Below, one piece after another: positions 1 to 64,000 of a DNA stretch of 64,000 bases (positions within the stretch are counted from its first letter, which is position 1; each line of letters begins with the position of its first letter). The notes below the pieces were generated by a model. The model was given only the letters and a program-made list of their open reading frames with translations, made no database searches and was not told where the DNA came from. The position numbers and the translations under genes were made by a program. This DNA comes from Cohnella thermotolerans DSM 17683 (GTDB lineage Bacteria > Bacillota > Bacilli > Paenibacillales > Paenibacillaceae): assembly GCF_000429825.1 (NCBI RefSeq), contig NZ_KE386959.1, positions 1-64,000 on the forward strand, given 5' to 3'.

Positions 1-257
1 ATGGGCAGTAGTTGATACAGTTCCCGTTCGGAGTGGTTGAACAGATACGAAAGCAACGTCAGTCGGACGATCCGCTCCGGATCGGCAGCGGGACGCCCAG
101 TACTCTCCGTATACAGTGGTGCCACCCAATCATAGACCATAGAGAAATCGATAGCTTCGTTCAACTGGCGCAAAATGTGCTTTTTCGGCACGAGTTCATC
201 CATGTCGATGAATTGGAACAACTGAGGCTGGATGGTCGACGACTTACTTGCTTTCAT
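1..257 (-). mobile_element. 5' part of an IS1182-like (DUF772-type) transposase gene, cut by the window edge
   Basis: An open frame begins at an ATG at 257 (minus strand) and stays open to base 1, giving 85 codons. The start of the product reads MKASKSSTIQPQLFQFIDMD and continues with DELVPKKHILRQLNEAIDFS, then a GRPAADPERIVRLTLLSYLF segment. This is the N-terminal pattern of IS1182/DUF772 transposases (FxxxDLVPxDHLLRxID, then GRPxxDPxxLxKLLxxxYLF). The catalytic DDE part lies outside the window, so activity cannot be judged. It is transcribed away from the cas remnant at 451 and occupies the place where cas3 would be expected in a type I-C locus. A weak AAAGAG ribosome site precedes the start. 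The IS terminus probably lies between 258 and 380, but I could not place its inverted repeat. Confidence 0.62.
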
Positions 258-383
258 GCTCAATCACTCTTTCAATGGTCGTGTTACTGTATAATTCGAC
301 AAAACCGTGGTAAAAGCCTGCTTGGCGGACTTTTTCACCGGACTTTTAGATGGTAGGTTTTTTTCTTTCTAACATGATATTTT

Positions 384-411
384 TTGACTAGGTAATTAGG
401 ATTAGGATAAT
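384..411 (+). promoter_or_regulatory. candidate promoter upstream of the cas5d remnant
   Basis: TTGACT at 384-389 and GATAAT at 406-411 are separated by 16 bases. A second -10-like TATAAT lies at 419-424. The gap between the transposase start and cas5d is otherwise AT-rich without a gene. Because cas3 is not adjacent, transcription of the cas remnant would have to start here or in the insertion element. Confidence 0.4.
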
Positions 412-450
412 ATTGGAGTATAATGTCGAATTAGGAAGGTGGTGAGTCCC

Positions 451-1169
451 ATGCGCAATAGCATTGAGTTTGTCGTCTATGGAGATTACGCCCTGTTCAC
501 CGACCCGCTCACCAAGCTCGGGGGGAGAAATTATCCTATCAGGTACCCACGTACCAAGCCCTAAAAGGGATAGTCGAATCAATTTACTGGAAGCCTACAT
601 TGCTTATTTACGTCGACGAGGTTCGCATCATGAAGCCGATCCGAATGGAGTCCAAAGGAGTTCGACCGATCGACTACGGCGGAGGGAATACGCTGGCCAA
701 CTGTACGTACTTGAAGGATGTCAGCTATCAGGTGCGAGCCCATTTCGAATTCAACCTGAATCGTCCAGACATGGCATATGACCGCAACGAGCACAAGCAT
801 CACAACATCATGAAGCGTTCGCTCCGGGCTGGAGGTCGAAGGGACATTTTCCTAGGCGCGAGAGAATGTCAGTCTTACGTCGAGCCATGCACGTTCGGCG
901 AGGGGGAAGGTTACTACGACGGCTACGGCGAGATTCATCTCGGGCCCATGCTCCATGGCATCAACTACCCGGACGAGACAGGGCGCAATCGGATGGAAGC
1001 GCGTCTATGGAGCCCGGTCATGAAGAATGGCATAATCCAATTTATTCGACCCGAACCGTGCACGCAGATCCGCCTGATTACCGACATGGAACCGAAGCGC
1101 TTTGATTCTTCGAATGTTTTATCGGCGGACGATCTGTTGACGCAATTGGAAGAGGGGGAGAATCTATGA
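451..1169 (+). pseudogene. cas5d: type I-C CRISPR protein Cas5d (Cas5c), frameshifted
   Basis: Translation from ATG 451 (ribosome site AGGAAGGTGG) gives [20 protein letters not shown] followed by TKLGG, the normal Cas5d start. The frame is lost in a run of six G at 520-525. Restoring one G continues directly as [36 protein letters not shown] and on to the stop at 1167-1169, about 239 residues and normal Cas5d length. In type I-C systems Cas5d is the endoribonuclease that processes pre-crRNA and joins Cascade. The downstream frame is intact and well conserved, so the lesion is recent or is a homopolymer sequencing error. The stop overlaps the cas8c start as ATGA, the usual translational coupling. 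Without correction the protein ends shortly after the G run. Confidence 0.85.
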
Positions 1170-1666
1170 GTTGGCTGCTTCAACTGTACGAGACCTATGA
1201 ATCGAATTTGGACTTGGTTGGCAAGTCCAAGAAGAAGCGCAACGAGCAGGAATATACGCTGCTGCCAATCTCCCACACGACGCAAAATGCTCATATCGAA
1301 GTGAACATAACGGAAGAGGGAGAATTCCACTCGGCAACTGTCGTCGACAAGAACGAAGCGAGTACGTTGATTCCCTGTACCGAAGACTCGGCGAGCCGGG
1401 CCGGCGCGAAGATCGCCCCTTATCCATTGCATGACAAGTTGAGCTACGTCGCGGGAGACTTTGCCGTCTATGGCGGGGAGATCAAAAAGGAGAACCCCTA
1501 TACATACTATATCGACAAACTGCATAATTGGGCTCATTCTCCCTACGCAACGGAAATAGTACAAAAGGTTAAGGAGTTCAATTCGGTAATCAGAGGTTTA
1601 ATTTCTGTAGAGTTTTCTAAGAAAGACCTTGAAATCACAAATTCAAATTTCTTTAATAAAGATTAG
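1166..1666 (+). pseudogene. cas8c: type I-C Cas8c (Csd1), truncated to its N-terminal fifth
   Basis: The first roughly 130 residues ([20 protein letters not shown], then REYTLLPISHTTQ-like, HIEVNITEEGEFHSATVV, PLHDKLSYVAGDF) match the N-terminus of Csd1/Cas8c, the large subunit of type I-C Cascade, normally about 550-650 residues. Similarity stops after WAHSPYATEIVQKVKEF near base 1560. The last 30 or so residues are unrelated, lysine- and asparagine-rich, and coincide with a change from GC-rich to AT-rich sequence. No cas7, cas4, cas1 or cas2 follows. This is therefore a breakpoint remnant and the product is not expected to function. It is coupled to cas5d by an ATGA overlap. Confidence 0.85.
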
Positions 1667-1689
1667 ATAACGAAAGATGGAGGTCGCAA

Positions 1690-3108
1690 ATGAATAAGTT
1701 TACTACTGCAACTGGTGCTGTAATCATCGTAGCTAGCACGATTCTTCCGGGTTATGTAGGTGTTGCAAACGCTGTTCCTCGTACGGAGATTGAATCCGTA
1801 GATCATGATTATGTTCCTTTGAAGGATATGCAGTTTTTTGGGAAAGATGTAAAGATCGCTGCTGTTTCTACTCAATCCACGACTCAAAATAAGCTTACTA
1901 ACTTTAAGGATGTAAAAGCTGGTTATTGGGCCGAATCTGTCATCCGAGATGCTGTAGCAAAAGGTTATGTTAATGGGTACACTGACGGAAGCTTTAAACC
2001 AGATCAACCTGTAAGTCGTTCTGAGTTTATCAAGATGGCAGTTGTTGCAATTGGATACAGCTTGGAACCCGCTAGAGTTGGAGTTCCTTGGTATACCAAT
2101 TATGTAGAGGCAGCGGTCAAGGGCGGACTTGTTACCCAAAATGAATTCGGTGTAAACGGATACCCTGTCGCTATGAAACGCTCTGAGATGGCTAGAGTGG
2201 CTGTAAGAGGGATTAACCAAGCTGCTAATGATGACGCTAGTTACATTCTCTTGGCGGCAAAGGCTGGTCTTATTACGGGTACGGGTAACGGTAACTTGGA
2301 TTTGGATGGGACTACTACTCGTGCGCAAGCTGTAGCTATTATCGAGCGTATTCTTAAAGTAAGGGCAGGTGAGACATTACCCGTAGATCAATCCGCTGTA
2401 GACAGCGCTCAAGATGAAATTAGCGGAAAGAAAGACTTGTGGGGTCAAGTAATTCGTACCACGAATCTTCCGAAGAACGCCGCTAGTTATCCGTACATCT
2501 TGAAGAACGTTCCGAATGAGATGTATGAAATGCCGTTTAAGAGTGGAGACAAGTTTGCAAAGCTTGTTACTCCTGCAAGTATTATGGCGGAGTATGGTTA
2601 CAATAAAGAAGTTATCGATAAGGCTGTTTATGAAGCTAAGAGTTTCTATGATCTCATTTTCAATGTGGATTATAGGACCATTTCTGCTTCTTGGGCTAAT
2701 AAGGTCTACAATCTTTTGGACGCTGCTGGTCAAAATGCTGCAGGTAGGGCAGAAGTTAAGAAGAGTATTAATGATTATGTCCAATGGGTGAAAACGAATA
2801 AGCTGGTAACTATCGGAAGTGTAACTCCACAACCCTCGATGTTTTATTACTATGGAACAGGCTATTTGCGTTCCACTTTTGAGTTTAAGGTAGTGTCCGC
2901 CGATAAAGGTGCCTTCAATTGGGATGGGGAGCACTCGTTGGAGTGGACTATTTTTTGGGGTCAGATTTGGGATATGACTTCTATCGATCCCAAAGTAGGT
3001 GTCACTTATAAGGGTTACTCGGATATTCCTCTCATTTACAATACTAAGGGATATTATCATCCCTTTGTTTACACTGATTTTACCACCAATTATAAGTTAA
3101 TCAAGTAA
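1690..3108 (+). CDS. secreted S-layer-homology (SLH) domain protein
   Basis: The 472-residue product starts at ATG 1690 after AGATGGAGG. Residues 1-28 form a signal peptide ending VGVANA. Three SLH motifs follow: about 70-123 (FKDVKAGYWAESVIRDAVAK, then GYTDGSFKPDQPVSRSEFIK), about 130-175, and about 180-225 (GNGNLDLDGTTTRAQAVAII). Three SLH copies normally bind pyruvylated secondary cell-wall polymer, so the protein should sit on the cell surface. The remaining 240 residues, with many aromatic residues, match nothing I recognise. The gene lies inside an AT-rich stretch that replaces the rest of the cas8c locus, and its codons are visibly more A/T-ending than those of its neighbours. That suggests acquisition from a lower-GC source. 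No sortase signal is present. Confidence 0.8.
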   Translation: MNKFTTATGAVIIVASTILPGYVGVANAVPRTEIESVDHDYVPLKDMQFFGKDVKIAAVSTQSTTQNKLTNFKDVKAGYWAESVIRDAVAKGYVNGYTDGSFKPDQPVSRSEFIKMAVVAIGYSLEPARVGVPWYTNYVEAAVKGGLVTQNEFGVNGYPVAMKRSEMARVAVRGINQAANDDASYILLAAKAGLITGTGNGNLDLDGTTTRAQAVAIIERILKVRAGETLPVDQSAVDSAQDEISGKKDLWGQVIRTTNLPKNAASYPYILKNVPNEMYEMPFKSGDKFAKLVTPASIMAEYGYNKEVIDKAVYEAKSFYDLIFNVDYRTISASWANKVYNLLDAAGQNAAGRAEVKKSINDYVQWVKTNKLVTIGSVTPQPSMFYYYGTGYLRSTFEFKVVSADKGAFNWDGEHSLEWTIFWGQIWDMTSIDPKVGVTYKGYSDIPLIYNTKGYYHPFVYTDFTTNYKLIK

Positions 3109-3121
3109 TTGAGGTGGAAAA

Positions 3122-3373
3122 GTGCTTAAACAGCTTAGGCAAGTTGTCTTAGGTTTATTATTGTCCATTATCGTCTCTTCTCCGTTTTTAGAGATAGCCC
3201 ATGCTGATAATCTTGACTTCGACAGAGATACCGGATTTTTGAGGTTTAAAACTTTTGTAAATGCTGCTTCAACCTCAATTAAGTACAGAACTGCTGGATT
3301 TTATGTCCACACAGTTCCATCGAATGGGGAGCCCAATAAGCTTTTTAATCAGGGCAAAGCTGGAGTTATTTAA
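3122..3373 (+). CDS. small secreted protein of unknown function, probably a truncated gene
   Basis: GTG start at 3122 with GAGGTGG upstream, 13 bases after the SLH gene, giving 83 residues. Residues 1-28 look like a signal peptide (LLLSIIVSSPFLEIAHA, cleavage after AHA). The mature part is only about 55 residues and contains no motif I recognise. After the TAA the same frame continues for 18 codons (AFDGVRREFLRYKTRT) to a TAG, so the gene may be the start of a longer one disrupted by nonsense mutations. It probably forms a transcription unit with the SLH gene and shares its AT-rich composition. It could equally be a genuine short protein. Confidence 0.5.
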   Translation: MLKQLRQVVLGLLLSIIVSSPFLEIAHADNLDFDRDTGFLRFKTFVNAASTSIKYRTAGFYVHTVPSNGEPNKLFNQGKAGVI

Positions 3374-3490
3374 GCTTTTGATGGTGTCAGAAGGGAGTTT
3401 TTACGTTATAAGACAAGAACTTAGTCGCACAAGAAACCGCCGTATTTGTGGCTTTTTATGGTGCTGCAAGATGTCAAGACAGTTTTTTGA

Positions 3491-3519
3491 TATAATTAAT
3501 TTGTGAAATATTTCACAAA
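3491..3519 (+). promoter_or_regulatory. Rex-like palindromic operator beside a TATAAT box, without an adjacent gene
   Basis: A perfect 20-bp palindrome, TTTGTGAAATATTTCACAAA, lies at 3500-3519. Its core TTGTGAA-ATAT-TTCACAA is the arrangement described for binding sites of the redox repressor Rex in Firmicutes. TATAAT at 3491-3496 is immediately upstream. No coding sequence follows on the plus strand, and the next gene (hemL) reads toward it. It may be the left-over control region of a lost gene, part of the CRISPR trailer, or a chance AT-rich palindrome. Confidence 0.45.
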
Positions 3520-3521
3520 TC

Positions 3522-3552
3522 GTCGGATCCGCAGGGATGCGTGGATTGAAAT
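3522..3552 (+). CRISPR. single orphan, degenerate type I-C CRISPR repeat
   Basis: The 31-base segment begins GTCGGATCC, continues GCAGGGATGC and ends GTGGATTGAAAT. The 3' half (GATGCGTGGATTGAAAT) is the handle typical of type I-C repeats, as is the leading GTCG. Inserting one C and changing one G to C restores a perfect GCATCCC-GCA-GGGATGC stem and the usual 32-base length. Degeneracy in the 5' half is what is expected of the terminal, leader-distal repeat. No second repeat or spacer was found nearby. It lies on the same strand as the cas remnants at 451-1560. Confidence 0.7.
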
Positions 3553-3556
3553 ATAT

Positions 3557-3590
3557 CCCAGGCTGCCGAGAGCGAATCGGCGAGCCTGGG
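3557..3590 (-). terminator. hairpin downstream of hemL, probable terminator
   Basis: CCCAGGCT-GCCGA pairs with TCGGC-GAGCCTGGG around a 7-base loop, with one bulged G. On the minus strand it lies 27 bases past the hemL stop and is followed by a modest T-rich stretch (ATATATTTC). Confidence 0.5.
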
Positions 3591-3616
3591 TTGGCGAAGC
3601 AGGAACTTGATAGACG

Positions 3617-4933
3617 TTACCTCCGCGCGATCGCCTTGAAAGAAGCTTCCGCCGCCTCCAGCGTGTCGTCGATGTCCCGGTCCGTGTGCGCCGTCGTCAG
3701 GAACCAGGCTTCGTACTTGGACGGCGCCAGGTAAATGCCGCGCTCCAGCATCTCGCGGAAAAACCGCGCGAACAGCTCGCCGTCCGTATCCTGCGCCTCC
3801 GCGTAGTTCGTGACCGGGTGGTCGCAGAAGTGGGTCGAGAACGCGCCGACGATGCGGTTGATCGTCAGCGGCACCCCGTACCGGGCGGCCGAGTCGCGCA
3901 GACCGTCCGTCAACCGCGTCGCCAGCGCCTCCATGCGCTCGTAGACGCCGGGCTCGCGCAGCACCTCGAGGCAGGCGATGCCCGCCGCGACGGAAGCGGG
4001 GTTGCCCGCCATCGTGCCGGCTTGGTAGGCCGGACCGAGCGGCGCGATCTGCTCCATCACCTCGCGCCGCCCGCCGTAGGCGCCGATCGGCAGCCCGCCG
4101 CCGATAATTTTGCCCAGCGCTGTCAAGTCCGGCTCGATCGCCGCCCGGTCAGGGAACGCGGCGAACGTCTGCGCCGACCCGTAATGGAAGCGGAACGCCG
4201 TGATGACCTCGTCGTAGATGACGAGCGCTCCGGCTTCCCGCGCCAGGCGGCAGACGCCTTCGAGGAAGCCCGGCTTCGGCATGACCATGCCGAAGTTGCC
4301 GACGATCGGCTCCACCAGGACGGCTGCCACGTCGTCGCCCCAGCGCTCCAGCGCCAGCTTCAGCCCGTCCAGCTCGTTGAACGGCACGGTGACGACTTCG
4401 TTCGCGATGCTGACCGGGATGCCGGCGCTGTCGGGAATGCCGAGCGTCGACGGCCCGGAGCCGGCGGCGACAAGCACCAGATCGGAGTGGCCGTGATAGC
4501 ATCCGGCAAACTTCACGATCTTGTTGCGACCCGTCGCGGCGCGGGCGACGCGGATCGTCGTCATGACCGCCTCCGTGCCGGAATTGACGAACCGCACCTT
4601 GTCCATCGACGGAATCGCCTCTTTGAGCATGCGCGCAAGCTTAATCTCGCCTTCCGTCGCCGTCCCGTACAGCGTGCCGTTCCGCGCCGCGCGCACGATC
4701 GCCTCCGTCACATGCGGATGCGCGTGGCCGGTAATGATCGGCCCGAACGCCGCCAGATAGTCCACGTACTTGTTCCCGTCCGCGTCCCAGAAATAGGCGC
4801 CTTGCGCGCGCTCCATGAACACCGGGGCGCCTCCGCCCACCGCCTTGAACGAGCGGGAAGGGCTGTTCACCCCGCCGACGATATGCCGCTTCGCTTCTTC
4901 GTACAATTGCGCCGATCGGACTCTCTCTTGCAT
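3617..4933 (-). CDS. hemL: glutamate-1-semialdehyde 2,1-aminomutase, GsaB type
   Basis: The 438-residue product converts glutamate-1-semialdehyde to 5-aminolevulinate, the tetrapyrrole precursor, using PLP in the cytosol. Visible landmarks are [17 protein letters not shown] at the N-terminus, the PLP-phosphate region [17 protein letters not shown], the aspartate in [10 protein letters not shown] that contacts the cofactor, and the Schiff-base lysine in [19 protein letters not shown]. Length is normal for class III aminotransferases of this family. The [12 protein letters not shown] and [11 protein letters not shown] wording resembles Bacillus GsaB, a second copy, rather than the HemL found with hemAXCDB, and no other heme gene is nearby. 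The start ATG at 4933 has a GGAGGCG ribosome site. It appears to be a single-gene unit ending at the 3557-3590 hairpin. Confidence 0.92.
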
Positions 4934-5085
4934 ATTCCAACGCCTCCTTCGGGTTAACGCAACCGGGGACCGTCTCGGCGACGGCCCCCTTGTGCGGCTA
5001 AAACGATGACTCGATAAATGACCGGGTGAATCGGCAAACCGCTAGGCCGGTCTGTGGCCAGGTGATCCAGCGAATCCGCCGCTCC

Positions 5086-6099
5086 TCACTCCGCGCTCGC
5101 GGAAGGCGAAGCCGACGCCGACGCGGACGGGCTTGCCGGAGCCGTCGTCTCGTCCTTCTGCAGCTCTTCCTGAACGTATTCCTTGAGCGCTTCCGGGTCC
5201 TTCACGCCGAGCACCGAAGCGCCGGCTTCGCGCTCGTCGGAGATGAGATCCATTGGCGGAATCTGGGCGGAGCCGGCCTGATGCGACTTGTACCCGAGGC
5301 TCGCCAGCTTCAGCATATCGTTCGCGGACAGGTTCGTCTCGATGTACGGATTCACCTTGTTCAGAATTTCGGGCAGCTTCATGAGGTTCCAGCCGTTCTT
5401 CAGCTTGTCGGCGACCGCCTTCAGGAACGCGCGCTGGCGTTCGGTCCGCGTGAAATCGGACATGGCGTCGTGACGGAAACGCACGTATTGCAGCGCATGC
5501 TCGCCGTCCAGATGCTGCTGGCCTTTTTTCAGATCGATGTCATAGACGTGTCCGTCCGCTGCGTCCGTGTAATGCATATCCTTTTCGACGTAGAAGTCAA
5601 CCCCGCCGATCGCGTCCACCAGCTTGATAAAGCCTTGGAAATCGACATAGACGTAATACTGAATATCCAGGCCGAGCAGGTTGCCGACCGTCTTCATCGC
5701 CAGATTCGGGCCTCCGAGCGTAATCGCCGTATTGATCCGGTTGTTCTTGTACCCCGGAATGTCTACGTACGTATCGCGGAGAATGGAGAACAGATGCGCT
5801 TTCTTCGTCACCGGATCGAAGGAAGCGACCATCATGGAGTCGGAGCGGGCGATTTCGCCCTTGCGCAGGCCGCGTTCGTCGCCGCCCATGAGCAGAATGT
5901 TCACCCGCTCGGTGCCCGTCCATTCCGGCGGCTTCTCCTCCGGTTTGTCCTCGAATTGGCCGAAGCGGGATTCGTCCTTCGACTTCGACATTTCCCCCAG
6001 CTCGTGGTAGGTGCCGTATACTTTCCACCCGACAAGCAGCAGGGCGACCACCACGAGAGCCAGTACGCTAAATAAGGTCCATTTCCACTTTTTTCTCAT
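5086..6099 (-). CDS. LytR-CpsA-Psr (LCP) family cell-wall glycopolymer ligase
   Basis: 337 residues. Residues 7-27 form one N-terminal membrane anchor, so the catalytic domain faces outside. The LCP domain covers about 65-235, with its hallmarks GDERG, SDSMMVASFDP, LFSILRDTYVDIPGY (arginine that binds pyrophosphate), GGVDFYVEKDMHY and RFRHDAMSDFTRTERQRAFL. LCP enzymes transfer undecaprenyl-linked teichoic acid or related polymers onto peptidoglycan. The C-terminus ends in a low-complexity Ser/Pro/Ala tail. The ATG at 6099 follows AAAGGA. It is divergent from the ABC exporter genes at 6271. A GC-rich hairpin without a good T run lies at about 4967-4991 downstream. Confidence 0.88.
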   Translation of the reverse strand: MRKKWKWTLFSVLALVVVALLLVGWKVYGTYHELGEMSKSKDESRFGQFEDKPEEKPPEWTGTERVNILLMGGDERGLRKGEIARSDSMMVASFDPVTKKAHLFSILRDTYVDIPGYKNNRINTAITLGGPNLAMKTVGNLLGLDIQYYVYVDFQGFIKLVDAIGGVDFYVEKDMHYTDAADGHVYDIDLKKGQQHLDGEHALQYVRFRHDAMSDFTRTERQRAFLKAVADKLKNGWNLMKLPEILNKVNPYIETNLSANDMLKLASLGYKSHQAGSAQIPPMDLISDEREAGASVLGVKDPEALKEYVQEELQKDETTAPASPSASASASPSASAE

Positions 6100-6270
6100 G
6101 TTGACGTAATCCTTTCGCCGGTATGGCAGCCCGGATCAAGCCGCTTGCGGGTCCGGTTCCGCTGCCGTTTACGCGGTATGTTTAGCGTATTATGATTACA
6201 TATTGTAAAATTATAAAGTTATGCCGCATATAGAATCAAGTTTTGTCGAATTGGGGGGGACGATGAGCCT

Positions 6271-7296
6271 ATGCTGGCAATCGACGTGCACCAGTTGCGC
6301 AAGCAATTCAAAGTTCAAAAAAACCGCGAAGGCCTCAAGGGAGCGTTGCTCGATCTGTTCAAGCGGGAGCATACCGAGGTGACGGCGGTCAAGGATATTA
6401 GTTTTCAGATTCCCCAAGGGGAGATTTGCGGATACATCGGCGAGAACGGCGCGGGCAAATCGACGACGATCAAAATGCTCACGGGCATTCTCGTGCCGAC
6501 GTCCGGACGCCTTCTCGTGAACGGCTACGTTCCCTACAAAGAGCGCGAGCAGTTCGTTCGCGGCATCGGGGTCGTGTTCGGGCAGCGAAGCCAATTGTGG
6601 TGGGACATCGGCGTCATCGAATCGTTCCGCTTGCTCCGCAAGGTGTACCGGGTCGACGAGGCCGACTTCAAGCGCCGGCTGGACGAGCTGGTGGAGACGC
6701 TGCAGCTTGGCGATCTGCTCAACCGGCCCGTCCGCAAGCTGAGCCTCGGCCAGCGCATGCGGTGCGAGCTTGTGGCGGCGCTGCTGCACCAGCCGTCCAT
6801 CCTGTTCCTGGACGAGCCGACCATCGGCCTGGACATCGTCGTCAAGACGGAAATTCGCGAGTTTCTCAAAAAGCTGAACCGCGAGCACGGCACGACCATT
6901 TTGCTTACGACCCACGATCTGCAGGACATTGAAGCGTTATGCTCCAGGGTTATTATGCTCGACGACGGCCGAATCATCTACGACGGCGGCCTGGAGGAGC
7001 TGAAGGAGCGCTGGGGCAAAGGCCGCGAGGTTCAGTTCCAGTTCACCGATCCGATCCCGCTGGCGGCCGTATCCGCGCTCACGAGCGGTTTGGACGTGCG
7101 CTGGACGAAGGAGAACGAGGTGACGGCCAAAGTATGGATTCCCCGCGAGCTGAACGTGTCGGACGTGCTGTCCCGGGTCGTCGGATCGTCCGCGGAGATC
7201 AGCGACATTAAAATTTTCGAGACGAACACCGACGAAATCGTGCGCGAAATTTACCGCACCGGAAGCCCGGAGGCGAAGGAGGCCGTCCGTGGCTAG
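6271..7296 (+). CDS. ABC-2 type exporter, ATP-binding protein
   Basis: 341 residues with one nucleotide-binding domain: Walker A GENGAGKSTTIKM near residue 58, Q-loop region FGQRSQLWWD, signature LSLGQRMRCELV, Walker B ILFLDEPTIGLD and the switch histidine in LLTTHD. About 90 extra residues follow. The FGQRSQLWWDI wording and the two partner permeases resemble the DUF990-type exporters annotated for drugs or viologens. The substrate cannot be inferred. ATG 6271 was chosen because the run of G at 6253-6259 is a plausible ribosome site and the nearer ATG at 6263 is out of frame. The stop overlaps the next gene by 8 bases, indicating coupled translation. Confidence 0.9.
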   Translation: MLAIDVHQLRKQFKVQKNREGLKGALLDLFKREHTEVTAVKDISFQIPQGEICGYIGENGAGKSTTIKMLTGILVPTSGRLLVNGYVPYKEREQFVRGIGVVFGQRSQLWWDIGVIESFRLLRKVYRVDEADFKRRLDELVETLQLGDLLNRPVRKLSLGQRMRCELVAALLHQPSILFLDEPTIGLDIVVKTEIREFLKKLNREHGTTILLTTHDLQDIEALCSRVIMLDDGRIIYDGGLEELKERWGKGREVQFQFTDPIPLAAVSALTSGLDVRWTKENEVTAKVWIPRELNVSDVLSRVVGSSAEISDIKIFETNTDEIVREIYRTGSPEAKEAVRG

Positions 7297-8083
7297 CGCT
7301 TACCTTGACTTTATTCGCATCCGTTTCCTGATGATGCTCGCTTACCGCGTAAATTATTACAGCGGCATCGTCATTTATGCCATCAACATCGGCGCTTACT
7401 ATTTCATGTGGAAGGCGATCTATGGAAGCGCCGAGACGCTGGGCGGCTTTACGGTCGCGCAGATGACGACTTATATCGCGGTCTCCTGGATGGCGAGAGC
7501 TTTTTATTTCAATAATCTCGACCGGGAAATATCGAACGAAATCCGCGACGGCAGCGTGGCGGTGCAGATGACGAGGCCGATCTCCTATCTCATGGTGAAA
7601 ATGATGCAGGGCTTCGGCGAAGGCCTGTTCCGGCTGCTCCTGTTCATGGCGCCCGGCATGATCGTGGCCATCCTCATTTTCCCGGTGTCGCTGCCGACCG
7701 ATCCGCTTCGCTGGGCGATGTTCTTCGTCATGATCTGGTTCAGCTTCCTCATTAATTCGCAGCTTAACATTTTGACGGGACTGTTCGCTTTCTTCGTGGA
7801 AAACAACGAAGGCCTCATGCGGCTCAAACGCGTGCTGATCGATCTGCTGTCGGGCGTCATTTTGCCGATGACGTTCTTCCCGGGCTGGGCCAGGGCGATT
7901 CTCGACTGGCTGCCCTTTCAGGCGATTACGTATTTGCCGGGCTCCGTGTTCACGGGAAGACTGAGCGGCGGGGACGCCTGGAACGCGCTGCTCGTCCAAT
8001 TCGTCTGGTTCGCGGCGCTGATCGTGCCGATCTGGCTGATGTGGCGGGCGGCGCGCAAGCGGCTGTTCGTGCAAGGGGGGTAA
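7289..8083 (+). CDS. ABC-2 type exporter, permease subunit 1
   Basis: 264 residues from GTG 7289, overlapping the end of the ATPase gene. About six hydrophobic helices are visible, for example YSGIVIYAINIGAYYFMW, LLLFMAPGMIVAILIF and LIVPIWLMW, and there is no ATP-binding motif. The pattern fits the ABC-2 family (DUF990/ABC2_membrane_6). It should form a heterodimer with the following permease and use the ATPase encoded just upstream. The three genes almost certainly form one operon. Confidence 0.85.
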   Translation: MASAYLDFIRIRFLMMLAYRVNYYSGIVIYAINIGAYYFMWKAIYGSAETLGGFTVAQMTTYIAVSWMARAFYFNNLDREISNEIRDGSVAVQMTRPISYLMVKMMQGFGEGLFRLLLFMAPGMIVAILIFPVSLPTDPLRWAMFFVMIWFSFLINSQLNILTGLFAFFVENNEGLMRLKRVLIDLLSGVILPMTFFPGWARAILDWLPFQAITYLPGSVFTGRLSGGDAWNALLVQFVWFAALIVPIWLMWRAARKRLFVQGG

Positions 8084-8089
8084 GCGGCC

Positions 8090-8887
8090 ATGCGGAAAAT
8101 GGGTTTTGCGCTGTCGCTATTTCGGGAGTACTTGGCCAATTATATAAAAACGAAGCTGACGTACCGCGCCGACTTCTGGGTCGAGGTGTTCTCCGATCTG
8201 ATGTTCTCGGCGATGAATCTGATCTTCATCTTCGTCGTGTTCACGCACACGCCCGCCCTCGGCGACTGGACCGAAGCGGAAGTCGTGTTCGTGTACGGCT
8301 ACTTCATGATTCCTTACGGCATTTTCAGCACGTTCATGAACTTGTGGAACTTCAGCGACAGGTACATTACGAAGGGGGAGATGGACCGCATTCTGACCCG
8401 CCCGGCCGGATCGCTGACGCAGGTCATGCTGGAAAACGTCGATCCGCCTTCGCTCCTCGGCTCGCTCGTCGGACTCGGCATCATGGCGGCGGCTTGGGCG
8501 AAGCTCGGGCTTCCGCTGCATTGGTACGATCCGCTCGTGCTGATCGTTATGGTGCTCGGTTCGGTGCTCATTTACATGGGCTTGTACACGGCGCTCGCGG
8601 CCATCTCCTTCTACTCGGACGCCCCGACGGGCATCGCGCCGCTCATGTACAACATCCAGAACTACGGGCGCTATCCGATTCAAATTTACAACAAGGGCAT
8701 TCGCTTCCTGCTGACCTGGTTGCTGCCGTTCGCTTTCGTCGGCGTCTACCCGGCTTCGTTTTTCCTGGACCGGCATCACGATCGTGTCATGGCGTGGCTG
8801 ACACCGGTTATGGGCGTCATCTTCTTCGCCCTCGGCCTGTACGTGTGGAACCGCGGCGTGAAGCGGTACCGGGGCGCGGGGTCGTAA
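8090..8887 (+). CDS. ABC-2 type exporter, permease subunit 2
   Basis: 265 residues, ATG 8090, 6 bases after the preceding stop and with GGGGG as ribosome site. About six membrane helices are present (DLMFSAMNLIFIFVVFTH, LVLIVMVLGSVLIYMGLYTA, MGVIFFALGLYVWNRGV). The N-terminal YRADFWVEVFSDLMFS segment is typical of the second permease of this ABC-2 type. It completes the exporter. No terminator was recognised before bcp at 8981. Confidence 0.85.
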   Translation: MRKMGFALSLFREYLANYIKTKLTYRADFWVEVFSDLMFSAMNLIFIFVVFTHTPALGDWTEAEVVFVYGYFMIPYGIFSTFMNLWNFSDRYITKGEMDRILTRPAGSLTQVMLENVDPPSLLGSLVGLGIMAAAWAKLGLPLHWYDPLVLIVMVLGSVLIYMGLYTALAAISFYSDAPTGIAPLMYNIQNYGRYPIQIYNKGIRFLLTWLLPFAFVGVYPASFFLDRHHDRVMAWLTPVMGVIFFALGLYVWNRGVKRYRGAGS

Positions 8888-8980
8888 GGGCCGCCGTCGG
8901 GCGCGAGGCCGGGATCGGGGCAATCTATACGGAAGACCGAGCTGTTAACGGAAAACCAAGCTGTCAAAGGAGCAACCAAG

Positions 8981-9445
8981 ATGACGCCAATCGCAATCGG
9001 ACAACCCGTCCCCGACTTCGAGCTGCCCGCGTCGAACGGGGAGAACGTCAAGCTGAGCCAGTTTCGCGGCCGCAAGGTCGTCCTCTATTTCTACCCGAAA
9101 GATCTGACGCCGACCTGCACCCAGGAAGCGTGCGACTTCCGGGACGCGAACGCGGAGATCGAACGGGCGGGGGCCGTCATTCTCGGCATCAGCCCGGATC
9201 CCGTAAAGCAGCACGTCAAGTTTGCCGGCAAGCACGGGCTGCCTTTCCTGCTGCTGTCGGACGAGAATCACGCGGTCGCGGAAGCGTTCGGCGTTTGGCA
9301 GGAGAAAAAGCTGTACGGCCGCACGTACATGGGCATTGTGCGCTCCACGTTCCTCATCGACGAGGAGGGCGTACTTCGCGAGGAGTGGCGCAACATCCGC
9401 GTGAAAGGCCATACGGAGCAGGTGCTCGCGGCTGTGCGGGGGTAG
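8981..9445 (+). CDS. bcp: thioredoxin-dependent thiol peroxidase (Bcp/PrxQ type)
   Basis: 154 residues, the usual size of the family. It reduces hydroperoxides in the cytosol with electrons from thioredoxin. The peroxidatic cysteine is Cys46 in DLTPTCTQEACDFRD and the resolving cysteine Cys51 lies five residues later, the atypical 2-Cys arrangement of Bcp. The catalytic Thr43 and Pro44 are present, and the conserved GISPDPVKQHVKF segment follows. Start ATG 8981 has AAAGGAG upstream. It is probably monocistronic, followed by the tandem repeat block. Confidence 0.93.
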   Translation: MTPIAIGQPVPDFELPASNGENVKLSQFRGRKVVLYFYPKDLTPTCTQEACDFRDANAEIERAGAVILGISPDPVKQHVKFAGKHGLPFLLLSDENHAVAEAFGVWQEKKLYGRTYMGIVRSTFLIDEEGVLREEWRNIRVKGHTEQVLAAVRG

Positions 9446-9536
9446 GGCGCACCGTTTTCTGCGCTGCCAGGGGATGTTCCAGAAGGTCTTCTTTGGCTTG
9501 TCTTGGGCATCCTCTTTCTCGTTTTCCGCCGGACAT

Positions 9537-9893
9537 CGGCCAAGGCGGCTCAGAATCTGAGCTGCATCCGCCCCCTCCGCCGAACGTCGGCCAAAGCGGC
9601 TCAGAATCTGAGCTACATCCGCCCCCTCCGCCGAACATCGGCCAAAGCGGCTCAGAATCTGAGCTACATCCGCCCCCTCCGCCGAACATCGGCCAAAGCG
9701 GCTCAGAATCTGAGCTACATCCGCCCCCTCCGCCGAACATCGGCCAAAGTGGCTCAGAATCTGAGCTACATCCGCCCCCTCCGCCGAACATCGGCCAAAG
9801 CGGCTCAGAATCTGAGCTACATCCGCCCCCTTCGTCGAACATCGGCCAAAGCGGCTCAGAATCTGAGCTACATCCGCCCCCTCCGCCGATCCC
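9537..9893. repeat. seven tandem copies of a 51-bp unit
   Basis: The landmark TCAGAATCT recurs at 9550, 9601, 9652, 9703, 9754, 9805 and 9856, an exact 51-base period. Each unit carries GCTCAGAATCTGAGC, a 7-bp inverted repeat around one base, then a pyrimidine-rich CATCCGCCCCCTCCGCCGAA and CATCGGCCAAAGC. Copies differ by a few substitutions (copy 1 has AAGG and TGCA; copy 5 has AAAGTGG; copy 6 ends CTTCGTCG). Because 51 is divisible by three, several frames stay open across it; none has a convincing start. It fills the gap between bcp and the sugar-permease operon. Confidence 0.92.
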
Positions 9894-9984
9894 CCTTCTC
9901 CCACCGCCCCACCCGAAAAAAAGGCACCTTACCTTGAATGAGGTGTCTGTTCTTCGGGCGCTTTCGCCTGTACAATTACTTCCA

Positions 9985-9998
9985 TGAAAGGGTTTACA
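9985..9998 (+). promoter_or_regulatory. cre-like (CcpA) site upstream of sugar-uptake operon 1
   Basis: TGAAAGGGTTTACA differs from the cre core TGNAANCGNNNNCA at one position (GG instead of CG at the centre). It lies 9 bases downstream of a -10-like TACAAT (9971-9976) and 33 bases before the permease start, where CcpA would block transcription. Confidence 0.35.
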
Positions 9999-10030
9999 TT
10001 TAATGCTTACGGCGAGGAGGTGCCGCATAA

Positions 10031-10999
10031 ATGAACGCGAACGCAGAGGCGCCGAATCCGGCGGCGGTCAGAGCCTTCGGCAGCGAGAGAAGGAAAAAAT
10101 GGCTGCGGAAGCTCTACCGGCAGCGGTATTTGCAGCTGATGGCGCTGCTCGGCGTCGCCTGGATGGTGGTGTTCAATTACATTCCGATGTATGGAATCCT
10201 CATCGCCTTCAAGGACTACGACATTATTCTGCCGATGTCCCAGGCGCCGTGGGCCGGGCTGGAGCATTTCAAGGAATTTCTGACGGACGACAATCTCGGC
10301 AACGTCATTCGCAACACGCTCGGCATGAGCCTGATCAAGCTGATCGTCGGTTTTCCGCTGCCCATCCTGTTCGCCCTGCTGCTTAACGAGATCCGTTCCG
10401 CCCGGTTCAAGAAGTCGATCCAGACGATCTCTTACTTGCCCCACTTCCTGTCGTGGGTCATTCTTGGCGGCATTCTGGCCACGTGGCTGGCGGACGTCGG
10501 GATCGTCAACAAAATCCTGCTGGCGCTCGGCTTCATCGATACGCCGATCTCTTATTTGGCGGAGCCGCGGTATTTCTGGACCATCGTCGTCACCTCGGAC
10601 ATCTGGAAGGAGCTCGGCTGGTCGGCCATCATCTACCTGGCGGCGATGAGCAGCGTCTCCCCGGAGCTGTACGAAGCGGCGACCATCGACGGGGCCGGGC
10701 GGTTCCAGAAAATGCGGAGCATTACGCTCCCCTGCATCAAAGGGACGATCGCCATTTTGTTCATCCTGGCGGTCAGCGGCCTGCTCAACTCGAACTTCGA
10801 TCAGATTCTGGTGCTGCGCAACTCGCTGAACGAGAGCGCCAGCAGCGTCATCGACGTGTACGTGTACCAGACGGGCATCGCGGACGGCCGGTATTCGTAT
10901 TCGACGGCGGTCGGCCTGATCAAGTCGGTCATCGCGCTCGGCCTCCTGCTCGGGGCGAATTACGTGACGAAGAAGCTGAACGACACCTCCCTCTTCTGA
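10031..10999 (+). CDS. carbohydrate ABC transporter permease (LplB type)
   Basis: 322 residues with about six membrane helices. The EAA loop (YEAATIDGAGRFQKMRSITL) that docks the ATPase lies around residues 215-240. The IPMYGILIAFKDYDI and QTISYLPHFLSWVILGGIL segments are typical of the LplB/YtcP branch of CUT1 permeases. It should form the membrane pore with the next permease for the sugar delivered by the lipoprotein at 12022. The start ATG follows GAGGAGG. No ATPase gene is present in this cluster, so a shared MsmX/UgpC-type ATPase is inferred. Confidence 0.9.
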   Translation: MNANAEAPNPAAVRAFGSERRKKWLRKLYRQRYLQLMALLGVAWMVVFNYIPMYGILIAFKDYDIILPMSQAPWAGLEHFKEFLTDDNLGNVIRNTLGMSLIKLIVGFPLPILFALLLNEIRSARFKKSIQTISYLPHFLSWVILGGILATWLADVGIVNKILLALGFIDTPISYLAEPRYFWTIVVTSDIWKELGWSAIIYLAAMSSVSPELYEAATIDGAGRFQKMRSITLPCIKGTIAILFILAVSGLLNSNFDQILVLRNSLNESASSVIDVYVYQTGIADGRYSYSTAVGLIKSVIALGLLLGANYVTKKLNDTSLF

Positions 11000-11039
11000 C
11001 GAATTCAAGTCACCCTCCAAGAAAGGCGGCGAAGCGCTC

Positions 11040-11927
11040 ATGTTCATCCTTAAGCGCCGGACGCCGGGCGAAGCCGCGTTCGACTGGGCCAACGGCGTCC
11101 TGATGCTCGTCATCTGCTTTCTGACGCTGTATCCGATCTGGTATGTGGTCGTCAACGCCTTCAACGACGGGACGGACGGCATGCGAGGCGGCATTTACTG
11201 GTGGCCTCGCCAGTTCAGCCTGGACAGCTTCCGGACGGTGTTCCAAAGCAGCGGCATTATGACCGCGATGGGCATAACGGTAGCCAAGACGGTCGTCGGC
11301 ACGGTCGTTCACGTCCTGTTCACGGCAATGGTCGCCTACGCCCTGTCCCGGGGCGAGCTGATCGGCCGCAAACTCTACATGCTGATCGGCACGATCACGA
11401 TGTTTTTCGGAGGCGGCCTTATACCGACGTACCTGCTCATCCGCGACCTCGGGATGCTCGACCATTTTATCGTGTATATCGTCCCGGCGATGTTCAGCTT
11501 TTTCGACCTGATCATCTTCCTCACCTTCTTCCGGGACATTCCCGACGGCCTGACCGAGGCCGCAGAGATCGACGGAGCCGGCGATTTCACGATTTTCCTG
11601 CGGATCGTCATTCCCGTCTCCATGCCGGTCGTCGCGACGATCGCCTTGTTCCACGGCGTCTACCAATGGAACGATTACTTTACCGGAATGATCTATATTA
11701 ATGAGACCGACCTGCAGCCGATCCAGACCTACTTGTACCGGGTCGTGGCGCAGGCCAGCTCCAACCAGATGATCGCGGCCATGCCGAGCGGCGTCGCCGT
11801 AGGCGTGACGAGCCAATCGCTCAAGCTGGCGACGATGGTCGTCACCACCGCCCCGATCGTCATCGTCTACCCCTTCCTGCAGAAATATTTCGTGAAGGGC
11901 TTCATGATCGGCTCGCTCAAGGGCTGA
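11040..11927 (+). CDS. carbohydrate ABC transporter permease (YtcP type)
   Basis: 295 residues with six membrane helices and the EAA loop EAAEIDGAGDFTIFLRIVIP near residues 178-200. The DGTDGMRGGIYWWPRQFSLD segment after helix 1 is characteristic of the YtcP branch of CUT1 permeases. ATG 11040 follows AAGAAAGGCGG. It pairs with the LplB-type permease 40 bases upstream and precedes the binding-protein gene. Confidence 0.9.
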   Translation: MFILKRRTPGEAAFDWANGVLMLVICFLTLYPIWYVVVNAFNDGTDGMRGGIYWWPRQFSLDSFRTVFQSSGIMTAMGITVAKTVVGTVVHVLFTAMVAYALSRGELIGRKLYMLIGTITMFFGGGLIPTYLLIRDLGMLDHFIVYIVPAMFSFFDLIIFLTFFRDIPDGLTEAAEIDGAGDFTIFLRIVIPVSMPVVATIALFHGVYQWNDYFTGMIYINETDLQPIQTYLYRVVAQASSNQMIAAMPSGVAVGVTSQSLKLATMVVTTAPIVIVYPFLQKYFVKGFMIGSLKG

Positions 11928-12021
11928 CACCGGCAAATTGCGCGCATTCGTTTATCCGCTGGCGCCAAGCGCGCCGGCTGGTAATAAAGGCAAGTCATCA
12001 TTTTTTAAAGGGGCCGAAAAT

Positions 12022-13704
12022 ATGGGAACCAAACGCAAGCTGCTGACCTCCCTGCTCGCCGCGACGACGGTGTTGTCGCTCGCCGCCTGCTCCTCCGGAG
12101 GCAACAAAGCCGCAAACAGCGGGGCTTCGGAGAGCGCCGCACCGCCTTCCGCATCCTCGGCCGCGTCGTCCAGCGCGCAACCGTCCGGCGGCGACGCGCC
12201 GGGCTGGCAGGCGGACACTTCGCCGATTACGTTCGACTGGTACATTAACTTCTCCTGGTTCAACTCGAAGTGGGGCGACGACGTCGTGGCGAAGTACGTG
12301 ACGAAGAAAACCGGGGTCAGCCTCAACTTCATCGTGCCGGCCGGCAACGAGAACGAGAAGCTGAACACGATGCTCGCTTCCGGCTCGCTGCCCGACTTCA
12401 TCACCCTAGCCGCCACCGACGAAGCCGTCCGGAAGATGATCAGCGGCAAGCTCGTTCTGCCGCTCAACGAGCTGGCCGACCAGTACGACGCCTACTTCTA
12501 CAAAGTGGCCGATCCGGCCAAGCTCGGCTGGTTCACGCAGCCCGACGGCAACGTGTACGGCTACCCGAACGCATCGTCCTCCCCGGCCGACTACGAGAAG
12601 TACGGCCAGAGCTTCACGTCGAACCAGACGTTCGAGGTTCGCAAGGATATTTACGAGGCGATCGGCAAACCCGACATGCGCACGCCGGAAGGCTTCCTGA
12701 ACGCCCTGAAGCTGGCGAAGGAGAAGTTCCCGGAAGTGGACGGACAGCCGCTCATCCCGCTCGGGCTGCACGAATTCACCGACACCGGCAACTACTCGCT
12801 GGAATCCTATCTGCAGAATTTCCTGGCGATCCCGCAGCAGAAGGACGGCAAGCTGTACGACCGCCGGCAGGATCCCGAATATCTCCGCTGGCTGAAGACG
12901 TTCCGCAAGGCGAACGAGATGGGCCTGCTGGCCAAAGACATCTTCATTGACAAGCGCCCGCAGATGGAGGAGAAAATCGCGCAAGGCCGTTACTTCGCAA
13001 TGCTCTATCAACGCTCCGACTTCGCAACGCAGAACCTCGCGCGTTATCAGAAGGACCCGAACTCCGTCTACATCGCGGTCGACGGGCCTTCCAACGCCGC
13101 GCTGGACGCGCCGACGCTGTCGGGTCCGGGCATCTCCGGCTGGACGGTTACGCTCATCTCCAAGAACGTGAAGGACAAGAAGCGGGCGATCTCCTTCCTG
13201 AGCTATCTCATCAGCGAAGAAGGCAACAAGGACTTGTTCCTCGGCGAGAAGGGCGTCACGTACGACACGATCGACGGCAAAGACCAATTCAAGCCGGAAG
13301 TGGTCGATCTGCTCAACAAAGATCGCTTGGCGTTCGACCAGAAATACGGAGCTTCCTATAAATATTGGATGCTTATGGACACGAACATGAATCTGCAATG
13401 GGCGCCGCCCAGCGTTGAGCCGGCCAAGCAGCTGGAAGACTGGACGAAGGGCCATTCGATGAGCATGTCGGAGTTCGACAACCTCGATCCGCCGCCGACG
13501 ACGAAGGAAGGCGTCGCCAGCAGCAAGAACGCCCGCCTGTGGGGCAAGACGCTGCCGAAGCTGCTGCTCGCCAAATCGGACGCCGAATTCGATAATATTT
13601 TCGACACTTATTTGAAGGACCGAAGCGATCAGGATGCGATCGAGGCGTATCGCCAGCAAGCATACGAGGCGAACGTCAAGAAGCTGGAGTCGCTGAACAA
13701 ATAG
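12022..13704 (+). CDS. extracellular solute-binding lipoprotein of sugar ABC system 1
   Basis: 560 residues. A type II signal peptide ends LSLAAC, so Cys23 is the lipidated residue, and a Ser/Ala/Pro-rich linker follows to about residue 65. The rest is a family-1 (LplA-like) solute-binding protein, including YVTKKTGVSLNFIVPAGNEN and TLAATDEAVRKMISGKLVLP. It should capture an oligosaccharide outside the membrane and hand it to the two upstream permeases. An in-frame ATG exists at 11938, but the ATG at 12022 has AAAGGGG at the right distance and opens directly into the signal peptide, so it was preferred. The substrate is unknown; a plant polysaccharide fragment is plausible given the GH5 enzyme at the end of the cluster. 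Confidence 0.9.
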   Translation: MGTKRKLLTSLLAATTVLSLAACSSGGNKAANSGASESAAPPSASSAASSSAQPSGGDAPGWQADTSPITFDWYINFSWFNSKWGDDVVAKYVTKKTGVSLNFIVPAGNENEKLNTMLASGSLPDFITLAATDEAVRKMISGKLVLPLNELADQYDAYFYKVADPAKLGWFTQPDGNVYGYPNASSSPADYEKYGQSFTSNQTFEVRKDIYEAIGKPDMRTPEGFLNALKLAKEKFPEVDGQPLIPLGLHEFTDTGNYSLESYLQNFLAIPQQKDGKLYDRRQDPEYLRWLKTFRKANEMGLLAKDIFIDKRPQMEEKIAQGRYFAMLYQRSDFATQNLARYQKDPNSVYIAVDGPSNAALDAPTLSGPGISGWTVTLISKNVKDKKRAISFLSYLISEEGNKDLFLGEKGVTYDTIDGKDQFKPEVVDLLNKDRLAFDQKYGASYKYWMLMDTNMNLQWAPPSVEPAKQLEDWTKGHSMSMSEFDNLDPPPTTKEGVASSKNARLWGKTLPKLLLAKSDAEFDNIFDTYLKDRSDQDAIEAYRQQAYEANVKKLESLNK

Positions 13705-13816
13705 CGCATCGGATTCGCAAACGCAGCCGGCCTGGCCGTCCTAAACGGGACGGTCGGGCTTGCGGTCATTACCGGGCAGCGATGTGAACGGTGTAAGAAG
13801 AGCGGGGCGAGGCTGG

Positions 13817-15676
13817 ATGGGGGCGATTCGCCGGGTTGCCGAAGGCTTGCCGATTCAGGCGAAGCTTATTTTATCGTTCGTGCTGATTATTTTTATTCCG
13901 ATCGTCCTTTTCGCCTGGTACGTTTTTAGCGGCATCTCCGACCAATCCATCCGCGAGATGGCGAAGAAGAACGAGAACATTCTCGACATCGAGAAAAACA
14001 ACATTCAGAACAACATCGACCTGATGGAGTGGACGGGGCAGCTGGCGTTGTCGAATCAGGACATGAACGATTATTTGCAGACGCAGGAGGAGATGGACAC
14101 CGCTTCGCTGCTGGAGTTCAAGACGAAAATTTTCAGCAACTTCGAGCATTTCCTGTTCAACAACCCCCGTATCTCGGGCATTCGGCTGTATACGAGCAAT
14201 CCCCGCGTGTACGAATTTTGGCCGGTCGTTCTGAAGGAGTCGAGAATCCGGAGCAAAAGCTGGTACGATACCGTCCTCGGGCAACGCGGAATGGTCTGGT
14301 GGGAGATTCAACGCAGCGACTCGATTCTGTCGAATACGACGTCCGGGTTTGACAATCAGGGCCCGACCGTATCCCTGCTGCGGGAGATTACGTATCCCGA
14401 CCAGTCGCATAACGGCGTTCTGGAAGTCGATATGGATATCAAACAGTTTTTTACGAAGACGTTCAGCGTCCAGGAGCCCAGCTCCCAGCTGCTCGTCGTG
14501 TCCCGCAACGGCCAGATTTTCACGGACGAAGATGCGGCCATCTTCCGGCACGCGTCTGCGAAGCAATTGATCGACGCGATTCGGTTGACGCCGGACGAGG
14601 GCGACAGCACCGAAGCGTTCCGCTACGGCGGGCAGTCGTATCTGGCCGTTCAATCCTATATTCCGCGCCTAGGCATCCATCTGGTGAACGTCGTCTCGCT
14701 GGCGGACACGATGGCCGATCTCCGGCGCACCCGCACCAACCTGGTGTTCGTCGTCCTAATGCTCGCCGCCGTGCTCATCGTCATCTCTTCCTTTATGCAT
14801 TCGCTTATTCTGAAGCGGCTCAAGGTGCTGCGGGATTCGATGAAGAAAGTGCGGGGAGGCGACTTCCACCTGGACGTTCCCGTCTACGGCACGGACGAGG
14901 TGGGCGAGCTCGGCCACCATTACCGGCAGCTTCTGAAGAAGATCAACGAGCTGATCGTGGAGCAGGTGAACCGCCAGGCGGCGACCAAGGAAGCGGAGCT
15001 TCGCTCGCTCAAGAATCAGATCGATTCCCACTTCCTGTACAACACCCTGGAAAATTTGAAAATGCTCGCGGAAATCGAGGGCCAGTATACGATCTCGGAC
15101 GCGCTGACGTCGCTGGGCGGCATGATGCGTTACAGCCTGCAGTGGACGCACGACCGCGTCCGGCTGCGGGACGAGATCGACCACATCCGCAACTATGTTG
15201 CGATCATGAACATCCGGTACGATGGCCGGCTGGAGCTCAGACTGGACGTTCCGCCGGAATGCATGGACCAGGAGGTGCTCAAAATGTCGCTTCAGCCGAT
15301 TGTCGAGAACGCCGTCAAGCACGGCATGAATGCGTCCGGCCTGAAGGACGGGAAGCTGCTGGTCGCCTTGACGGCGGCCGTCCGGAACGACCAGTGCGTG
15401 ATCGAGATCGCGGACAACGGCAGCGGCATGCCGGAAGAGCCGCTGAGGAGGTTGAACCGGATGCTCCGGATGGAAGAATCCGATTACCGGGAGCTCCGCA
15501 GCGAATTCGCCAAGGGCAAGGAAGGGAGCGGCATCGGGCTCCGCAACGTCGACCAGCGGCTCGTCATATCCTACGGGCAGGAGAGCGGCATCCGGGTCGA
15601 GAGCGTGGAGGGAAGCTTCACCCGGGTCGTCATGACGCTGCCGAGATTCAATCTGACCGGAGGAGAGAGCCGATGA
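13817..15676 (+). CDS. YesM-type membrane sensor histidine kinase
   Basis: About 619 residues. Helix 1 lies near residues 15-37 (LSFVLIIFIPIVLFAWYVF), an extracellular sensing region of roughly 260 residues follows, and helix 2 (LVFVVLMLAAVLIVISSFMH) leads into a HAMP domain. The His_kinase domain has the phospho-accepting histidine in SHFLYNTLENLKMLAEI. The HATPase domain shows NAVKHG, IADNGSGMP and GSGIGLRNVDQRL. It should sense the sugar or its binding protein and phosphorylate the regulator encoded next. The frame is open from a TTG at 13760, but ATG 13817, with GAGG five bases before it and a normal N-terminus, seems likelier. The stop overlaps the regulator start as ATGA. Confidence 0.9.
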   Translation: MGAIRRVAEGLPIQAKLILSFVLIIFIPIVLFAWYVFSGISDQSIREMAKKNENILDIEKNNIQNNIDLMEWTGQLALSNQDMNDYLQTQEEMDTASLLEFKTKIFSNFEHFLFNNPRISGIRLYTSNPRVYEFWPVVLKESRIRSKSWYDTVLGQRGMVWWEIQRSDSILSNTTSGFDNQGPTVSLLREITYPDQSHNGVLEVDMDIKQFFTKTFSVQEPSSQLLVVSRNGQIFTDEDAAIFRHASAKQLIDAIRLTPDEGDSTEAFRYGGQSYLAVQSYIPRLGIHLVNVVSLADTMADLRRTRTNLVFVVLMLAAVLIVISSFMHSLILKRLKVLRDSMKKVRGGDFHLDVPVYGTDEVGELGHHYRQLLKKINELIVEQVNRQAATKEAELRSLKNQIDSHFLYNTLENLKMLAEIEGQYTISDALTSLGGMMRYSLQWTHDRVRLRDEIDHIRNYVAIMNIRYDGRLELRLDVPPECMDQEVLKMSLQPIVENAVKHGMNASGLKDGKLLVALTAAVRNDQCVIEIADNGSGMPEEPLRRLNRMLRMEESDYRELRSEFAKGKEGSGIGLRNVDQRLVISYGQESGIRVESVEGSFTRVVMTLPRFNLTGGESR

Positions 15677-17208
15677 AGCGCAAGCTGGTCATTGCCGACG
15701 ACGAGACGAATATCCGTCACGGCCTGCGGGCCATGATCGAACGCCAGTACCCGGGCCGGTACGAGTTCGCGTTCGCGGAGAACGGCAGCGAAGCGCTGGC
15801 TCTTCTCTCCGCGGGAGGAGTTCAGCTTCTGCTGACGGATATCCGCATGCCCGTCATGGACGGCATCGAATTGCTGGAACGTCTGCAAGCGTTGCCGGAG
15901 AAGCCGGCGGTCGTCATCCTGAGCGGTTACGACGATTTTCCGTACGCCAAGGCGGCGATCCGCTACCAGGCGCGGGAATATTTGCTCAAGCCGATCGTTC
16001 GCGGCGAGCTGTTCGCGGTGCTGGAGCGGCTGGAGGAGGAGCTTCGGCAGCGGGAACGGCAAGGCTCGGCTGCGGACGGGAAGCGAGCGGCGGGCGAGTC
16101 CGACCGGCTCGCGTACGTGCTTCTGCGGGAGAGCGTCGGGGAGCGGGAAGTTCGCGAGCTGCTGCTGGAGGCCGGCCTCGATTGGATGGACGGCGAATAT
16201 ACGGTCGGCCTTCTCAAGCTGCCGGCCGGAACTTCGGACGCCCTCGCCGTGTCGTCCCGGCTGGAGCAGTGGCTGGCGGGGCAGCCGCAATGGGCGAGAT
16301 GCAGCATTCGGGAAGGGGAGAGCATCCTGGCGGCACGCGATTCCAGATTGTTCTCCCGAATGCTGGAGCATCTGAGAGGCAGCGCCCAAGGGCACCCGTT
16401 CCTCGCGCTCAGCTCCAGAGTCGCGGGCATGGGCCAGCTCAGGCTCGCCTACAGCCAGGCGCGTCAGGCTTCGAAATATTTTCTGCTGCACCCCGATGCC
16501 GGAACGATCGAGTACGACGCCGTCCGCAGCCTTGACTCGGGCTGTCCGGTGCCGGTCGAACCGATCCGCAAAATATCGAATCTGATCGGCATGGGCCGGC
16601 TGCCGGAGATCAAGCGGCTGCTGAAGGCGACGCTCGACATCCGCGTCGTCTCCCGCTGCGAAATCGGCTACTTGCTGGCCATCAGCCGCTTGTTCAATGA
16701 AGAGGTGTTCGACCGGGTGTTCCGCACTTACGGGGAGGAGTCCGTGGAAATTTTGAAGCTGTACAAGAAGGCGGGGCATATCGACAACTTCGACCGTTTC
16801 CACGATTACTATCACCATGTCGAGCGGCTGCTGGAGCGGCTGGACGAATATGTCGCCCGCGTGCGATCGGCCCATGCGGAGCGGAAGGATATGCAGAAGG
16901 CCGTGGACTATTTGCAGGAGCATTACCACGAGGACGTCAACATGGCGGTCGTGTCGAACCATATCTCGCTGAACTACACGTATTTCAGCGAGGCGTTCAA
17001 GGAGTATACGGGGGAGAGCTTCTCCGCCTACTTGCGGAAGCTGCGGCTGGCCAAGGCGAAGGAGCTGCTGGCGGGAACCGATCTTAAAGTGTACGAGATT
17101 TGCTCGCGGGCCGGCTTCGACAGCGTCAAGCATTTCACGAGAGTGTTCAAGGAAGCGGAAGGCATTACGCCGATGGAATACCGAAGCAAAGAGACCGGTT
17201 TGGTCTAA
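15673..17208 (+). CDS. YesN-type response regulator with AraC DNA-binding domain
   Basis: 511 residues. The receiver domain is residues 1-120: acidic pocket Asp9/Asp10, phospho-acceptor Asp56 in LLTDIRMPVMDG, and Lys in YLLKPI. A poorly conserved middle region follows, then two AraC helix-turn-helix motifs in the last 100 residues (HYHEDVNMAVVSNHISLNYT and VYEICSRAGFDSVKHFTRVF). It overlaps the kinase gene by four bases and is its evident partner. The expected target is the operon containing the upstream permeases and binding protein. Confidence 0.92.
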   Translation: MKRKLVIADDETNIRHGLRAMIERQYPGRYEFAFAENGSEALALLSAGGVQLLLTDIRMPVMDGIELLERLQALPEKPAVVILSGYDDFPYAKAAIRYQAREYLLKPIVRGELFAVLERLEEELRQRERQGSAADGKRAAGESDRLAYVLLRESVGEREVRELLLEAGLDWMDGEYTVGLLKLPAGTSDALAVSSRLEQWLAGQPQWARCSIREGESILAARDSRLFSRMLEHLRGSAQGHPFLALSSRVAGMGQLRLAYSQARQASKYFLLHPDAGTIEYDAVRSLDSGCPVPVEPIRKISNLIGMGRLPEIKRLLKATLDIRVVSRCEIGYLLAISRLFNEEVFDRVFRTYGEESVEILKLYKKAGHIDNFDRFHDYYHHVERLLERLDEYVARVRSAHAERKDMQKAVDYLQEHYHEDVNMAVVSNHISLNYTYFSEAFKEYTGESFSAYLRKLRLAKAKELLAGTDLKVYEICSRAGFDSVKHFTRVFKEAEGITPMEYRSKETGLV

Positions 17209-17225
17209 CCGAAGGGGGAGCGGGC

Positions 17226-18848
17226 ATGAAGCGGACGGAAGTGGACGGATGGGTGCGCGCCGAAGGGAAAAGGCTGGTCAACGGGCGCGGAGAAGAATTG
17301 ATTTTGCGGGGAGTCGGGCTCGGGAGCTGGTTGCTCCCGGAAGGCTATATGTGGAAGCTGCCGGAGGGCGGAGACCGGCCGAGACGGATCGAGCGGATGG
17401 TGGCCGAGCTCGTCGGCGACGAGGAAGCGGCTTCCTTCTGGGAAGCGTATCGCGACCGTTATATCGCCGAAGCGGACATTCGGCGGATCGCGGAGGAAGG
17501 CTTCAACTCCGTCCGGGTGCCGTTCAACGCCCGTATGCTGCTGGAGGGAGAGTTGAACGGAGAAGGCTACAACGAAGCCGCGCTGCGGCTGCTGGATCGC
17601 GTGATCCGGTGGTGCAGAACCTGGAACTTATACGTCATTCTGGACATGCACGGCGCGCCTGGCGGCCAGACCGGGGCGAATATCGACGATTCGGAGCATG
17701 ATCGGCCGGAGCTGTTCATGAACGAGCGGCATCGGGTGGCCGCCATCGGGATGTGGCGCATGCTGGCGCGCCGCTATCGGGACGAATGGATCGTCGCGGG
17801 CTACGACCTGCTGAACGAGCCGCTTCCGGATTACCACGGCGCTTATCATGCGGACGTTCAGCCGCTATACCGCGATATGATTCGCGCGATCCGGGAAGTG
17901 GACGACCGGCACCTGATCATCGTCGAAGGCGTGCATTGGGCGACGGACTGGTCGATTTTCACCGAACGTCTGGACGATAACGTGCTGTATCAATTTCATA
18001 AATATTGGAACAACCCGGATACGGAGAGCATCCGGCGCTATCTGGACTTCCGGGAAGCGTGGGAAGCGCCGATCTTCATGGGGGAGGGCGGAGAGAACGA
18101 TCTCGACTGGTACGCGGGCGCTTTTCGGCTGTTCGAGGACCACGGGATCAGCTGGAACTTCTGGACGTGGAAAAAGATGGACACCGACAACTCCCCTTGC
18201 TCGATCGCTCGGCCGGAAGGCTGGGAGAAGCTCGCCGGCTATTTGCAGGGAGGCGAGAAGCCGGATCGCGCCTCGGCAAGCCGGATTCTGACGGCGTATT
18301 TGGATGCGCTGCCGCTGGAGGCGTGCCGCTATCGGCCCGAAGTCGTCCGGGCGCTGTTCCGGCGGCTGCCCGTGCGGATTCCGGCGATCCATTACGGCTT
18401 CCAAGGGCCCGGCATCGGCTTCGCCATCGCCAAAGCAAGCGATTGGGTAGCCGGCTACCGGAGGGGCGACGGGGTGGAGATTCGTTATTTGGACGGCCGC
18501 CCCCGCACGCCGCCGACCGAGCCGGGCTGGCATCGCTGGGACACGGGCGGAGGGCTGTGCGTTCAGCTCGCGCCGGGCGATTGGCTGGCCTACGACTTCA
18601 CGGTCGCTCCAGAAACGGGGGGGCAGACGTATCGGTTGAAAATCCGGCTGAACGCCCCGGACGGACCGGCGAGCGTTGCGGCCGCTGTCGACGGAACGGC
18701 GCTCGGCGTCGCCAAGGCCGAGGCGGATTGGACGGAGGCGCCGCTCGAGCTGCCGCCCCTTGCGGAAGGCGGACACCGCATCGTTGTGACGGCCCGCGAA
18801 GGCAAGGTGCGGCTGGAATCGCTTGTGTTCGAGCGGTCGGAAGGATAA
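17226..18848 (+). CDS. glycoside hydrolase family 5 enzyme with C-terminal accessory domain
   Basis: 540 residues with no signal peptide, so probably intracellular. The GH5 domain covers about 10-370. The acid/base glutamate lies in DLLNEPLPDYHG, the nucleophile in APIFMGEGGEND, and the conserved GFNSVRVPFN and VILDMHGAPGG segments are present. The last 170 residues form a beta-rich region ending KVRLESLVFER, resembling a carbohydrate-binding module. It likely cleaves oligosaccharides imported by the adjacent ABC system, with beta-glucan or mannan as possible substrates. ATG 17226 has AAGGGGGAG upstream and lies 17 bases after the regulator stop, so it is probably co-transcribed. Confidence 0.85.
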   Translation: MKRTEVDGWVRAEGKRLVNGRGEELILRGVGLGSWLLPEGYMWKLPEGGDRPRRIERMVAELVGDEEAASFWEAYRDRYIAEADIRRIAEEGFNSVRVPFNARMLLEGELNGEGYNEAALRLLDRVIRWCRTWNLYVILDMHGAPGGQTGANIDDSEHDRPELFMNERHRVAAIGMWRMLARRYRDEWIVAGYDLLNEPLPDYHGAYHADVQPLYRDMIRAIREVDDRHLIIVEGVHWATDWSIFTERLDDNVLYQFHKYWNNPDTESIRRYLDFREAWEAPIFMGEGGENDLDWYAGAFRLFEDHGISWNFWTWKKMDTDNSPCSIARPEGWEKLAGYLQGGEKPDRASASRILTAYLDALPLEACRYRPEVVRALFRRLPVRIPAIHYGFQGPGIGFAIAKASDWVAGYRRGDGVEIRYLDGRPRTPPTEPGWHRWDTGGGLCVQLAPGDWLAYDFTVAPETGGQTYRLKIRLNAPDGPASVAAAVDGTALGVAKAEADWTEAPLELPPLAEGGHRIVVTAREGKVRLESLVFERSEG

Positions 18849-18889
18849 CATTCCCTAGCGGCGGATGCGCGCGGGCCGACAGGCTTGCC

Positions 18890-18919
18890 TTGACGCTGTC
18901 GAACGCGCAAAGCTATAAT
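18890..18919 (+). promoter_or_regulatory. guaA promoter
   Basis: TTGACG (18890-18895) and TATAAT (18914-18919) are separated by 18 bases and lie 44 bases before the guaA start. No PurBox or riboswitch was seen here. Confidence 0.6.
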
Positions 18920-18962
18920 TACTTCAATCTAAGGGAATGTACCAGGAGGCTCGGTTAGCAAA

Positions 18963-20504
18963 GTGAACAACCATCCGCATGAAATGATCGTCGTCCTCGA
19001 CTTCGGCGGTCAGTACAATCAGCTCATCGCCCGCCGCATCCGCGATCTTGGCGTCTATAGCGAATTGCTGCCGCACAATACGAGCGCGGACAAGCTTCGC
19101 GAGCTTCGGCCGAAGGGCGTCGTTTTCTCGGGAGGTCCCGCCAGCGTTTACGCGGAGGGGGCTCCGACCGTCGATCCCGGCGTGTACGAGCTCGGTGTTC
19201 CGATTCTCGGCATTTGCTACGGCATGCAATTGATTACGCACCAGCAGGGCGGCAAGGTCGAGCCGGCGACCAAGCGCGAATACGGCAAGTCGGACGTCGA
19301 CTTCGCGCATGACTGCAAGCTTGTCCAAGGCCTGGACAGCCGGCAGACGGTATGGATGAGCCACGGCGACCATGTGACGGAGCTTCCTTCCGGGTTCAAA
19401 GTGGACGCGAGCACGCCGCACGCTCCCGTCGCGGCGATGAGCGACGAATCCCGGGGACTTTACGCGGTACAATTCCATCCCGAAGTTCGGCACTCCGTGC
19501 ACGGCAATGAGATGATCCGCAACTTCCTGTATGAAATTTGCGGCTGCAAGGGCGACTGGAGCATGTCCTCCTTCATCGAGGACACCATCCGGGAGATCCG
19601 CGACCAGGTCGGCGACCAGAAGGTGCTGTGCGCCTTGTCCGGAGGCGTCGATTCGTCCGTCGTCGCGGCGCTCGTTCACAAGGCGGTCGGCGACCAGCTT
19701 ACTTGCATGTTCATCGATCACGGGCTGCTGCGCAAAGGGGAAGCCGAGAGCGTCATGGACACGTTCGTCGGCAAGTTCGACATGAACGTCGTGAAGATCG
19801 ACGCCCGGGAGCGGTTCCTCGGCAAGCTGCGCGGCGTCTCGGACCCCGAGGAGAAGCGGAAAATCATCGGTACGGAGTTCATTCGCGTGTTCGAGGAAGA
19901 ATCGGCCAAGTTCGACGACTTCGCCTTCCTCGCCCAGGGCACGCTGTACACCGACATCGTCGAGAGCGGCACGGTGACGGCGCAGACGATCAAGTCGCAC
20001 CACAACGTCGGCGGATTGCCGAAGGATATGAAGTTCAAGCTGGTCGAGCCGTTGAAGGCGCTGTTCAAGGACGAGGTGCGCAAGGTCGGCACGGAATGCG
20101 GCCTGCCGGACGCCATCGTCTGGCGCCAGCCGTTCCCGGGACCGGGGCTGGCCATCCGCGTGCTCGGCGAAGTGACCGAGGAGAAGCTGGAGATCGTGCG
20201 CGAATCGGACGCGATCCTGCGCGAAGAGATCGCGAAGGCTGGGCTCGACCGCGAGATTTGGCAATATTTCACGGCGCTGCCGAACATGAAGAGCGTCGGC
20301 GTCATGGGCGACGGGCGCACGTATTCGTATACGGTCGGCATTCGCGCCGTCACCTCGATCGACGGCATGACGGCCGATTGGGCGCGCATTCCGTGGGACG
20401 TGCTGGAGAAAATTTCGGTGCGGATCGTCAACGAAGTGCAGAACGTCAACCGGATCGTTTACGACATTACGTCGAAGCCGCCGGCGACCATTGAGTGGGA
20501 ATAA
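18963..20504 (+). CDS. guaA: GMP synthase (glutamine-hydrolysing)
   Basis: 513 residues, normal length. It aminates XMP to GMP, using glutamine and ATP, in the cytosol. The N-terminal class I glutaminase domain shows [17 protein letters not shown], the nucleophile cysteine in [10 protein letters not shown], and the His/Glu pair in AVQFHPEV. The ATP-pyrophosphatase domain has the P-loop [13 protein letters not shown] near residue 225, and the C-terminal dimerisation domain ends [17 protein letters not shown]. The start is GTG 18963, which gives the usual short lead before [15 protein letters not shown] lies about 13 bases upstream, a long spacing. It is monocistronic between its own promoter and terminator. 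Confidence 0.97.
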
Positions 20505-20516
20505 AGGAATTTCGGG

Positions 20517-20558
20517 AACCGTCAGAAGCCGCATGCGAATGCGGCTGCTGGCGGTTTT
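20517..20558 (+). terminator. guaA terminator
   Basis: AACCGTCAG and AGCCGCAT pair with ATGCGGCT and CTGGCGGTT (one G-T pair) around a short loop, followed by TTTT. Confidence 0.75.
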
Positions 20559-20585
20559 GACTGCCGATCGGAGGCTTCGAGATTC

Positions 20586-21437
20586 GTGAAATTGTTCCAT
20601 TACAACCCCGACAAACCTTACCGGGACCATCCCGATCTGTACGTCAACCATTGGGGCAAGGAAGATTGCGCTCCGCGCCATTCGTTCGGTCCCGGCATCC
20701 GGGACGTGCACAAGTTCCACTTCATCCATCGGGGCCGCGGAATCGTCCGCGTCGCGGGGCACACCTACGAACTCTCGGCAGGGGAAGCTTTCCTGATTTA
20801 CCCGAACGTCGTCATCTATTACGAGGCGGACGAGGCCGATCCATGGACCTACTCTTATTGCGCGTTCTACGGAGGACGGGTGGAGGAGCTGCTCTCCCGA
20901 ACCCGATTGACGCCGGAGCGGCCCGTTTTTCCCATGGATTTGCAAGTGATGCCGAGCCTGATCGAACAGTTATCCGACGCGCTGAAGCACGGGCGGAACC
21001 GGGATTTGCGCCTGAATGCGCTCTCTTACCGGTTCATGGCCGCGCTGGTCGAAGCCGCCCCGATTCAGCCGGGCGGGCAGAACCATTCCCGCAAGCACCA
21101 CGCGTATATTCATCAAGCGATGGAGTTCATGCACGCCCATTACAGCGAGCCGATCTCGATCGCGCAGCTCGCTTCGGACCTCGGGTTGGACCGCAAATAT
21201 TTGTCCGCGATTTTCAAGGAAGCGACAGGGGTTCCTCCTCAGCGTTATCTGATGGAATACCGGATGCGCAAGGCTTGCGGATTGCTTCGGGGCAGCGGCT
21301 TCTCCGTCGGCGAAATTGCGAGATCGGTCGGGTATGAGGATGCGCTTCTTTTCTCCAAAATGTTCCGGCGATACGCGGGCGTCTCCCCATCCGAGTTCCG
21401 TTCGGGCGATTATGACATTCCTGACATTATTCCATAA
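20586..21437 (+). CDS. AraC family transcriptional regulator with cupin sensor domain
   Basis: 283 residues from GTG 20586. Residues 1-160 are an AraC-type cupin arm, with HKFHFIHRGRGIVRVAG and YELSAGEAFLIYPN. Two helix-turn-helix motifs lie at about 195-215 (ISIAQLASDLGLDRKYLSAI) and 245-268 (FSVGEIARSVGYEDALLFSK), ending in the usual AGVSPSEFR. Such proteins sense a sugar through the cupin domain and regulate neighbouring catabolic genes. The most likely target here is the aldo/keto reductase gene 80 bases downstream, which has its own ribosome site. That link is inferred from position only. Confidence 0.88.
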   Translation: MKLFHYNPDKPYRDHPDLYVNHWGKEDCAPRHSFGPGIRDVHKFHFIHRGRGIVRVAGHTYELSAGEAFLIYPNVVIYYEADEADPWTYSYCAFYGGRVEELLSRTRLTPERPVFPMDLQVMPSLIEQLSDALKHGRNRDLRLNALSYRFMAALVEAAPIQPGGQNHSRKHHAYIHQAMEFMHAHYSEPISIAQLASDLGLDRKYLSAIFKEATGVPPQRYLMEYRMRKACGLLRGSGFSVGEIARSVGYEDALLFSKMFRRYAGVSPSEFRSGDYDIPDIIP

Positions 21438-21516
21438 AACCCTTCCCTCTTGACATAGGCTTGCCTTCCCGTTAGAGCTATGATGAATTACATCCGATAA
21501 CGAGGAGGAAGCGACG

Positions 21517-22506
21517 ATGGGGTATTTGGCTAGCGAGAGCCGTTACGACAACATGACATATAACCGTTCCGGAAAAAGCGGGCTGAAGCTGCCGGCGATC
21601 TCTCTGGGGCTGTGGCACAACTTCGGCGGCATTAACGTGTACGAGAACAGCAGGGCGATGCTACGCCGGGCGTTCGATCTGGGCATTACGCATTTCGATC
21701 TCGCCAACAATTACGGGCCCCCTCCGGGTTCCGCGGAAGAGACGTTCGGACAAGCGCTTAAGCAGGATCTGGCTCCTTACCGGGACGAGCTCATCATCTC
21801 GACGAAGGCGGGCTACTACATGTGGCCGGGACCGTACGGAGATTGGGGTTCGAAAAAGTATCTCGTCTCCAGCCTCGACCAGAGCCTGAAGCGGATGGGG
21901 CTCGATTACGTGGACATTTTCTATCATCACCGTCCGGATCCGGATACGCCGCTCGAAGAGACGATGGCGGCTCTCGATTTGGTCGTGCGTCAAGGCAAAG
22001 CGCTGTACGTCGGCGTGTCCAACTACAGCCCGGAGCAGACGCGCGAAGCCTCCCGCATTCTGAAGAGCCTTGGCACGCCGTGCGTCATTCATCAGCCGAG
22101 CTATTCGATGATGAACCGCTGGATCGAGAACGGCTTGCTCGACGTGCTGGAGGAGGAAGGAATCGGATCGATCGCCTTCTCGCCGCTCAACAAAGGCATT
22201 CTGACGGACCGCTACCTGAACGGGATCGCGCCGGACTCCCGCGCCGCAGGCCCGAGCGTCTTCCTCAAGCCGGAGGATCTCGACGAGGCGACGATCGGGA
22301 AAGTGCGGAAGCTGAACGACCTGGCTGCCGAGCGAGGGCAGAAGCTGTCGCAGATGGCGCTCGCGTGGGTGCTGCGCGGCGGGCGCGTCACTTCGGCGCT
22401 CATCGGCGCGAGCAAGGTGAGCCAGATCGAAGACGCCGTCGGTGCCGTGCGGAACCTGAGCTTCACCGACGAAGAGCTTGCGCGCATCGACGCCTTTTTG
22501 GGCTGA
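21517..22506 (+). CDS. mgrA: aldo/keto reductase, YghZ / L-glyceraldehyde-3-phosphate reductase type
   Basis: 329 residues. NADPH-dependent cytosolic reductase with the AKR tetrad visible: Asp in FDLANNYGPPPG, Tyr in the same segment, Lys in ISTKAGYYMWPGPYGDWGSK, and His in FYHHRPDPDTPLEE. The GDWGSKKYLVSSLDQSLKRM wording is characteristic of the E. coli YghZ branch, which reduces L-glyceraldehyde 3-phosphate and methylglyoxal. A wider AKR role is possible. ATG 21517 follows GAGGAGG by 8 bases. It ends at a strong terminator at 22540. Confidence 0.85.
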   Translation: MGYLASESRYDNMTYNRSGKSGLKLPAISLGLWHNFGGINVYENSRAMLRRAFDLGITHFDLANNYGPPPGSAEETFGQALKQDLAPYRDELIISTKAGYYMWPGPYGDWGSKKYLVSSLDQSLKRMGLDYVDIFYHHRPDPDTPLEETMAALDLVVRQGKALYVGVSNYSPEQTREASRILKSLGTPCVIHQPSYSMMNRWIENGLLDVLEEEGIGSIAFSPLNKGILTDRYLNGIAPDSRAAGPSVFLKPEDLDEATIGKVRKLNDLAAERGQKLSQMALAWVLRGGRVTSALIGASKVSQIEDAVGAVRNLSFTDEELARIDAFLG

Positions 22507-22539
22507 TGCCTCGCAGAGGCAAATAAACGAAGCCGGACG

Positions 22540-22567
22540 GAACGCCCCGCGGGGCGTTCTTTTTTTC
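22540..22567 (+). terminator. strong intrinsic terminator after the aldo/keto reductase
   Basis: GAACGCCCCG pairs perfectly with CGGGGCGTTC and is followed by eight T. Confidence 0.9.
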
Positions 22568-22634
22568 TCGATTATTGCCGATTTTGGGAAGTAAATGGGT
22601 TCTTTTTCACGATCAACAGAATTGAAAACGCTAT

Positions 22635-22679
22635 CAAAACGAACTAATTCGTCAAGGAAATACAAAAAAGTTCGTAAAA
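22635..22679 (+). promoter_or_regulatory. candidate PurBox pair (PurR) upstream of the purine permease
   Basis: CAAAACGAACTAA at 22635-22647 and AAAGTTCGTAAAA at 22667-22679 resemble the inverted PurBoxes AWWWCCGAACWWT and AWWGTTCGGWWWT, each with imperfect matches. The 19-base separation is the same as in the pair before purE (36690-36734). They lie just upstream of the -35 box. Confidence 0.45.
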
Positions 22680-22683
22680 CCGA

Positions 22684-22712
22684 TTGACGAAGCAGCGACT
22701 TATACCTAGAAT
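22684..22712 (+). promoter_or_regulatory. purine permease promoter
   Basis: TTGACG (22684-22689) and TAGAAT (22707-22712) at 17-base spacing, placing the start of transcription about 20-25 bases before the riboswitch. Confidence 0.6.
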
Positions 22713-22742
22713 GAGGAAGGACAACAAACTGAATCGTATTTT

Positions 22743-22806
22743 TCGTATAATCCCGGGAATCGGCCCGGGAGTCTCTAGGGATCACCGCAAATGATCCGGC
22801 TACGGA
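22743..22806 (+). ncRNA. purine riboswitch aptamer, guanine/hypoxanthine class
   Basis: The P1 strands CGTA and TACG enclose the conserved TATAATC start. The first hairpin has CCCGGGAATCGGCCCGGG with the loop-2-type sequence, the junction GTCTCTA follows, then the second hairpin around ACCGCAAATGAT and the closing GGCTACGG. The base at the position that pairs with the ligand is C (CTACG), which specifies guanine or hypoxanthine rather than adenine. The expression platform is the terminator at 22874-22903. Confidence 0.88.
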
Positions 22807-22873
22807 AAACGGGAAAGACAGACCGGCGGGAAAACGCGCGATTCCCCCGGTATGCTTTTTCGTCGTTGTGCGG

Positions 22874-22903
22874 AACCTAGAAGAGGCATCTTCTGGGTTT
22901 TTT
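22874..22903 (+). terminator. riboswitch-controlled terminator before the purine permease
   Basis: AACCTAGAAGA pairs with TCTTCTGGGTT (one T-G pair) around GGCA and is followed by TTTT. It is the expected off-switch when purine binds the upstream aptamer. Confidence 0.75.
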
Positions 22904-22947
22904 GTTTCTTACGATTCAGTCAATTCGAAGGAGGGCTTGCCCTAGTT

Positions 22948-24342
22948 ATGGACAGATTCTTCAAGCTAAAGGAACTCGGAACGAACGTGCGTACGGAGAT
23001 CATGGCGGGCGTTACGACGTTCATGACGATGGCTTACATTTTGGCGGTCAACCCGGCCATACTGGGAGGCTCCGGGCTCGATACGTACAGCATCTTCCTG
23101 GCGACGGCGCTGGCGGCGGGAATTTTCACTCTCGCGATGGGCTTGTTCGTCAACTTCCCCGTGGCGCTTGCGCCGGGCATGGGGCTGAACGCGTACTTCG
23201 CCACGACGGTCGTCGCTTCCAAGGCGACGGATCACCCGATCACTCCTTCGATGGGGCTGGCGGCGGTGTTTATTTCGGGAATCATTTTCTTGATCCTGAC
23301 CGTCACCAAAATTCGGCAATTGCTGGTCGTCGCCGTGCCTGACGGATTGAAACACGCCATTACGGTCGGCATCGGCTTGTTCATTGCGATCATCGGCTTG
23401 AAAAACAGCGGCCTGCTGACCATCTCGCTCGACGCGTTCGGCCGCGACTTTGCCAAAGGCTCCTATACGGACCTCGGCGGAAGCGAGACCGTCCTGCATC
23501 TGGGCGATTTGACCCAACCGACGGTATGGTTGACGGTTGTCGGCCTCTTTCTGATCGGCCTCCTGATGGTTTTGCGCGTGCGCGGCGCCATCTTGATCGG
23601 CATTCTGCTGACGACGCTGATCGGTGCCATTCCGGGCGTCGATGTCGTCGACTTCGGCACGCTTAAAGGACAAGATTGGGTTCCCGATTTCAGCCAGCTG
23701 AACTTCTGGGATCTCGACTTCGGCGATCTGCTCTCGACGGGCCTGCTGTCAGCCATCGCGACGTTTACGTTCGTCGAGCTGTTCGACACGTTCGGCACGC
23801 TGGTGGGTACGGCCAACCGCGCCGGCCTCTTGAAGAACAAAGAGGAAGGCCAAAAGCTCATCGGCAAAGCGATGGTAGTCGACTCCCTGGCTGTCAGCGG
23901 CGGCGCCATGCTCGGTACGAGCACGATGACCGCTTTCGTGGAGAGCTCCGCGGGCATCGCGGAAGGCGGCCGCACCGGTCTGACGTCTTCGACGACCGGC
24001 GTCCTGTTCCTCCTCTCGCTGTTCCTGGCGCCGATCGCGCTGCTCGTGCCAACTCCGGCGACCAGCGCGGCGCTCATCATCGTCGGCGTCCTGATGATGC
24101 AGTCGATCAAGGAGATCGACTTCACCGATCTGGTGATCGGCATTCCCGCGTTCCTGACGGTAACGCTCATGCCGTTTACGTACAACATCGCCAACGGCAT
24201 TTCGTTCGGCATCGTGTCGTACATTGTGCTTGCCTCGGCCTCGAGCTGGTTCGGCAAGAAAAAATACAGCGTCCACTGGCTGATGTGGATCCTGTTCGTG
24301 CTCGTCATTGCAAGATACCTGTTCATCGGCTCGCAAGGCTAA
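22948..24342 (+). CDS. pbuG: NCS2-family purine permease (PbuG/AzgA type)
   Basis: 464 residues with 12 or more hydrophobic helices. AzgA-type signatures are ILAVNPAILGGSGLD, FPVALAPGMGLNAYFA, FVELFDTFGTLVGTANRAGL and GGAMLGTSTMTAFVESSAGI. It should import hypoxanthine and guanine with protons. The guanine-class riboswitch and PurBox-like sites in front support that substrate. An open frame reaches back to 22852 through the terminator stem, so ATG 22948 was chosen; its AAGGAGG is about 13 bases away, longer than ideal. Functionally it is the salvage counterpart of the de novo operon at 37070. Confidence 0.9.
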   Translation: MDRFFKLKELGTNVRTEIMAGVTTFMTMAYILAVNPAILGGSGLDTYSIFLATALAAGIFTLAMGLFVNFPVALAPGMGLNAYFATTVVASKATDHPITPSMGLAAVFISGIIFLILTVTKIRQLLVVAVPDGLKHAITVGIGLFIAIIGLKNSGLLTISLDAFGRDFAKGSYTDLGGSETVLHLGDLTQPTVWLTVVGLFLIGLLMVLRVRGAILIGILLTTLIGAIPGVDVVDFGTLKGQDWVPDFSQLNFWDLDFGDLLSTGLLSAIATFTFVELFDTFGTLVGTANRAGLLKNKEEGQKLIGKAMVVDSLAVSGGAMLGTSTMTAFVESSAGIAEGGRTGLTSSTTGVLFLLSLFLAPIALLVPTPATSAALIIVGVLMMQSIKEIDFTDLVIGIPAFLTVTLMPFTYNIANGISFGIVSYIVLASASSWFGKKKYSVHWLMWILFVLVIARYLFIGSQG

Positions 24343-24408
24343 AACGCAGCCGCTTCAAAACGTGCGAAGGATCTGCCGACCGCTCCAAAGCGCGCGAAGG
24401 TTCTGTCC

Positions 24409-24441
24409 GCCGCTTCCCACCCCGGGGAGCGGCTTTGTTTT
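24409..24441 (+). terminator. terminator after the purine permease
   Basis: CCGCTTCCC pairs with GGGGAGCGG (one T-G pair), followed by the T-rich CTTTGTTTTG. Confidence 0.65.
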
Positions 24442-24499
24442 GCATCGGGCTTTTAGATTTCGTCAATTCCCATTAACTTCCAGGTGCCGCGCCTCATCA

Positions 24500-24538
24500 C
24501 CTTTTCTCCGCATTTGTGAGCTTATCCCCGCTGCTCAG
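24500..24538 (-). repeat. dispersed repeat, inverted copy left of the transposase
   Basis: Read on the minus strand this begins CTGAGCAGCGGGGATAAGC and continues TCACAAATGCGGAGAAAAGG. It closely matches the plus-strand copies at 25870 and 26009 (CTGAGGTACGGGGATAAGC, then TTACAAATG). It therefore lies in inverted orientation on the other side of the IS1595-like gene. Confidence 0.6.
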
Positions 24539-24599
24539 CAGAGGGGCTTGTGTTCGCTTTATCGCTTAACCAAAGACGAACGGGGAAACTCTCTTATGA

Positions 24600-24805
24600 A
24601 CTAAACGGTAGAATAGAGCGTTCCCAGCGAACAGTCCAATAGAACGCTCAGGTGAAAAGTACAGGAGAACGATTTGGTGGACGACACGATATCACAAAAT
24701 GAAAACAGCACAATATCACGCACTGAAAACAACACAATAAAACGCTTCAGCGAACAGCACAATAAAACGCTTCAGCGAACGGCGCAATAGTACACTCCGG
24801 CGGGT
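24600..24805. repeat. degenerate ~25-bp tandem repeats
   Basis: About eight diverged units related to GAACAGCACAATAAAACGC-TTCAGC run through the gap between the permease terminator and the transposase gene. The two best copies are exactly 25 bases apart (AATAAAACGCTTCAG at 24736 and 24761). Earlier units are more diverged (CCAATAGAACGCTCAGG, GTAGAATAGAGCGTTCC). No coding potential was seen. Confidence 0.65.
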
Positions 24806-24866
24806 CTTCATCATTTATGGCGGCTCTGACTTGAGATTAGTGTGGAGGCGTTGAGTTGGAAACTGT

Positions 24867-25760
24867 CTAGCTGGCTTTTTGGCCGTAAATCCTTCGAGCG
24901 GCCTTGCGGGTAAGCTGAGGGTAGGTAATGACGGGGCGCGAGACGCACTGCCGAAGCAGATCCCGAACGATCGAATCTTTGCTGGAAGTGAAGTTGAATC
25001 GGTAACCGTACTCGTCCAAGTAAGCCTGCAAATGCTTGGGACCAATCCCGCAGTAGATCTCGTTCATATAGCGCGACATTTGATAGCAAAAAGCGTTTAA
25101 AGGCCGATAACGAGCAGAGTTGTAGATGCCGGGAGCGACCTTAAGGTCGGCTTCCGATGCGACGCATTGCTGAAGGAAGCACCGCATGCCGTATCTCGTC
25201 GTCACTCCCATGAACAATTGCTCCTCTGCCACCTGGTGCAGTTTCACACGGAGCAGATGGCCCTCCTCCGAGATGGAGGCGGCGGTAATCAAAGGCCGGT
25301 ATTTCACATTTCGCCTATAAACGGAGTAAAGAGAGGTCGGCCCATGACGGTCTTCATTGACCCGCACATGACCGGTGAGCGGAAGCTCGGATGTGGTCAG
25401 ACGGATGGCGTGGCGAATCTTGTGGGCGATCAGCCAGGCGGTCTTGTACGTTACCCGGATCGCTTTGGATAACTCGCGGGCGTTAGCGCCTCTTGCAATG
25501 CAATAAATCGCCAGAAACCATTTGCGAAGGGGCGTCTTGCTTTTCTCCATCACGGTTCCTACGGTTAACGACGTCTGGTGACGGCATCTTCCGCATTCAT
25601 AGAGGGGAAGCCGCCGGGTACGCGTCACGGAAGCCTCCCGATGGCGACACAACGGGCAGACATAGCCGTCCGGCCATTTGATCTCGTACAGCTTGCGTGC
25701 GCAGGCTTCTTCGGTAGCAAAACGCCGGCAGAAGGCCTCCATAGACAGGCTCCAATCCAT
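24867..25760 (-). mobile_element. IS1595-like transposase with doubtful catalytic residues
   Basis: 297 residues. The N-terminal zinc ribbon of the IS1595/ISXO2 family is present (CPLCRHREASVTRTRRLPLY, then CGRCRHQTSLTVGTVMEKSK), followed by the helix-turn-helix-like GANARELSKAIRVTYKTAWL and a DDE-like C-terminal domain (CGIGPKHLQAYLDEYGYRFN). The position normally occupied by the first catalytic aspartate (V-D-E-T in active members) reads VRVNEDRHG, so that Asp is Asn. This suggests an inactive or repurposed copy. It starts at ATG 25760 and is flanked by repeats of one family in opposite orientation (24500-24538 and 25870 onward). I saw no obvious target-site duplication. Confidence 0.75.
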
Positions 25761-25869
25761 CGCGGCTCCCCCTCAAACCGAATATATGTTCCTATATTTT
25801 GATTATACCAAACAAATGTTCTCATTTCAAGGGCGATTTTTTAGTAAGAAGAAGAAACGACCACGCCAT

Positions 25870-26040
25870 CTGAGGTACGGGGATAAGCTTACAAATGTGT
25901 GGGAAAACGCGATACCAGCTGGGGGACGGCGAAATGCCGCGACATGGCCAGATGAATCCACTGGCTGAGGTACGGGAAGAGCTGTTCCCGATATAGCGAA
26001 TAGACCGGCTGAGGTATGGGGACAAGCTTACAAAAAGGAA
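25870..26040 (+). repeat. three dispersed repeat copies right of the transposase
   Basis: CTGAGGTACGGGGATAAGC at 25870, CTGAGGTACGGGAAGAGC at 25965 and CTGAGGTATGGGGACAAGC at 26009; the first and third continue TTACAAA. They fill the roughly 400-base gap between the transposase start and the end of the GH3 gene. Nothing else was recognised there. Confidence 0.65.
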
Positions 26041-26157
26041 AAAAAGAATAGTCGGCGGAGCAAAAAGGGGGAGAGGGGCGATGCGGTTAAGGTGGCAAAA
26101 GATGGGCTGGGCAAACCCATTCTTTCAGAGAAGAACGGATTTGCCCGATCTGCCGTC

Positions 26158-29127
26158 TCAAACGTATCTGAACTTAGAAATTCGGACGCCGGGGGCGAGC
26201 TTCAGCACGATGTCGCAACGCCCGCTCAAACGGTCGACCGCGCAGGTTACGGTGTTCCAGGTCTGGGCGCCCCCCGTAGCGGGGACGGGGCACGTTCCGA
26301 CGGCGACGGCCTCTTGCCCCGGGCTCTCCGCCCAAATTTCGATCGCGCCTCCGGCTGCAGAGGACACTCTTGCCTCGAAGCAGACGGCTTCGCGGTCGCC
26401 GAACGCCGCGTCGGCGTAGCGAAGCCAAGCGCCTTCCCGAACGGCGGCCGCGCTGCTGCCGCCTTCCTTGCACTCGTCGACGACGACGCCCTCATAGTCG
26501 TCGTAGTTGACCGCGGCCGTCGCCTTGCGCAGGTCGCGGGGAGGCACCGTCTCGCCGTCGACGCGAAGCTCGGCGGCGAGGGCGAAGTCGGCGGAGGAGC
26601 GGCCGACTCGCAGCGTCCAAGTGCCGGACTCGACGCACCATCGGTCGCGCGTGACGTCCCAGAACGCCAAATCGGACGCTCGCACCGCGAACTCGACCGT
26701 CGAACTGTCCCCGGGCGCGAGCCCGACTCGGCGGAAGCCGAGCAATTGCTTAAGCGGCCGCTTCACGCGCGACTCGCCGGCGCTGCCGTACAGTTGGACG
26801 ACTTCTTCGCCCGGCCGATCGCCGGCATTCCGGACGTTCACGCTGACGACGATCTCGTCGTCCGGACCGATGGCGGAGCGGCTCAGCCGCAAGTCGTCCA
26901 GCTCGAATGTCGAATACGTCAGGCCGTGCCCGAACGGGTACAGCACGTCGCCTTTAAAGTAACGGTACGTCCGCTCGCCCTTGATCATGTCGTAGTCCAT
27001 GAAATCGGGCAGCTGGTCCACCGACCGGTACCACGTCATGTTCAGCCGGCCCGCCGGCGCATAGTCGCCGAACAGGACGTCCGCCAGCGCCGTGCCGAGC
27101 TCCGGTCCGGCGTGGGACGTGTACAGCATCGCCGGCACATGCTCGTCCGCCCAGTTGACTGCAAACGGATAGCTGCCGACGATGACGACGATCGTGTTCG
27201 GATTCGCCGCGTAAACTTCGCGAACGAGGCGCTCCTGCGCCTCCGGCAGCGTCAGGTCCGGCCGGTCGATCGTCTCCTTGCCGTTCACGAGCGGGTGGTT
27301 GCCGACGAACACGATCGCCGCGTCCGCGCCGCGCGCCGCTTCCACCGCTTCGCGAATGCCGTCCGTTACGGTTACGGTTTCGAAGACGGCCGACCACGCC
27401 GGCATCGAAGCCTCCCCTTGGCCGACCCAATGGCCGTGAACGTCCCTCGCCGCCCCTCCTTCGGATACGGTCAGCAAGCCGTCTTCACCAACGGCGATCG
27501 GACCGTCGTTCCAGGCGGACAGGGAGATCCGCCCGTCCCCTTGGTCGTCGACCAACATCACTTCCTTGGTGAACCAGCCGAAAATTTCGTCCGCGGAAGC
27601 CGATACGTTCCGGTCGCCTTCCGTCGTCAGGAACTTGTCCGGCCGGCTAAGCGGCCGGAACGTATTGGCGCGCCAGCCCCAATCCGTCCTCTCCAGCGTC
27701 TCGGCTCCTTCGGCGTCCTCCGCGTTGGCCGCCAGGATGCCTTCGGCGTTCAGCCCGACAAATTTGCCGCTGCCCGCAAGCTTGAGCTTAATCCGGTCGT
27801 TGCCACTGCTGTACGTGACCTCGGCCCGTTCCGCCTCCTCGGCGTTCATCGTCACCTCGGCTCGTTTTGCCCCCTCGGCTTTCCTCGTCGCCACGGCTTG
27901 TTCCGCCCCCTCGGCGCGCTTAGCCAGCTTGGCCCGGATCGCCTCCAGCGGGGTCACTCTGTAGGGCGGCGTTCCGCTGTACCAGTCGCGGTAGACGACG
28001 TCGGCCAGCGGTCCGACGACGGCCACCTTGGCCAAGCGCGACGCATCGAGCGGCAGCGCGCCTTCGTTCTTCAGCAGCACGACGTTCTTGCGGGCGGCTT
28101 CGAGCGACAATTGCCGATGCGCCGGCGCGTTGATGGCCGACTCGTCGATGGCCGCGTACGGGTTGCGGTCGTCCGGATCGAACTCCCCGAGCCGGAATCG
28201 GACGCGGAACGTGTTGCGCAGGGCGACGTCGAGATCGTTCTCGGTCAGCGACCCGTCCGCCAGGGCGTCGCGGATCGCTTGCTTGGAGATCGGGTGGTCG
28301 TCGGTGATGCTGTCGATGCCGCTTTTGATCGATTGCGCCACCGCGTCCTTGTAGTTATCGAAATACTTGTGATCGTTTACCGTGCCGAGCACGTCGCCCG
28401 CGTCGCTGACGACGAAGCTGTTCATGCCCCATTCCCGCTTGACGACTTCGTTCACCAGCGGGTTGAGATTGGCCGGAACGCCGTTTACCGCGTTGTAGGC
28501 GGTCATCATCGATTGCGCGCCGCCTTCCTTGAACGGCAGCTCGAACGCCTTCAAGTAATATTCGCGCATGTTCCGCGGGTCGATGCTGACGGAGCATTCG
28601 CCGCGGCCGGCTTCGTTGTTGTTGCCGATGAAATGCTTCAGGCTGGCGACCGCGCGCAAGTAGAAGGGATCGTCCCCTTGAATGCCTTGCGCCAGCGCGG
28701 CCGTCAGCTTGCCCGCGAGTATCGGGTCTTCCCCGTACCCTTCCTCGTTGCGGCCCCATCGGGGGTCGCGCTCCATGTCCACGGTCGGCGCCCACAGCGT
28801 CAGGCCGTTCATCGCCGGATCGCGGCGATAGAAGCCGCGCGCCTCCGTGCCGATCGCTTCGCCGACCCGCCTCAGCAGGTCGGTGTCCCAAGTGCAGGCC
28901 AAGCCGACGGGCTGCGGAAAGACGGTCGCCTCTCCAAGCCAGGCGATGCCGTGGGCCGCTTCGGTGCCGTGCTTGTATTTCTTGACGCCGAGGCGCGGAA
29001 TCTCGTCCTGGTATTGGCACATCAGGTTGATTTTCTCGTCCAAAGTAAATCTCGCCACCAGGTCGTTCACCCGGGTTTCGAGCGGAAGGTCGGGATTTTG
29101 AAAGGGATAGCGGTACGGTTCGTTCAA
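26158..29127 (-). CDS. glycoside hydrolase family 3 enzyme (beta-glucosidase/xylosidase-like) with inserts
   Basis: About 989 residues without a signal peptide, so probably cytosolic. The GH3 N-terminal domain (about 20-310) shows LTLWAPTVDMERDPRWGRN, the substrate-binding KHFIGNNN, and the nucleophile aspartate in FVVSDAGD. The GH3 C-terminal domain is split by an Ala/Glu/Arg-rich stretch (about residues 405-445) and a fascin-like beta-trefoil region. It resumes near AAIVFVGNHPLVNGKETIDR, then a fibronectin-III-like domain (GEEVVQLYG) and a C-terminal CBM6-like module follow. GGAGG directly abuts the ATG at 29136, leaving no spacing. The TTG at 29127, nine bases on, is therefore the likelier start (MNEPYRYPFQNPD). 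It is divergent from the sensor/ABC cluster and presumably digests the sugar that cluster imports. Confidence 0.88.
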   Translation of the reverse strand: MNEPYRYPFQNPDLPLETRVNDLVARFTLDEKINLMCQYQDEIPRLGVKKYKHGTEAAHGIAWLGEATVFPQPVGLACTWDTDLLRRVGEAIGTEARGFYRRDPAMNGLTLWAPTVDMERDPRWGRNEEGYGEDPILAGKLTAALAQGIQGDDPFYLRAVASLKHFIGNNNEAGRGECSVSIDPRNMREYYLKAFELPFKEGGAQSMMTAYNAVNGVPANLNPLVNEVVKREWGMNSFVVSDAGDVLGTVNDHKYFDNYKDAVAQSIKSGIDSITDDHPISKQAIRDALADGSLTENDLDVALRNTFRVRFRLGEFDPDDRNPYAAIDESAINAPAHRQLSLEAARKNVVLLKNEGALPLDASRLAKVAVVGPLADVVYRDWYSGTPPYRVTPLEAIRAKLAKRAEGAEQAVATRKAEGAKRAEVTMNAEEAERAEVTYSSGNDRIKLKLAGSGKFVGLNAEGILAANAEDAEGAETLERTDWGWRANTFRPLSRPDKFLTTEGDRNVSASADEIFGWFTKEVMLVDDQGDGRISLSAWNDGPIAVGEDGLLTVSEGGAARDVHGHWVGQGEASMPAWSAVFETVTVTDGIREAVEAARGADAAIVFVGNHPLVNGKETIDRPDLTLPEAQERLVREVYAANPNTIVVIVGSYPFAVNWADEHVPAMLYTSHAGPELGTALADVLFGDYAPAGRLNMTWYRSVDQLPDFMDYDMIKGERTYRYFKGDVLYPFGHGLTYSTFELDDLRLSRSAIGPDDEIVVSVNVRNAGDRPGEEVVQLYGSAGESRVKRPLKQLLGFRRVGLAPGDSSTVEFAVRASDLAFWDVTRDRWCVESGTWTLRVGRSSADFALAAELRVDGETVPPRDLRKATAAVNYDDYEGVVVDECKEGGSSAAAVREGAWLRYADAAFGDREAVCFEARVSSAAGGAIEIWAESPGQEAVAVGTCPVPATGGAQTWNTVTCAVDRLSGRCDIVLKLAPGVRISKFRYV

Positions 29128-29147
29128 GGCAACCATCCTCCGATTCT

Positions 29148-29163
29148 ATGCAAGCGCATTCAT
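29148..29163. promoter_or_regulatory. cre site (CcpA) near the GH3 start
   Basis: TGCAAGCGCATTCA at 29149-29162 fits the cre core TGNAANCGNNNNCA at every fixed position. It lies about 20 bases upstream of the GH3 coding region, so catabolite repression of the enzyme is likely. Confidence 0.55.
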
Positions 29164-29301
29164 GTCTGCTATCATTTTACTATTTTCCGGAGCTCGGCAA
29201 TACCCGCACAATTCTATCTAAAATCCACGACAAATTATACAAGCCCTTGCAAGGACACGACGGAATGGCTCAAAATAAGGCGTGTAACGCGGCCCGGCTT
29301 C

Positions 29302-29315
29302 TGTATGCGCTTACA
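29302..29315. promoter_or_regulatory. cre-like site before sensor kinase 2
   Basis: TGTATGCGCTTACA matches the cre core with one mismatch (T for A at position 5) and is nearly palindromic. It lies 47 bases before the kinase start and overlaps the AGGAGG at 29315. Confidence 0.4.
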
Positions 29316-29361
29316 GGAGGGGGCGGCAGTATCGGGGGGATGCGCACTGCGGCGGTTATCG

Positions 29362-31119
29362 ATGCGGTTTAACGATATGAAACTGCGCAACAAAATGGTT
29401 TTGTCGTATATCTTATTTTTTGTTTTGCCGGTCATGATCGTCGGTTTCTTCATCGTTCGGGAATATCGCCAATCCGCGCTGGACAAGGCGATCGAGCAAA
29501 CCGAAAACGCCGTCGAACGGGTCAAAAACCGCACGTCCGAGACGCTGGACGTCGCCATCAACCTCTCCAGCAGACTGTCGCTGGATACCGCGATGGAGCA
29601 GATCGCGACGACGCATTACCGGAATGCGGGCGAAGTCGTGGACGCCTACCGGGACTACAACACTTTCAAAACCTATCTGGAGTTCAATCCGGAAATCTCG
29701 CAAATCAAGCTGTTCGTGGAGAACGACACGCTGCTCAACAACTGGGAGTTTTTCCCGATCGGCCCGGAGACGGAGAATACGTTCTGGTACAAAGCCGCGA
29801 TGAGCCACGTCGGGCTGATCGGCTGGTATTACTTCCCGAACGAGACGCGAACCCCGGACAGCATGCTGAGCCTCGTGCGCAGCGTCTATTTCCAGGAGAC
29901 CAAATCGTTCGGCGTGTTGGCAATCGACGTGAACACGGATGATTTGAATTCGATGCTTCGGCAGGAAAATTCCGAGACGCTCATCACGGACGCGCGCGGT
30001 TACGTCGTCGCTTCCAACCGTCCGAATCTGATCGGCAAACCGCTTAGCGAGACTAAGCTCGGCCCGGAGATCGGCGAGAAAAAGCCGGGCGAGTACGAAA
30101 TGTCAATCGACGGCGTCAAATCCAAAGTGATGATCGACCGCCTGACTCCGGATAAAAGCTACACGAGCTTGAACATCGTCACGATTTTCCCGATCGGCGG
30201 CATCGTGAAGGAAGCGAACCGGATCAGCGAGCTGGGCATGCGGATTATCGCCGTTTTCGTCGTGTTGTCCGTCCTGCTCATTTACTTGATTTGCACGATG
30301 CTGACCAATCGGCTGCTCAAATTCAGCCGGCAAATCAGCAAAGTGTCGACCGGCAACTTCAATGCGGAGCTGGCGGTCGACGGGAAGGACGAGATCGGTC
30401 AGATCGCCCGGCAATTCAACCAAATGGTCGCGAACATCAAGGAACTGATGGACGAGGTGACGCTGTCGCACCAGCATGCCAGCGAGCTGGAGCGGAGGCA
30501 AAGCGAGATTAAGCTGAAGATGCTCGCGAGCCAGATCAACCCGCATTTTCTGTACAACGCGCTGGAGTCGATCCGGATGAAAGCCCATATCAGCGGGGAG
30601 AAGGAGATATCCCAGGCGGTGAAGACGCTGGGCAAGCTGCTGCGCAAAAATTTGGAAATGACGGGGCAGGCGGTCAGTCTGAAGGACGAGCTGGAAATCA
30701 GCCGCTGCTATCTGGACATTCAGAAGTTCCGCCATGAAGACCGGCTGGATTACGAGCTCGACATCGACCCGGCCGTTGAACATGTAAAGCTGCCGCCGCT
30801 GCTCATCCAGCCGCTCGTGGAAAATTCGGTCATTCACGGGCTGGAGCGAAGCTTCGAGGGCGGCAAAGTGAAAGTAAGCGCCCGGAAAACGGAGGGAGAG
30901 CAGCTGGAAATTTGCGTCGAGGACAACGGCGTAGGCATGACGCCCGAGAAGCTGGACAGCGTCCGCCAATCGCTCGGCGAGCAGGACGCCGAGCGAATCG
31001 GGCTTCTCAACGTGCACCAGCGGCTGCAGCTGACGTACGGCCCGGCTGCCGGGCTGCGAATCGACAGCGAGAAGCATAAGGGAACCCGAATATCGTTCCG
31101 GATTCCGTTGGAGGGTTGA
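29362..31119 (+). CDS. YesM-type membrane sensor histidine kinase, system 2
   Basis: About 585 residues. Helix 1 (MVLSYILFFVLPVMIVGFFI) starts near residue 12, an extracellular region of about 245 residues follows, then helix 2 (IIAVFVVLSVLLIYLICTML) and a HAMP domain. The phospho-accepting histidine is in INPHFLYNALESIRMKAHIS. The HATPase domain has NSVIHG and VEDNGVGMTPEKL. The open frame extends far upstream antisense to the GH3 gene, but family alignment demands a start near ATG 29362; the ATG at 29377 is an alternative. The ribosome site is weak for either. It is followed after 4 bases by its response regulator. Confidence 0.88.
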   Translation: MRFNDMKLRNKMVLSYILFFVLPVMIVGFFIVREYRQSALDKAIEQTENAVERVKNRTSETLDVAINLSSRLSLDTAMEQIATTHYRNAGEVVDAYRDYNTFKTYLEFNPEISQIKLFVENDTLLNNWEFFPIGPETENTFWYKAAMSHVGLIGWYYFPNETRTPDSMLSLVRSVYFQETKSFGVLAIDVNTDDLNSMLRQENSETLITDARGYVVASNRPNLIGKPLSETKLGPEIGEKKPGEYEMSIDGVKSKVMIDRLTPDKSYTSLNIVTIFPIGGIVKEANRISELGMRIIAVFVVLSVLLIYLICTMLTNRLLKFSRQISKVSTGNFNAELAVDGKDEIGQIARQFNQMVANIKELMDEVTLSHQHASELERRQSEIKLKMLASQINPHFLYNALESIRMKAHISGEKEISQAVKTLGKLLRKNLEMTGQAVSLKDELEISRCYLDIQKFRHEDRLDYELDIDPAVEHVKLPPLLIQPLVENSVIHGLERSFEGGKVKVSARKTEGEQLEICVEDNGVGMTPEKLDSVRQSLGEQDAERIGLLNVHQRLQLTYGPAAGLRIDSEKHKGTRISFRIPLEG

Positions 31120-31123
31120 ACGA

Positions 31124-32659
31124 ATGTACAAAGTGTTGATCGTAGACGACGAGCCGCTCATTCGGGAAGGATTGCAGACGATCGTCGAATGGGCGGAACT
31201 GGGGTTTGAAGTGGCGGGCAGCGCTTCGGACGGCGTCGATGCGCTGCAGAAGGCGCCGCAGCTGGGGCCGGATCTGATGATCGTCGACGTCCGCATGCCC
31301 GGCATGGACGGGCTGAGCCTCATCCGCACGCTGCAGGAGCGGCCGGGCCCCCGGCCTCATTTTCTCATTCTGAGCGGGCATGCGGATTTCGAATACGCCC
31401 GCCAGGCGCTGGCGATGCGGGCGGACGGCTACTTGCTGAAGCCCGTGGACGAGGACGAGCTGGCGGAGCATCTGGTCAAGCTTAAAACGATATTGGACGC
31501 GGAACGCGACGGAAACCGCAAGAAGCCGGCGGCATCCGGGTGGAGCCGGGAGCGCACGATCGCTTCCTTGCTGACCGGAGACGGGGAGCGGGCGCCGGAG
31601 CAGGCGATCGCGGAAGCGGGCCTGACCGGCTCCTCCTTCGAAACGCTGCTCATCAAGCTGCAAAGCCGCAAGGAGATCGACCCGGAAGCGGCCGCCGGCG
31701 TCAAGCGGAGTCTGATCGCCGCTTACGAAGCTTCCGACAGGGGCGCGGTCCTTTCCGCGGACCCGTATTTGGCCGTCGTGCTGAAGAACGTCGCGGACGA
31801 AGCGGAAGCGCACGACGCCGCGTACCGGACGATCGCCAAATCATGCGCCGGCTTCGGACTGGACTTTACCGCGGTCGGCGGCGGGGTAGTGAGCGAGGTG
31901 CTGGAGCTGCACCGATCGTACCGGAACGCGCAGAAGCTCATGCGAGGCCGGTTCACGCTCGAAGGAGATCGGGTGCACGTCCGGGACGCCGCGCCCGCCG
32001 AACCGGCCGCCGGCGAACGCCGGGAAGCTCCGGACCTGCAAGCGGCCGGGGAGAAGCTGTTCCTGGCGCTGGACATCGGGAACGAGGAATACGCGGTGTC
32101 GATCGTGAAGGATACCGGCGCGGCGATGGTGGCCGCGGGAACGACCGAGCAGGGAATCAAGGCCGGCTTCGTGCAGCTCGTGACGACGGCGCTGGGCAGG
32201 CTGGAGCAGAACCGTCCGGAGCTTCGTGCCCGGGCCCAGGCGTTCGCTTCGGAAGTTTTGGACATTTACGCCGAATACCGCTATTCCGGTCTGATCGGAA
32301 CGTTGACGGAGCGGGTTCGCGACATGGCGGAAGCGTTCCGCGGCCAGGGGCCCGACAAGCAGCTGCAGAAGATGATCGATCTCATTCACCGGAACTACCG
32401 GGAAAACCTGAGGCTCGGATCGCTCGCCGAGCTGTTCGGCTACAACAGCTCGTATCTCGGCAAGCTGTTCAAAAACGCGACGGGAGAATCGTTCAACACG
32501 TACCTCGACAAAGTGCGGATCGAGAAAGCGAAGGAACTGCTCGGGGCAGGGATGAAGGTGTACCAGGTGGCCGAGCGGGTCGGCTACTCCAACGTCGACT
32601 ACTTCCACGGCAAGTTCCGCAAATACGTCGGCACGTCGCCTTCGGCTTTTCGCAAATGA
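31124..32659 (+). CDS. YesN-type response regulator with AraC DNA-binding domain, system 2
   Basis: 511 residues. The receiver domain has Asp8/Asp9, phospho-acceptor Asp55 in LMIVDVRMPGMDG and the Lys in YLLKPVDEDE. The middle region is variable. The last 100 residues carry the two AraC helix-turn-helix motifs (LRLGSLAELFGYNSSYLGKL and VYQVAERVGYSNVDYFHGKF) and end TSPSAFRK. It is co-transcribed with the kinase and expected to activate the ABC genes starting 102 bases downstream, possibly the GH3 gene too. Confidence 0.92.
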   Translation: MYKVLIVDDEPLIREGLQTIVEWAELGFEVAGSASDGVDALQKAPQLGPDLMIVDVRMPGMDGLSLIRTLQERPGPRPHFLILSGHADFEYARQALAMRADGYLLKPVDEDELAEHLVKLKTILDAERDGNRKKPAASGWSRERTIASLLTGDGERAPEQAIAEAGLTGSSFETLLIKLQSRKEIDPEAAAGVKRSLIAAYEASDRGAVLSADPYLAVVLKNVADEAEAHDAAYRTIAKSCAGFGLDFTAVGGGVVSEVLELHRSYRNAQKLMRGRFTLEGDRVHVRDAAPAEPAAGERREAPDLQAAGEKLFLALDIGNEEYAVSIVKDTGAAMVAAGTTEQGIKAGFVQLVTTALGRLEQNRPELRARAQAFASEVLDIYAEYRYSGLIGTLTERVRDMAEAFRGQGPDKQLQKMIDLIHRNYRENLRLGSLAELFGYNSSYLGKLFKNATGESFNTYLDKVRIEKAKELLGAGMKVYQVAERVGYSNVDYFHGKFRKYVGTSPSAFRK

Positions 32660-32761
32660 GTGCGCTTTCACTAATTTTTATATGATTTTGTCCCGAATCC
32701 TTCGGGTAGTGCAGCCGGTACCCATCCCTTATCATTTAGACATACAGCAAGGAGGGATGGC

Positions 32762-33730
32762 ATGAAAGCGGTATCAGAGGCCGCTGTCCCGGCAGACGTC
32801 AGACCGGCGGCTAAGCGGGGTTCGAGGTTCTGGACGATCGCGCTTCGGAATCGGTACTTGTACCTCATGTCGCTGCCGTTTGTGGTCTGGGTGTTCATCT
32901 TCAGCTATTACCCTTTATGGGGCTGGCTGATGGCCTTTCAGCGGTTCAAACCGGGCAAATCGATCCTCGAACAGCAATGGGTCGGATTCGACCAGTTCAA
33001 GACGCTGTTCCGGGACGATACGTTCTATCTGGTCATGCGCAATACGTTGGCCATGAGTCTGATGAGCCTTGTCGCGGGCTTCGCGACGGCGATCGTGTTC
33101 GCTTTGCTGCTGAACGAGCTGCGCCGTATGGCGTTCAAGCGAATCGTCCAGACGATCTCGTATTTGCCCCACTTCGTCTCCTGGACGGTAGCGGCGAGCA
33201 TCGTCACCCGCATGTTGTCCAGCGATCACGGCGTCGTGAACGACCTCCTCATGGGACTGGGCATCACTCACGAACCGATCCAGTTCATGGCCAACGGCCA
33301 TTTGTTCTGGGGTATCGTGACCGTGTCGGACGTCTGGAAGGAGACGGGCTGGAACGCCATCATCTATCTGGCTGCCATATCGGGCATCGGACCCGAGCTG
33401 TACGAAGCGGCTAAAGTGGATGGCGCGAGCCGAATTCGGCAAATTTGGCATATCACGCTTCCGGGAATTCGTAGTACGATCGTCGTGCTCCTTATTTTGT
33501 CCATCGGCCATCTGATCAGCATCGGGTTCGAGAAGCAGTTCCTGCTCGGCAACAATCTGGTGGTCGATTATTCGCAAGTGCTCGATTTGTATTCGCTGCA
33601 ATACGGGCTGCAAATGAACCGCTATTCGTTCGGCGTGGCGGTCAACATGTTCAACTCCGTCGTCAGCCTGGCGCTGCTGTTCCTGGCGAACGGCATTTTC
33701 AAGAGAACGACGAAAGAAAGCATCATGTAA
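32762..33730 (+). CDS. carbohydrate ABC transporter permease (LplB type), system 2
   Basis: 322 residues, six membrane helices, EAA loop YEAAKVDGASRIRQIWHITL near residue 220, and the LplB-like FIFSYYPLWGWLMAFQRFKP segment. ATG 32762 follows AAGGAGGGATGGC. It is the first ABC gene of the cluster and pairs with the permease 13 bases downstream. As in system 1, no ATPase gene is nearby. Confidence 0.9.
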   Translation: MKAVSEAAVPADVRPAAKRGSRFWTIALRNRYLYLMSLPFVVWVFIFSYYPLWGWLMAFQRFKPGKSILEQQWVGFDQFKTLFRDDTFYLVMRNTLAMSLMSLVAGFATAIVFALLLNELRRMAFKRIVQTISYLPHFVSWTVAASIVTRMLSSDHGVVNDLLMGLGITHEPIQFMANGHLFWGIVTVSDVWKETGWNAIIYLAAISGIGPELYEAAKVDGASRIRQIWHITLPGIRSTIVVLLILSIGHLISIGFEKQFLLGNNLVVDYSQVLDLYSLQYGLQMNRYSFGVAVNMFNSVVSLALLFLANGIFKRTTKESIM

Positions 33731-33743
33731 GGAGGGCGCCGCT

Positions 33744-34655
33744 ATGACAACCGCACGCATCCGCAGAGGCGCACCTGTGTCGGAACGCGTACTGGACGCC
33801 GCGATCGTCGTCGTCATGATCGTAGTCGCGATTGCGACGGTCTATCCGTTCCTGAACGTTCTCGCCTTATCGCTCAACGATTCGACCGACAGCGTTCGAG
33901 GCGGCATTACGATCTTCCCGCGGGAATTCACGCTCAAAAATTACAACGTCATCTTCTCGTTCGGAGGACTGCTTACCGGGTTTAAAATTTCCGTGCTCCG
34001 GACGATCGTCGGCACGATTCTGGGGTTGATCAGCTCCTCGATGCTGGCGTTCGTGCTCGCCCGCCCCGATTTTCAGGCGCGCCGCGCGTTGTCCGTCTAC
34101 TTGGCCGTCACGATGTATGTGTCGGCCGGGCTTATTCCGACTTATTTGCTGATCAAGGACTTGCATCTGATGGGCACCTTCGCCGTCTACGTGCTGCCGG
34201 GGCTGGTCAGCGCCTTCAACGTCTTCGTCATCCGTTCCTTCATCGACGGCATCCCGTATGCGCTGCAAGAATCCGCCAAGATCGACGGCGCGAACGACTT
34301 CACGATCTACTGGCGCGTCATTCTGCCGATGACGACGCCGGCGCTGGCGACGATCGCGCTGTTCGTGGCCGTCGGGCAGTGGAACTCCTGGTTCGACACT
34401 TATCTGTACAACGCCACGAGCCCGTCCCTGACCACGCTGCAATACGAGCTGATGAAGGTGCTGCAAAGCACGACGACGGGCAACAACGGCGATTACCATA
34501 ACGCCACCAGCATGACTCAGGTTCTGGCCACCGTATCGCCGGAATCGGTCAAAATGGCGATTACGATTGTCGTCACCGTTCCGATCCTTCTCGTGTATCC
34601 GTTCCTGCAGCGGTACTTTGTGAAGGGCATGACGCTCGGAGCCGTCAAGGGCTGA
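33744..34655 (+). CDS. carbohydrate ABC transporter permease (YtcP type), system 2
   Basis: 303 residues with six membrane helices. The SLNDSTDSVRGGITIFPREF segment after helix 1 identifies the YtcP branch. The EAA loop is present in variant form (LQESAKIDGANDFTIYWRVI), with Gln-Glu-Ser in place of Glu-Ala-Ala. ATG 33744 follows AAGGAGGGCG. Confidence 0.9.
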   Translation: MTTARIRRGAPVSERVLDAAIVVVMIVVAIATVYPFLNVLALSLNDSTDSVRGGITIFPREFTLKNYNVIFSFGGLLTGFKISVLRTIVGTILGLISSSMLAFVLARPDFQARRALSVYLAVTMYVSAGLIPTYLLIKDLHLMGTFAVYVLPGLVSAFNVFVIRSFIDGIPYALQESAKIDGANDFTIYWRVILPMTTPALATIALFVAVGQWNSWFDTYLYNATSPSLTTLQYELMKVLQSTTTGNNGDYHNATSMTQVLATVSPESVKMAITIVVTVPILLVYPFLQRYFVKGMTLGAVKG

Positions 34656-34747
34656 TCCTCTAACGGCCTTCGGGCATCCCATTCGGTATTAACAGGGCAT
34701 CTGTTATACATTAGATTGCACCAATATAACTGGGAGGGTACAAAGAA

Positions 34748-36478
34748 ATGGCAACAAACAAGAAATGGCCGGTCGCCCTCATGACGACCTCGCTTCTCGC
34801 CGGTTTGTTGGCCGGATGCGGCAACAACAACGACGCCGCCAGCGATTCTCAAGGCGCAGGCGCATCCGGATCCGCTTCGACTGCAAGCGCTTCCTCCGGT
34901 GCGGCGGAAGATCTCAAGCCGATTACATTCAGCTTCTACAGCGAAGATGGGAATCCGAACTGGAACAACATGCAGGACGACGTAGGCAAAGCGATTACCG
35001 CCAAGACGGGCGTTACGCTGCAAGCCGAATTCGCGGTAGGAGATCCGGTGCAGAAGTCGGCCCTGATCGCCTCCAGCGGCAAATACCCCGATCTGATCAG
35101 CGCCAAGAACAGCATCAACAAATTCGTCGACGCGGGCGCGGTCATCGACTTGACGGACCTGATCGACAAATACGGCCCGAACATTAAGAAAGTGTACGGC
35201 GACGAGCTGAAGCGCTTGCGTTACAGCAACGACGATCACGCCATTTACGTCCTTCCGACGTATGCGGGTGTGGGCCAGACGTATTTCAACGCCGGCGGAG
35301 GCTTCGAGCTGCAGCATCGCGTCGTGAAGGAGCTGGGCTATCCGCAAATCAAGACGCTGCAAGATTACGAGAACGCGATCAAAACGTATCTGGAGAAGCA
35401 TCCGACCGACGAGAACGGCAACAAAAACATCGGCCTCTCGCTGAACGCGGACGATTGGCATATGTACATTTCCGTTACGAACCCGGCCTTCTTCGTCACC
35501 GGCGGCTCCGACGACGGGGAATACCATATCGACGACGATACGCATAAAGTGACTTACCATTACCTGCGTCCGGAAGAGAAGGAATATTTCCGCTGGCTGA
35601 ACCATATGAACGACATCGGCTTGCTGGACAAGGAGAGCTTCGTGCAGAAGTACGACCAATACAAGGCGAAGGTCGCTTCCGGCCGCGTGCTCGGCTTGAT
35701 CGACCAGGACTGGGACTACGGCGACGGCGAGAAAGCGCTGAAGGCGGCCGGCAAGTTCGATCAAGGCTACGGCCACTACTCGGTGACGCTTAACGAATCG
35801 ATCAAGGATCGCTCGTTCCAATCGACCGGCTTCCTCGGCGGCTACGGCATTGCCATCTCCAAGACGAACCCGGATCCGGTCCGCGCCATCAAGTTCCTCG
35901 ATTACCTGGCTTCGGACGAAGGACAAGTGCTCGTCAACTGGGGCATCGAGGGCAAGCATTACAACGTCGAGAACGGCAAACGCGTCATTCCGCAGGACAT
36001 CAACGACCGCAAAGTCAACGACGCCGCGAACTTCCAGAAAGAAACCGGCATCGGCACCTACACGACGATGGGCCCGCACTACGGCGACGGCGTGAAGGAT
36101 TCGACGGGCAATTACTATACGACGAACTTCCCGGAACAGATCGAAGCCAGCTTCAACGATGTGGAAAAGGACGTTTTGTCGCACTATAACGCGAAGACCT
36201 GGAAGGACCTGTTCCCGAACGAGAGCGAATTCCCGGTGAAGCCGTGGGGCGCAGCATGGAACATTCCGGTTCCGAGCGACAGCGAAGTTACGGTGCTCGA
36301 CGAGAAATTGAAGACGATCACCTGGAAGATGATTCCGCAAGCGATTCTGGCGAAGCCGGCGGACTTCGACAAGGTGTGGGACGACTACGTGGCGCAATTG
36401 GAGAAAGCGGGCGTTCACAAAGCCGAAGAGCTGCGCCAGCAATTGGTGGAAGACCGGATCAAATTGTGGAACGAGTAG
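34748..36478 (+). CDS. extracellular solute-binding lipoprotein, system 2
   Basis: 576 residues. The signal peptide ends LLAGLLAGC with Cys24 as the lipidated residue, then a Gly/Ser/Ala linker to about residue 55. The mature part is an LplA-type family-1 binding protein (NKFVDAGAVIDLTDLIDKYG, STGFLGGYGIAISKTNPDPV). It delivers an unidentified oligosaccharide to the two permeases upstream. The ATG at 34748 has GGGAGGG at a normal distance. The gene ends at a strong terminator at 36493, closing the operon. Confidence 0.92.
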   Translation: MATNKKWPVALMTTSLLAGLLAGCGNNNDAASDSQGAGASGSASTASASSGAAEDLKPITFSFYSEDGNPNWNNMQDDVGKAITAKTGVTLQAEFAVGDPVQKSALIASSGKYPDLISAKNSINKFVDAGAVIDLTDLIDKYGPNIKKVYGDELKRLRYSNDDHAIYVLPTYAGVGQTYFNAGGGFELQHRVVKELGYPQIKTLQDYENAIKTYLEKHPTDENGNKNIGLSLNADDWHMYISVTNPAFFVTGGSDDGEYHIDDDTHKVTYHYLRPEEKEYFRWLNHMNDIGLLDKESFVQKYDQYKAKVASGRVLGLIDQDWDYGDGEKALKAAGKFDQGYGHYSVTLNESIKDRSFQSTGFLGGYGIAISKTNPDPVRAIKFLDYLASDEGQVLVNWGIEGKHYNVENGKRVIPQDINDRKVNDAANFQKETGIGTYTTMGPHYGDGVKDSTGNYYTTNFPEQIEASFNDVEKDVLSHYNAKTWKDLFPNESEFPVKPWGAAWNIPVPSDSEVTVLDEKLKTITWKMIPQAILAKPADFDKVWDDYVAQLEKAGVHKAEELRQQLVEDRIKLWNE

Positions 36479-36492
36479 TCTGAGCTTTAGGA

Positions 36493-36548
36493 AAATCGTA
36501 GCGGTCCGGCGGGGAGCGATCTCGCCTGGCCGCTATGATTTTTTTTAT
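36493..36548 (+). terminator. terminator of sugar system 2
   Basis: AATCGTAGCGG and CGGCG on the left arm pair with CGCC and CCGCTATGATT on the right, followed by a run of T to 36548. Confidence 0.8.
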
Positions 36549-36689
36549 CCGCGCGCCTGCCGGCTCCATTTCGCGGCGCCAGACAGGAGGAGAAGGGAAC
36601 GAGCTTGCGCTTTTTCTCGTAAAATCGCACCGGGCAGAGACGGTTTATGTCGAAATATAAAACGAACGACCGTCCCTCGCTTTGTGTCA

Positions 36690-36734
36690 AAATCCGAACA
36701 TTCGTATTTTGCAGCTAAAAAAGCGTTCGCCTTT
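36690..36734 (+). promoter_or_regulatory. PurBox pair (PurR operator) of the purine operon
   Basis: AAATCCGAACATT at 36690-36702 matches the Bacillus PurBox AWWWCCGAACWWT at every position. AGCGTTCGCCTTT at 36722-36734 is a weaker inverted partner. The pair sits immediately upstream of the -35 box, as in B. subtilis pur operons. PurR binds such pairs and releases them in the presence of PRPP; purR itself is not in the window. Confidence 0.7.
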
Positions 36735-36737
36735 CAT

Positions 36738-36766
36738 TTGACATCCATGTCAGGTTAGGATAAACT
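36738..36766 (+). promoter_or_regulatory. purine operon promoter
   Basis: TTGACA (36738-36743) and TAAACT (36761-36766) at 17-base spacing, between the PurBoxes and the riboswitch. Confidence 0.6.
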
Positions 36767-36793
36767 TATAACCGTAAAAATAAGCGTAAATGG

Positions 36794-36860
36794 CTCGTAT
36801 ATTTTCGGGAATATGGCCCGATCGTCTCTACCCGGAAACCTTAAATTTTCGGACTACGAG
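36794..36860 (+). ncRNA. purine riboswitch aptamer of the purine operon, guanine/hypoxanthine class
   Basis: P1 arms CTCGTA and TACGAG enclose TATATT. The first hairpin carries TTCGGGAATATGGCCCGA with the conserved ATATGGC loop, then GTCTCTACC and the second hairpin with ACCTTAAATT. The closing GGACTACGAG has C at the ligand-pairing position, indicating guanine/hypoxanthine. A terminator follows at 36986-37027. Confidence 0.9.
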
Positions 36861-36985
36861 CTCTTGGACAAACAGGTGGAATGCCGGATCGAGGAACGAC
36901 AAATTCCGAGCTCCCGGCATTGCGCCTTTGTCGCGTCCAATGGGCCGAAGCCTGAATTGCCAAGGTTCGTTCGAGAGAGAAGATG

Positions 36986-37027
36986 GGCTTGATGGGGAAT
37001 GCTGACGGTATACCCATCGGCCTTTTT
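36986..37027 (+). terminator. riboswitch-controlled terminator before purE
   Basis: GGC-TT-GATGGG pairs with CCCATC-G-GCC around a 16-base loop and is followed by TTTTT. It lies 43 bases before purE. Confidence 0.7.
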
Positions 37028-37069
37028 GTGTGTTTAAGGACCAGATTGCGAGCGGGGAAGGGTGGAAGC

Positions 37070-37555
37070 ATGTCGGCACAAGTCGGCGTCATCATGGGCA
37101 GCACGTCGGATTGGGAGACGATGAAGCGTGCATGCGACGTCCTGGAAGAGTTGAACATCGCCTACGAGAAGAAAGTCGTCTCGGCGCACCGGACGCCGGA
37201 TCTGATGTTTGAATATGCCGAAAGCGCGGCTTCTCGCGGGCTTAAAGTCATCATCGCGGGCGCGGGCGGCGCCGCCCACCTGCCGGGAATGGTCGCGGCC
37301 AAGACCGTCCTCCCCGTCATCGGCGTGCCCGTCAAGTCCCAGGCTTTGAACGGGCTCGATTCGCTGCTGTCGATCGTTCAGATGCCCGGCGGCATCCCGG
37401 TGGCCACGGTGGCGATCGGCGCGGCGGGCGCAACGAACGCGGGATTGCTCGCCGCGCAGATCATCGGGGCGTTCGACCCGGATGTTCAAGCGCGGATCGC
37501 GGCGCGCCGCGAGCGGATTACGGCCGAAGTGCTGGCTAACGGTGAGCTGGAATGA
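37070..37555 (+). CDS. purE: N5-carboxyaminoimidazole ribonucleotide mutase
   Basis: 161 residues, normal for class I PurE. It moves the carboxyl group of N5-CAIR to C4, giving CAIR. Visible motifs are [20 protein letters not shown] with the active-site Ser-Asp, the SAHRTPDLM histidine, and [21 protein letters not shown] 37070 has AAGGGTGG upstream and gives the usual N-terminus; the longer open frame from 36983 crosses the terminator. It is first in the operon and overlaps purK by four bases. Confidence 0.97.
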
Positions 37556-38817
37556 GCCAAGAGATCAAGCTTGTCAACCTGTCGGCCTCTTCGGATGGCA
37601 TGATGTGCGCGGACGGGTTCTGCGCGGTGCCGGGCGAGCCGGACGGCGGCTTCTCGCCGGAAGCGCCCCGACAGCCGATCCTTCCCGGCGCCACCGTCGG
37701 CATTCTCGGCGGCGGACAGCTCGGCCGGATGCTGGCCCATGCCGGCAGCCGGCTCGGCTACCGCTTCGTGGCGCTCGATCCGACGCCGGACGCGCCTTGC
37801 GGCCAGACGGCCGCGCAGATCGTCGCGGCGTATGACGACCGCGAAGCGGCCCGCGAGCTGGCCCGCCGCTCGGACGTCATTACGTACGAGTTCGAGAACG
37901 TCGACGCGGGCGTCGCGGCCATGCTGGAGGCAGAATCGTACGTGCCGCAGGGCAGCGCTCTGCTGCATACGACGCAGCATCGGCTTCGCGAGAAGCGCGC
38001 GATCGAAGCGGCGGGGGCGCGAGTGGCTCCGTACGCGGAGGTGGCGAGTCTCGAGCAGTTGCGGGAAGCGGTGTCGCGGCTCGGCCTGCCGTCCGTGCTG
38101 AAGACCGCGACGGGCGGCTACGACGGCAGAGGGCAGTGGGTGCTGCGTTCGGAAGCGGATCTGTCGGCCGCTTGGGCGGAAGCTTCGCGCGCGGGAACCG
38201 AGCTTGTGCTGGAGAAGTACATCCGCTTCGAGAAGGAAATTTCCGTCATCGCGGCCCGCAGGCCTTCCGGAGAGATCCGGACGTTCCCTCCGGCCGAGAA
38301 CGTTCACGTGGACAACATCTTGCACCTGTCGATCGTGCCGGCCCGGATCGGCGACGAAGTGCGGCGGGAAGCGGAGCGCCTCGCAGTGTCGATCGCCGAG
38401 ACGCTCGGCGTCGTCGGCCTGATCGCGGTCGAGATGTTCGTGCAGGAAGACGGAACGCTGTTCATCAACGAGCTCGCACCGCGTCCGCACAACTCCGGCC
38501 ATTACACGATCGAGGCGAGCCGCACGTCCCAATTCGAGCAGCACATTCGCGCCATCTGCGACTTGCCGCTCGGCGACACGGGCTTGCTGACGCCGGTCGT
38601 CATGGCCAACGTGCTCGGCGAGCACGTCGAACCGCTGCTCGCATGGATGGCCTCGCACGATCCGGCGGCCGAGCGCCTCGGGGTCGAGCCGAAGGTGCAC
38701 CTGTACGGCAAGGCCGAGGCGAAGCGCAAGCGCAAAATGGGTCACGTCAACGTGCTGGCTCCGAACGTGGAAGCCGCGTTGGCGTGGATTGCCCAATCGA
38801 ATATATGGAGGGTCTGA
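37552..38817 (+). CDS. purK: N5-carboxyaminoimidazole ribonucleotide synthetase with extended N-terminus
   Basis: 421 residues. It carboxylates AIR with ATP and bicarbonate to give N5-CAIR, the PurE substrate. The ATP-grasp fold is clear: [37 protein letters not shown], and [16 protein letters not shown]-like [19 protein letters not shown]. Family members are usually about 375-390 residues; here about 45 residues precede the first beta strand, with several Cys/Met/Gly and no known motif. ATG 37552 overlaps the purE stop (ATGA), which supports this start. Confidence 0.95.
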
Positions 38818-38823
38818 CCGAAC

Positions 38824-40122
<1,299 letters not shown>

Positions 40123-40146
40123 CGGTTGGGCGCGCCGGATGTTGCC

Positions 40147-40192
40147 TGTAAGCCGCAGAAGTCGGCTTACAGAGCCGCGCTGGCGCCGGCTC
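40147..40192 (+). other. double stem-loop in the purB-purC gap
   Basis: TGTAAGCCG and CGGCTTACA (40147-40171) form a perfect 9-bp stem around 7 bases. Immediately after it GAGCCG and CGGCTC (40172-40192) form a second stem. Neither is followed by a T run, so termination is unlikely; RNA stabilisation, processing or partial attenuation is possible. Confidence 0.55.
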
Positions 40193-40250
40193 TACCGAGT
40201 CTCACCATAGATTGCCGTGACTCAAACTACCGCACCACAAGGAGGCTGCC

Positions 40251-41165
40251 ATGCCGACAGAAGCGCTGTCCACCGCCGAAGGACTCATTCATGCTCCCCT
40301 CATCCACAAAGGCAAGGTGCGGGAATTGTACGACCTGGGAGAGCATCTCCTGATCGTCGTCACCGACCGCATCTCCGCTTTCGACTATGTGCTCGACCCG
40401 CCCGTGCCGGACAAAGGCCGGGTGCTGAACGGCCTCAGCTCCTTCTGGTTCGGGCATACGGCCGAATTGCTTCCCAACCACGTCGTCCACACCGACGTCG
40501 ACAAGCTGGGCGGCATCGTCGCCGAAGCCGACAAGCCGAAGCTGGCGGGACGCATCATGGTCGCCCGCAAAGCGAAGCGCATCGACATCGAATGCGTCGT
40601 CCGCGGCTACATTACCGGCGGCGGCTGGCGCCAATACAAGTCCACCGGCGAAGTGAACGGCATCAAGCTGCCGGAAGGGCTGCGCAAGAACGCCAAGCTG
40701 TCCGAACCCATCTTCACGCCCGCAGGCAAAAACGACGTCGGCCACGACGAAGACATATCGTTCGAAGAGATGGCCCGGCGCGTAGGTGCGGAGTTAGCGG
40801 AAGGGCTGCGCAAAAGAAGTCTGCTGCTGTACGAGTACGGCAAGACGGTCTGCGAACGCAAAGGCATCATTCTCGCCGACTGCAAGTTCGAATTCGGCCT
40901 GATCGACGATCAAATGATCGTGATCGACGAGCTTTTCACCCCCGATTCCTCCCGTTTCTGGGCGCAAGAGAACTACAAACTGGACGTCGAGATCGACAGC
41001 ATGGACAAGGAACCGGTACGCGCGTACCTCGCGAATTCGGACTGGGACAAGAACAGCCCGCCGCCGCGGCTTCCGGAAGAGGTCGTCGAAGCGACTTCCG
41101 CCAGATACAAGGAGATCCAACGCCGTTTGACCGAAGGAACCGCGACAGGCGCCGAACGACCCTGA
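40251..41165 (+). CDS. purC: phosphoribosylaminoimidazole-succinocarboxamide synthase
   Basis: 304 residues, the longer eukaryote/actinobacteria-like form of SAICAR synthetase rather than the short ~240-residue Bacillus form. It joins aspartate to CAIR using ATP. Motifs are [20 protein letters not shown], the signature [20 protein letters not shown] and [23 protein letters not shown] 40251 has AAGGAGG at ideal distance. It is the fourth gene of the operon. Confidence 0.95.
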
Positions 41166-41206
41166 CCCTTTCAAAATCCATCCCCCAACCAGGAGGAGAA
41201 CCCCCT

Positions 41207-41449
41207 ATGAAAGCAACGGTTTACGTGACGATCAAAGAGAACGTGCTCGATCCGCAAGGCAACGCCGTCCAGAGCTCGCTGCATACGATGGGCTTCGGCG
41301 AAGTCGCGAAAGTCCGGATCGGCAAATATATGGAGCTTCAGCTGGACACGAACGACCGCGCCCAAGCGGAGGAACGCGTCAAGGCGATGTGCGAAAAGCT
41401 GCTGGCGAACACGGTGATCGAAGACTATCGCTTCGAATTGGAGGGTTGA
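41207..41449 (+). CDS. purS: phosphoribosylformylglycinamidine synthase subunit PurS
   Basis: 80 residues, normal. PurS is the small structural subunit that bridges PurQ and PurL in the Gram-positive three-part FGAM synthase. [20 protein letters not shown] and the [20 protein letters not shown] segment are typical. ATG 41207 follows AGGAGGAG by 8 bases. purQ starts 5 bases after its stop. Confidence 0.96.
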
Positions 41450-41454
41450 GCCTC

Positions 41455-42162
41455 ATGAATTTCGCGGTTCTCGTATTCCCGGGCTCCAACTGCGATATCG
41501 ACATGTACAAGGCCGTCGAGGACGTCCTGCAGCAGCCCGTCGATTACGTCTGGCATACGTCCACCGACCTGTCCGCATACGACGCCATCCTCGTGCCGGG
41601 CGGCTTCTCCTACGGCGATTACCTGCGCTGCGGCGCGATCGCCCGGTTCGCTCCGGTCATGAGCGAAGTGCGCAAGGCGGCCGAGCAGGGCAAGTTCGTC
41701 CTCGGCGTCTGCAACGGATTCCAGATTTTGACGGAAGCGGGCCTCCTGCCGGGAGCGCTCATCCGCAACAAATCCCTCAAGTTCCGCTGCCATCCCGTCG
41801 ATCTGACGGTCGAGAACGCGAATACCGCCTTCACGAACGCGTACGCGCAAGGCGAGACCGTCCGCATTCCGATCGCGCACGGCGAAGGCAACTTCTATTG
41901 CGACGACGAGACGCTGGCCAAGCTCAAAGCGAACAACCAGATCGTGTTCCGCTATGCGGGTGAAAATCCGAACGGCTCGGTCGACAACATCGCGGGCATC
42001 TGCAACGAGCGGGGCAACGTCGTCGGCATGATGCCGCACCCGGAACGCGCCGTCAGCAAGCTGCTCGGCTCCGAGGACGGGGCGAGAATGTTCAAGTCTG
42101 TACTCAACGCTTTTGCATCGAAGGCTCAAACCGGCGCGGGAAGCGGCGCCGGAGCCCGCTAA
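41455..42162 (+). CDS. purQ: phosphoribosylformylglycinamidine synthase subunit PurQ (glutaminase)
   Basis: 235 residues. It supplies ammonia from glutamine to PurL. The class I glutaminase residues are visible: nucleophile Cys in [11 protein letters not shown], and the His-x-Glu pair in [30 protein letters not shown] opens the protein. ATG 41455 has GGAGGG just upstream, inside the end of purS. The last 15 residues are a Gly/Ala-rich tail. Confidence 0.97.
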
Positions 42163-42175
42163 GGAGGGAACGGAA

Positions 42176-44419
42176 GTGGCGCAGCAGACAGCAGCGAAAG
42201 AACCGACGGTCGAACAGATCGCGGAGCAGAAAATATACAAGCAATTCGGCGTGTCCGATTCCGAATACGAACTGATCTGCGAATTTCTCGGCCGCAAGCC
42301 GAACTATACGGAGATCGGCGTGTTCAGCGTCATGTGGTCCGAGCACTGCGCGTACAAAAACTCGAAGCCGCTGCTGAAGCGGTTCCCGACGACCGGCCCC
42401 CGCGTCCTGATGGGACCGGGCGAAGGCGCGGGCATCGTCGACATCGGCGACAACCAGGCCGTGGTGTTCAAGATCGAATCGCACAACCATCCGTCCGCCG
42501 TCGAGCCGTATCAAGGCGCGGCTACCGGCGTGGGCGGCATTATCCGCGACATTTTCTCGATGGGCTCCCGCCCGATCGCGCTGCTGAATTCCCTGCGCTT
42601 CGGCAAGCTGGAGAACGACCGCGTGCGCTACCTGTTCGAGCACGTCGTCAGCGGCATCGCCGGCTACGGCAACTGCATCGGCATCCCGACCGTCGGGGGC
42701 GAAGTCATGTTCGACGAAGCGTACGAGGGCAACCCGCTCGTCAACGCGATGTGCGTCGGCCTGATCGACCACGACCAAATCCAGCGCGGCGTCGCCAAGG
42801 GCGTCGGCAACCCGGTGTTCTACGTCGGCCCGGCTACCGGCCGCGACGGCATCCACGGCGCGACGTTCGCGTCGGAGGACCTGACCGCCGAGTCCGAAGC
42901 GAAGCGCTCCGCCGTGCAAGTCGGCGACCCGTTCATGGAGAAGCTGGTCATGGAAGCGACGCTTGAGCTGATCGCCTCCGGCATCGTGCTCGGCATTCAG
43001 GACATGGGCGCGGCGGGGCTAACTTGCTCCAGCGCGGAGATGGCGAGCAAAGCCGGCAACGGCATGGAGCTGTACCTCGATGAGGTGCCGCAGCGCGAGG
43101 AAGGCATGACCGCTTATGAGATGATGCTGTCGGAGTCGCAGGAGCGGATGCTGTTCGTCACCGAGCCGCAGCACGAAGCGCAGGCCAAGGCGATTTTCGA
43201 GCGTTGGGGGCTGCATTGCGCCAAAGTCGGCAAAGTGACCGACGACGGCCGTCTGCGTCTGTTCCACAAGGGCGAGCAAGTCGCCGACATGCCGGTCAAG
43301 GCGCTCGTCGACGATTGCCCGGTTTATCACAAGCCTTCCAAAGTGCCGGACTACTATCTGAAAAACGGCTCCGTCGATACGACCCGCTACGAGCAGGTGA
43401 CCGACTTGAACGCCGCGCTTAAGAAAGTGCTCGGCTCCCCGTCGCTCGCCAGCAAGGAATGGGTGTACAACCAGTACGACTACCAGGTGCGCACGTCGAC
43501 GGCGGTCGTTCCGGGCTCGGACGCGGCGGTCGTGACGATTCGCGGCACCCGCAAGGCGCTGGCGATGACGACCGACTGCAACGGCCGTTACGCGTACCTC
43601 GACCCGGAAGTCGGCGGACGAATCGCGGTCGCGGAAGCGGCGCGCAACATCGTCTGCTCCGGCGGCGAGCCGCTGGCGATTACGGACAACCTGAACTTCG
43701 GCTCGCCGGAGAAGCCGGAAGTGTTCTGGCAGATGGAGAAGGCGGTCGACGGCATGGCCGAGGCTTGCCGCTTCCTGGAGACGCCGGTAATCGGCGGCAA
43801 CGTCTCCCTTTACAACGAGAACGCCAAGGGCGCCATCTATCCGACGCCGGTCGTCGGCATGGTCGGCCTTGTCGAAGATATCGACCATATTACGACGCAA
43901 GAATTTAAAGCCGAAGGCGACGTCATCTTCCTGCTCGGCGAGACCAAAGCGGAGATCGGCGGCAGCGAGTTCCAATACGCCGTCCACGGCGTAACCGAAG
44001 GCCGTCCGCCGGAGCTCGACCTGGCGACGGAACGGCGTCTGCACCAAGCCGTGCTGGGCGCCATCCGGCAAGGGCTCGTCGCTTCGGCGCACGACCTGTC
44101 CGAAGGCGGCCTCGCGGCCGCGCTGGCGGAATCCGGCTTCGGCCGCGGCCTCGGCGCGAAGGTCGATTTCGCGACGAACCTGCGTCCCGACCTCGCTCTG
44201 TTCAGCGAATCGCAATCGCGCATTCTGCTGTCCGCGAAACCGGAACAGGCCGCCGAGCTGGCCGCTTATCTGAGATCGCAAGACGTCCCGCTGCAGAAGC
44301 TCGGAACGGTCGGCGGCGACCGCCTGACGATTGCCGTTAACGGTCATACGGCCATCGACGCTCCGCTGAACGAATTCCTCAAAGAATGGAAGGAAGCGAT
44401 CCCATGCCGGATGCAGTGA
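42176..44419 (+). CDS. purL: phosphoribosylformylglycinamidine synthase subunit PurL
   Basis: 747 residues, the usual short PurL that works with PurS and PurQ to convert FGAR to FGAM with ATP. Motifs: [17 protein letters not shown] with the catalytic histidine, [40 protein letters not shown] and [16 protein letters not shown]. The start is GTG 42176 with AAGGAGGG at ideal distance, 13 bases after the purQ stop. Its 3' end overlaps the chosen purF start by 16 bases. Confidence 0.97.
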
Positions 44420-46134
44420 AGTCCGGAACCGGGACCGGCGCCGTCTGGGCGGACCAGCCCGTCGTCAAGCTGGGGAGCTCCTTCGCGGCATCGCGGCCCG
44501 CCGGCGCGAGCGCCATACCCGGCGACGCTGCATCGGCGCTGCCGGGCAACGAAGCGTCTGCGCCGCAGCCGTCCGCCGGCTTGCGCGCGGCGCCGGCGGT
44601 CCTCGCGGCCGTGCCGGCGGCCCGCACGGCTTTGCCGGCGAGCGGAGCCGGAGCGGGACGCCCGAGTTCCGCCCAGGCGCGGTTCTGGACCGGAGACTTT
44701 TATAATCAGGGCAACGGTCAGGAAGAGATTTTCGATAAATTAAAGGAAGAGTGCGGCGTGTTCGGGGTGTTCGGGCACCCCGACGCGGCCCATCTGACGT
44801 ACTACGGCTTGCACGCGCTGCAGCACCGCGGCGAGGAGAGCTGCGGCATCTGCACGTCGGACGACGGCGACTTCCATTACCACCGCGGGATGGGGCTCGT
44901 CAAGGAAGTGTTCGACCGCGACCGGCTGGACGGCCTCGTCGGCGACCGGGCGATCGGCCACGTCCGTTATTCGACGGCCGGCGCGAGCCGCCTCGCCAAC
45001 GCCCAGCCGCTCGTGTTCAAATACCGCGACGGCGACCTGGCCGTCTGCACGAACGGCAACCTGGTCAACGAGCCGGTCATCCGGCGCGAGCTGGAGGCGC
45101 AGGGCTCGATTTTCCAGACGTCGAGCGACACCGAGGTGATCGCCCACCTGATCGCCCGCTCGCCCAAAGATTTGGTCGATGCGGTCAAGGATGCGTTCTC
45201 CCGGCTGATCGGCGGCTACGCCTTCCTCATCATGACGAAGGACCGCCTCATCGCGGCGTGCGACCCGAACGGGTTCCGTCCGCTGGTGATGGGACGACTC
45301 GGCGACGCCTATGTGTTCGCGTCCGAGACGTGCGCCTTCGAGACGATCGGCGCGGAATACGTGCGCGACGTGCAGCCGGGCGAGCTGCTCGTGCTGGACA
45401 AGGACGGGCTGCGCGAAGAGCGCTTCGCCGTCCTGGAGCGGCGCGCCGTGTGCGCGATGGAATATATTTACTTCGCCCGCCCCGACAGCGACATCAACCA
45501 GATCAACCTGCATTCCGCCCGCAAACGGATGGGCCAGCGGCTTGCGCTGGAGTCGTTCGTCAACGCGGACATCGTGACGGGGGTGCCGGATTCGAGCATT
45601 TCCGCCGCCATCGGTTACGCGGAGCAGACGGGCATTCCGTACGAGCTCGGACTGATCAAAAACAAATATACCGGCCGGACGTTCATCCAGCCGTCGCAGG
45701 AGTTGCGCGAGAAGGGCGTCAAAATGAAGCTGTCCGCCGTCCGCAAAGTGGTGGAGGGCAAGCGGGTCGTCATGATCGACGACTCGATCGTCCGCGGCAC
45801 GACGTCGCTTCGGATCGTCAACCTGCTGCGCGAAGCGGGTGCGCTCGAGGTGCACGTGCGGATTACGTCGCCGCCTTTTATGAACCCGTGCTATTATGGC
45901 ATCGACACGCCGAATCCCGCGGATTTGATCGCCAACACGAAGACCGTGGAAGAGATCCGCAAGGCGATCAACGCCGACTCGCTTTATTTCCTGAGCAAGG
46001 AAGGGCTGATGGAGGCGGTCGGCGGCCACGAGAACGAGAAAAACCGCGGCATGTGCATGAGCTGCTTCGATCACGATTACCCGACGCGGGTGCAGTTCGA
46101 GCACGCCAAAGCGACGACGTGCAGTTGCGATTGA
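44404..46134 (+). CDS. purF: amidophosphoribosyltransferase with an unusually long N-terminal leader
   Basis: 576 residues. It catalyses the committed step, PRPP plus glutamine to phosphoribosylamine. The N-terminal-nucleophile cysteine is in [18 protein letters not shown] at about residue 117. The PRPP loop is [16 protein letters not shown], and C-terminal cysteines in GMCMSCF and CSCD fit the Fe-S-containing Bacillus type. In Bacillus only 11 residues are removed to expose the cysteine; here 116 residues precede it, mostly Ala/Pro/Ser/Gly. The [10 protein letters not shown] stretch near residue 98 resembles the normal start of related proteins, but no start codon with a ribosome site lies near it. 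ATG 44404 has AAGGAAG; ATG 44386 is in frame upstream. Confidence 0.95.
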
Positions 46135-46166
46135 CCATTTAACGAGATAACCAAGGAGTGAACGAA

Positions 46167-47210
46167 GTGTCCGAAGCGTACAAACAGGCCGGCGTCGACA
46201 TTGCCGCGGGCAACGAAGCGGTCGAGCGGATGAAGAAGCACGTGAAGAAGACGTTCCGTCCTGAGGTGCTGACGGGGCTTGGCGGATTCGGCGGACTCTT
46301 CTCGCTGAACAAGGACAAATACGAGGAGCCGGTGCTCGTCTCCGGGACGGACGGCGTCGGCACGAAGCTGAAGCTGGCGTTCGCGCTCGACAAGCACGAC
46401 ACGATCGGCATCGACGCGGTCGCCATGTGCGTGAACGACGTTGTCGTGACCGGAGCGGAGCCGCTCTTTTTCCTTGACTATCTGGCCTGCGGCAAGCTCA
46501 TTCCGGAGCGGATCGAAGCGATCGTCAGCGGCGTAGCCGAAGGCTGCCGGCAGGCGGGCTGCGCGCTGATCGGCGGCGAGACGGCGGAGATGCCGGGCAT
46601 GTACCCGGCCGGCGAATACGACATCGCGGGCTTCACGGTCGGCATCGTCGACCGGCCGAAAGCGATCGACGGCTCCACGATCGCGCCGGGCGACGCCGTG
46701 ATCGGGCTGGCCTCCAGCGGCGTGCACTCCAACGGCTATTCGCTCGTCCGCCGGCTGCTGCTCGAAGAGAAGGGATACGCTTACGGCGACAGGCTTCCCG
46801 AGCTGGAAGGGAAGACGCTGGGCGAAGTGCTCATCGAGCCGACCCGCATCTATGTGAAGCCGGTCCTGAAGCTGCTCGAAAGCGTGAAAATCAAAGGCAT
46901 GGCGCACATTACGGGCGGCGGCTTCATCGAGAACATTCCGCGCGTGCTGCCGGAAGGCGTGAACGTCGACATCGAGCTCGGCTCCTGGCCGGTGCATCCG
47001 ATTTTCAAGCTGATGCAGCGGGACGGCAACATTAGCGACCGCGACATGTTCACGACGTTCAACAACGGCATCGGCATGGTGCTCGTCGTGCCAAGGGAGC
47101 AGGCCGAGCAAGCGGTGGCGATCGCCAAGGAGAACGGGGAGCAGGCGTACGTCATCGGCAAAGTGACCCCGGGAAGCAAGGTCGTAACGTTCGGGGGCGT
47201 CGAGCTGTAA
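46167..47210 (+). CDS. purM: phosphoribosylformylglycinamidine cyclo-ligase (AIR synthetase)
   Basis: 347 residues, normal length. It closes the imidazole ring, FGAM to AIR, with ATP. Motifs: [70 protein letters not shown] and [20 protein letters not shown] at 46158 overlaps the AAGGAG ribosome site, so GTG 46167 ([11 protein letters not shown]), nine bases on, is the better start. The stop overlaps the purN start. Confidence 0.97.
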
Positions 47211-47833
47211 TGGGAATGTCGCCACTCAGAATCGCGGTGTTCGCGTCCGGCAGCGGAAGCAACTTCCAGGCGCTGGCCGCAGCGATTCGGGACGCGGGAC
47301 TTCCCGCGACGATCGCGCTCCTCGTCTGCGACAAGCCGGCGGCCGGGGTCGTGCGGCGGGCGGAGGCGCTGCGCGTGCCGACGTTTCTTTTCGACCCGAA
47401 ATCTTATCCTTCCCGCGAAGCTTACGAAGCGGAAATCTTGGGCCGGCTGCGGGACGAGGGCGTGGAGCTCGTCGTTCTCGCCGGCTATATGAGACTGATT
47501 ACGGACGTGCTCGTCAAGCCGTACTACGGCCGCATGATCAACGTTCATCCGGCGCTGCTGCCTGCTTTTCCGGGTGTGCGGGCCGTCCGTCAGGCGCTCG
47601 AATACGGCGTCAAGCTGACGGGCGTCACCGTTCATTACGTCGACGGCGGCATGGATTCGGGGCCGATTATCGCCCAGCAGGCCGTTGAGATTCGGGACGA
47701 CGATACGGAAGAGTCGCTTACGGAGCGGGTGCACGCGGTCGAGCACGAGCTGCTGCCGCGGGCGGTCCGTTGGATCGCGGAAGGGCGCGTGGCGTTGGAA
47801 GGCAGGAAAGTGACAGTTCGGCGCGGCGAATAA
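47210..47833 (+). CDS. purN: phosphoribosylglycinamide formyltransferase
   Basis: 207 residues, normal. It formylates GAR to FGAR with 10-formyltetrahydrofolate. IAVFASGSGSNFQAL binds the phosphate. The catalytic Asn/His are in MINVHPALLPAFPGVRAV, and Asp is in HYVDGGMDSGPII. ATG 47210 overlaps the purM stop; a second in-frame ATG is at 47216. Confidence 0.96.
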   Translation: MGMSPLRIAVFASGSGSNFQALAAAIRDAGLPATIALLVCDKPAAGVVRRAEALRVPTFLFDPKSYPSREAYEAEILGRLRDEGVELVVLAGYMRLITDVLVKPYYGRMINVHPALLPAFPGVRAVRQALEYGVKLTGVTVHYVDGGMDSGPIIAQQAVEIRDDDTEESLTERVHAVEHELLPRAVRWIAEGRVALEGRKVTVRRGE

Positions 47834-47875
47834 GGCCGTGCGAAAACGGGATACGAGAAAGGGCGAGAACGATTC

Positions 47876-49054
47876 ATGAGCGAGAATTACGAAATTGCGC
47901 TGCGATACGGCATGAACCCGCACCAGAAAGAAGCGAAGCTGACGGCGGACGGCAAGCCGCTGCCGCTGAAGGTTTTGAACGGAGAACCCGGCTTCATCAA
48001 TCTGCTCGACGCGCTGAACGCGTTCCAGCTCGTGCGCGAGCTTCGTCAAGCGACCGGGCTTCCGGCCGCGGCTTCCTTCAAGCACGTGAGCCCGGCCGGA
48101 GCGGCCGTGTACTCGCCGCTTACGCCCGAATTGGCGAAAGCGTACTTCGTCGAAGGCGCGGAGCTGTCGGAGCTTGCGACCGCGTACGCCCGCGCGCGCG
48201 GCGCCGACCGCATGTCCTCCTTCGGCGACGCCGCTGCGCTTAGCGATGTGGTGGATGTGCAGACCGCGGCGCTGCTGAAGCGCGAAGTGTCCGATCTCGT
48301 CGTAGCGCCGGGCTATACGCCGGAAGCGCTCGACATTCTGAAGCAGAAGAAGGGCGGCAAATACCTCATTCTGCAGATCGATCCGGATTACGTGCCGGAC
48401 CCGATCGAGACCCGCACGCTGTTCGGCCTGAAGCTGCAGCAGGAGCGCAACAACGCCGTGCCGGACGCTTCGGTGTTCGACCGCATCGTCACGGAGAACA
48501 AAGATTTGCCGGACAACGCGAAACGCGATTTGCTTGTGGCGCTTATCACGCTGAAATATACGCAGTCCAACTCCATCTGCTATGCGCTTGACGGCCAGAC
48601 GATCGGCATCGGCGCAGGCCAGCAGTCGCGTATTCACTGCACGCGCCTCGCCGGCGACAAGGCGGACCGCTGGTATCTCCGGCAGCATCCGGCCGCGCTG
48701 AACATGAAGTTCCGCGAAGGGCTGGCGCGCGCCGAGCAGAACAACGCCATCGACCTGTGGCTGGAAGACGAAGTGACGCCGGTCGAGCAAGCGGCTTGGG
48801 AGAGCTGCTTCGAAGTCGTGCCGGCCCGCCTGACGCGGGAGGAGAAGCGCGAATGGCTCAAAGGATTGACCGGCGTCTCGTACGGCTCCGACGCCTTCCT
48901 GCCGTTCCGCGACAATCTCGACCGGGCAAGCCGCAGCGGCGTGAAATACGTCATTCAGGCCGGCAGCTCGCTGCGGGACGAAGAAGTGGTGAAGGCGGCG
49001 AACGACTACGGCATGGTGATGGTGTATTCGGGCGTGCGCCTGTTCCACCATTGA
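47876..49054 (+). CDS. stand-alone AICAR formyltransferase (PurH formyltransferase half only)
   Basis: 392 residues. It transfers a formyl group from 10-formyltetrahydrofolate to AICAR, giving FAICAR. The protein begins directly with the transformylase domain (YEIALRYGMNPHQKEAKLTA, KVLNGEPGFINLLDALNAF) and has the conserved AAASFKHVSPAGAAV, ARARGADRMSSFGD, LKYTQSNSICYALDGQ and IGIGAGQQSRIHCTRLAGDK. Bifunctional PurH is about 510-520 residues and carries a methylglyoxal-synthase-like IMP cyclohydrolase domain first. That domain is absent here and not encoded upstream. The length and the GVRLFHH ending match the single-domain transformylases known in clostridia. The missing cyclohydrolase step is supplied by the next gene. 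ATG 47876 follows AAAGGGCGAG. Confidence 0.93.
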   Translation: MSENYEIALRYGMNPHQKEAKLTADGKPLPLKVLNGEPGFINLLDALNAFQLVRELRQATGLPAAASFKHVSPAGAAVYSPLTPELAKAYFVEGAELSELATAYARARGADRMSSFGDAAALSDVVDVQTAALLKREVSDLVVAPGYTPEALDILKQKKGGKYLILQIDPDYVPDPIETRTLFGLKLQQERNNAVPDASVFDRIVTENKDLPDNAKRDLLVALITLKYTQSNSICYALDGQTIGIGAGQQSRIHCTRLAGDKADRWYLRQHPAALNMKFREGLARAEQNNAIDLWLEDEVTPVEQAAWESCFEVVPARLTREEKREWLKGLTGVSYGSDAFLPFRDNLDRASRSGVKYVIQAGSSLRDEEVVKAANDYGMVMVYSGVRLFHH

Positions 49055-49074
49055 CGGGAGAGGGGACGACGAAT

Positions 49075-49821
49075 TTGTCTACGAAATGGCAATCGCTGGC
49101 GGATCGCACCGTCCGGCAATTGAAGACGAACGCTTATCCGGGACGCGGGATTATCATCGGCTTGACGCCGGACGCCTCGCGTTACGTACAGGTTTACTGG
49201 ATTATGGGAAGAAGCGAGAACAGCCGCAACCGCGTATTCGTGCCGGAAGAGAACGGATTTCTGCGCACGGAAGCGCGCGATCCCGCGAAGCTGTCCGATC
49301 CTTCGCTCATCATTTATTATCCGCTTCGGCACGAAGGCGGCGCGCATATCGTGACGAACGGCGATCAGACCGATACGATCTGGGAGACGCTGCGGCAGGG
49401 AGGCACGTTCGAGCAGGCTTTGGCGCAGCGCACCTATGAGCCGGACCCGCCGAACTTCACGCCGCGCATCTCCGGCATTGTCGATCTGAACGATCCGCAG
49501 AACGCCTACAAGCTGTCCATCCTCAAGACGAACGAGAACGACGAGGCCCAGACGACCCGCCAATTTTTCCACTATGAAAAAGCGATTCCGGGTTACGGCC
49601 ACTTCATCTCGACGTACCAGGGAGACGGCAATCCGCTGCCTTCGTTCGCAGGCGAGCCGCAGCTCGCTCCGCTGTTCGACGACGAGCGGGAGACGGCGCG
49701 GTTCTACTGGAATCTGCTGAACGAGGACAACAAAATTTCCTTGCTCGTCAAGACGATCCGCATCGAGGGCGGCGCGGTCTCCCTGACGGTGATCAACAAG
49801 GAATCCGAAGGAGGGGCCTGA
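49075..49821 (+). CDS. IMP cyclohydrolase of the PurO family
   Basis: 248 residues. It should close FAICAR to IMP, the last de novo step. The protein is unrelated to the PurH cyclohydrolase domain and resembles the archaeal PurO/PF07826 family as found in some clostridia. Landmarks are NAYPGRGIIIGLTPDASRYV, YWIMGRSENSRNRVFVPEEN, ALVTNGDQTDT-like IVTNGDQTDTIWE, YEPDPPNFTPRISGI and GYGHFISTYQGDGNPLPSFA. It lies 20 bases after the stand-alone transformylase and 2 bases before purD. The start appears to be TTG 49075, with GAGAGGGG 10 bases upstream; no in-frame ATG fits. Symbol left empty because bacterial members are not uniformly called purO. Confidence 0.9.
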   Translation: MSTKWQSLADRTVRQLKTNAYPGRGIIIGLTPDASRYVQVYWIMGRSENSRNRVFVPEENGFLRTEARDPAKLSDPSLIIYYPLRHEGGAHIVTNGDQTDTIWETLRQGGTFEQALAQRTYEPDPPNFTPRISGIVDLNDPQNAYKLSILKTNENDEAQTTRQFFHYEKAIPGYGHFISTYQGDGNPLPSFAGEPQLAPLFDDERETARFYWNLLNEDNKISLLVKTIRIEGGAVSLTVINKESEGGA

Positions 49822-49823
49822 TC

Positions 49824-51083
49824 GTGCGCATTCTCGTGATCGGACGAGGCGGCCGCGAGCACGCGATCATCTGGGCGCTCAAGCGGAGCGAGAAAGTGAA
49901 GCAGGTGTACTGCGCGCCCGGCAACGCGGGAACGGCTCTGCTGGCCGAGAATGTCGCCATCGGCGAGTTCGAATTCGACCAACTCGTTCAATTCGCGCTC
50001 GACAACGCGATCGATCTCGTCGTCGTCGGACCGGACGACCCGCTCGCGGCGGGCATCGTCGACGCCTTCGAAGCGGCGAACATTCCCGTGTACGGACCGC
50101 GCAAAAACGCCGCGGAAATCGAAGGCAGCAAAATTTTCATGAAAAATTTGCTGAAAAAATACGGCATCCCGACCGCCAGGTACGAGACGTTCTCCGACTA
50201 CGAGACGGCGCTCGCCTACTTGCGGGGACAGCCGCTGCCGATCGTCATCAAGGCGGACGGCCTGGCGGCGGGCAAAGGCGTCACCGTCTGCTTCACCCGC
50301 GAGCAAGCGGAGCAGGCGCTCGCCGACGCGATGGTGAACAAATCGTTCGGCGCGGCGGGGGACAAGGTGGTCATCGAGGAATACCTCGAGGGGCAGGAGA
50401 TGTCCATTCTCGCGTTCGTCGACGGCGAGACGGTTCGCCCGATGTCGCCGGCGCAGGACCACAAGCCGGTGTTCGACGGCGACAAGGGGCCGAACACGGG
50501 CGGCATGGGCACGTATTCGCCGCTGCCGCACATCCCGCAATCGATCGTGGACGACGCGATCGAGAACATTATCAAGCCGACCGCGCGCGCCATGGTCGCG
50601 GAAGGCCGCCCGTTCCGCGGCGTCTTGTTCGCGGGGCTGATGATTACGAAGGACGGCCCGAAGACGATCGAGTTCAACGCCCGCTTCGGCGACCCGGAAG
50701 CGCAAGTGGTGCTCCCGCGCTTGAAGACGGATCTCGTCGACATTATTCTGGCGTCGCTGAACGGCCGCCTGAACGAGATCGACATCGCCTGGAGCGACGA
50801 AGCGGCGGTCTGCGTCATTCTCGCGTCGGAAGGCTATCCCGGCTCGTACGCCAAGGGCTTGCCGATCGAAGGGCTGGATCGGGCCGGCGACGCGCTGGTG
50901 TTCCATGCGGGCACGGCCGTGAAGGACGGCCGGATCGTGACGAACGGCGGCCGCGTGCTCGGCGTCGTCGGTCTGGGCGGCGATATTGCCGCCGCCCGCG
51001 ACAAAGCCTACGAAGCGGCGAACCGCATTGCGTTCGAAGGCAAGATGAACCGCACCGATATCGCCGCCAAGGCGCTTGTATGA
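49824..51083 (+). CDS. purD: phosphoribosylamine-glycine ligase (GAR synthetase)
   Basis: 419 residues, normal. It joins phosphoribosylamine and glycine with ATP. ATP-grasp motifs: VIGRGGREHAIIWALKRSEK, IKADGLAAGKGVTVCF, EEYLEGQEMSILAFVDG and the signature FNARFGDPEAQVVLPRL. GTG 49824 follows GGAGGGG. It is the last gene of the operon, followed after 9 bases by the terminator. Confidence 0.97.
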   Translation: MRILVIGRGGREHAIIWALKRSEKVKQVYCAPGNAGTALLAENVAIGEFEFDQLVQFALDNAIDLVVVGPDDPLAAGIVDAFEAANIPVYGPRKNAAEIEGSKIFMKNLLKKYGIPTARYETFSDYETALAYLRGQPLPIVIKADGLAAGKGVTVCFTREQAEQALADAMVNKSFGAAGDKVVIEEYLEGQEMSILAFVDGETVRPMSPAQDHKPVFDGDKGPNTGGMGTYSPLPHIPQSIVDDAIENIIKPTARAMVAEGRPFRGVLFAGLMITKDGPKTIEFNARFGDPEAQVVLPRLKTDLVDIILASLNGRLNEIDIAWSDEAAVCVILASEGYPGSYAKGLPIEGLDRAGDALVFHAGTAVKDGRIVTNGGRVLGVVGLGGDIAAARDKAYEAANRIAFEGKMNRTDIAAKALV

Positions 51084-51092
51084 TCCAGGGTT

Positions 51093-51137
51093 GTCCTGCC
51101 GGTCCGGAAAGACCGGCGGGACATTCTTTTGTTTTAT
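51093..51137 (+). terminator. purine operon terminator
   Basis: GTCCTGCCGGTC pairs with GACCGGCGGGAC (one T-G pair), followed by ATTCTTTTGTTTT. Confidence 0.85.
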
Positions 51138-51191
51138 TAGATCAGCCAGAGTGTTCACGTCGGACTCTTTTTTGATGGCGCGGCGGCAGAT

Positions 51192-51425
51192 TTAACGGAC
51201 CGTACGGCCGTTATTTCCGGGTATGGGGCCGTTTTTGGTTCCGTAACGGACAGGAGATCCGTTAAACGCTTGCGAAGGCGCCACATTCGAGGGAAATCCG
51301 GGAAATAACGGAACCAGCGTCCGTTAGAGTTTGGATTCGCCTTATTTTCGGCAAATAGCGGACTGTGTGTCCGTTAGGGATAGGCACGAGCGCAAAGGAG
51401 CGATCAGCGGACGGTTTGTCCGTTG
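51192..51425. repeat. five degenerate palindromic repeats related to TAACGGA-n7-TCCGTTA
   Basis: Imperfect palindromes occur at about 51193-51212, 51244-51264 (TAACGGACAGGAGATCCGTT), 51306-51326 (TAACGGA...TCCGTTA), 51356-51376 (TAGCGGA...TCCGTTA) and 51405-51425 (CAGCGGA...TCCGTTG). Starts are 49-62 bases apart, each with a 7-base spacer between arms in the last four. They fill the gap between the purine terminator and the small gene at 51456 and look like a REP-type intergenic family. Confidence 0.75.
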
Positions 51426-51455
51426 AGAGCCCGGTCCCCGGGGGGATGCGCCCCT

Positions 51456-51575
51456 TCATTCCTTCCAGAACAAAGCCTTGCGGTTCCTAATGACGTAGAC
51501 GATCGCGAAAATGGTGCCGATAATCAGAATCGACGTCAACACATGGTGCGAAACCCAGGAGACGAACGCTTCCAT
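51456..51575 (-). CDS. 39-residue single-pass membrane microprotein
   Basis: ATG at 51575 is preceded on the minus strand by AAAGGAG at ideal spacing. The product is MEAFVSWVSHHVLTSILIIG followed by TIFAIVYVIRNRKALFWKE. It has one hydrophobic helix (about residues 11-28) and a positively charged C-terminus, so an N-out/C-in orientation is expected. No family is recognised. The ribosome site, codon use and sensible topology support a real gene, but conservation is untested. Confidence 0.6.
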   Translation of the reverse strand: MEAFVSWVSHHVLTSILIIGTIFAIVYVIRNRKALFWKE

Positions 51576-51709
51576 CGAAGGAGCTCCTTTCCTTTGGGAT
51601 GATCGAATTCGATAGCGCTTCTTTGGTTAGGATACCCATGAACCGAGCCGCTCATGAGCATGGGCGTGCGAGGCGATGAGCGACGGAGTTCTCTCTTGGG
51701 CGAACCGTA

Positions 51710-51738
51710 TTGACAGGTACGTCTCCGGGTGATAGGAT
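51710..51738 (+). promoter_or_regulatory. promoter of the alpha/beta hydrolase gene
   Basis: TTGACA (51710-51715) and TAGGAT (51733-51738) at 17-base spacing, 51 bases before the start codon. Confidence 0.6.
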
Positions 51739-51789
51739 TTAATACATACTAAAATAATCGGAATTACCGGAATTTGAGGAGGACTCAGG

Positions 51790-52611
51790 ATGGTACACTC
51801 GCTGACGATACGTTACGAAGGACTGGCGCTAGCCGCGACTATTCACTATCCGCAGCAGGCGGGAGAGCGGGGTGACCGGAAGCTGCCGCTCGTCATCATC
51901 AACCATGGCTTCGCCGGCACCCGGATCGGCGTGGACCGGCTGTTCGTCCTGGCGGCGAGAGAGTTGGCGCAGCAAGGCCACCTCGTTCTTCGGTTCGACT
52001 ACGCGGGCTGCGGCGAGAGCGAAGGCAATTACGGGGATCACGGGCTGGATTCGATGATCGAGCAGACGCGGACGGTGCTCGACTACGCGCTGGGGCTGGA
52101 TATCGTCGATCCGTGCCGGGTCACGCTGCTGGGCCACAGCCTGGGGGCCGCCGTCGCGCTGCTGACCGCGGTCCGCGACCGGCGGGTCAAATCGCTCGTG
52201 CTCTGGTCGCCGGTCGGTTATCCGTTCAACGACATCATGCGGATTGTGGGACGGAAGACGTACGACGAGGCGGTGACGAAAGGGGCGGCCGATTACTTGG
52301 GCTACTCGCTTACGCCGAACTTTTTCGACGCGCTTTTGCGCCACCAGCCGTTCCAGGAGACGCAGAAGTTTTCGGGAGACGTGCTCCTCGTGCATGGAAC
52401 GGGGGACGAGACGATCCCGGTCGACTACACCTTTTTGCTGGAAAAAACGTTCTGGCTAAGGGGCGAAGGGCGCTGCGAGAAGGTGATCATTTTCCAGGCG
52501 GATCACACTTATTCGCGCGGCGAGCATAAAAAAGAGCTGTTCAAAGCGACAGCCGATTGGCTGAACGGCTATGAACAGCGGCAGCAGGAATGGTATCACT
52601 GGAGCATCTGA
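51790..52611 (+). CDS. alpha/beta hydrolase (serine esterase/peptidase-like)
   Basis: 273 residues, no signal peptide. The catalytic triad is readable: Ser in LLGHSLGAAVALL (GxSxG), Asp in VHGTGDETIP and His in FQADHTYSRGEH. The oxyanion region is VIINHGFAGTRIG. The family (Hydrolase_4/DUF-like acyl esterases, including feruloyl and cinnamoyl esterases) is broad and the substrate cannot be named. ATG 51790 follows GAGGAGG. Its 3' end overlaps the convergent GH15 gene by 16 bases. Confidence 0.85.
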   Translation: MVHSLTIRYEGLALAATIHYPQQAGERGDRKLPLVIINHGFAGTRIGVDRLFVLAARELAQQGHLVLRFDYAGCGESEGNYGDHGLDSMIEQTRTVLDYALGLDIVDPCRVTLLGHSLGAAVALLTAVRDRRVKSLVLWSPVGYPFNDIMRIVGRKTYDEAVTKGAADYLGYSLTPNFFDALLRHQPFQETQKFSGDVLLVHGTGDETIPVDYTFLLEKTFWLRGEGRCEKVIIFQADHTYSRGEHKKELFKATADWLNGYEQRQQEWYHWSI

Positions 52612-54599
52612 GCGGCTTGCGACGCTGATGCGTCGGCTGCGGAAGCTTCGGCGATCAGATGGACGGTCAGGATAAACATGGCGTGCGACCATGTGAGCGG
52701 TACGACCCATGCGGTCTCGCCGGTATGGCGGTCGACTTGCTCGGGCAGCAGACCGGCGTAGGTGCGATGCCGGACCGCCCAATCGAGAAGCTTCCGGGCT
52801 TCGTCGACGCGGCCGCTGCAGGCGCGGTATTGGGCCAGCCACAGCGTGGTCAGAATCCACGGATTGCCTCCGATGTACGAGTCGTTCTCGTAACGTTTGA
52901 TTCCCCCGACCCCCGCGACGGTCAGCTCCTTCTCGACCGCATCGGCCGTCCGGACGGCTTGCGAGTGCTCCGGAGGCACGACGGCGAACGGTACGGAGAC
53001 GCCGAGCAGGCTGACGTCGACGATCGGGTCGTAGGCCAGGCGATAGCGGGAATATCCTTTGGCATCCACGATGCTGGATACGGGCAGGCCGGCTTGAGCG
53101 GCTTGCTCGTATTCGCTTTTATTGACGGTCAGCGTGACGCCGCGGTAGAAGGCGCCCTTCTCCTCGTTCCAGCAGAGCGAAGTAATTTGCCGGGCGATCG
53201 TATCGGCGACGCCGTTCCACTTCGCGGCGAGCTCCGTCTCGCCGCGAAGCGCGGCGAAGGAAGCGGCGGCCTTGAGACCGGCGAAGACGGCGGCGGAGGA
53301 ATACGTATGCTGGCCTTCGCGCTCTTCCCACAGATCGCGGCTCGCCGCGGGAAGGCCGTTGTCCGGGTCGATCGAGCGGACCAGGAATTCGGCGCCCCTA
53401 AGCACCGCGTCCCATACGAGCCGGAGGAACGATTCGCGCTCGCTTTCCGGAAGCGCCAGGTAGTGCTGATGCATCCCCCAGAGGATCGAAGAGCCTTCGT
53501 CGATCTGCAGCCCCCAGTTCGGAGCGAGAGAACCGTCGTGGTAGTGGCGCTGCTGCCAGGCTCCGTCCGCGTCCTGCGCGGTCAACGTCCATTCGTAGAA
53601 GCGGGTGGACAGCTCCATCAGGCCCGCTTTGTCGAGGGCGGTCGTAATGAAAGCGGCGTCCCGGCCCCAACAGTAGGCGTAGCCTCCGCAGCGCGAGAAA
53701 TGTTCGTCGAATTCCGGAGCGGCGATAATGCTGCCGGTCTGCTCGTCGGACATCAGCTTCATCGTCAGGACGGAGCGTTCGTACAGCTCGCGGACGTCTT
53801 CCCGGCCGATCGGGCAAGGCGACGCGGAATCGACGAACGCATGCCAGTAACGGGCGGTGCGTTCGCGCAAGGCGGCGGCTCCGCTCGCTTTGGCCTTCTC
53901 CAGTGCGGCCAAAGACGGTTCCAGCCGATCGCCGGCGGCCAAATAGACGGTCAGGTTGACGGTCTGTCCGGGAGCGACGTCCCGGAACGCCCATTCCAGC
54001 GCGCCGTCGGATGCCATCTGCACATTGTCGCCGTTCAGCTCGCCGCTGTTGGCCGCTTCCCAGGCGTGACAGGCCTGGTATCTAGTGCATACGTTTGCAC
54101 TCGAGACCGAAAAATAATAGCGGTGGCGGTAATGAACGAGCGCATCGGCTTGCGGATGGAATTGCGTCGTATGATAGAACGGGCTCTCGGTCGCGGCGAT
54201 GGACGAATAGAAGTAAAAAGAAAACGAGACCGGATCGGCGCCCGTGTTGGTCAACCGATAATCGAAAACGAGGACGTCTTCGCCGGGAACCGCGTACAGC
54301 TCGGAACGGACTTCGAGCGGGTACCGGGGCGAGGAAGCGCGAACCGCATAAATGTTCGTGCGAGGCACGTAACCGGACTCATGGCTCCAGCCGTCTTCGG
54401 CCGAGTCGAACCAGGTCGTGCGCGCGTCCGTTCCGGCCATGCGGATGCCGCTGCGGATCGTGTCCGCATGCTGCGGGAAGTCGACATGCGGCCACCAGAA
54501 GCGCACGAGTCTTCCGGTCTTGAGGAGCGACGCCAGAAACCGGGAATTGCCGATGACGGCGTCGATAAGATAAGGCTTTTTGTCCAGGTTGGGGGTCAT
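52596..54599 (-). CDS. glycoside hydrolase family 15-like (glucoamylase/glucodextranase type)
   Basis: About 667 residues, no signal peptide, so probably intracellular. The N-terminal beta-sandwich (about 1-270) is followed by the (alpha/alpha)6 barrel with CGGYAYCWGRDAAFITTALD, LQIDEGSSILWGMHQHYLAL and the catalytic-base segment AGLLPEQVDRHTGETAWV. Such enzymes release glucose from alpha-glucans or maltodextrins, fitting the transporter cluster on the opposite strand. ATG 54614 overlaps the stop of the LacI gene (TAAATG) and its GGAG is inside those codons, so ATG 54599, nine bases past GGAG, is preferred. It is co-transcribed with the regulator. Confidence 0.87.
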   Translation of the reverse strand: MTPNLDKKPYLIDAVIGNSRFLASLLKTGRLVRFWWPHVDFPQHADTIRSGIRMAGTDARTTWFDSAEDGWSHESGYVPRTNIYAVRASSPRYPLEVRSELYAVPGEDVLVFDYRLTNTGADPVSFSFYFYSSIAATESPFYHTTQFHPQADALVHYRHRYYFSVSSANVCTRYQACHAWEAANSGELNGDNVQMASDGALEWAFRDVAPGQTVNLTVYLAAGDRLEPSLAALEKAKASGAAALRERTARYWHAFVDSASPCPIGREDVRELYERSVLTMKLMSDEQTGSIIAAPEFDEHFSRCGGYAYCWGRDAAFITTALDKAGLMELSTRFYEWTLTAQDADGAWQQRHYHDGSLAPNWGLQIDEGSSILWGMHQHYLALPESERESFLRLVWDAVLRGAEFLVRSIDPDNGLPAASRDLWEEREGQHTYSSAAVFAGLKAAASFAALRGETELAAKWNGVADTIARQITSLCWNEEKGAFYRGVTLTVNKSEYEQAAQAGLPVSSIVDAKGYSRYRLAYDPIVDVSLLGVSVPFAVVPPEHSQAVRTADAVEKELTVAGVGGIKRYENDSYIGGNPWILTTLWLAQYRACSGRVDEARKLLDWAVRHRTYAGLLPEQVDRHTGETAWVVPLTWSHAMFILTVHLIAEASAADASASQAAQMLQ
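54085..54100. promoter_or_regulatory. LacI-operator-like palindrome inside the GH15 gene
   Basis: GTGCATACGTTTGCAC is a near-perfect palindrome resembling the CAAACGTTTG motifs in the LacI-gene upstream region. If bound it could act as an auxiliary operator about 1.8 kb from the promoter. It encodes the SANVCT stretch, so chance is also possible. Confidence 0.3.
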
Positions 54600-54604
54600 A
54601 GGGT

Positions 54605-55636
54605 TCAGCTCCATTTAGGAATTGTTTTGAGAGATGATTCGCGGACGATCAGCCGGTGGGGCACGATGACGCGCATCTGCTGCGGCTTGTCTCCCTGAAT
54701 GTACCGGATCAATAACTGCGAGGCCATATAGCCCAGCTGATAAATGCCGATGTCGATGCTGCTGAGCGGAGGGGACGACAGTTCGGCCAATGCGATGTTG
54801 TTGAAGCTGACGAGGCTCAGATCGTCCGGGACCCGGAAGCCGAGCTCGGTCAGCCCGCGCAGCACGCCGAACGTGACCAGATCGTCGACGACGACGAGCG
54901 CGGTCGGACGTTCGGGCAAGTTCATGAAGAACGACATGGCCCGGTAACCGCTCTCCTGCAAAAACTCGCCTTCCACGATCCACTCCGGCAGCATGCGCAG
55001 CCCGTTTTCCTCCATCGCCCGCTTGTACCCTTCCAGCCGATCCTGCGAGACGGTCAAATTCGGCGGTCCGCTGACGAAGCCGATGCGCTCGTGGCCTTGC
55101 GAGATCAGATGCTGCGTCGCGTCGAACGAAGCCTGCACGTTGTCGTTGTCCACGCACAGAATGTCGTCGTCGTCGGCGTAGTGGCCGATCAGAATAAACG
55201 GAAACGCTTCCGATTTGAGAAAGCGAATGATCGGATCGTTGCGCCTCGATTGCAGCAGAATGATCCCGTCGACCCGCCGGCCCTTGACGAGCCGGGTAAC
55301 GGCTTCGAGCTCGCCCTGTTCGGAATGTCCTGCCGTCATCAGCACATCGTAGCCGTTGCGGGAAGCTTGCGTCGTAATCCCGCGGATGTTCTCCGCGAAG
55401 AAGTGGTTCTGGAACAGCTCCTCGGCCGGACGGGGAAGAACCATGCCAAGCGTATACGTCTTATTGGATACCAGACTGCGGGCCATAATATTCGAGTGAT
55501 AACCCATCTCGTCCATGACCTCTTTCACTTTCCGGGCCGTCTCCCTGCTGATTCGGGGATGGTTGGACAGCACGCGGGATACGGTGGAAGGGGAAACGCC
55601 CGCTTTCTTGGCGACATCTTTGATCGTGACAGCCAT
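54605..55636 (-). CDS. LacI family repressor, probably maltodextrin-responsive (MalR-like)
   Basis: 343 residues. The N-terminal LacI helix-turn-helix (VTIKDVAKKAGVSPSTVSRV, then hinge region GYHSNIMARSLVSNKTYTLG) precedes a periplasmic-binding-like effector domain (about 60-335; VDGIILLQSRRNDP, GHERIGFVSGPPNLTVSQDR). It sits between the GH15 gene, which overlaps its stop, and the divergent binding-protein operon. Its likely targets are the CAAACGTTTG-type sites at 55652, 55884 and 56031. Maltodextrin as inducer is inferred from the GH13, GH15 and MalEFG-like neighbours. Confidence 0.9.
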   Translation of the reverse strand: MAVTIKDVAKKAGVSPSTVSRVLSNHPRISRETARKVKEVMDEMGYHSNIMARSLVSNKTYTLGMVLPRPAEELFQNHFFAENIRGITTQASRNGYDVLMTAGHSEQGELEAVTRLVKGRRVDGIILLQSRRNDPIIRFLKSEAFPFILIGHYADDDDILCVDNDNVQASFDATQHLISQGHERIGFVSGPPNLTVSQDRLEGYKRAMEENGLRMLPEWIVEGEFLQESGYRAMSFFMNLPERPTALVVVDDLVTFGVLRGLTELGFRVPDDLSLVSFNNIALAELSSPPLSSIDIGIYQLGYMASQLLIRYIQGDKPQQMRVIVPHRLIVRESSLKTIPKWS

Positions 55637-55651
55637 TGTGACCTCCGCAGG

Positions 55652-55670
55652 TTATGCAACCGTTTGAACT
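55652..55670. promoter_or_regulatory. LacI-family operator candidate, site 1
   Basis: TATGCAACCGTTTGAACTG, an imperfect GCAANCGTTTG-type palindrome 15 bases upstream of the repressor start codon; it suggests autoregulation. Confidence 0.45.
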
Positions 55671-55883
55671 GCGCTTGCTCTTAGCTTAATGTTACATGAA
55701 CAATAAGGCGTTGTAAACGGGTGCTTTTGGCGGTAAAAGCACCGCGCTTGCACGTTCCGATTGTGCAGATCAGGCTATTTATAATAGAAGGAAAGAAAAG
55801 ACCCATCCGATGAATCCATTAGAAAAATCGAGAAATCAGAAGAAATTCGAAGATAAAGTCTAGCTGCTTTCCGGATTTGTTTG

Positions 55884-55922
55884 TGCAAACGTTTTTGCAA
55901 TCCCCTCGAAAAGTTGTATAGT
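55884..55922 (+). promoter_or_regulatory. promoter of the maltodextrin operon with overlapping operator, site 2
   Basis: TGCAAACGTTTTTGCA (55884-55899) is a LacI-type palindrome that overlaps the -35-like TTGCAA (55895-55900). TATAGT follows at 55917-55922 with 16-base spacing. Further half sites (ACGTTTGAA at 55951) and a cre-like TGAAGCGCTTCCA (55936) lie downstream. The rest of the 456-base divergent region is AT-rich without a gene. Confidence 0.5.
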
Positions 55923-56030
55923 ATAAAGGCGAGGCGTGAAGCGCTTCCATACGTTTGAAAGCGATTCTTCCGACTGAAATCCATATTTTGATCGGATATG
56001 GAATCATTTCAAACCTTGATTTGCATTCGC

Positions 56031-56050
56031 GATTCAAACGTTTGCGCAAC
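56031..56050. promoter_or_regulatory. LacI-family operator candidate, site 3
   Basis: GATTCAAACGTTTGCGCAAC contains a perfect CAAACGTTTG palindrome and lies 43 bases before the binding-protein start, where a repressor would block elongation. Confidence 0.5.
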
Positions 56051-56092
56051 AACGTCTGGCCGATTCGCCACTAAAAGAGAGGGGAAAACAAA

Positions 56093-57424
56093 GTGAAACT
56101 CAACAAAACGCTATCGATGGTCTCCGCATTATCGTTGATGGCCGTGTCTCTCGCGGCTTGCGGCGGGGGCAACAATTCCGGCAACGCGTCGCCGTCCGCA
56201 TCCGGCGTCTCGCCTTCCGCTTCCAGCGCATCGCCGTCCGCATCCGCGTCCGGTTCGGCCGCGACCGGCGAACTGAAGCCGGAGGAAGGCGCCAAGCTGC
56301 TCGTCTGGGAGAGCAAGGACGAACGGGTCTTCACCGACGAGATCGCAGCGGAATTTACGGAGAAGTACGGCGTTCCCGTCGAGATCGCCGAAGTGGCGCC
56401 GACCGATCAGGTAACCCGCCTCTCCACGGACGGACCTTCCGACCTGGGCGCCGACGTCGTCATTTTCCCTCACGACCATCTGGGCCGCGCCGTCACGGGC
56501 AACCTGGTGCTCGAGAACGACGTGTTCGGCGACGTGACCAAGCAAGAGAACTCGGACAGCGCCATCACAGGCGTCACCTACAACGGCAAAATTTACGGCT
56601 ATCCGCGCGCCGCGGAAACCTATGCGCTTTATTACAATAAGTCCCTGGTGAAGGAAGCTCCCAAGACTTGGGACGATGTGCTGGCGATCAGCAAAACGCT
56701 GACGGACGCCAAGAAGAACAAGTTCGGCATCGAATGGGAAGTCGGCAACTTCTACTTCAACTATCCGTTTATCGCCTCCACCGGCGGCTACCTGTACGGC
56801 AGCAACGGCACGGACAAGAACGATATCGGCATCAACAACGACGGCGCCGTTCAATCGATGACGGTGTACAAGAGCCTGAAGGAAGTGCTGCCGGTCAAAG
56901 CGGCCGACATCACGCCGGACATCAAGCGCGGGCAATTCACCGCCGGCGACATCGCCATGGACATCAACGGTCCTTGGGAGCTCGCAGGCTACAAGGCCGC
57001 TCTGGGCGACAACCTGGGCGTCGCTCCGCTTCCGTCTTTCGGCGACAAGCCGTCCGTCTCCTTCTCCGGCGTCAAAGCCTGGTATGTCAGCTCGTACACG
57101 AAATATCCGAACGCGGCCAAGCTATTCGCACGCTTCGCTTCGACGAAGGACGCTCAACTGAAGCTGAACAAGCTGGTCGGCTCTGTGCCGACGAACAAGG
57201 AAGCTCAGAACGATCCGCAAGTGAAGGACGATCCGGTTATCAGCGCCTTCGTTACCCAGTTCAACAACTCGCAGCCGATGCCTTCCATTCCGGAAATGAA
57301 CAACGCCTGGTCTCCGGCCGGCGCCGCTCTGACCGAGATCTGGGACAACGGCAAAGATCCGAAGGCCGCTCTGGACGCAGCCGCGCAGCAAATCAAAGAT
57401 CTGAACAACGGAACGGCGAAATAA
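56093..57424 (+). CDS. maltodextrin-type ABC transporter binding lipoprotein (MalE-like)
   Basis: 443 residues. The signal peptide ends MAVSLAAC with Cys23 lipidated, followed by a Ser/Ala/Pro/Gly linker to about residue 60. The mature domain is a family-1 binding protein of MalE type (LLVWESKDERVFTDEIAAEF, YGYPRAAETYALYYNKSLVK, DIAMDINGPWELAGYKAALG). It should bind maltodextrin at the cell surface. Start is GTG 56093 with GAGAGGGG. An intercistronic stem-loop follows, probably protecting this message so that the binding protein is made in excess. Confidence 0.92.
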   Translation: MKLNKTLSMVSALSLMAVSLAACGGGNNSGNASPSASGVSPSASSASPSASASGSAATGELKPEEGAKLLVWESKDERVFTDEIAAEFTEKYGVPVEIAEVAPTDQVTRLSTDGPSDLGADVVIFPHDHLGRAVTGNLVLENDVFGDVTKQENSDSAITGVTYNGKIYGYPRAAETYALYYNKSLVKEAPKTWDDVLAISKTLTDAKKNKFGIEWEVGNFYFNYPFIASTGGYLYGSNGTDKNDIGINNDGAVQSMTVYKSLKEVLPVKAADITPDIKRGQFTAGDIAMDINGPWELAGYKAALGDNLGVAPLPSFGDKPSVSFSGVKAWYVSSYTKYPNAAKLFARFASTKDAQLKLNKLVGSVPTNKEAQNDPQVKDDPVISAFVTQFNNSQPMPSIPEMNNAWSPAGAALTEIWDNGKDPKAALDAAAQQIKDLNNGTAK

Positions 57425-57446
57425 GCAGTGAATTTGCAAGGAGCCG

Positions 57447-57476
57447 TCACCCGCTGCTCGCTGGAGCGGCGGGTGA
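57447..57476 (+). other. intercistronic stem-loop after the binding-protein gene
   Basis: TCACCCGC-T-GCTC pairs with GAGC-G-GCGGGTGA around GCTG, with no T run. This position, after a malE-type gene and before malF, is typical of RNA-stabilising hairpins. Confidence 0.6.
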
Positions 57477-57512
57477 TTCCTCCGTTTTACGCGAAGGGAG
57501 ACAGGGGAGACC

Positions 57513-58808
57513 ATGCCGCAGAAGAAAGCTTCCGTTGCCGCCGTGCTATCGGCGCTGTCCTTGGGACTCGGTCAGATCTATAACCGGCAGTTTGTGAAAG
57601 GAATTCTTTTTCTGGCGTTCGAGATCGTCGCCGTAACTTATTTCTCCACCCGATTGGGTCATGCCATGTGGGGGCTGGTAACGCTCGGGGATACGCCCAG
57701 GCAGCCCGGAGTCGCCAAGTACGACCATTCCATTTTCCTCATGATCGAAGGACTTATCACGCTGATTTTCCTTGTGCTGTGTCTGATCGCCTATGTTATG
57801 AACATTAGGGACGCTTATTTGACCGGGAAAAGGTGGGAGCAAGGGAAGAAAGCCAACAATTTCCGCGAGTCCCTTCAGTATATATCGAGCAAGAAATTCG
57901 CCGAGGTCTTTCTCATTCTGCCCTCCGTCGGCATTCTGTTCCTGACGATTATGCCGATCGTCTTCGGCATGATGATCGCCTTCACCAACTATTCTTCGCC
58001 CGATCATATTCCGCCGGCCAAGCTGGTGGATTGGGTCGGATTCGATACGTTCAAGCAGCTCCTGACGCTGAAGAGCTGGAGCCATACGTTCTACGGCGTC
58101 CTCATCTGGACAATCGTCTGGGCGATTCTCTCCACCGTCACTACGTATTTCGGCGGTTTCCTGGTCGCCATGATCATTCAGCAGAAGGAAATCCGGCTGA
58201 AGGGCATGTGGAGAACGATTCTGATCATTCCCTACGCGATTCCGCAGCTGATCTCCCTGCTGGTCATGCGCAACCTGTTCAACGGCCAGTTCGGTCCGAT
58301 CAACCAGTATCTGATGGCGCTCGGCTTCGATCGCATCCCCTGGCTGTCCGACCCGATGTGGGCGCGGGCGACCGTTATTATCACGAACATGTGGGTCGGC
58401 ATCCCGGTGTCGATGATCCTGATCATGGGCGTCCTGACCTCGATTCCGCGCGACCTGTACGAAGCGGCGGAGGTGGACGGCGCCTCGATTCTGCAGCGGT
58501 TCCGCATCATTACGCTGCCGATGGTGCTGTTCTCGACCGCGCCGATTCTCATTACGCAGTTCGCGGGCAACATCAACAACTTCAACGCGATTTATCTGCT
58601 GACGAGCGGAAGCCCGGTCGTCGGCGACTATCAATACGCGGGCGCGACCGACCTGCTCGTGACATGGCTGTATAAGCTGACGCTCAGCCAAGAGCGCTTC
58701 AACATGGCTTCGACGCTCGGCCTGATTATCTTCATTCTGATCGCCGGGTTCTCGCTCTGGAATTACAGCAGAACGCGTTCGTTCAAAGAGGAGGACATGA
58801 TCCAATGA
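57513..58808 (+). CDS. maltodextrin-type ABC transporter permease (MalF-like)
   Basis: 431 residues. The N-terminal 130 residues hold extra membrane helices (ALSLGLGQIYNRQFVKGILF opens with a DUF5683-like GLGQIYNRQ motif), then six core helices with the EAA loop LYEAAEVDGASILQRFRIIT near residue 315. The ending SYNY-like LWNYSRTRSFKEEDMIQ is common in Gram-positive MalF proteins. It overlaps the next permease gene by four bases. No ATPase gene is in the cluster. Confidence 0.9.
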   Translation: MPQKKASVAAVLSALSLGLGQIYNRQFVKGILFLAFEIVAVTYFSTRLGHAMWGLVTLGDTPRQPGVAKYDHSIFLMIEGLITLIFLVLCLIAYVMNIRDAYLTGKRWEQGKKANNFRESLQYISSKKFAEVFLILPSVGILFLTIMPIVFGMMIAFTNYSSPDHIPPAKLVDWVGFDTFKQLLTLKSWSHTFYGVLIWTIVWAILSTVTTYFGGFLVAMIIQQKEIRLKGMWRTILIIPYAIPQLISLLVMRNLFNGQFGPINQYLMALGFDRIPWLSDPMWARATVIITNMWVGIPVSMILIMGVLTSIPRDLYEAAEVDGASILQRFRIITLPMVLFSTAPILITQFAGNINNFNAIYLLTSGSPVVGDYQYAGATDLLVTWLYKLTLSQERFNMASTLGLIIFILIAGFSLWNYSRTRSFKEEDMIQ

Positions 58809-59650
58809 TTGGACGCAGAATGGGCCGGAACATTCGGGTGGTCTCCAGCTACATTTTCCTGATCGTCGCGTCGATTCTTAGCCTGTATCCGGCGCTGTGG
58901 GTATTCTTCGCCTCGCTGCGGCCGGGCAAGTCCTTATACAGCCGGGACTTCGTACCGAAGAAATTCACGCTCGACCACTATCACGAGCTGTTCACGTCGA
59001 AGAGCTTCCTGTTCGGCCACTGGTACATGAACACGCTGAGAATCGCCGTATTCTCGATGATTTTCGCGACGGCGCTCGTCCTTCTGACCGGCTACGCGCT
59101 GTCCCGGTTCCGGTTCAAGGGGCGCAAGACGTACCTGTCCGTCATTCTCATTCTGAGCATGTTCCCGGGCTTCCTGAGCATGATCGCTCTCTATATTCTG
59201 CTGAAGCAGTTGAACTTGCTCGATTCTTCATACGCACTTATTCTCGTCTATTCGTTCGGAGCGCCGCTGATGGGAACGTTCATCGCCAAGGGCTTCTTCG
59301 ATACGGTGCCGAGAAGCCTGGACGAAGCCGCGCGGATCGACGGCGCCTCGAACATGAAGGTGTTCACGCGCATCATGCTTCCTCTGTCCAAGCCGATGCT
59401 GACTTACGTGGCGCTGACGCAGTTCGTCGGCCCCTGGATCGACTACATTTTCGCCAGCTTCGTGCTTCGCAGCCGCGACAAGTGGACAGTCGCCGTCGGT
59501 CTGTACGACCAGGTGTTCAGCAACCAAAATCAGAACTTCACGGTATTCGCCGCCGCATCGGTCCTGATCGCCGTGCCGATCACGTTGCTGTTCATGTATT
59601 TGCAACGATTCCTCGTCGAGGGATTGACCGCCGGCGCCAGCAAAGGATGA
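58805..59650 (+). CDS. maltodextrin-type ABC transporter permease (MalG-like)
   Basis: 281 residues, six membrane helices, EAA loop LDEAARIDGASNMKVFTRIM near residues 175-195, and the typical C-terminus FLVEGLTAGASKG. ATG 58805 overlaps the MalF-like stop (ATGA), so the two subunits are translationally coupled, matching a one-to-one complex. Confidence 0.92.
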   Translation: MIGRRMGRNIRVVSSYIFLIVASILSLYPALWVFFASLRPGKSLYSRDFVPKKFTLDHYHELFTSKSFLFGHWYMNTLRIAVFSMIFATALVLLTGYALSRFRFKGRKTYLSVILILSMFPGFLSMIALYILLKQLNLLDSSYALILVYSFGAPLMGTFIAKGFFDTVPRSLDEAARIDGASNMKVFTRIMLPLSKPMLTYVALTQFVGPWIDYIFASFVLRSRDKWTVAVGLYDQVFSNQNQNFTVFAAASVLIAVPITLLFMYLQRFLVEGLTAGASKG

Positions 59651-59660
59651 TCGAGCCCTT

Positions 59661-61316
59661 ATGATGAAAAAGCGCGCATGGGGAGCGTTGGCGGCCGCGC
59701 TGCTGACGGGAACCGTATTGGCGGGATGCGCAGACAAGGAACCGGATGCGAATCGTCCGGTTCCTTCTTCTAGCGCGGCCGGAGCGGAGAGCGCCGAGTC
59801 GTCCTCGTCTTCGCCGGGGGCGGCCGCGGAGGCGGTCGAGGTCGATGAGCAGCCCTCCGCCGTCTATTACGAGATTTTCGTCCGCTCGTTCGCCGATTCC
59901 GACGGAGACGGCATCGGAGATTTGAACGGGATCGCTGGGAAGCTCGATTATTTGCAGAAGCTCGGAGTCGAAGGGATCTGGCTGACGCCGATCAACCCTT
60001 CCCCCAGCTATCACGGCTACGATGTGACCGATTATTACGGCATCAATCCGGATTTCGGCACGATGGACGACTTCAAGGCTTTGCTGGCAGAAGCGCATAA
60101 ACGGGGCATGAAGGTCATTATGGACCTGGTCGTCAATCATACGAGCTCCGAGCATCCGTGGTTCGTCGATTCGGCCAAGGGGAAGGACAGCAAGTACCGG
60201 GATTGGTATCTCTGGGCGGAGGACCAAGGTTTGTCCACCGCCGCGGCCAGCGCCCAAGGGGGCCCGGCCTGGCACGAGAAGAACGGCAGCCATTACGAAG
60301 CGACATTCTGGGACGGCATGCCCGACCTGAACTTCGACAATCCCGAGGTCCGCCGGGAGATGGTGAAGATCGGCCGGTTCTGGCTCGGCCAGGGAGTCGA
60401 CGGCTTCCGTCTCGACGCCGCCAAGCACGTCTACGAGGACTTCAAGTCGCAGGCGGGAGACTTGGAAGCGGCGAAGAAGAATCAGGCCTGGTGGCAGGAG
60501 TTCCGCCAAGGCCTGAACGAAGCGAACCCGGACGCTTACCTCGTCGGGGAGGTGTGGTCCAGTTCGGCGGCGGTCGCGCCTTATTTGAACAAGGCCTTCG
60601 ATTCGTCGTTCAACTTCGACGTGTCGGACTGGATCCGCAGCGCCGTCGTATCGGGCCGGGCTTCGAGCATGCCGGGCATGCTGCCCCGTTATTACGCGTT
60701 GTTCGCGAAGGAGTCGGACGGCCGGTTCGTGGACGCGCCGTTCGTGGACAATCACGATCGGGACCGGATCATGAGCCTGACCCGGGGGAACGTGGAAGAA
60801 GCGAAGCTGGCCGCTTCGATTCTGCTGACGCTGCCGGGCAATCCGTTCCTCTATTACGGGGACGAGATCGGCATGCAAGGTTCGGGCGCCGACGAGCGGA
60901 AGCGTGAGCCGATGCTCTGGACGTCGGCGGGCGGACGGGAAGGCGAGACGAGCTGGGAGCCCCTTGTCTCCAACCGGGAGCGCGGCGTCTCGGTCGAAGC
61001 GCAGATGGACGATCCCGGCTCGCTGTTCAACCATTACCGTAAGCTGATCGAGCTGCGCAAGCGGGAACCGGCGCTGCGGGACGGCGGATTGGAAGACGTT
61101 CCGATGGCGGAGCCGAAAGTGGCCGCCTACGTGCGGATGACGAAGACGGAACGGCTGTACGTGGCGCACAACCTGAGCGGACAGACGGTGACGGTCAAGG
61201 TGGACGACCGATCGGCGGCTTCCTTCTCCGGCATGCTGTTCGCGACCGTCGACGGCAGCTTCTACGAGGACGACAACCTGACGATCCCGGCTTACGGAAC
61301 GGTCGTACTGAAATAG
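59661..61316 (+). CDS. surface-anchored alpha-amylase family (GH13) lipoprotein
   Basis: 551 residues. The signal peptide ends GTVLAGC with Cys23 lipidated, and a Ser/Ala/Glu linker runs to about residue 65. The GH13 barrel begins at [20 protein letters not shown]. Conserved regions are [20 protein letters not shown] (nucleophile Asp), LVGEVW (acid/base Glu) and FVDNHDRDR (transition-state Asp). It should trim starch or maltodextrin at the cell surface so the neighbouring transporter can take up the product. It lies 10 bases after the MalG-like gene in the same operon. Confidence 0.92.
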
Positions 61317-61371
61317 AGAGAAACCGAGTGGGTGGGAAGCGATCCGAAAGCGCATAACCAGGAGGGGTCTT

Positions 61372-63420
61372 ATGTCCGTCGGCAAAAAGCTTTTCATTAC
61401 GATTTTTCTGACCGCAGTCGCTCTGTCCCTGGCGCTGGGGCTCGTCTCTTACCGGGTGTCCAAAGGGCTGATCATGAGCCAGGTGTCCGCCGCGTCGAAC
61501 CAGACGATCGTGCAGGCGGCGGACAAGCTGGACTTCCTGTTCGCCCAATACGAAGCGACGGCCCGCCAGTGGTCGGTCAATCAGGAATTGAAGGCCGATC
61601 TGGAACAGCTCACGAAGCCGGGACTAAGCGAATTCGACAAAAACCAGATCTCGCAGCGGATCGTCCGCAGGCTGGACTCGATCGTCGCCTCCGATTCCCG
61701 GCTGATCGGGGCGCGGCTCGTCGCGAAGAGCGGCATCGATACGGAGTCGTATCATTCCGCCGGCGTCCCGGCGCTGCGTTCGGACGACGGAATCCGCGCC
61801 GGATTGGACGGGATCGTGAAGCAGGACGGGCAAGTCGTCTGGCTTCCGACGCAGAAGCGGGGCTTCTTCGGCGTCAACGCCGAGCCGACGCTGACGATGG
61901 CCAAGCTGCTGAAAAATCTGAACAACCGCCAGGCCGAATACGTGCTGATGCTCGAGATCAAGGATAAGGCGCTGTCGGCGATTCTGGCGAACGTGAAGCT
62001 TGGCCAAACCGGCGTTCTGTCTGTCGTCGCGCCGGACGGCAAACTCGTACATACGTCAGATGCAAACCTCATCGGCGCCGATTCGCCGATCAAGCTGCCG
62101 GAAGGCCAGGGAGCCGCGTTTTACGCTAACGACGCGAGCGGCACCAGGCAGCTGGCCGTCCACGCGGAGCTGAAGACGGCCGGCTGGTCGCTGCTCGGAT
62201 ATGCGCCGGTAAGGGAGTTCGTCAAGGAGACGGACAAGCTGCTGTACATTACGCTCGCGGTGGCCGTCGTCGCCGTCCTGGCTTCGCTGCTGATCGGCTT
62301 CGGGGCGGTACGGCAGATCGCCCGGCCCATCGTTCGTCTCTGCCTGCTGATGGAAGAAGGAGGCCGGGGGAATCTTCGCGTGAAGTCGGAGACGGGACGC
62401 AAGGACGAGATCGGGCGTCTGTCGGCAAGCTTCAACCGGATGATGGATCAGATTCGCGGCCTCGTGGAGCAGTCGAACCGGTCGGCGCTCGAGGTGATGA
62501 GGCAGGCCGAGGAATTGTCGCGGGCATCCCGGCGCATCTCCTCGTCCTCGAAGGAGGTTGCCGCCGCGACGCAAGAGATCGCGGCCGGGGCGGCGAACCT
62601 GGCCGTCGAGGCCGACAAGGGGAGCGAATGGACGGCGCGCGCCGGCGAGAGCATGGACGAGGTGGCTCGCGCCAACGCGTTCATGGAGCGGGCGGCCGGC
62701 CAGGTTCGCGAAGCGAGCCAGGAAGGCGCCGAGCATATGCGCAGGCTGCTCGAGAAGACGGACGAGACGGAGCGGATGACCCGGGCGATGGCCGACAAGA
62801 TCGGCGGCCTTAGGCAGAGCGCCGCTTCGATCCGCAGCATTCTCGAGGTGCTGGAGCAGATGACGAAGCAGACGAACATCCTGTCGCTGAATGCGGCCAT
62901 CGAAGCTTCCAGGGCCGGTGCGGCAGGCAAAGGGTTTATGGTCGTGGCGGACGAGATCCGCAAGCTGGCCGATCAGTCGAAGCAATCGATCCAGCACGTC
63001 GCCGGCATTACGGACGCCATCCAGCGGGAGGTGGGCGACGCAGGGGCTGTGCTGGACGCCGCTTCTCCGCTCTTCCGGGAGCAAACGGCGGCCGTGCGGG
63101 AAGCTTCGGTCATCTTCGGCAAGGTGAAGGAGCAGATGGACGGCTTCGCATCCAGCATTCAAGCGACGGCGGCGTCCGTCGACGGGCTTGCGCAATCGCG
63201 TCAGGCGCTGTTCGACACGATCGGCGCGGTCGTCGCCGTCGTGCAGCAGACGACGGCGTCCACGCAGGAGGTCGCCTCGATCTCCGGCGTGCAGCAGGCC
63301 GAGAGCGAAGCGCTGGTCTCGCTGGCGGCCGACTTGGAGCGGTTGTCCGCGAGCCTGAAGGAGACGCTGCTCGTGTTCTCGCTGGCGGAGGAGGAGCGGG
63401 CTTCGCAGGAGGGCAGGTGA
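61372..63420 (+). CDS. methyl-accepting chemotaxis protein with extracellular Cache-type sensor
   Basis: 682 residues. Helix 1 lies at about 7-27, an extracellular sensor of about 255 residues follows ([12 protein letters not shown]-like [37 protein letters not shown] as in double-Cache domains), helix 2 at about 285-305, then HAMP. The signalling hairpin tip reads [20 protein letters not shown] with [16 protein letters not shown]. It signals to CheA/CheW to control swimming. The start follows AGGAGGGG, 55 bases after the amylase stop. Its place at the end of a maltodextrin operon suggests it senses that sugar or its binding protein. Confidence 0.93.
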
Positions 63421-63438
63421 ATGCAACAAAAGAAAAAG

Positions 63439-63487
63439 AGCTTCGTTGCCGCAGTCCGGAATCGGATACGGCGCGAAGCTTTTTTTT
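63439..63487. terminator. bidirectional terminator between the chemoreceptor and the right-end gene
   Basis: AGCTTCG-TTGCCG pairs with CGGCG-CGAAGCT, with a T run on the right for the plus strand and an A-rich left flank (AAAAGAAAAAG) that gives a T run for the minus strand. Confidence 0.75.
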
Positions 63488-63489
63488 GA

Positions 63490-64000
63490 TCATTCAGAGT
63501 TGATTAACCCGTCGTACTCCGCGAAGCTTAAAAGACCGTCAGCCGGCCGGTCGTCGCAGGACGCTTGAAGCAAGGCCGTCATCATGGCGAAGGCCGCTTG
63601 CGCTTTGGACGTCTTCGGGACGATTCGCCCGACGTCCGCAGGCAAATACTCGGGGCAGCCCGACGTGCAGACGACGATCATTCGCGAAGCATTCACGAGT
63701 CCCGTCAGACGCAGGGCAAGGAATTCGTTAAAAACGACGATCGGCAAGTCTCCGCACTGTCGCAGGAAATTACGCAAACCTTCCTCATCTCCGTTCGCGG
63801 CCCAAGCCCTATCGTCGCCAAGCCCTGCGGCGCTGCGAAGGGCGCGCGCGATGGCGTCGTTGTGATAGCTCTCGTGCACGACGGCGAACGGCGCGTCGTT
63901 GCCCAGCTTGCGCCGAACCCGTTCGAACAGCCCGCCGAAGTCCGGCGTCAGCTGCCGGAACAGCGGATCTTCGATCATGCCGTCGATGAGGATGAGCGGC
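63490..64000 (-). CDS. protein of unknown function, 5' end beyond the window
   Basis: The stop lies at 63490-63492. An ATG exists at 63978, but the frame stays open to the window edge (PLILIDGMIEDPLFRQLTPD), so the true start is probably outside. The visible 169 residues include VVFNEFLALRLTGLVNASRM, SGCPEYLPADVGRIVPKTSK and a C-terminal LLSFAEYDGLINSE. No motif or family is recognised and no membrane segment is evident. It converges on the chemoreceptor gene and shares its terminator. Confidence 0.7.
   Translation of the reverse strand, partial: PLILIDGMIEDPLFRQLTPDFGGLFERVRRKLGNDAPFAVVHESYHNDAIARALRSAAGLGDDRAWAANGDEEGLRNFLRQCGDLPIVVFNEFLALRLTGLVNASRMIVVCTSGCPEYLPADVGRIVPKTSKAQAAFAMMTALLQASCDDRPADGLLSFAEYDGLINSE

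Follow-up and report, generated by a model that had tools for sequence, protein, structure and literature searches.

A probable pseudogenised type I-C CRISPR-Cas locus in Cohnella thermotolerans DSM 17683, compared with the intact locus that a relative has at this site

Decay of CRISPR-Cas loci has been described in Weizmannia coagulans, for which the parts of the published account that we draw on report orphan arrays, incomplete cas cassettes and loss of CRISPR-Cas (PMC8954581). The locus described here appears to be another case. We put at roughly 0.92 the probability that it is a pseudogenised type I-C locus lying at its native site, flanked by a GH53-type gene on one side and hemL on the other. 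The literature, searched at the level of titles and the beginnings of abstracts, returned no account of this locus.

The type I-C remnant and its intact counterpart

The window, by which we mean the whole 64-kb stretch of DNA that was analyzed, is the first part of contig C9 (103,648 bases) of a 5.05-Mb genome assembled in 138 contigs. In window coordinates, the features at the locus are as follows.

1 to 355, minus strand: one end of an IS1182-family element, truncated at the edge of the contig; transposase N-terminus at 3 to 263, outer edge at about 355 as judged by eye
451 to 1169, plus strand: cas5c pseudogene, which starts at 451, shifts frame at about codon 25 and is open from 600 to 1169
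1166 to 1560, plus strand: beginning of cas8c, the first 132 or so of 628 codons; past them the frame continues to 1666 through unrelated AT-rich sequence
1560 to 1689, plus strand: zone of the left junction, with the AT-rich stretch that leads into the SLH gene, delimited by the end of nucleotide homology to genome G006 and by protein similarity to relatives
1690 to 3108, plus strand: gene for an SLH-domain protein, 472 codons, open (PF00395)
3122 to 3373, plus strand: 83-codon open reading frame with a signal-peptide-like start
3457 to 3518, no strand assigned: terminus of an IS3-family element, 62 bp; outer edge at 3457, interior lost beyond 3518
3522 to 3552, plus strand: single degenerate type I-C repeat, recognized by its similarity to the array repeats of G006
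3617 to 4933, minus strand: hemL, a flank common to the intact locus of G006; the gene was named from its sequence, without a family search

The order and strand given in an earlier note on this DNA (transposase, cas5, start of cas8c, SLH gene and fragment, one repeat) are as it described them. GC content is 52% at 600–1555, 42% at 1690–3373, 67% in hemL and 60% over the whole window. A profile in 100-base steps shifts at 1500–1600 and again at 3500–3600, the former being the change of composition that had been noticed at the left junction. Elsewhere the window holds two purine riboswitch aptamers on the plus strand (22723–22822 and 36775–36876; Rfam RF00167, 64 and 83.9 bits), a tandem array of 7.2 copies of a 51-bp unit with 96% matches (9525–9889), and on the minus strand an open frame that by eye has the look of an IS1595-type transposase (24870–25772).

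The Cas5 reading of the earlier note stands as to family, since a profile search assigns 600–1169 to the type I-C Cas5c family (TIGR01876, E 6.9e-57), but the gene is frameshifted near its start: alignment with the intact G006 copy places the start codon at 451 in a different frame, by a one-base change. The frame at 1166–1666 encodes the N-terminus of Cas8c/Csd1 (PF09709, E 1e-17; TIGR01863, E 1e-18), with a TIGR01863 match that covers profile positions 1–130 of 588 and, being to a fragment, falls below the cut-off. The fragment matches 12 of the 60 genomes searched, its own included, and 8 of 37 in the genus (the latter a row count). In the other 11 genomes the frame is 631–751 codons long.

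The nearest relative of the fragment is found in G006, a genome of the same genus, in which the locus is divided between two contigs with the break inside cas5. Contig C145 carries a GH53-type gene (recognized by eye), other genes, a leader, repeats (13 by manual count), cas3 and the start of cas5. Contig C164 carries the rest of cas5, cas8c (628 codons), cas7, cas4, cas1, cas2, a leader, an array of 18 repeats and one degenerate repeat, and then hemL, LytR and an ABC gene. Type I-C arrays likewise flank the cas genes on both sides in other relatives (L045 of G034; L041 and L042).

The window shares the hemL flank with G006 at 85.3% nucleotide identity over 5,299 bases (window 3617 to 8893, spanning hemL, LytR and the ABC gene), and the hemL products are 94% identical. 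Sharing of the site is known for this pair of genomes alone, a hemL match having been found in one of the 11 intact-locus stretches fetched (L035–L045). The SLH protein has no match within the intact-locus stretch of G006. The earlier note had called for an intact relative, and G006 is one, with a type I-C locus at the same site on both the hemL and the GH53-type sides. Because that full locus lacks an SLH match, the arrangement of cas8c fragment and SLH gene is derived. The two loci are alike in their flanks, in cas5 and the start of cas8c (84–85% nucleotide identity), in cas3 (84%), and in leader and repeat. Relative to G006, however, the window locus lacks most of cas8c, cas7, cas4, cas1, cas2 and nearly all of the repeats, its cas3 and cas5 are broken, and IS and SLH DNA has been added.

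The counterpart of the GH53-type side is at the end of another contig, C35, which carries in order a GH53-type gene (84.6% identical to that of G006), the leader of a first array, two repeats that are degenerate by eye, cas3, and an IS1182-type end. This cas3 is 84.4% identical to that of G006 over 1,855 bases. It begins at residue 195 of 811, the first 194 residues being gone, and contains one in-frame stop and one frameshift; in G006 Cas3 the HD-domain profile TIGR01596 covers residues 16–206. The IS1182 end in the window encodes a transposase N-terminus (NF033551, E 6.3e-17, a fragment below the curated cut-off), and that on C35 a transposase C-terminus running to the contig end (E 7.6e-13). 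By eye, the outermost bases of the two are near-identical inverted copies. The transposase and the inverted ends place 1–355 in the IS1182 family, both pieces being fragments, and no full copy was seen. From the IS ends and the gene order in G006 we infer that C35 and C9 would be adjacent, with a single IS1182 copy separating cas3 from cas5.

When the DNA of G006 from mid-cas8c to cas2 was compared with this genome, the single match was one of 43 bp on C35, which is the leader of the first array. Apart from it, the DNA search found no trace of the window-lineage genes from mid-cas8c to cas2 elsewhere in the genome. Searches with Cas1 and Cas7 returned one match each, both on contig C50, and cas4 and cas2 of the window lineage were sought by DNA search only. 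The earlier note had proposed that everything from mid-cas8c through cas7, cas4, cas1, cas2 and nearly all of the array was lost; these parts are present at the site in G006 and were not found here, which bears the proposal out. Its main inference of a collapsed locus also holds, but cas3 survives, truncated, on C35, and the ancestral locus had two arrays rather than one.

Homology to Cas5c and Cas8c, a type I-C repeat and a position that is occupied by an intact locus in a relative mark these pieces as the remnant of a type I-C locus. They do not amount to a functional system. No cas7 was found beyond the match on C50, and cas8c breaks off after about 132 codons of 628. In place of a Cas3 with HD nuclease and helicase there is a piece that starts at residue 195 and is interrupted by the stop and the frameshift. 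The one cas1 match is on C50, the DNA search for cas4 and cas2 was negative, and the arrays are reduced to one repeat in the window and two degenerate repeats on C35. Judging from the known roles of these proteins, the remnant would be unable to interfere, since Cas7, the greater part of Cas8c and the HD portion of Cas3 are missing, or to adapt by its own genes, since it has no cas1-cas2.

The left junction and the SLH block

Across cas5 and cas8c, nucleotide identity to G006 is 84.5% over 766 bases, and the match stops at window 1560. Protein similarity of the cas8c fragment, weaker than the nucleotide match, continues to residue 138–161 depending on the relative, so any point between 1560 and about 1650 could be the left junction. 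The junction had been placed at 1545–1565 in the earlier note, which fits the nucleotide data, but the weaker protein similarity widens the zone. The short direct repeat looked for at 1545–1570 and 3380–3522 was not found: no direct repeat of at least 14 nt joins the two junctions, and the longest word common to both is of 6 nt, which was equalled in 252 of 300 shuffles, with nothing beyond chance.

The SLH gene encodes a protein with a clear SLH-domain match (PF00395, E 1.5e-18) and homologues that are 36–50% identical over most of its length. It was matched in all 60 genomes searched, in many through the SLH domain alone, the longest matches being in G282 (50%), G090 (42%), a P. amylolyticus plasmid (39%) and G041 (36%). 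The named genomes yielded one relative, in P. senegalensis (32%), and a partial match in Thermobacillus. No close DNA donor for the block was found among 392 genomes of the order with two candidates scored per genome, the best match being 70% over 257 nt. In the plasmid collection 31 records matched the protein, one of them over at least 80% of its length, at 39% identity. A single weak phage record matched the block (27%, E 9e-6), and it was found in none of six pattern matches among viral contigs. The idea of a phage-borne cargo was therefore dropped.

The 83-codon frame behind the SLH gene has no match in Pfam, NCBIfam or PHROGs. However, over residues 20–79 it is 38% identical to the beginning of the 1,108-codon frame that follows the SLH homologue in G282. 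It is thus likely to be the stub left from a far longer secreted protein, and the SLH block is probably a fragment. The SLH protein is 50% identical over residues 69–471 to that of the G282 locus (L130), and the second genes start similarly, but the G282 frame is 1,108 codons long and that in the window 83. Speaking against a stub, the second gene behind the SLH gene of G041 is also short. Together with the intact SLH gene and a terminator-like stretch seen by eye downstream, at about 3437–3456, this would fit a complete two-gene unit that was captured whole and is expressed from the dead locus, with a putative role at the cell surface. Given the length of the second gene in G282 and of the comparable genes in three further loci (335–1,272 codons in L047, L086 and L091), we consider that reading unlikely and prefer the stub.

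The SLH gene pair may travel with mobile DNA. In G041 (L046, 4669–14869) the neighbours of the homologous pair include small DNA-binding proteins and a frame that by eye resembles a phage tail tape-measure protein. The C-terminal domain of the SLH protein is also found, both in this genome and in relatives, downstream of an N-terminal domain of the copper-amine-oxidase type (PF07833; L047 at 5097–7268, L086 and L091), and each of these genes precedes a gene for a secreted protein that begins in the same way as the 83-codon frame. As far as scans of Pfam and NCBIfam show, the PF07833-type gene pair is undescribed.

The right junction

The earlier note had taken the whole AT-rich block for one S-layer-type segment. 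DNA of an SLH gene is indeed present, but the block comprises at least two things, one of which is the end of an IS3-family element. The sequence at 3457–3518 is 82–89% identical in 18 of the 21 loci that were put into one alignment, and its outer edge falls at 3453–3458 in 17 of these 18, the remaining one extending to 3440. It is present in at least 29 of 392 genomes of the order (row count), a lower bound given that two candidates were scored per genome. In the plasmid collection it had no match. Inward of the terminus, G016 has the last part of an integrase whose score assigns it to the IS3 family (E 3.7e-11), and three of four further loci (L116, L117 and L119; not L124) have frames that look IS3-like by eye. 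Many sites, one outer edge and an IS3-type transposase on the inner side place the sequence in this family, although only 62 bp of the element are left in the window. Three copies in G029 share further inward sequence past 3518, where the window switches to the CRISPR repeat, so the element is cut off at the repeat. Three contigs of G029 (ends L061, L068 and L074) terminate in the same IS3-family element, which probably breaks that assembly.

The repeat at 3522–3552 is about 91% identical, over 33–37 nt, to most array repeats of G006, and in this form it occurs once in the genome. Next to it, a palindrome at 3500–3519 lies behind a TATAAT, looks like part of a regulated promoter or leader, and matches the Rex-box consensus. 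Since the palindrome is part of the IS3-family terminus, reading it as an operator or leader was rejected. A reading of 3457–3518 as a spacer was rejected as well, 62 bp with a fixed IS edge being longer than the 33–37-nt spacers seen. An IS terminus with a palindrome can therefore mimic a regulated CRISPR leader when it lies beside a repeat.

Course of decay, a second type I-C locus and known cases

The remnant could have arisen through the following events. An IS1182 copy would have come to sit between cas3 and cas5, SLH-gene DNA would have entered cas8c, and an IS3-family element would have landed behind it. A deletion with one end within this element and the other in the second array, sparing one repeat, could in a single step have taken what remained of the IS, the 3' portion of cas8c, cas7, cas4, cas1, cas2, the leader and the other repeats. 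In principle, further strains could show in which order the lesions arose. Relative to G006, dN/dS is 0.12 for cas8c codons 1–130, 0.06 and 0.07 for the two cas5 pieces and 0.14 for the cas3 piece, and in the flanks it is 0.08 for hemL, 0.08 for LytR and 0.05 for the ABC gene; each value comes from one pair and carries no error bar, and dS is high (0.4–0.9). The low values of the cas pieces suggest that most of the divergence arose under constraint. It thus looks as if the cas genes were constrained for most of the divergence and inactivation is young relative to the split from G006, although values this low would also arise if single pieces are still in use.

The same low values, together with the open frames of the SLH gene and the cas8c fragment, would also suit a locus whose present form is the ancestral one, namely a minimal cas5-cas8c unit carrying SLH cargo. 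We give this almost no credence: cas5 is frameshifted, the cas8c frames of the 11 other genomes run to 631–751 codons, G006 has the full operon at the same site without an SLH match, and the repeat abuts a cut IS end. That unrelated pieces were joined in the draft assembly is also very improbable. The assembly is in 138 contigs, the window begins at a contig end inside an IS, and the right junction coincides exactly with an IS end, all of which invite the suspicion. Both junctions, however, are within one 103,648-base contig, and there are independent lesions apart from them (the lost start, the stop and the frameshift of cas3, the cas5 frameshift and the degenerate repeats). Moreover, the missing genes were not found elsewhere in the genome, and neither was a second match to this IS end, few candidates having been scored. 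Decay of a resident type I-C locus remains by far the better account.

A second type I-C locus is present on C50, with cas3, cas5, cas8c, cas7, cas4, cas1 and cas2 in order and in open frames, six repeats past cas2 and a further array past cas3 that includes a stretch of N. In principle it could interfere and adapt. The earlier note had held that a full cas set elsewhere could make the copy in the window a duplication. The C50 set is of another lineage, and the remnant is not closer to it than to the loci of other genomes, so a duplicate was rejected. In searches of this genome the window Cas8c fragment and the C50 Cas8c each find only themselves, and C50 Cas5 and Cas3 are about 28–34% identical to those of window-type loci in relatives, apart from one 62-residue Cas5 piece at 41%. 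C50 Cas8c matches G027 at 82% and G020 at 61%. Both of these genomes also retain a window-type Cas8c, which indicates that the two lineages can coexist and speaks against displacement by the C50 lineage as a general rule. For this genome it is conceivable, but we think improbable, that the hemL-side locus was displaced, selection on it having lapsed once the C50 lineage was in place and the dead site then being colonized repeatedly by IS elements and a perhaps expressed surface-protein gene. If so, a succession of immune systems would have been caught midway.

Spacers were compared with the intruding DNA, using 527 candidates from 17 loci (8 of the candidates from this genome, all from C50) and 13 targets that comprised the window, the C35 end, relatives of the SLH gene and IS copies. 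No match covered a spacer, and the best by E-value was 19 identical nt of 36, in the P. senegalensis stretch. There is thus no sign of an array targeting the SLH block, the relevant arrays themselves being lost.

The locus adds one more example to a familiar type of CRISPR-Cas decay, itself ordinary genome decay, and it leaves the general picture unchanged. As a case of loss it is a clean one: what went missing is defined by the intact copy that a relative carries at this site, and the other type I-C lineage was kept complete. Compared with W. coagulans, as described in those parts of the account (PMC8954581), what is set out here is a site-matched intact locus together with the individual lesions.
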